DNA of 20,341 bases from Campylobacteraceae bacterium. Its GTDB lineage: Bacteria > Campylobacterota > Campylobacteria > Campylobacterales > Sulfurospirillaceae. The notes beneath the pieces were generated by a model, which saw only the letters and a list, made by a program, of their open reading frames with translations, was not told where the DNA came from and ran no database searches. The stretch is from positions 1 to 20,341 of the forward strand of contig JALUMJ010000210.1 in NCBI GenBank assembly GCA_027040375.1, read 5' to 3'. How positions within the stretch are numbered: the first letter of the stretch is position 1; each line of letters begins with the position of its first letter. This document shows positions 1 to 20,341 of the stretch, in pieces. The translations under genes were made by a program, and so were the position numbers.

Positions 1-113
1 GATGCAATAAAATTGCCTTTTTCATATTGATTTTTCAAATAATCTACATGCGATGGTAGTAATTCATCTACTTTTTCTAAATTTACTATATATGTTAACG
101 ATACTATAAACAT
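1..113 (-). CDS. YciI-like protein, N-terminal part (cut by window edge)
   Basis: The minus strand from the ATG at 113-111 is open to the window edge and encodes about 37 residues beginning MFIVSLTYIVNLEKVDELL, followed by SHVDYLKNQYEKGNFIA. This is the typical start of the YciI family (ferredoxin-like fold, DUF YCII), with the conserved beta strand, the LLPSHVDYL helix and the G-x-FIAS strand. An AAGGA ribosome binding site lies 6-7 bases upstream of the ATG (about 119-123), which fixes the start. Biochemical roles in this family are mostly unknown, although some members act as dehydrochlorinase-like or ring-cleavage accessory enzymes. The structured element at 134-325 lies directly upstream and could be in its leader. 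The C-terminal part is outside the window. Confidence 0.75.
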   Translation of the reverse strand, partial: MFIVSLTYIVNLEKVDELLPSHVDYLKNQYEKGNFIA

Positions 114-133
114 ACTAATCCTTTTGTGAGTAT

Positions 134-325
134 AACGGTCGCGCTGAGCACCCCTTAAGTTTAGTTTCAGGAAATCCCGCAGGGTTTTCTGGAAATAAGC
201 TTGAGGGAGTGGCTCCTGTTTTTTGTTGTTCGTAGCGTAGCGTAGAACGAATCAAAAAGCAGGTGGCACACGCTAGTGTGCTCAGCGCGACCGTTGTTCG
301 TGCCCGCGTAGCGGGCACGAACAAC
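134..325 (+). repeat. G+C-rich multi-hairpin element, candidate structured RNA or non-autonomous mobile element
   Basis: This stretch is much richer in G+C than its surroundings and almost every base can pair. A perfect 17-bp outer inverted repeat (134-150 with 279-295, AACGGTCGCGCTGAGCA) encloses a long hairpin at 152-207 with GCA loop (179-181), a second at 215-263 with a 15-base loop made of CGTAG three times (231-245), and a short one at 266-281. It is followed by a perfect 15-bp hairpin at 293-325 with loop GTA. At least five non-Watson-Crick pairs are G.U when read as plus-strand RNA (156/203, 160/199, 171/188, 219/259, 227/249); on the minus strand they would be A.C mismatches. No convincing protein is encoded. 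It could be a structured RNA, a MITE or a single-strand-folding mobile element. Confidence 0.6.
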
Positions 326-564
326 TATTTATTAGTGGACATTATATCACCTTTTGGTATGAATTTCAATTTAAGACAACTATCTATTTATTCCAATTAT
401 GCGGTATTTTTCTAAATTTTACTTAGATTTCTCTACATGTTGCTTAAAATCAAATGGTTTTACTTGTATAATTACGGTTAAAAAGTACATCTTGGGTGTT
501 AATGTTTGGGTATATACATTAAAAGGACAAAGTGTCTTTTTAAAAAGTTTGAGTTATTAAGTAA
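326..564. other. A+T-rich intergenic region with no gene seen
   Basis: Between the hairpin element and the end of the phosphoesterase gene I see no open frame with family resemblance or a ribosome binding site. The only clear structure is the hairpin at 521-541, described separately. ATTAGT at 332-337 is the inverse of ACTAAT at 115-120, so the symmetry around the structured element may extend slightly beyond its hairpins. Confidence 0.5.
521..541 (-). terminator. Probable intrinsic terminator of the pot/phosphoesterase operon
   Basis: A 9-bp stem (521-529 with 533-541, one G.T pair) with a 3-base loop lies 23 bases downstream of the phosphoesterase stop codon. Read on the minus strand, the 3' arm ends in TTTT. 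The stem is A+T-rich, so termination may be weak. Confidence 0.45.
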
Positions 565-1356
565 TCAGCATTCACCTAAATAAAATCTATCTTCATTCAT
601 GTATTCGTGATGGTGTACTCTTGTGTCGCCATCTTTGTTTATATTGATAATTGCATAAGTTGGGTTTTCTTCATTTGTTAAGTATTCTATTTTATTGTCG
701 GGTTTATACGCTACTTGAAAAGTTGTGCTTCTTGTGGAGTGTAGAGATATGCCGTTTTTGGATGAATGCATTATGCGATGGATGTGTCCAAAAGAGATGT
801 GTTTTATGTTTTTATATGGTTTGAGTAAATCCCAAAAAATTTCCCTGGTTTTAAAATCTGCCACAGTATCCATCTCGTGTAACCCACAAGAAATTGGATG
901 GTGATGCATAAATATATATATAAATTTATCTTTATAAATTTCCAACTGATTTTTGAGCCATTTTATACGACTATCACATAATTCACCATAGGGTTTATCT
1001 TCCGCTAAAGTGTCTAAAAAAAGAAAAACTTTATCATCTATCTTTTTTGTATATTGGATAAAACCATCATTTGTAAACTCTGAAAAATATGATTTAAAGA
1101 TATCTCTTTTATCATGATTTCCTAAGATCGGATACACGCTAAGTTTACTGTTTTTTATAACGGTTTGCAGTTTGGCATAAGCCAAGTCTGAGGCGCTATT
1201 GCTCAAATCTCCGGTTATTGCCACAAATTTAGCATCGCTGTGCCATTTTTTTATGCTTTCAAATGCTTTCTCAAGTCTAAAATTTGGGTTAATTCCATAT
1301 AAAGACGGCCGCTCATCTCCTATTAGATGAGGGTCGCTTATCTGAATAAATTTCAA
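565..1356 (-). CDS. GpdQ/CpdA-like metallophosphoesterase (probable glycerophosphodiesterase)
   Basis: A 263-residue calcineurin-like phosphoesterase with the whole two-metal motif set: D8-x-H10, GD49-50, GNHD79-82, H151-H153 and GHIH190-193. Within the class III phosphodiesterase family it resembles Enterobacter GpdQ by eye: LYG near residue 20, the WLKNQL segment, the MHHHP block, and STRSTTFQVAY where GpdQ has STLPGTVHQVPY. GpdQ hydrolyses glycerophosphodiesters to glycerol-3-phosphate plus an alcohol; CpdA relatives cleave cAMP. No signal peptide is visible, so the enzyme should be cytoplasmic. The start is a TTG with a weak purine-rich site upstream, 11 bases after the potC-like stop, so it is the last gene of that operon. 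The importer and glpD-like gene upstream favour the glycerophosphodiester role, but this is inference. Confidence 0.75.
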   Translation of the reverse strand: MKFIQISDPHLIGDERPSLYGINPNFRLEKAFESIKKWHSDAKFVAITGDLSNSASDLAYAKLQTVIKNSKLSVYPILGNHDKRDIFKSYFSEFTNDGFIQYTKKIDDKVFLFLDTLAEDKPYGELCDSRIKWLKNQLEIYKDKFIYIFMHHHPISCGLHEMDTVADFKTREIFWDLLKPYKNIKHISFGHIHRIMHSSKNGISLHSTRSTTFQVAYKPDNKIEYLTNEENPTYAIININKDGDTRVHHHEYMNEDRFYLGEC

Positions 1357-1367
1357 TTTACTTTCTT

Positions 1368-2222
1368 CTACTTTTTATTTCTATTGAGAAACAGTGACAA
1401 TAGAGCAGCTACCGTTATAAAGACTACAATTAAGAAAGAAACTGCGTTTAATATCGGAGTAGAGCTAAATTTGATACGAGAATATAAATCAACTGGCAAT
1501 GTCGGATCTGATCCAATTAAGAATATGGTTGTATTAAAGTTTGAAAAACTAATCAAAAATGCAACTACAAATGCTCCTAAGATAGCCGGTCTTAAAAATG
1601 GAATAGTAACATACCAAATGGACTGCAATCTAGTAGCTTTTAGACTAAGAGCTGCTTCTTCAAGAGTCCTGTCGAATTTTTTAAGTCTAGCACCAACCAA
1701 AAGCATGACATAAGTCGCCCCAAAAGAGAATTGTCCTAGCACAACCAACCAAAAACTTGGGCTCAGAAACGCAATATCCCAACCAAATTTTTGTTCAATA
1801 TAGCTTCCTGCAAGTGTTGAAGATAAAAGTATTGATATACCTAAAATTACCCCAGGAATTACAAGTGGAGTCAAGGCTAAAAAATACAATAAGCCCTTAA
1901 GCCTAAACTTTTCCTCCTCAAAAAGAAGTGCCGCAGCAATACCTACTATGGTAGAGATAGTTGCAACATAAAAAGCTGTTTTGACACTTATGAAGATACT
2001 TTGTATTAGACCATCATCTGCTAGCAAACCTGTTCTTTGATCTGTGTTGGCAAAAAACCAATCTAGCGTAAAGCCTTTCCATGGCAATGCTACAGAGCTT
2101 GAATCATTAAATGCTAATACTGCTATAGCAATAAGAGGCATAACTAAAAAGATGAAAAAACATATCACATAAAATCTATATGTATATTTATATACTGGTG
2201 AATTTGGCAGTGAGCGAATCAT
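1368..2222 (-). CDS. ABC importer permease, PotC family
   Basis: A 284-residue inner-membrane permease of the PotC/PotI family (BPD_transp_1). It starts with a cytoplasmic stretch and a first membrane helix (about 17-38), followed by further helices. The EAA coupling loop reads LEEAALSLKATRLQSIWYV followed by TIPFLRPAI. It pairs with the PotB-like permease to form the channel and docks on the PotA-like ATPase. The ATG overlaps the end of the upstream permease gene by four bases (ATGA), which indicates translational coupling. The family handles polyamines, but also 2-aminoethylphosphonate, iron, thiamine and other ligands, so substrate cannot be read from this subunit. The linked phosphoesterase argues for a phosphate-containing substrate. 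Confidence 0.85.
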   Translation of the reverse strand: MIRSLPNSPVYKYTYRFYVICFFIFLVMPLIAIAVLAFNDSSSVALPWKGFTLDWFFANTDQRTGLLADDGLIQSIFISVKTAFYVATISTIVGIAAALLFEEEKFRLKGLLYFLALTPLVIPGVILGISILLSSTLAGSYIEQKFGWDIAFLSPSFWLVVLGQFSFGATYVMLLVGARLKKFDRTLEEAALSLKATRLQSIWYVTIPFLRPAILGAFVVAFLISFSNFNTTIFLIGSDPTLPVDLYSRIKFSSTPILNAVSFLIVVFITVAALLSLFLNRNKK

Positions 2223-3082
2223 GATCCAACCTTTTCAAGTTTTTGACCAGTTAGCTTTAGTGCTAACCAGATAATACTAGAGGATATCATAAGTAGCAAG
2301 AATCCAAATGCTGCTCCCTCACCCCAGTTAAATGTCGATAAAAACTCATTATATATTTGTTCTGTAAACCAGAGGGAGCTTTTGCCACCCAAGATATCCG
2401 GTGCAACATAATCACCAATAACTAGCATAAATACTATGATTCCACCCGAAGTGATACCAGGCATAGAGTATGGAATGATGATTTTTGTAAAAATTGTCCA
2501 TTTTGTTGCTCCCAAATCACTAGCGGCTTCTATAAGTGAATCATCCAAGCTCTCCAGCGTTGACATGACAGGTACGACCATAAAAAGCATAGAGATATAG
2601 AGTAAACCTATCGACATACTGAAATTTGTATAGAGCATATTTATAGGTTTATCAATCAACCCAATATATATGAGAAACTCATTTATAACACCGTGGTCAC
2701 CTAAAATAATCATCCAGCCATATACTGTTACAAGTTCTCCTACCCATAAAGGTATAAGAAGAAGAAGGGCTAAAAAGCTAGAATATTTCTTGGATATAAC
2801 TTTTGTTAGATAAAAAGCTACAGGAAAAGTAACGATAAAAGCTAAAATTGTTATACCGATTGCATAAGCTGCAGTATTTACAAATGTTAACCAATATATC
2901 TTGCTTTGAAAAAATGCTGCGTAATGCTCAAGAGTAAAAACCTTGCCTCCAGCATCACTGTCGCTTTGAAAAGAGCTTATAAGAAGATCAATGTGAGGTA
3001 AGACTATTAGAATAATAAGCCATAATAGTACAGGTATTATGAGCAGATAAAATGTTATATTAAAACTTTTTTTATTTTCCAT
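2219..3082 (-). CDS. ABC importer permease, PotB family
   Basis: A 287-residue permease with about six membrane helices, the first at roughly residues 10-30. The EAA loop reads LIEAASDLGATKWTIFTKI and then IIPYSMPGI, typical of PotB/PotH. I chose the ATG at 3082-3080 because AAGGA lies 7 bases upstream; a GTG immediately before it is the alternative. The gene begins about 10 bases after the ATPase stop and overlaps the next permease by four bases, so it is part of one polycistron with binding protein, ATPase and second permease. Periplasmic loops differ from E. coli PotB enough that I would not transfer the polyamine substrate. Confidence 0.85.
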   Translation of the reverse strand: MENKKSFNITFYLLIIPVLLWLIILIVLPHIDLLISSFQSDSDAGGKVFTLEHYAAFFQSKIYWLTFVNTAAYAIGITILAFIVTFPVAFYLTKVISKKYSSFLALLLLIPLWVGELVTVYGWMIILGDHGVINEFLIYIGLIDKPINMLYTNFSMSIGLLYISMLFMVVPVMSTLESLDDSLIEAASDLGATKWTIFTKIIIPYSMPGITSGGIIVFMLVIGDYVAPDILGGKSSLWFTEQIYNEFLSTFNWGEGAAFGFLLLMISSSIIWLALKLTGQKLEKVGS

Positions 3083-3092
3083 CACATAATCC

Positions 3093-4145
3093 TTAGTAAC
3101 ATTTTAAATTATCGTAATTTATACCGACCTCGACCGTATCGCCTTCTTCTAGGTTTTCAAATCTTGCATTTTGTGGAAGTGAAATCAACACTTCAGCTCC
3201 ACTTGTGCTTTCAATTGCTGCAACCTTAGTATTTGAGCCATCAAATAGAATTGTTTTTATCTTTACTTCAAATTTACTTATATCAGTCAAATCTTGTGCT
3301 GGAGACAAGATAAAAGCTTCAGGACGAATATATAATACTTCTGGAGTGAAATCCAAACCCGGTCTTTCTAATTTCCACCCATCTTTTGTAGTGATAAAAT
3401 CACCTTCTTTGCTTTTTAATTCAAGCCTATTACTCTCTCCAACAAAACCTGCAACAAAGGCAGTTTTTGGGTTTTTATATAGATTTCTTGGAGTATCAAT
3501 CTGCTCAAATCTTCCTTTATTCATGACAGCTACTTTATCGCTCATAACAAGTGCTTCTGATTGGTCATGTGTAATATAGATAAATGTGGTTCCAAGCTCT
3601 TTTTGGAGAAGTTTTAACTCTATCTTCATGTGCTCTCGTAGTTTTCTGTCTAATGCACCCAAAGGCTCATCAAGGAGTAGAATAGATGGTTTCATAACAA
3701 GGCTTCTTGCTATTGCAACCCTTTGTCTCTGTCCACCAGAAAGCTCTGTTACTTTTTTATTTTCAAATCCTTGAAGACTGACACGAGCTAACATGTCTGC
3801 CACTCTATCAGCCACTTCAGATTTTTTTAATTTTTGTCTTTTAAGCCCAAATGCTACATTTTCTCTTACATTCATCATAGGAAAAAGTGCCAAACTTTGA
3901 AATACTATATTTACCGGTCTCTTTTCAGGTGGAATTCCATTCATGGATTCACCTCTTATGAGTATATCTCCTTTACTCTGCTCTATAAACCCAGATATCA
4001 TCCTAAGTAGTGTAGTTTTACCGCATCCTGAAGGTCCAAGAATTGAAAAAAACCCACCCTCTTCAACATCAAAAGTTACATCTTTAACAGCTGTAAATTC
4101 TTTAAACTCTTTAGTTAGACTTTTTATCTCTAATATTTTATCCAT
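3093..4145 (-). CDS. ABC importer ATPase, PotA family
   Basis: A 350-residue nucleotide-binding subunit with Walker A GPSGCGKT, Q-loop FQSLALFP, signature LSGGQRQRVAIARSL, Walker B LLLDEPLGALD and switch histidine THDQSEA. A C-terminal TOBE-type domain (from about residue 270, with IRPEAF) is typical of PotA/UgpC/MalK ATPases and often has a regulatory role. I place the start at the ATG 4145-4143, which is preceded by AAGGGG; the frame is open upstream for 12 more codons but those residues (HRVFYYIKGQH) match no family. It energises the PotB- and PotC-like permeases downstream. Confidence 0.88.
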   Translation of the reverse strand: MDKILEIKSLTKEFKEFTAVKDVTFDVEEGGFFSILGPSGCGKTTLLRMISGFIEQSKGDILIRGESMNGIPPEKRPVNIVFQSLALFPMMNVRENVAFGLKRQKLKKSEVADRVADMLARVSLQGFENKKVTELSGGQRQRVAIARSLVMKPSILLLDEPLGALDRKLREHMKIELKLLQKELGTTFIYITHDQSEALVMSDKVAVMNKGRFEQIDTPRNLYKNPKTAFVAGFVGESNRLELKSKEGDFITTKDGWKLERPGLDFTPEVLYIRPEAFILSPAQDLTDISKFEVKIKTILFDGSNTKVAAIESTSGAEVLISLPQNARFENLEEGDTVEVGINYDNLKCY

Positions 4146-4241
4146 ATGTTGCCCCTTTATATAATAAAAAACTCTGTGCAAAATTTTTTATTATATACAC
4201 TAGAGATTTAATTCCCTAGTGTATAAATATACTACTTTAGA

Positions 4242-5306
4242 TTATTGTGCAGCTTTTATTTTGTCTAGTGCTTTTGCTTCTATAGCAGCAAATCCTGATG
4301 GAAGAGCATCATACCATTTGATATTATCTATATCTTTTTGTGAGTATGATCTTTTAAAATCAGTTTTAATTTTATCATTAAAATATTTTGGAGCATCTTT
4401 AGAAACAGTCATATAGCTACTTTGGTTTGTAACATATGCAGCATTTTTAGGTTGTAAAATAAAGTTTATCCACTTATAAGCAGCTTTAATGTTTTTAGAC
4501 TTTGCAGGAATTGCAAAAGTATCTATCCAGCCAAGTGCTCCACTTTTTGGGCAAATAAAGTCAATATTTGGATTTTTATCATGAACTTGCCAACCTATAG
4601 CATCCCAACCAGATTCAACTACAACATCACCACTTGTAATAACAGCTTTTTGCGTGTCTCCGCTTGTCCAGTAAGTTTTTACATATTTTTTAGAAGCTAT
4701 TAATTTTTTTGTAACTTTTTCTATAAGTTTCTTATAGGCTGCTTTGTCACTATATAGTGCAAAAGGATTATATCCCATACCAAAAGCTGCACCTATAAGA
4801 ATAGGTCTTTTTAATCTATAAGAAATTTTACCTGCATACTTTGGATTCCAAAGATCAGACCAATCATTAGCTCCTGGAGCTAATTTTTTATTTACAATCA
4901 TTCCTGTAGTTCCATAGATATAAGGAACAGAATAGACTTTGCCATCAACTCCACTGATTTTTTTAGCGGCTTTAACCATAGCTGTTGTAATTTGATTTGT
5001 ATTTACTTTGCTATAATCAATCGCATGATAAATATGAAACTTTTTCTGTACAAAACTGATTCTATCAACACTAGGTTGTGCTAAATCGAACCCACCACCT
5101 CTTGTAGCTCTAAGTTTTGCAATCATCTCTTCATTGTTACTATATGTGACTTTTACTTTTATACCTGTTTCTTTTTCAAACTTTTTGACAAGTGCTTTTG
5201 GTGCATACCCTTTCCAAGTTATTAACCTAAGTGTACCGTTACCAGCATACAAGCTTCCCGCCAACAGCGTTGCGATTGCAACAGATGAAATAGCTAATTT
5301 TTTCAT
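4242..5306 (-). CDS. Periplasmic binding protein, PotD family, with altered ligand pocket
   Basis: A 354-residue secreted binding protein with a signal peptide (about 1-21, ending SLYA). The start is the ATG at 5306-5304, preceded by AGGAG. The fold and order of motifs match PotD: W31-x-x-Y34 (E. coli W34/Y37), S79 (S83), YSVPYIYGTTG, and W260-I-D262 (W255-M-D257). Two features differ. Where E. coli has Y85 there is D81, and the TDDARE segment that carries the polyamine-contacting D168 and E171 is replaced by YRLKRP (163-168), which is basic. That makes a cationic polyamine an unlikely ligand and an anionic one, such as a glycerophosphodiester or phosphonate, plausible. The alignment is by eye. 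It is the first gene of its importer cluster. Confidence 0.85.
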   Translation of the reverse strand: MKKLAISSVAIATLLAGSLYAGNGTLRLITWKGYAPKALVKKFEKETGIKVKVTYSNNEEMIAKLRATRGGGFDLAQPSVDRISFVQKKFHIYHAIDYSKVNTNQITTAMVKAAKKISGVDGKVYSVPYIYGTTGMIVNKKLAPGANDWSDLWNPKYAGKISYRLKRPILIGAAFGMGYNPFALYSDKAAYKKLIEKVTKKLIASKKYVKTYWTSGDTQKAVITSGDVVVESGWDAIGWQVHDKNPNIDFICPKSGALGWIDTFAIPAKSKNIKAAYKWINFILQPKNAAYVTNQSSYMTVSKDAPKYFNDKIKTDFKRSYSQKDIDNIKWYDALPSGFAAIEAKALDKIKAAQ

Positions 5307-5341
5307 ATTTTCTCCTAATAAAATTTTGAGATTTAACTCAC

Positions 5342-5354
5342 AGATGAAATTATA
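5342..5354 (-). promoter_or_regulatory. Candidate -10 promoter element for the binding protein gene
   Basis: A perfect TATAAT on the minus strand (5354-5349) lies in the 82-base gap after the glpD-like gene, giving a leader of about 35 bases before the binding-protein ATG. No convincing -35 box is seen, which is normal for Campylobacterota sigma-70 promoters. It may give the transporter genes higher expression than the two upstream genes. Confidence 0.4.
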
Positions 5355-5388
5355 CAACAGTAATATAACAAAATGGATACATTATGAT

Positions 5389-6969
5389 TTATATTCCATC
5401 ATTTAAGAGCTTCAGTGCTTCTTTTGATTTTAAATCATACACTTCATCACTCCAACCAAAGCACTCTTTTAACACCAATGCTACTCCATATAAACTCTCT
5501 TTAGTAGCATTAAGATCTATGAGTCCTAATCCAACACGACGAACCAAGAAATCCAGAGGATTCTTGACAAATTCATGTTTAACACCATAATAAATCTCAG
5601 CTTTTAAAACTGGATAATTTTTATGGATTTTTTCCTTGCCGAATTTTTGAATAAAATCAACAATAACCAAAGATTGTGAACCATAGGTTTGAATCAAATG
5701 AGTACGCAAATCTTCTTCTAGCTCTAATTTATCTAATTTTTCTTTAATATGTTCTGTATTTATCCTGCTTCCTAGCAATATATAGTTTTTTGTGCAACAA
5801 TTGTGTAATTTTGTATCATCAAATATTTTTTGCAATATATCTACTGTATCTTCAGCCATCTTTCTATATGATGTCCACTTTCCACCAGCTATGCTGATAA
5901 GATTAGATTTTGATTGTTCGATATAGTGTTCTCGCACAAGCCCTTTTGTGTCATCTGTGTGTTTTAGTGATACAAGTGGTCTAAGCCCACACCAAGAAGA
6001 TAGGATGTCGCTTTCTTTGATATCTATACTAAAATATTTTCTCATGTGTCTTAGCAGGTATTCGATGTCCCTAACATCAGCTTTTGGATGTTCTTGTGGA
6101 TGAGATTCTTCATCTGTTGTGCCGACTAAACACTTTCCCATCCAAGGAAGCATAAAGAGGACTCTACCGTCTTGTGTTTTTGGTATCATCAAGCCTTCGT
6201 TGTTGGGTAAAAACTTTTTATCTAAAACGATATGTATGCCAGAACTTGGCTCTACTATATTGTGGACTGATTCATCATCCATTTTTCTTATGCTATCGCA
6301 AAATATACCAGTCGCATTTATGACAAATTTTGTATTTACAGTATATACCTCTTCGCTAGTTTTGTCTTTTATAACTACACCAGATATCTTTTGGTCAATA
6401 TATTTAAAATTTGTAACTTCACTATAGTTTCTGACAATACAACCTTTCTCTTTTGCACTTTGAAGAAGAGCTAAAGCCATCCTAGCATCGTTAAATGCTC
6501 CATCAAAATACCTAACCCCACCCTTCAATCCATCTTTTTTTACAGCAGGAAATATATCCATTATCTGTTTTTTCCCAACTATCCCAGTGCGCCCCAAGCT
6601 TTTTTTACCAGAAATCAAATCATAAAGAAACAATCCAGCGTAGATATAAGGTATCTCATACCATTTGTAAAGTGGCGTAACAAGAGTTATGGAATGTGCT
6701 AGATGAGGAGCATTGTGTAAAATCCTGTATCTCTCTTTAAGCCCTTCTTTAACTAAATCGTACTGACTTTTGTCTAGTGTTTTTACTGCGGCTTCTAGAT
6801 ACCTAACACCACCATGAACTAACTTGGTGCTTCTACTGCTTGTGCCCTCAGCAAAATCATTTTTTTCTAAAAGTAAACATTTAAACCCTCTAAGTGTTGC
6901 ATCAAGTGCTATTCCTGAGCCCGTTGCACCGCCACCAATGATGACGATATCGTATGATTTGTCATGCAT
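5389..6969 (-). CDS. glpD: FAD-dependent glycerol-3-phosphate dehydrogenase, GlpD family
   Basis: A 526-residue flavoprotein that should oxidise sn-glycerol-3-phosphate to dihydroxyacetone phosphate and pass electrons to quinone at the inner membrane. Residues 7-19 hold the FAD dinucleotide-binding motif (IVIIGGGATGSG), followed by LLLEKNDFAEGTSSRSTKLV and HGGVRYLE, the GlpD/GlpA signature. The middle has LVGTTDEE and the C-terminal DAO_C-type domain covers about residues 390-515. Length is normal for bacterial GlpD. Its ATG lies inside the 3' end of the thioesterase gene (8-base overlap), so the two are coupled. No glpK, glpF or glpT is in the window; the phosphoesterase at the end of the gene cluster is the nearest possible source of its substrate. 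Confidence 0.88.
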   Translation of the reverse strand: MHDKSYDIVIIGGGATGSGIALDATLRGFKCLLLEKNDFAEGTSSRSTKLVHGGVRYLEAAVKTLDKSQYDLVKEGLKERYRILHNAPHLAHSITLVTPLYKWYEIPYIYAGLFLYDLISGKKSLGRTGIVGKKQIMDIFPAVKKDGLKGGVRYFDGAFNDARMALALLQSAKEKGCIVRNYSEVTNFKYIDQKISGVVIKDKTSEEVYTVNTKFVINATGIFCDSIRKMDDESVHNIVEPSSGIHIVLDKKFLPNNEGLMIPKTQDGRVLFMLPWMGKCLVGTTDEESHPQEHPKADVRDIEYLLRHMRKYFSIDIKESDILSSWCGLRPLVSLKHTDDTKGLVREHYIEQSKSNLISIAGGKWTSYRKMAEDTVDILQKIFDDTKLHNCCTKNYILLGSRINTEHIKEKLDKLELEEDLRTHLIQTYGSQSLVIVDFIQKFGKEKIHKNYPVLKAEIYYGVKHEFVKNPLDFLVRRVGLGLIDLNATKESLYGVALVLKECFGWSDEVYDLKSKEALKLLNDGI

Positions 6970-7381
6970 TATTATCTAATCCTAAGGCTATCAAAAGATT
7001 GTCGCTGCAAATCACGGGTGTCTTCTTGCCGTCCTTATCCACTGAGACATAAGTGATATCTGCACTTGTTACATGTACGCATCTTCTTGCGCCTTGAAAC
7101 AATCGCTCAGCAGTCACTTCGACCATAGTTTTTATAGAAGTTCTGCCGACTTTTATAATCTTGGCATAAAAGCTAACTACATCTCCGACAAAGATGGGCT
7201 CTCTGAATTCTAATGAGTTTACTTTTACTGTAACCACGCTATAAAGTGGCAAATCTCTAGTCGCCAAAGAGCCAGCTATATCTATGTGAGACATAATCCA
7301 TCCTCCAAAAATTTTCCCTGAAGGGTTTGTATCTTTTGGCATAGCAACTATTTTTATGCGGGGTTCGCCCATATTGTTCAT
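6962..7381 (-). CDS. yciA: Acyl-CoA thioesterase, YciA-type hotdog protein
   Basis: A 139-residue single hotdog domain. The family signature reads NPSGKIFGGWIMSHIDIAG (residues 19-37), which includes the Asp (D34) that corresponds to the catalytic acid of YciA and related acyl-CoA hydrolases, followed by VTVKVNSLEFREPIFVGDVV. Such enzymes are cytoplasmic oligomers that release CoA from a broad range of acyl-CoAs. GAAGGAG lies upstream of the first ATG; a second in-frame ATG at codon 4 is possible. It overlaps the glpD-like gene by 8 bases. Why a thioesterase is coupled to glycerol-3-phosphate oxidation is not clear; a link to phospholipid turnover is one possibility. Confidence 0.85.
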   Translation of the reverse strand: MNNMGEPRIKIVAMPKDTNPSGKIFGGWIMSHIDIAGSLATRDLPLYSVVTVKVNSLEFREPIFVGDVVSFYAKIIKVGRTSIKTMVEVTAERLFQGARRCVHVTSADITYVSVDKDGKKTPVICSDNLLIALGLDNNA

Positions 7382-7523
7382 TTATTTTTCTCCTTCTTTA
7401 AGGGTAAAGTCTCACCCTGTTACGGCACTATACGCATATAAAAGATACTACCATAAAAGGAGTTATAACTGCCCCAAAAAAATATACAAAATCTATAATA
7501 TAAGGTGTGATTAAAAATCAAAT
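7382..7523 (-). promoter_or_regulatory. Probable promoter and leader of the yciA-glpD gene cluster
   Basis: This 142-base gap contains a minus-strand TATAGT (7432-7427) preceded by TGCG, a fair -10 box, and a short leader with a 5-bp hairpin (AGGGT 7401-7405 with ACCCT 7414-7418) just before the AAGGAG site. I do not recognise a riboswitch class here. No clear terminator for the upstream DUF2461 gene is visible. Confidence 0.35.
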
Positions 7524-8213
7524 TTAAAGAGCACTTCTTTCCATCTCGTAAACCCATTGTTGTAAATCTAACATATCGCTATATATTTCAAAGGCTCTGT
7601 CTAGCAAGGTTACGCTAAAAAATGTTTCATCTATTTTAAAAGTTTTATACGCATACATGGCTCCAAATAGGGTTAGATATGCAAATTTATCATCTTTGTT
7701 AAAATTTTTTGCAATTCTTTTGTATTTTGGTTCAGGTAGGGAGTAGCCTTTAGCGGTTAAATTTTTAAGTATTTGATTTAGTCTTTCTCTTTGTTTTTCG
7801 TCTTGGATATAGTTTCTGTAAGTTTTTAGCAGCGGTGGTTTGAAATTTCTTATGCCTGAGGCTATAAAATATTCGTGTTCATCATAATGCATATAAAAAC
7901 TGCTGCTTTGCATTCTGTGGGATTTTCCTTGCCAAAAGAGTAGCCCAATCTTGCTTTTCATAGGAGTTTTATCTTTGCTAAAGCGGATATCTCTATATAT
8001 GCGAAACAAAGAACCGCCAACTTTTGGAAGAGCATTTATCGTGGGAACGAGTATCTGAAGAGTTTCGCCCATATCTTTTATAAAAGCTTGATTTGGTTCT
8101 AATATATTTTTTTCCCACTCATGCCTGTGAAGTTCAAACCATTCTTTAGAATTATTTTGTTTTAATTTCTTTAAAAAATCGATTCCTTCTTTTTTAAAGC
8201 CGTTAAATTGCAT
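7524..8213 (-). CDS. DUF2461 family protein
   Basis: A 229-residue protein of the DUF2461 (TIGR02453) family. The markers are FNGFKKEGIDFLKKLKQNNS, KEWFELHRHEWEK, LFRIYRDIRFSKDKTPMKS and the FYMHYDEHEYFIASGIRNF block. No membrane segment or signal peptide is seen, so it should be cytoplasmic. The biochemical function of the family is unknown. Its ATG follows the selD stop by one base (TAAgATG), so it is translated from the selenium operon transcript. Whether it has anything to do with selenium is not known; the linkage may be only positional. Confidence 0.85.
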   Translation of the reverse strand: MQFNGFKKEGIDFLKKLKQNNSKEWFELHRHEWEKNILEPNQAFIKDMGETLQILVPTINALPKVGGSLFRIYRDIRFSKDKTPMKSKIGLLFWQGKSHRMQSSSFYMHYDEHEYFIASGIRNFKPPLLKTYRNYIQDEKQRERLNQILKNLTAKGYSLPEPKYKRIAKNFNKDDKFAYLTLFGAMYAYKTFKIDETFFSVTLLDRAFEIYSDMLDLQQWVYEMERSAL

Positions 8214-8214
8214 C

Positions 8215-9252
8215 TTATATGACCAATGGGTATGCTTCTTTTTCGCAAATCTGAGCTATCACGGAGCTATATAAAAAGCTCTCATTTTTCAACTCTTGCA
8301 CTAGAGCATTTGCATCTTTTTCACTAACAGCTATAAGCAGTCCGCCTGAAGTTTGAGCATCATAGAAAAATATCTCGTTTTTATGCTCTTTTGTGGTTTG
8401 TACTTTGTCTTTTATATATGACATATTATTGTAAGTACCAGCTGGGATAATTCCCATATCTGCCAATTCATAAGCCTCATCAAGCATAGGAATTGAGTCA
8501 AAATCAAATTTGATAGTTACTTTTTCATCGCTCATCTCATATGCATGTCCTGCCAAACCAAAGCCGGTGACATCAGTGCAAGCACTCACATCGTACTTTT
8601 GCATGATGAGCGAAGGTTTATAATTTAACTCGCTTAATATTGAAGCTACTTTTTCTATCGTTTTAGGCTCAACCATATCAGCTTTTATGCCAGTTGTTAA
8701 AACTCCCATGCCAAGAGGTTTGGTAAGAATTAAAACATCTCCTATGCGTGGAGTGTTGTTTCTGTAAATCTTCTCAGGATGCACAAAACCACTCACACTC
8801 AAACCGTAAAGCATCTCAGGGGTTTCTATAGTATGTCCGCCGACTACAACTCCACCACACTCTTTGACTTTACTTTGTCCGCCATCAAGCATTTCCCTTA
8901 AAACTTCTTTTGGATGATTGCATCCATCAAAGCCTACTATATTCATGGCTGTTGCTACTTTTGCACCCATAGCAAAAACATCACTTAGAGAATTTGCCGC
9001 CGCGATTTGTCCATACATGTAAGGGTCATCCACAACAGGCGTGATGATATCAACAGTTTGCACAAGGGCATGGTTTTCATCTATCTTATATACAGCTGCA
9101 TCATCGCTACTATCCATGCCAACCAAAATATTTTCGCTGCTACAATCTAGACCACCAAGAGCCAATGTAAGCTCACCCGGAGCTAATTTGGCGGCTCAGC
9201 CTGCAGCTTTGACGAATTTTGTTAGTTTGTGTTCATTGTTTAATTTTCGCAA
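8215..9252 (-). CDS. selD: Selenophosphate synthetase (SelD) containing selenocysteine at its active site
   Basis: SelD makes selenophosphate from selenide and ATP, the selenium donor for Sec-tRNA. The frame continues upstream of the conventional reading through an in-frame TGA at 9198-9196. Upstream residues are MRKLNNEHKLTKFVKAAG, then U19, then AAKLAPGELTLALGG, which puts the TGA exactly where SelD has its catalytic Cys or Sec (position 17 in E. coli). The start is TTG at 9252-9250 with AAAGGA upstream, 9 bases after the yedF stop; no in-frame ATG exists before the TGA. Full length is 345 residues, normal for SelD. Further motifs include GMDSSDDAAVYKI, DIITPVVDDPY, VVGGHTIE, and TDVTGFGLAGH. 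Standard gene calling would give a truncated protein lacking the catalytic residue and part of the glycine-rich N-terminus. Confidence 0.93.
9161..9198 (-). promoter_or_regulatory. Bacterial SECIS hairpin directing Sec insertion in selD
   Basis: After the UGA (9198-9196) the minus strand folds into a lower stem GCCAA/TTGGC (9192-9188 with 9165-9161), a small internal loop, and an apical stem AGCTC/GAGCT (9184-9180 with 9174-9170) capped by loop CGGGT. The apical loop starts 16 bases after the UGA and has G in its first two positions, which meets the usual description of a SelB-bound bacterial SECIS. Confidence 0.82.
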
Positions 9253-9261
9253 ATTTATCCT

Positions 9262-9849
9262 TTATAATGTCACCGTATCAGTATTTAAAAGCATATCTAC
9301 CGAGTCGTAGGCATTGCCAATCTCGCCGACTTTTAATTTTTCTACGGGGATATTGTAGAAGTTCAGGCATAAGCCGCAACTATATATCTTTACTCCTCTG
9401 TTTTCTAACTCTTTTAAGCTCTCAATCAAATCAAGATTTTCATCTTTTGTTGTTAAAAATACACCCTCATTTACAAATACAAGATTTTTTGGAAGTGCTT
9501 TAAATTCAAGCATAGTCTTTAGAAAACTTTTCATCAAAGTAGTTCCTAGTTCGCCATTTCCTATTTTATCAGTTTTTATAAAAACAGTTTTATTTAAATA
9601 TTTCTCTTCTTTGCTAGGGATTATAGCACACTCGTAGCCTTTTATGATAGTGATGAGCGTTTTGCCATCTTCTAGCTCTTCGGTTCTACTTTCGTAGCCT
9701 TGTTTTGTAGCAAATCTCTTTACATTTTCTTTAGATGAAATAGCATTTACTAGAACCTCAAGCAAAGAGTCATTTTCTAATTCTTCGAGTGCCTTTTTGG
9801 TTTCTAAAACTGGCTGGGGACAAGCCAAATCACAACAGTTAATCTTCAT
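9262..9849 (-). CDS. yedF: Selenium metabolism protein YedF (TusA-like plus DsrE-like domains)
   Basis: A 195-residue two-domain protein. Residues 1-72 form a TusA/SirA-like domain with the CPxP motif (C10-P-Q-P13) and extra Cys at 5 and 6. Residues about 86-193 form a DsrE/DsrF-like domain with VFIKTDKIGNGELGTTLMKSF and C158-G-L-C161. This is the layout of YedF (TIGR03527), almost always found beside selD and thought to carry or deliver selenium to SelD. AAGGAG precedes the ATG. It lies 43 bases after the response regulator and 9 bases before the selD TTG. The exact reaction is not established. Confidence 0.88.
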   Translation of the reverse strand: MKINCCDLACPQPVLETKKALEELENDSLLEVLVNAISSKENVKRFATKQGYESRTEELEDGKTLITIIKGYECAIIPSKEEKYLNKTVFIKTDKIGNGELGTTLMKSFLKTMLEFKALPKNLVFVNEGVFLTTKDENLDLIESLKELENRGVKIYSCGLCLNFYNIPVEKLKVGEIGNAYDSVDMLLNTDTVTL

Positions 9850-9892
9850 AAATTTTTTCTCCTTTAAATTCCTTTTTAATCAACAGCAGACT

Positions 9893-10936
9893 TTATGCAT
9901 GAAATTTAGCTCTAATATCAAAAAATATATCTAGATTGTCAAAAAATATATCTACAAGCTTAGGTTCAAAATGCTTGCCTCTTTGTTCCTTAAAATAGTC
10001 TATTATCTCTTTTCTACTCCAAGCTTTTTTATAAATTCTTGCACTAGAGAGAGCATCAAAAACATCTGATACGGCTGTGATTCTGCCTTGAATTGAAACC
10101 TCCTCACCTTTTAGACCGCGAGGATATCCAGAGCCATTCCACTTTTCATGGTGTTCGAAAGCTACTATAGATGCAACTTTGAGGAGTTCTCTTTGAGAAT
10201 GTTTAAGCATATCGTATCCTAATTGTGCATGAGTTTTCATAATCTCAAACTCTTCAGGTGTTAAAATATTAGGCTTATTTAAAACAAAATCAGGTATTGC
10301 CACCTTTCCAATATCATGCATAGGACTTGCCTCTTTTAGCAGTGCCGTATCCTTTGGACTAAGCCCATATTTTTTTGCCAATACCTCGGAGTACAAAGCC
10401 ACTCTCTTTACATGATAACCTACCTCTTTACTTCTTTTTTCGGAAATTTCACCCATCGTAAAGATAATTTCTCTTTGTGTATCTTCTAATTCCTGATTTA
10501 ATTTTTGCAGTTCCTTCGTTTTTATATCAACCATATCTTCAAGTACCTGTTTTTTTTCATCTAAAGAGATATGAGTAGAGACACGAGAGAGTATCTCGAT
10601 AGATCTAAAAGGCTTTGTGATATAATCAACACCGCCAATACTATATGCAGTTTCAATCGAATCATCATCCGTCTGAGCTGTGATGAAGATTATCGGGATA
10701 TCTTTTGTATTATTGTTTTCTTTGATTTTCTTACATACTTGGAAACCATTCATTTTTGGCATCAAGATATCTAGTAAAATCAAATCAACTTTTTCGGTTT
10801 CTAATAATGCAAATACATCCGATGGGTCCGTAGTGGCCAAAATATCATATCTGTCTTCAAAAATATCTATAAGGGTATTAATGTTTAATTCTATATCATC
10901 TACTATTAAAATTGTTTTATTTTTTGTCATCATCAT
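9893..10936 (-). CDS. Response regulator with HD-GYP c-di-GMP phosphodiesterase domain
   Basis: A 347-residue cytoplasmic regulator. The receiver domain (about 8-125) has acid pair D13/D14, phosphoacceptor D56 (LILLDILMP), T86 and K108. A coiled-coil linker (about 126-165) leads to an HD-GYP domain with HD at 207-208 (MHDIGK), H236, HH262-263 and GYP at 270-272 (GSGYPRGL), all needed metal and substrate residues being present. RpfG-type proteins of this layout hydrolyse c-di-GMP to pGpG/GMP. The start lies inside the 3' end of the kinase gene (20-base overlap) with AGGAG in front; three ATGs in a row make the exact start uncertain by a few codons. It should receive phosphate from the hybrid kinase through its HPt domain. 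Confidence 0.9.
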
Positions 10937-13900
10937 AGACTCCTAATGCTTCTTTGAATTTAAACTGTTTCAGATGCAGCTGTATTTGCAAAAAGAACTT
11001 CTTCTCATCTGCTGATAAATTATATTTGCGTATCTCTTCAATGATGGGTTTGCACTTTTGTATTCTTTTTGTTTTAAGAGCATCTTTCAATCTTTCAAAT
11101 ATTTCATCTTTTTTTTCTTGCTTTGCATCAATAGTAATTTTTTCTTTCTGATTTATGTCTAAACCTATAATCTTTTCTTCAATTTCTTGTATAACACAGT
11201 AAAGAACTTCATAAAACTGACCAAAGAGTGTTCTATCTAATGTATTTTGGATATTTTCCGCAATTTCTTTTAATTCAAAAGCACCCACACTACTGCTGAC
11301 ACCCTTTATGGTATGTGCCGTTCTTTTTAATTCCTCATCATCTAAATTTTCCAATTTTACATCTTTATACTCCAAAAGACCTTTTAGTATCGTTATATAT
11401 AGTTTTTCATTTCCACCTAGAAGCTTAAGTCCATAAGAGGTATCGATATTATCAAATGCGGGCATATAGTTTGTTTCAATCTCTTTTATAGATTCATCAG
11501 AAATATCAACTCTCTTTGGTATAAATTTGAGCAACACATTATAAAGCTTCTCAATATCAATAGGCTTGCTTATGTGTTCGTTCATACCCGCTTCTTTGGA
11601 TAACTTTATATCTTTATGTGTAGCATTTGCACTAAGTGCGATTATCGTGGTGTTTTGCTCAAATTCTCTTATGTTTTTTGTTGCCTCATAGCCATCCATC
11701 GTCGGCATTTGTATATCCATAAGAATTAAATCATATTTTTTATTTTTTACCGCCTCTACGGCTTTTCCCCCATTATCAACGATATCTATATTGATACCAG
11801 AGCCATCAAGTAATCCTTTTATAATTTCTTGATTTGTCTTATTGTCTTCGGCTAATAATAAATTACTCCCTGCTAGTGATTTTAAATAACACTTTAGGGG
11901 AATCTGCTTAGATTTTTTCGTTATGCTATCTACCTTTGATGTTCCATAAAAAATATCGCTTAATGCGTCATTTAACACAGATGGATTTATCGGCTTATTT
12001 AAAAACATTTTAATTCCCAATCTATCTGGTTTTTTGATTTGATTGTTTTTATTAAAAATATTCAAAATAATGATATATTTACTTCTGTTTTTAATGGCAT
12101 TTATATGCTTAATCATATCTATAACATCTGCTCCATGCATATCCCAATCTATCAAAATCAAATCATAATCTTGACTAGAATTATCAACCAAACCCATCAC
12201 TTCTTCTACATTGCTTGCACACTTTACATTTGCACCAAAAGAGTTTAGAAGATTATCAATAACCCTCAGCCAACTTCTACTGTCATCAACAACCAGTATT
12301 TGCTTATTTGTGAAATCAGCATAAAGCTTATTTTTCTTATCCCTGTTTACTAATTCGATTTCAAAAATAAATTTACTTCCTTTTCCTTCTTCACTCTCAA
12401 CCCAAATACTCCCATCCATCATCTTGCAAAGTTGCGTACAAATTGAAAGCCCAAGACCTGTTCCGCCATATTTTCTTGCAGTGCTTCCATCTGCTTGGGC
12501 AAATGGGTTAAAAATTCCGCTCAGCTGCTCTTTTGAAAGCCCAATTCCTGTATCTTTTACCGAAAACATAACTCTTTTGGAAGATATTTTATTGATTGAG
12601 AGTATAATTTCACCTTTTTTAGTGAATTTTATAGCATTTGTTAAAAGATTTGCGATTATCTGCGCAATCCTAATGCTGTCCCCATAAAATTTCTTACCAA
12701 CATCTACTTGGTAGTCAACAATTAATTCGACATCTTTCTCATAAGCTTTGTATGAAACTATATCAAAGATATTATTTATCGTCTCAAAAAGATTAAATTC
12801 TATCTTTTCGATAGATAATTTTTTTGCTTCAATTTTGCTAAAATCTAAGATATCATTTATAATTCCCAAAAGAGACTTGGCGCTATCATCAATTTTAGCT
12901 AAATACTCTCTTTGTTTTTTATATAATTTCGTCTGAAACAGCAGATGAGACATCCCAATTATTCCATTCATTGGAGTTCTGATTTCATGCGACATATTTG
13001 CTAAAAACTCTGACTTTAATCTCGTACTCTCTTGAGCTTTGTCTCTAGACAACTCTAGCTCTTTAGTTTTTTCACGAACAATATTTTCAAGATTTTTATT
13101 TAACTTTGCTAATTCAAACTGAGCAGCGAGTACATCAGTGATATCTGTAAAAGAAGCTAGTTGAAGATCAGCATTCTTATTTATGTCGATTTTAACAACC
13201 GACAAGCTAAAATAAAGATCTTTAACTCCGTTATTGATAATAACTTTAAATTTTTTATCTCTATTTTCATAAGCATGTTTTAACCAATTTTTCCCATTAT
13301 AATTTTTATTTACAATATAGCTTTCATCAGGAACATCTTTTTCAAATAAATCACAGATACATTCATGTTTATTTAAAAAATCTTCACGAGAATTAAATCT
13401 TTGAATTTTTTGAAAAAAACTATTATTTATATCTAGGATTTTATTCCCATCGGTTATCACAGTTATGCTCTCTTGGGAGTTTAATATTGCTTTTACATAT
13501 TTTTTTTCAAGCAGTAGTTTATTATTCATGATTTTAAGTTCTTCATTGCTTTTGCTTATATTTTTTATGATTTTATAGCCCAATATAAGTATAATAATAA
13601 TTATGAGTAAAATTATAATTACTCTTTTATTTTGTGTCTCTTTAATCTTGAAAATTATTTTATTGTCGAGTTTTTGAAAGAGCATATCACTATTGTGTAA
13701 AAGTCTTTGATTGTTTTCAATCATCCTGTTGAAAAATGCAGGGATAGTTTTGATAAATAGTGTTATCTTCTCCTGCATCAACCTTTCTGAATCTAATTTT
13801 TGATTTTTTTGGAAATACTTTTTTTGTTTCAAAAAGCTATTTAACTGTTGAGTCATATTTAGAAATTCCAACAACTTGGGACTTAAATCAATAGCTACCA

Positions 13901-14321
13901 AAGAAATTTCATTTTTCTTTTTTATCCAAGCAATTTTTTTGATTTCTTGAGAATTATTTACAAGGTTTAATTTTATCTCTCTTTTGTAGATACCGCCGTT
14001 TTGCAATACTTTTAGGGCATCTTTTATAATTTTGACTCTATTTCTAATTTTACGATTTATAATTTTTCTCGAAACCTTTGAGCTTCCCAAAATTCCTAAT
14101 TCATAAAAATCAGATTTTAACATATATAAATCTTGCGAAATGTATTTGTCAATTTTTATTTTATGCGATAGATTTTCTACGCGGGCTTTGTATTGTAAAA
14201 TTGCTTTATCAAATAGTACATTTATTGCAAAAAACAGAACAAAACCAAATATATATATAAAGATAAGCCATATCAACTTGGTGTTTATCTCTTTGTTTAT
14301 TTTAGCTATAGAATCACTCAT
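10917..14321 (-). CDS. Hybrid sensor histidine kinase (periplasmic sensor, PAS, HK, REC, REC, HPt)
   Basis: A 1134-residue BarA/TorS-like phosphorelay kinase. Membrane helices at about 17-36 and 233-252 frame a roughly 195-residue, mostly helical periplasmic domain. A PAS domain follows (about 273-395), then a coiled coil (400-432), the HisKA H-box with H445 ([12 protein letters not shown]), the ATPase N, G1 and G2 boxes ([26 protein letters not shown]). REC1 (673-792) keeps D680, D725 and K776 but lacks the usual MP-G after D725 and the Thr/Ser switch, so may be degenerate. REC2 (819-933) is canonical with D869 and K919. The HPt has H1003 (RTAHTIKG). The ATG follows the binding-protein stop by six bases, so that protein is the likely sensor partner. 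No HAMP domain is obvious. Confidence 0.92.
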
Positions 14322-14327
14322 ATATAT

Positions 14328-15071
14328 CTAAAAACCATACTTTTTCATCAATTTCTTACCACTATCAGATACACAATATCTTATAAACGCTTTTGCTATA
14401 TCCTTATGTTTTGAGAAAGAGAGTATATTTATTATCAATCTCTTTTTTTTAGCGAATTTTTCATCTATGGGAATAACTGTTATTTTTTCAACATTTTTTT
14501 TCAAGTATGCAGTGGCTTTCCAGTTTACACTCATATCTACTGAATTATCAAGCAACAAAGCATTTAAATCTCTTGAGTCAGTTGATATCATCGCAGTATT
14601 TTCATAAGCTTTTTGATAAAAATTGTCTCCTTTGTAACTTTTTAAAATATTTTTTGTCTCTTTTCCTATACTTCCGTGTTTGGGATCACATAATGCAGTA
14701 GCAATATTTTCATCTAGTAGGCTATCTAATCTTTTTATATTTTTTGGATTGCCTTTTTTGACAAAGATAGCAGCTTGATTATAACCGATATATGTAGAGT
14801 CTAGGAAAAAACCGTCTTTTTTATATTTTTTTATATATGCTTCACTGCCAGGAAGATATAAATCCCCTATTTTAGAAAATTTTAAAGAATCATATAAATC
14901 TTTAGAACCTCCTTGCATGATATTTATAGTGCAATTGTATTTTTTTTCTATCAAAGTAGCGATTTTTTGCATGGGTCCAACCATAGTTATACCACAATAA
15001 AAAATCAAATTATCTTTTGCACTTGCCAAACTAGAAATAAGTAAAATAGTAAGTAAAATTTTTTTTATCAT
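14328..15071 (-). CDS. ModA-like periplasmic binding protein, probable sensor partner of the kinase
   Basis: A 247-residue class II binding protein with signal peptide 1-18 (ASA cleavage region). The start is ATG 15071-15069 with GAGGAG upstream. The core has LIFYCGITMVGPMQKIA, QGGSKDLYDSLKF, DLYLPGSEAY, FVKKGNPKNI, and ADPKHGSIG-like ALCDPKHGSIG, the style of ModA-type molybdate and related oxyanion-binding proteins. No permease or ATPase gene is attached; instead the hybrid kinase starts six bases after its stop. This layout recalls TorT-TorS and AioX-AioS, where a periplasmic protein presents the ligand to the kinase. Molybdate, tungstate, selenium oxyanions or another oxyanion are possible ligands; the sequence alone does not decide. 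Confidence 0.82.
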   Translation of the reverse strand: MIKKILLTILLISSLASAKDNLIFYCGITMVGPMQKIATLIEKKYNCTINIMQGGSKDLYDSLKFSKIGDLYLPGSEAYIKKYKKDGFFLDSTYIGYNQAAIFVKKGNPKNIKRLDSLLDENIATALCDPKHGSIGKETKNILKSYKGDNFYQKAYENTAMISTDSRDLNALLLDNSVDMSVNWKATAYLKKNVEKITVIPIDEKFAKKKRLIINILSFSKHKDIAKAFIRYCVSDSGKKLMKKYGF

Positions 15072-15094
15072 ACAAAACTCCTCATTAATAAAGC

Positions 15095-15100
15095 ATATTA
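15095..15100 (-). promoter_or_regulatory. Candidate extended -10 promoter of the sensor operon
   Basis: On the minus strand TGATAATAT (TGn plus TAATAT at 15100-15095) precedes the binding-protein gene, giving a leader of about 15-20 bases. The overlapping AGCATAT on the plus strand (15092-15098) matches seven bases of one arm of the fdhD/wtpA palindromes, but no second arm is present. Confidence 0.35.
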
Positions 15101-15122
15101 TCAAAAATATTCTTAGGATGAT

Positions 15123-15144
15123 ATAATATATCAAGATATATTAT
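15123..15144. promoter_or_regulatory. 22-bp palindrome in the divergent promoter region
   Basis: ATAATATATC and its inverse flank a two-base AA centre with perfect 10-bp arms. A perfect TATAAT (15122-15127) for plus-strand transcription towards the DUF2062 gene overlaps the left arm. The site could be an operator for either gene, or simply A+T-rich promoter DNA. Confidence 0.35.
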
Positions 15145-15169
15145 GGTAAATTTGCTATACTTTCACACT

Positions 15170-15670
15170 ATGGTAAGAAAAATATTTAAAAAGAAAACTG
15201 GAAAAACGAAATTAGATAAATTTATAAAAAAATACAACATCCCAAGAGAGTTTTTGTCGGTAAATCGAAAAGCGATTACAAAAGGTTTGTTGATTGGTAT
15301 ATTTTGGGGATTTATACCTATGCCTTTTCAAATGCTAGCTGTCTTAGCGATGACTCCAATAGCTAGGTTTAATATCCCAATAGCCATAAGCATGGTGTGG
15401 CTTAGTAATCCAATCACTATGCCTTTTATGTACTATATGGAGTATATAACAGGTTCATTTATTTTAAATAAACCTCATTTGAGTGTGGAATTAACAATGC
15501 ATTGGTTTGAGGATAACTTAGGCAATATCTTCATCCCACTTTATGCAGGAACTTTGCTGTATGCTGTATTTGTCTCCGTTGGAGTTTATTATGGTGTAAA
15601 TTGGCTTTGGATTCGCTCTGTAAAGACAGAAAAGAGGCATGCAAAAAGAAAAAGAAACGCAAAAAAATAA
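15170..15670 (+). CDS. DUF2062 membrane protein
   Basis: A 166-residue protein of the DUF2062 family, the only plus-strand gene here. The family segment reads KAITKGLLIGIFWGFIPMPF (about residues 35-54), followed by LAVLAMTPIARFNIPIAISMV and WLSNPITMPFMYYMEY, with two to three membrane helices in total and a very basic N-terminus and C-terminal tail (RHAKRKRNAKK). Function is unknown; relatives sit near cell-envelope genes in many bacteria. I prefer the ATG at 15170 because the upstream ATG at 15143 overlaps a palindrome and lies too close to the likely -10 box; neither has a good ribosome binding site. Its TAA directly abuts the stop codon of the convergent permease gene, with no intergenic base. 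Confidence 0.8.
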   Translation: MVRKIFKKKTGKTKLDKFIKKYNIPREFLSVNRKAITKGLLIGIFWGFIPMPFQMLAVLAMTPIARFNIPIAISMVWLSNPITMPFMYYMEYITGSFILNKPHLSVELTMHWFEDNLGNIFIPLYAGTLLYAVFVSVGVYYGVNWLWIRSVKTEKRHAKRKRNAKK

Positions 15671-16393
15671 CTATTTTATTCTATTGTTTACAAACCTAAT
15701 CGCTAAAAATATAAAAACCGATACCAGTATCATGGCAGCTGCTACTGGGGCCGAGTATTTTAATCCAAAACTATTAAATCTATCATATATCAAAACGGGA
15801 GCTACCATAGGGTGATAGGCTACGATGACTACTGCTCCAAATTCGCCTAGGCCTCTGCTCCACATCATAAGAGCACCATTTAGTATATCGTTTCTTGCAT
15901 TTGGAAGGGCAATGGAAAAAAAGACCCTAAATTTATTTGCTCCTAGCGTTCTTGCTACATGTTCATATCTGATATCTACTTTTTTAAAACCCTCTTTTGC
16001 TCCATTGATTAAAAATGGCGCAGAGAGAAACATCATGGCACTTACTATGCCAGTAGTTGTGTCTATAAAGTTGAAATAGCCATTGCTAAAGGCTATCAAA
16101 AGAGCGATTCCAGCAGCAGTATGAGGCACCATGACAGGGATGTCAAGTATCGCTTCAAATAAAGATTTTCCCCAAAAATCGTGTCTTGCGATGAGGTAAG
16201 CTAGCGGAATTCCTGTGATACAAACAAAAACAACAGCATAAAACGCACTTTTTAAAGTTAAAAATATACTCTCATATACTTCTTTGTCTTGTATAGTTTT
16301 AAATATATTTAAAAACCCAACGCTAAGAAAAAGTTTGATAAGTGGCACCGTTAAAAACAGAACCAAAATAGAACTCAAAAAAATAAATACCAA
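15671..16393 (-). CDS. wtpB: Tungstate/molybdate ABC importer permease, WtpB/ModB family
   Basis: A 240-residue permease with five to six membrane helices. The coupling loop reads EHVARTLGANKFRVFFSIAL, then PN, and the DIPVMVPHTAAGIALL and WSRGLGEFGAVVIVAYHPM blocks are typical of ModB/WtpB/TupB-type oxyanion permeases. The start is TTG at 16393-16391 with AGAGGA 6-7 bases upstream; no better ATG is in frame nearby. It is the last gene of the wtpA-wtpC-wtpB operon and ends exactly against the convergent DUF2062 gene. Whether tungstate, molybdate or both pass through is decided mainly by the binding protein. Confidence 0.82.
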   Translation of the reverse strand: MVFIFLSSILVLFLTVPLIKLFLSVGFLNIFKTIQDKEVYESIFLTLKSAFYAVVFVCITGIPLAYLIARHDFWGKSLFEAILDIPVMVPHTAAGIALLIAFSNGYFNFIDTTTGIVSAMMFLSAPFLINGAKEGFKKVDIRYEHVARTLGANKFRVFFSIALPNARNDILNGALMMWSRGLGEFGAVVIVAYHPMVAPVLIYDRFNSFGLKYSAPVAAAMILVSVFIFLAIRFVNNRIK

Positions 16394-16410
16394 TAAAAAT
16401 CCTCTATCTT

Positions 16411-17388
16411 TTATATAAATGATATATCCTTTCTGTCTATATAAATATTTGTTTTGTCACCTTCTTTTAGGACTTTTTTTTCAAATCCATTTTCATGAAC
16501 TTTGCAAAAAAATGTATCATTTCCAACTTTTGCAAAGATTTTATAATGATCACTTATGCCTAAAATATTTTCAATTACACAAGGAAAGCAGTATATATCA
16601 TCCCTTGGTTTGTCCCCAAATTTGATGCGACTTGGGTCTATCGTGAAAAATTTATTTTTTTGATTAAACCCAAGTATAGATGTTGGAAATACATTTTTAA
16701 ATCCCAGAAATTTAGCTACTTCTATATTGTTAGGCTCATTTAAAACTTCATAAGCCCCACCTGTTTGCAAGATTTTGCCATCTATCATAACTGCCACACA
16801 ATCAGCTAAAAATGAAGCTTCTCTAAAGTTGTGTGTTACATGTAAGATTGTGATATCGTATCTTTTGATGAGGTCTTTCAAAGATTTCATGATAGAGTTT
16901 CGAAATGTCGGATCTACCGCACTTAGTGGCTCATCTAAAAGTAGTAATTTTGGACGAGAATATATAGCTCTAGCGATTGCTATCCTTTGTCTCTCTCCCC
17001 CACTTAAATGATTTGTATCTCTTTTTAGTAGATGTTTGATATGCAAAAAATCTACTAAATCATCAAAAAGCTTATCTGCATCTTTTATCTTTTTAAATCT
17101 TGAAGAGTAAATGATATTGTCTTTTACATTCATATTTGGAAAAAGTAAAAAACTTTGATAAACAAAGCCAAAATTTCGCTTTTCAGGTGGAAGATTTGTG
17201 ATGTCTTTGCCGTCAAAAAAGATACTGCCCTCTATATTTTGCAACCCTGCAATCGACTCTAAAAGCATAGTCTTCCCACTCCCTGTTTGCCCTAAAAGTA
17301 CAAAATATGAGTTTTTCTCAATCTTAAAAGAGAGCTTATGCAGTACAAAATCACCTTTTTTTAAAAATAAATTTTTAACTTCTAACAT
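16411..17388 (-). CDS. wtpC: Tungstate/molybdate ABC importer ATPase, WtpC/ModC family
   Basis: A 325-residue ATPase with Walker A GQTGSGKT, Q-loop VYQSFLLFP, signature LSGGERQRIAIARAI, Walker B LLLDEPLSAVD and switch THNFREA. The C-terminal third (about 225-325) resembles the TOBE/MOP-type domain of ModC/WtpC ATPases, which in some relatives binds the oxyanion and inhibits transport. The start is the ATG at 17388-17386 with GAGGA upstream; a TTG four codons earlier overlaps that site and is less likely. A 15-bp-arm hairpin lies between this gene and wtpA and may set the ratio of binding protein to ATPase. The permease gene follows 17 bases after its stop. Confidence 0.85.
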   Translation of the reverse strand: MLEVKNLFLKKGDFVLHKLSFKIEKNSYFVLLGQTGSGKTMLLESIAGLQNIEGSIFFDGKDITNLPPEKRNFGFVYQSFLLFPNMNVKDNIIYSSRFKKIKDADKLFDDLVDFLHIKHLLKRDTNHLSGGERQRIAIARAIYSRPKLLLLDEPLSAVDPTFRNSIMKSLKDLIKRYDITILHVTHNFREASFLADCVAVMIDGKILQTGGAYEVLNEPNNIEVAKFLGFKNVFPTSILGFNQKNKFFTIDPSRIKFGDKPRDDIYCFPCVIENILGISDHYKIFAKVGNDTFFCKVHENGFEKKVLKEGDKTNIYIDRKDISFI

Positions 17389-17400
17389 CTTTTTCCTCAA

Positions 17401-17439
17401 AAAGTTTAAAAAAGGGGTCAGGCTCCTTTTTTAAACTTT
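17401..17439. repeat. REP-like palindrome between wtpA and wtpC
   Basis: Perfect 15-bp arms (17401-17415 AAAGTTTAAAAAAGG with 17425-17439) flank a 9-base centre. The core AAAAGGGGTCAGGCTCCTTTT is of the kind often seen as short dispersed palindromes beside REP-associated tyrosine transposase (RAYT) genes in other bacteria. No transposase is in the window. On the mRNA it is a strong hairpin followed by no long U-run, so could act as an mRNA 3'-end stabiliser for wtpA, or a partial terminator. Confidence 0.65.
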
Positions 17440-17450
17440 TACTTTTTTGT

Positions 17451-18410
17451 TTATTTTAATATACTATCATCACCTGTGATAACTGGTGGATTTATAGGTC
17501 CTTGCCCATCTTTTTTCATGATTGCTTGCCCTGTTGGGGAGAGTATAAAATTGACAAATCTCACAGCACCTTCTTTGTTCATAGGCATCTTATCCTCGTA
17601 TTGTACTACTGTTATACCATAAATCATAGGCGACCCCTTTTTGATAATCCAAGTTCCTGGTTTTTTGCCACTGATTTTAAATGATACCTTTTTATAAAAA
17701 CTAGCATATTTGGCACTTTTTAAGGAAACTTGCGGAGGAAGTGTGATGTATTTCAGATGATGTTGCTCGGCTACTGATTTGTAGATATAAAGATAATCAA
17801 AAGCACCTGCTTCTAAAAGTCCTAGCAAATCAGTCTCTTTTGGTCTTATGATTACTTTTTTTCTATTTTCTTCGCCATTTTTATAAAAATCATCATATCC
17901 TAGTAATTTTTTAAAAAGTCCTGGGATTTTATAGTAAATTTCTGCTAATTTTGTCACAAGCATTGCTCTATATCCTGCTGGGTCTAGATTGGGGTTTGAG
18001 TGTCCTATCTTGACATCTGGTCTTAGCAATATTTTTGGCCAATTTTTTGAATTAATCTCATTCGCATACTTTGATTTGTCCGTATAAACTATGGCTAACT
18101 CATTCGTTGCAAAATGTGCATTAAATTTTGCATATTTTGGGATTAACAAATTGTCTATAACCTTATACGCCGCACTTGCCATCACATCAGCTGGTTTGCC
18201 TATGTCGGTTATCTTTCTAGCACATGCCCTGCTACCCGCAGCTTCTAAAACTACATTATATTGGGGATATTTAACTTCAAATGCCTTTTTGATATGCTTA
18301 AAAGGTACCGCTAAACTTCCGGCATGAAAAACAACTATATTTTGTTTTGCAAAGCCAACAGTCGCAATCAAACCTAACAATAAGGCAAAATTCCCAAATC
18401 TTTTCATCAT
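17451..18410 (-). CDS. wtpA: Tungstate/molybdate-binding periplasmic protein, WtpA family
   Basis: A 319-residue binding protein with a signal peptide (about 1-21, ending VGFA). The mature part starts IVVFHAGSLAVPFKHIKKAF, then EAAGSRACARKITDIGKPAD and VMASAAYKVID, which is the WtpA (archaeal-type tungstate/molybdate, high affinity) pattern rather than classic ModA or TupA. Later blocks NPNLDPAGYRAML, IRPKETDLLGLLEAGAFDYL and YIYKSVAEQHHL are also WtpA hallmarks; the acidic residue that can coordinate the metal in WtpA is probably in one of these. AAGGAG lies upstream of two adjacent ATGs (18410 and 18407). A palindromic candidate operator lies 16 bases upstream. The context with formate dehydrogenase genes fits supply of Mo or W for that enzyme. 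Confidence 0.9.
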   Translation of the reverse strand: MMKRFGNFALLLGLIATVGFAKQNIVVFHAGSLAVPFKHIKKAFEVKYPQYNVVLEAAGSRACARKITDIGKPADVMASAAYKVIDNLLIPKYAKFNAHFATNELAIVYTDKSKYANEINSKNWPKILLRPDVKIGHSNPNLDPAGYRAMLVTKLAEIYYKIPGLFKKLLGYDDFYKNGEENRKKVIIRPKETDLLGLLEAGAFDYLYIYKSVAEQHHLKYITLPPQVSLKSAKYASFYKKVSFKISGKKPGTWIIKKGSPMIYGITVVQYEDKMPMNKEGAVRFVNFILSPTGQAIMKKDGQGPINPPVITGDDSILK

Positions 18411-18426
18411 TATATTCTCCTTTTTT

Positions 18427-18445
18427 ATATGCTATTTTAGCATAT
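18427..18445 (-). promoter_or_regulatory. Candidate ModE-type operator and extended -10 upstream of wtpA
   Basis: A 19-bp palindrome, ATATGCTA-TTT-TAGCATAT on the plus strand, identical to the one upstream of fdhD. Read on the minus strand it contains TGCTAAAAT, a TGn extended -10 box (TAAAAT at 18439-18434), so a bound protein would cover the promoter. The leader to the ATG would be about 17 bases, just enough for the AAGGAG site. Confidence 0.7.
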
Positions 18446-18458
18446 CACTCTTTAAATC

Positions 18459-18470
18459 TCTACATGTAGA
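18459..18470. repeat. 12-bp perfect palindrome TCTACATGTAGA
   Basis: A perfect 12-bp palindrome upstream of the wtpA operator. The same 12 bases occur inside fdhD (19347-19358), where they code for amino acids, so the copy here may be chance or a second protein-binding site. Confidence 0.3.
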
Positions 18471-18488
18471 ATAAATTTTTATGAAATA

Positions 18489-18511
18489 CCTACTATCATT
18501 TTTCTAGTAGG
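18489..18511 (-). terminator. Weak intrinsic terminator after the ModE-like gene
   Basis: A 7-bp stem (CCTACTA 18489-18495 with TAGTAGG 18505-18511) and 9-base loop begins seven bases after the stop codon of the regulator gene. The following minus-strand bases are A+T-rich but lack a solid T-run. Confidence 0.45.
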
Positions 18512-18517
18512 AAACCT

Positions 18518-19255
18518 TTAGTTCTTAAAATCCTTCTCGTTTCTTGGTTTTAAGAACAACTCTTTAAACCTCTGATTTGCAAACTCTTCTATTTCATTTT
18601 GAAGTTGCTTATACTTTTCTATATATTCGTTTGCTAATGGAGTGAGTTTTGTACCTCTATCAACTCCTCCGCCTTTTGTAGTCTCTACTAAAATATCTTT
18701 TAAATTGGTTTGCAATAGTTTTATATGAGACCAAGCTTTTTTATAATTCATCCCAAGATTTACAGCTGCTTGCGATATGGAACCTGTTTTTTGTATCTCT
18801 ATTAAAACTTCAGTTTTGCCTTTTCCAAAAAGAAGTTCTTTTTTTTCATTTTCTACCCATGTTTTTGTTTTTAGATAAAGCCTAGTCCTTGCTTTTTCTT
18901 TAAAACAACCAAGTTCACAATAATTGACATCTATATTTCTAACCTCTAAAGTCCCTCTTATAGTTTTAAGCCCGATTCCTCCTGCAACACTTCTAGCCTC
19001 TGTACAAGTAATTTTATTTTTGTAATTTAAAAATGGTTTCAACCTATCATATGCTTCTTTTGAAAATTCTCCTTTTGACAGTTTTCCAAATTGACCAAGT
19101 CCACACTCACTGATCCGAATATTTAGCTCTTTGGCTCTTTGGCCTATCTCACCAATAGGAATTTTTGTTTTCGCAGATATTTTATATGCTGCCGCACATT
19201 CAAGTTTGCCTTTTTTATTTAAAGCATTTTTTATGTAACTATCGATATCAGACAT
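18518..19255 (-). CDS. ModE-like transcription regulator with duplicated Cys-containing N-terminal region
   Basis: A 245-residue protein. The C-terminal part (about 145-235) is a LysR/ModE-type winged helix: KTEVLIEIQKTGSISQAAVN, GMNYKKAWSHIKLLQ, and a wing GGGVDRGTKLTP. There is no C-terminal TOBE domain, so it is unlike E. coli ModE. Instead the N-terminus holds two similar units (about 14-58 and 78-119): LECAAAYKISAKTKIPIGEIG with SECGLGQFG, and ITCTEARSVAGGIGLKTIRG with NYCELGCF. Cysteines at 20, 51, 84, 113 and 117 mark equivalent positions and could bind metal or sense an oxyanion. GAGGAG precedes the ATG, which overlaps the fdhD end by 8 bases. It probably controls fdhD-modE and wtp through the twin palindromes. 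Its effector is unknown. Confidence 0.82.
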   Translation of the reverse strand: MSDIDSYIKNALNKKGKLECAAAYKISAKTKIPIGEIGQRAKELNIRISECGLGQFGKLSKGEFSKEAYDRLKPFLNYKNKITCTEARSVAGGIGLKTIRGTLEVRNIDVNYCELGCFKEKARTRLYLKTKTWVENEKKELLFGKGKTEVLIEIQKTGSISQAAVNLGMNYKKAWSHIKLLQTNLKDILVETTKGGGVDRGTKLTPLANEYIEKYKQLQNEIEEFANQRFKELFLKPRNEKDFKN

Positions 19256-20039
19256 TAATTCTCCTCGGATTGCGATAGATATTCATCTTTTCACCTCGTA
19301 CAAAACCTATAAGAGTCAAACCAAATTTATCGGCTATATTTACACCTCTACATGTAGAGGCTGTTCTTGAAGCTAAGATTGGGATTTGGTGCATCACCGC
19401 CTTTGCAACCATTTCTGAGCTTAATCTTCCGCTAACCATCAAGAAAGATTTGCTTATATCAGCCCCAGCCATCAGTGCTTTTCCGACAGCTTTGTCTATG
19501 GTATTGTGCTGAGCTATGTCTTCTCCTATAAAGTAAGTATCTTTATCTATATACACTTTAGCAGTATGCACACAACCTGTTTGTTCATAAAGTGGACATT
19601 GTGTATAAAATTCGCTCATCTCTTTAAATAAAAGGGAAGCATCTATACATAAATCACTTTTGATTACTTTTGCATCAATCGCTTTTTTTGAAATCTGAGT
19701 GCTAACGCCTCTGCCACAACCACTAACAATGACGCCTTCGGTATCTAGTTTATCAATACTTTTTTCATTTACTTTTGCTTTTATATATACTTTAAATATC
19801 TTGTCGTCTATATTTTTTAATTCTGTTTTTTCTATATCTTTTACATTTTCGATAATATTTTCACTCATAAGATATCCAATTGCTAGCTCTATTTGGTCAA
19901 CTGGTGTTCCCATAAGTGCCCCAATATATCTATCGTTTACATAAATCTCTAATTTTATCTCGCGAATAACAGTATCTTGCACTGTATATTTTTTATCACC
20001 CTTAACTTTAGTAACTTCAAATTTGAAAACTGGTTCCAT
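19248..20039 (-). CDS. fdhD: Formate dehydrogenase accessory sulfurtransferase FdhD
   Basis: A 263-residue FdhD, which transfers sulfur from IscS to the Mo/W-bisPGD cofactor before insertion into formate dehydrogenase. Conserved segments are TPVDQIELAIGYLMSENII (45-63), the SGCGRG loop with C108 (one Cys here where E. coli has a CxxC), C148 and TGCVHTA (C156), AQHNTIDKAVGKALMAGAD, GRLSSEMVAKAVMHQIPIL and ASRTASTCRGVN, and LTLIGFVRG near the end. The start is ATG 20039-20037 with GAGGGA in front; a TTG five codons upstream overlaps that site. It starts a separate transcript after the terminator at 20101-20126 and has the palindromic operator upstream. It is coupled to the regulator gene by an 8-base overlap. 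Confidence 0.92.
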   Translation of the reverse strand: MEPVFKFEVTKVKGDKKYTVQDTVIREIKLEIYVNDRYIGALMGTPVDQIELAIGYLMSENIIENVKDIEKTELKNIDDKIFKVYIKAKVNEKSIDKLDTEGVIVSGCGRGVSTQISKKAIDAKVIKSDLCIDASLLFKEMSEFYTQCPLYEQTGCVHTAKVYIDKDTYFIGEDIAQHNTIDKAVGKALMAGADISKSFLMVSGRLSSEMVAKAVMHQIPILASRTASTCRGVNIADKFGLTLIGFVRGEKMNIYRNPRRINV

Positions 20040-20059
20040 AATTCCCTCTCTCAATATAA

Positions 20060-20078
20060 ATATGCTATTTTAGCATAT
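20060..20078 (-). promoter_or_regulatory. Candidate ModE-type operator and extended -10 upstream of fdhD
   Basis: A 19-bp palindrome identical to that at 18427-18445, with TGCTAAAAT on the minus strand (TAAAAT at 20072-20067). It lies 20 bases upstream of the fdhD ATG. The same distance and geometry at both genes point to a shared regulator that blocks the promoter. Confidence 0.7.
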
Positions 20079-20100
20079 TCTCTTATAATATTGTATTAAT

Positions 20101-20126
20101 AAAAGAGGCATTTTACTGCCTCTTTT
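20101..20126 (-). terminator. Intrinsic terminator after fdhC
   Basis: A perfect 10-bp stem (AAAAGAGGCA 20101-20110 with TGCCTCTTTT 20117-20126) and 6-base loop, six bases after the fdhC stop. On the minus strand the 3' arm ends CTCTTTTATTAA. It separates the fdh structural operon from fdhD. Confidence 0.8.
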
Positions 20127-20132
20127 GTGATT

Positions 20133-20341
20133 TTATATTTTACCCTCTTTTTTGAGTTTTTTATAAAATGAGCTATGCATGTATCGTACCTCATCTTCAC
20201 TTTTATGGCCATCAATCATACTATCAAGCGAGCCTTTAATAGCAAAGAGAGACATATATAGATGAGTGATGAAAAGTGCAGCAACAGCCATACCTAAAAA
20301 GTTATGTGTTATCGCAGCTATTCTTATCAAATCAATCTGAT
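20133..20341 (-). CDS. fdhC: Formate dehydrogenase cytochrome b (gamma) subunit, C-terminal end
   Basis: The last 68 residues or so of a gene that enters from beyond the right edge; the frame is open to the edge. The part seen has a membrane helix (NFLGMAVAALFITHLYMSLF) with the conserved His (H in ITHLY, and THNF just before) that serve as heme b ligands in FdnI/FdhC-type subunits, then the cytoplasmic tail GHKSEDEVRYMHSSFYKKLKK, a hallmark of this family. It anchors formate dehydrogenase in the inner membrane and passes electrons to menaquinone. The catalytic and Fe-S subunits should lie further right. Confidence 0.85.
   Translation of the reverse strand, partial: QIDLIRIAAITHNFLGMAVAALFITHLYMSLFAIKGSLDSMIDGHKSEDEVRYMHSSFYKKLKKEGKI

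What the first reader, a model, noticed from the sequence alone, without database searches (positions are those of the whole stretch)
9893..15071. Orphan ModA-like binding protein coupled to a hybrid kinase and a c-di-GMP phosphodiesterase
A binding protein without permease or ATPase is followed 6 bases later by a large phosphorelay kinase with a helical periplasmic sensor domain, and then by an overlapping REC-HD-GYP gene. This looks like an external oxyanion sensor that adjusts c-di-GMP. It sits next to a W/Mo importer and formate dehydrogenase genes. I know of no characterised system with this exact composition in Campylobacterota; TorT-TorS and AioX-AioS are partial precedents.
Basis: partly seen in the sequence, partly recalled or inferred. 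Interest (0 to 1): 0.75.

Follow-up and report, generated by a model that had tools for sequence, protein, structure and literature searches.

The report
Binding-protein-gated sensor kinase with c-di-GMP output
A bacterium from the Campylobacter relatives carries a three-gene sensing unit in which a loose periplasmic binding protein most likely feeds a membrane kinase that controls a c-di-GMP-degrading enzyme; the binding protein and the sensor domain travel together through other bacteria, joined to different outputs, and what they sense is not known.

Summary
A ModA/PEB3-fold binding protein (SBP, 14328-15071) lies 6 nt before a hybrid kinase (10917-14321), which overlaps a REC-HD-GYP gene (9893-10936) by 20 nt. 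Comparison supports the coupling: in 104 genomes of the Arcobacteraceae-type family all 34 SBP copies lie just upstream of a gene with the same sensor domain, and 34 of 38 sensor copies have the SBP. Outputs vary (kinase, hybrid kinase, GGDEF, EAL); a c-di-GMP enzyme is fused or neighbouring in 15 of 42 loci read. No Pfam sensor family fits the domain; its predicted fold resembles TorS. Likely mechanism: the SBP docks on the kinase, whose phosphorelay sets HD-GYP activity. The tungsten/selenium neighbourhood is probably incidental: none of 9 same-genus genomes has the SBP, and three have the flanks without an insert. The ligand is unresolved; conserved binding loops, unlike those of importer SBPs, suggest one small anion. 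Exceptions: three sensors with readable upstream DNA lack the SBP, one SBP is frameshifted, and distant sensors lack it. A new variant of a known kind (TorT-TorS, AioX-AioS, NspS-MbaA).

The parts
14328..15071 (-). Periplasmic solute-binding protein, 247 aa, ModA/PEB3 fold, signal-peptide-like N-terminus (by reading), no permease or ATPase partner
13536..14321 (-). Kinase residues 1-262: membrane-anchored helical periplasmic sensor domain without a fitting Pfam or NCBIfam family
10917..14321 (-). Hybrid histidine kinase, 1134 aa: sensor, PAS-like region, HisKA, HATPase_c, REC, REC, Hpt
   Evidence: the PAS-like region (about 263-410) is named by me and has no Pfam hit in this protein; a Pfam PAS hit (PAS_8, E 0.0011) falls at the matching place in L095
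9893..10936 (-). REC-HD-GYP response regulator, predicted c-di-GMP phosphodiesterase, 347 aa; overlaps the kinase gene by 20 nt
   Evidence: motifs HDIGK and [11 protein letters not shown]
9262..9849 (-). yedF (selenium metabolism), same strand, 43 nt after the cassette: flank of the insert, possibly co-transcribed
   Evidence: TIGR03527 E 2.1e-59; spacing
15143..15670 (+). DUF2062 gene, divergent: the other flank of the insert
   Evidence: PF09835; adjacent to yedF in G005, G006 and G007

Best explanation
This is a binding-protein-gated phosphorelay with a c-di-GMP output. The periplasmic SBP binds a small ligand and docks, loaded or empty, on the helical periplasmic domain of the hybrid kinase. 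Docking changes the kinase/phosphatase balance; phosphate runs from the H-box histidine through REC and Hpt to the receiver of the co-encoded REC-HD-GYP protein and changes its c-di-GMP hydrolysis. SBP plus sensor domain form an inherited input module that has been joined to different outputs. Shown by computation: gene anatomy, intact motifs, SBP-sensor adjacency, correlated divergence, conserved binding loops, recurrent c-di-GMP enzymes. Inferred: physical docking, direction of the effect, phosphotransfer to the HD-GYP protein, catalysis. Unknown: the ligand; a small, probably tetrahedral anion is the working guess.
For: (1) Linkage: in the Arcobacteraceae-type family the SBP is in 33 of 104 genomes (34 copies) and the sensor in 36 of 104 (38 copies); all 34 SBP copies are followed by the sensor gene (recounted in 84). 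In 398 genomes of the order, 25 have the SBP at E<=1e-45 and 22 of these have the sensor gene adjacent. (2) Spacing is -14 to +35 nt in 35 of 36 tabulated loci, 98 nt in the other. (3) SBP and sensor distances correlate, r 0.887 over 31 pairs, best of 2000 shuffles 0.311 (shared ancestry contributes). (4) Loop signature in the 36 tabulated SBPs: GxTM 32 of 32 readable, GGS 32 of 35, GS[IVA]G 34 of 36, DSR 36 of 36, NW 35 of 36; DSR in 0 of 11 importer-type SBPs and 0 of 3 related SBPs without a sensor. (5) Outputs swap while SBP and sensor stay: HK, hybrid HK, GGDEF, EAL or GGDEF-EAL. (6) A REC-HD-GYP gene neighbours the cassette in 10 of 18 hybrid/HK-type loci, and GGDEF or EAL is fused in 5 more, so 15 of 42 loci read. 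(7) The own genome's Mod, Wtp, Pst, Pot and thiamine-type permeases each lie with an SBP (Pst and thiamine named by reading). (8) The sensor fold is nearest TorS, whose partner is a binding protein.
Confidence: 0.68

Rival explanations
1. The SBP serves a distant ABC importer (for example Mod or Wtp) and its position before the kinase is incidental.
For: The fold is that of importer SBPs; a Mod-type importer (contig C91) and the Wtp importer are in the genome.
Against: Both importers have their own SBP; 34 of 34 SBP copies in 104 genomes lie before the sensor gene; the loop signature differs from importer-type SBPs (DSR in 0 of 11).
Confidence: 0.07
2. The SBP and kinase work together, but the co-encoded HD-GYP protein is not the main target: the phosphorelay ends on another regulator, and the HD-GYP gene is a co-transcribed neighbour.
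For: None of the 19 non-hybrid loci and 8 of the 18 hybrid/HK-type loci show a REC-HD-GYP neighbour. The GC of the HD-GYP gene (0.331) matches the flanks while SBP (0.276) and kinase (0.291) are lower, so it may have a separate history.
Against: 20-nt overlap of the genes; REC-HD-GYP next to the cassette in 10 of 18 hybrid/HK-type loci; REC-HD-GYP also follows similar hybrid kinases without this SBP in relatives.
Confidence: 0.2
3. The system senses molybdate, tungstate or selenium oxyanions and tunes the formate dehydrogenase region in which it lies.
For: Flanked by wtpABC-modE-fdhD and yedF-selD; ModA-like fold; sensor-EAL genes without SBP lie beside genes that read like selB and selA in five relatives.
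Against: 0 of 9 same-genus genomes carry the SBP although the flanks are conserved in several; the interval holds nothing, or other genes, in those where both flanks are seen. I noticed no Mo, W or Se genes in the other SBP-sensor neighbourhoods printed (first 75 residues of each ORF, read by eye).
Confidence: 0.12

Closest known systems
TorT-TorS (TMAO sensing, E. coli and Vibrio)
   Different: The TorS sensor is two stacked four-helix bundles (PMC8534201, passages read), here one bundle is predicted; no sequence match over the sensor; TorT is another binding-protein type and its regulator acts on transcription (both recalled).
AioX-AioS-AioR and ArxX/ArrX (arsenic oxyanions)
   Same: SBP without transporter, encoded with a sensor kinase and a response regulator (PMC5908839, passages read).
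   Different: AioX resembles PhnD; here the SBP is PF13531. AioR binds a promoter region, here the regulator carries HD-GYP. I noticed no arsenic genes, but did not search for them.
NspS-MbaA (Vibrio cholerae, Sinorhizobium)
   Same: SBP that controls c-di-GMP turnover through a membrane receptor (PMC8967002, abstract read; PMC9993111, start of abstract in the listing). L050-L052, L095 and L101 have that layout: SBP, then a receptor fused to GGDEF and/or EAL.
   Different: NspS binds polyamines and is PotD-like (the latter recalled); in the window the c-di-GMP enzyme is a separate protein reached by a kinase.
XylFII-LytS and HptA-HptS (SBP-kinase pairs)
   Different: Sugar or sugar-phosphate ligands and transcriptional outputs (recalled).
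PEB3 (Campylobacter jejuni) and AcfC (Vibrio)
   Same: Among the nearest SBPs with solved structure by profile (PEB3 E 1.4e-9, AcfC E 1.6e-5).
   Different: No kinase partner known to me (recalled); the PEB3 loops differ in the alignment.

Membership tests
PF13531 SBP / ModA-like fold | Pfam gathering score and two-lobe fold | tested here: met
ModA equivalog (molybdate transport SBP) | TIGR01256 curated cut-off 62.5 bits | tested here: not met
   45.5 bits; also no modBC beside it
TorS family | TIGR02956 cut-off 676.5 bits over the whole protein | tested here: not met
   389.2 bits, best stretch from kinase residue 403 on, sensor not covered
TorS family | all-helical periplasmic sensor fold | tested here: inconclusive
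SBP-dependent sensor kinases (functional class) | SBP gene encoded beside its kinase and not beside a transporter | tested here: met
SBP-dependent sensor kinases (functional class) | physical SBP-sensor contact that changes kinase activity | not testable with these tools
   needs a complex model or binding and phosphorylation assays
HD-GYP c-di-GMP phosphodiesterase | HD and GYP motifs | tested here: met
   HDIGK at 207, [11 protein letters not shown] at 262, N in place of the commoner D
HD-GYP c-di-GMP phosphodiesterase | hydrolysis of c-di-GMP | not testable with these tools
   needs an enzyme assay
AioX/ArrX family | PhnD-type SBP (PF12974) | tested here: not met
   the window SBP's three Pfam hits do not include PF12974; one relative, P0022, carries a precomputed PF12974 label beside PF13531

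The most novel reading that the evidence does not exclude
The SBP and this sensor-domain family (no fitting Pfam or NCBIfam model found) form an undescribed, portable extracellular input module with one conserved ligand, a small anion important to sulfur-cycling bacteria, that evolution has plugged into kinases, hybrid kinases, cyclases and phosphodiesterases to control c-di-GMP in Campylobacterota and, by the labels of single records, in a Desulforhopalus, in Thiomargarita-labelled and other gammaproteobacterial MAGs and in a Clostridia MAG.
Probability: 0.5. Interest if true: 0.68.

Novelty: new variant of a known kind. Interest (0 to 1): 0.52.

Why it matters
PMC9602780 (passages read) says that only about ten examples of SBPs activating sensor kinases were characterised by 2022. 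Here one SBP family is tied to one sensor-domain family across dozens of genomes, with outputs that differ. That gives a natural series in which the same input can be tested with a kinase, a cyclase or a phosphodiesterase, and a defined place to look for a new external signal that sets the c-di-GMP level.

Tried and rejected
Function from the W/Se/formate-dehydrogenase neighbourhood: rejected as main evidence, because same-genus genomes have the flanks without the cassette and I noticed no such genes at the other loci printed.

Unused importer partner: the 18 permease matches in the own genome were read with short flanks. Mod, Wtp, Pst, Pot and thiamine-type permeases, and amino-acid- and peptide-type ones whose flanks could be read, had SBP-like neighbours; fragments on C75, C7 and C58 could not be assigned. 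Names other than Mod, Wtp and Pot are from reading.

The first genome-contig scan with the single SBP found nothing; the alignment scan gave 26 loci, two of which (L053, L054) are fragments with no SBP ORF called and were left out. The protein-wide search with the sensor region gave 5 hits, the query among them. PDB sequence search with the sensor profile gave no hit better than E 0.061, chiefly helical or coiled-coil chains and proteasome subunits. Foldseek on the sensor gave helical bundles, best E 9.6e-4 to flagellin. In Pfam, the 30 sensor domains gave 76 weak families at E<=1 (25 shown, best Baculo_11_kDa 2.5e-4; one member touched 4HB_MCP_1 at 0.0046), and NCBIfam 32 (25 shown, best 0.0024); I take these as chance.

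Two cysteines (C26, C128) looked like a possible ligand or disulfide pair, but several SBPs have one and not the other. The equation of S56, G133-I135, S166 and W184 with S45, S130-G132, A173 and W192 of 1sbp rests on sequence alignment (S45 by matching the GGS motif by eye); which 1sbp residues touch sulfate is recalled.

A sensor tree does not place the window firmly and needs 6 gains or losses of SBP adjacency; several branches are long and its bootstrap had not settled.

Literature: searches returned nothing, 53 one unrelated genome paper by its abstract start, 83 eight of ten listed, none about such a system by title and abstract start. Names such as SelA, SelB, TamA, TamB, FdhF for neighbours come from reading sequence, not from a call. 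Loci L030-L055 and L085-L105 overlap in part (same contigs); the 42-locus count uses each contig once: 36 plus L107 and L233-L237.
Full report
What is there. On the minus strand the window holds three genes in a row: a PF13531 solute-binding protein (SBP), a 1134-aa hybrid histidine kinase and a REC-HD-GYP protein. The SBP ends 6 nt before the kinase, and the kinase and HD-GYP genes overlap by 20 nt. The SBP start at 15071 has a GAGGAG ribosome site (sequence). Phosphorelay residues and HD-GYP metal motifs are present. No permease or ATPase belongs to the cassette.

Is the SBP tied to the kinase? Searching 398 genomes of the order (own genome included) with the SBP profile gave 25 genomes at E<=1e-45 (37 at 1e-25); in 22 of the 25 the sensor-domain gene is adjacent by the places (in G065 only its first part, at a contig end), and the other 3 (G107, G119, G230, one genus) have SBPs with a different loop signature. 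In the Arcobacteraceae-type family, 33 of 104 genomes have the SBP (34 copies) and 36 of 104 the sensor (38 copies); all 34 SBP copies precede a sensor gene (in G299 the SBP match is its first part, the gene being frameshifted). The patchy presence means that the two are gained and lost together. Spacing is -14 to +35 nt in 35 of 36 tabulated loci (98 in L047), and SBP and sensor divergence correlate (r 0.887, 31 of 36 pairs, five cut or partial ones left out; best of 2000 shuffles 0.311), though shared ancestry adds to that.

Outputs. Of 42 SBP-sensor loci read (36 tabulated, plus L107 and L233-L237), 19 have a plain kinase (L086 frameshifted, L037 short), 18 are hybrid-kinase or related types including the window (L045 plain kinase, L072 cut), and 5 are fused to GGDEF and/or EAL. 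A REC-HD-GYP gene neighbours the cassette in 10 of the 18 (window, L043, L045, L048, L072, L100, L107, L235, L236, L237; in L236 split in two ORFs, in L045 two genes away). So 15 of 42 have a c-di-GMP enzyme fused or neighbouring; the 19 plain-kinase loci show none within three ORFs, some being cut by contig ends. L234 has a convergent EAL-bearing gene that I did not count. Hybrid kinases similar to the window's C-terminal part are followed by REC-HD-GYP in relatives (for example in G014, G015, G017, G020 and G022, where no SBP was found at E<=1e-25 among those listed, and elsewhere in G010; places compared by eye), so the window joins a common output pair to this input module.

Exceptions. 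Sensors without the SBP: G401, G418, a second copy in G299, and G434, where the contig ends. G401 is syntenic with G399 but lacks the SBP. Of 19 further sensor loci read (L152-L170), 17 with readable upstream DNA have no adjacent SBP of this kind, and L154 and L157 are cut; L169 is the second copy of G299 just named; in L152 a distant PF13531-like gene lies with one gene between. Their outputs are GGDEF, GGDEF-EAL, plain kinase, or hybrid kinase followed by a small gene and a REC-EAL gene. So the sensor domain can exist without this SBP.

Ligand. In the 36 tabulated SBPs the loops read GxTM (32 of 32 readable), GGS (32 of 35), GS[IVA]G (34 of 36), DSR (36 of 36) and NW (35 of 36); DSR is in 0 of 11 importer-type SBPs and 0 of 3 sensor-less relatives. 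This holds at 36-58% identity to the window (31 rows). In alignment with 1sbp, S56, G133-I135, S166 and W184 fall on S45, S130-G132, A173 and W192, which I recall as sulfate ligands. A small, probably tetrahedral anion is plausible; PEB3 and AcfC show that organic anions are not excluded. Neighbours give no common theme: rnr and ilvC are nearby in 15 of the 19 plain-kinase loci, and mixed genes flank the others printed.

Setting. The cassette lies between yedF-selD and DUF2062-wtpBCA-modE-fdhD. None of 9 same-genus genomes has the SBP at E<=1e-25. Of those nine, G005, G006 and G007 have yedF and DUF2062 adjacent; G003 and G008 have two long genes (in G008 two more) between them; in G002, G004 and G009 DUF2062 was not seen near yedF; G001 has no yedF match. 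The yedF side is conserved up to its start; the other end matches only by short runs. SBP and kinase are lower in GC (0.276, 0.291) than the flanks (0.326-0.358); the HD-GYP gene (0.331) is not. The SBP is 53-58% identical to most SBPs of the plain-kinase type but 42-43% to those of L100 (G029) and L045 (the G010 contig), genomes of its own family. Together this points to acquisition into a variable site, so the tungsten/selenium neighbours say little about function.

Mechanism. By analogy with TorT-TorS, AioX-AioS and NspS-MbaA (sources under Closest known systems), the SBP binds its ligand, docks on the kinase, and the relay sets the HD-GYP protein. Docking, direction and catalysis are inferred. 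Searches found no paper on this composition; absence from that library is weak evidence.

Verdict. A real, conserved SBP-gated sensor system, a new variant of a known kind, with an unknown ligand.

Noticed in passing
   Followed up: partly
L109 and L110: In L110 the fdhD-modE-wtpACB and yedF-selD ends flank a second SBP-permease-ATPase importer in the interval where the window has its sensing cassette; L109 shows part of the same arrangement.
   Followed up: partly
L103, L104, L106: SBPs related to the window's, without the sensor gene and with altered loops, lie near 674-678-aa genes; the one in L106 reads like a molybdopterin formate dehydrogenase.
   Followed up: no
L158, L160-L165, L167 (family f7): The sensor domain without SBP in plain or hybrid kinases; in seven of these eight loci a small gene and a REC-EAL gene follow (L158 is cut).
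   Followed up: partly
L230 against L233: Syntenic loci in two related genomes, one with SBP plus kinase and one with only the kinase: a natural loss (or gain) of the SBP.
   Followed up: partly
L086 8400-10420; L107 7306-7999: The kinase gene of L086 and the SBP gene of L107 are each split in two reading frames; sequencing error or decay was not told apart.
   Followed up: no
window 9849-15143 and L184-L191: The interval between yedF and the DUF2062 gene holds different genes in related genomes; in G003 and G008 two long genes that read like tamA and tamB.
   Followed up: partly
L095 2854-5679: The gene just before the SBP is a NIT-HAMP-PAS-GGDEF-EAL protein by Pfam, so a nitrate-type sensor and the SBP-GGDEF pair sit together.
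   Followed up: no
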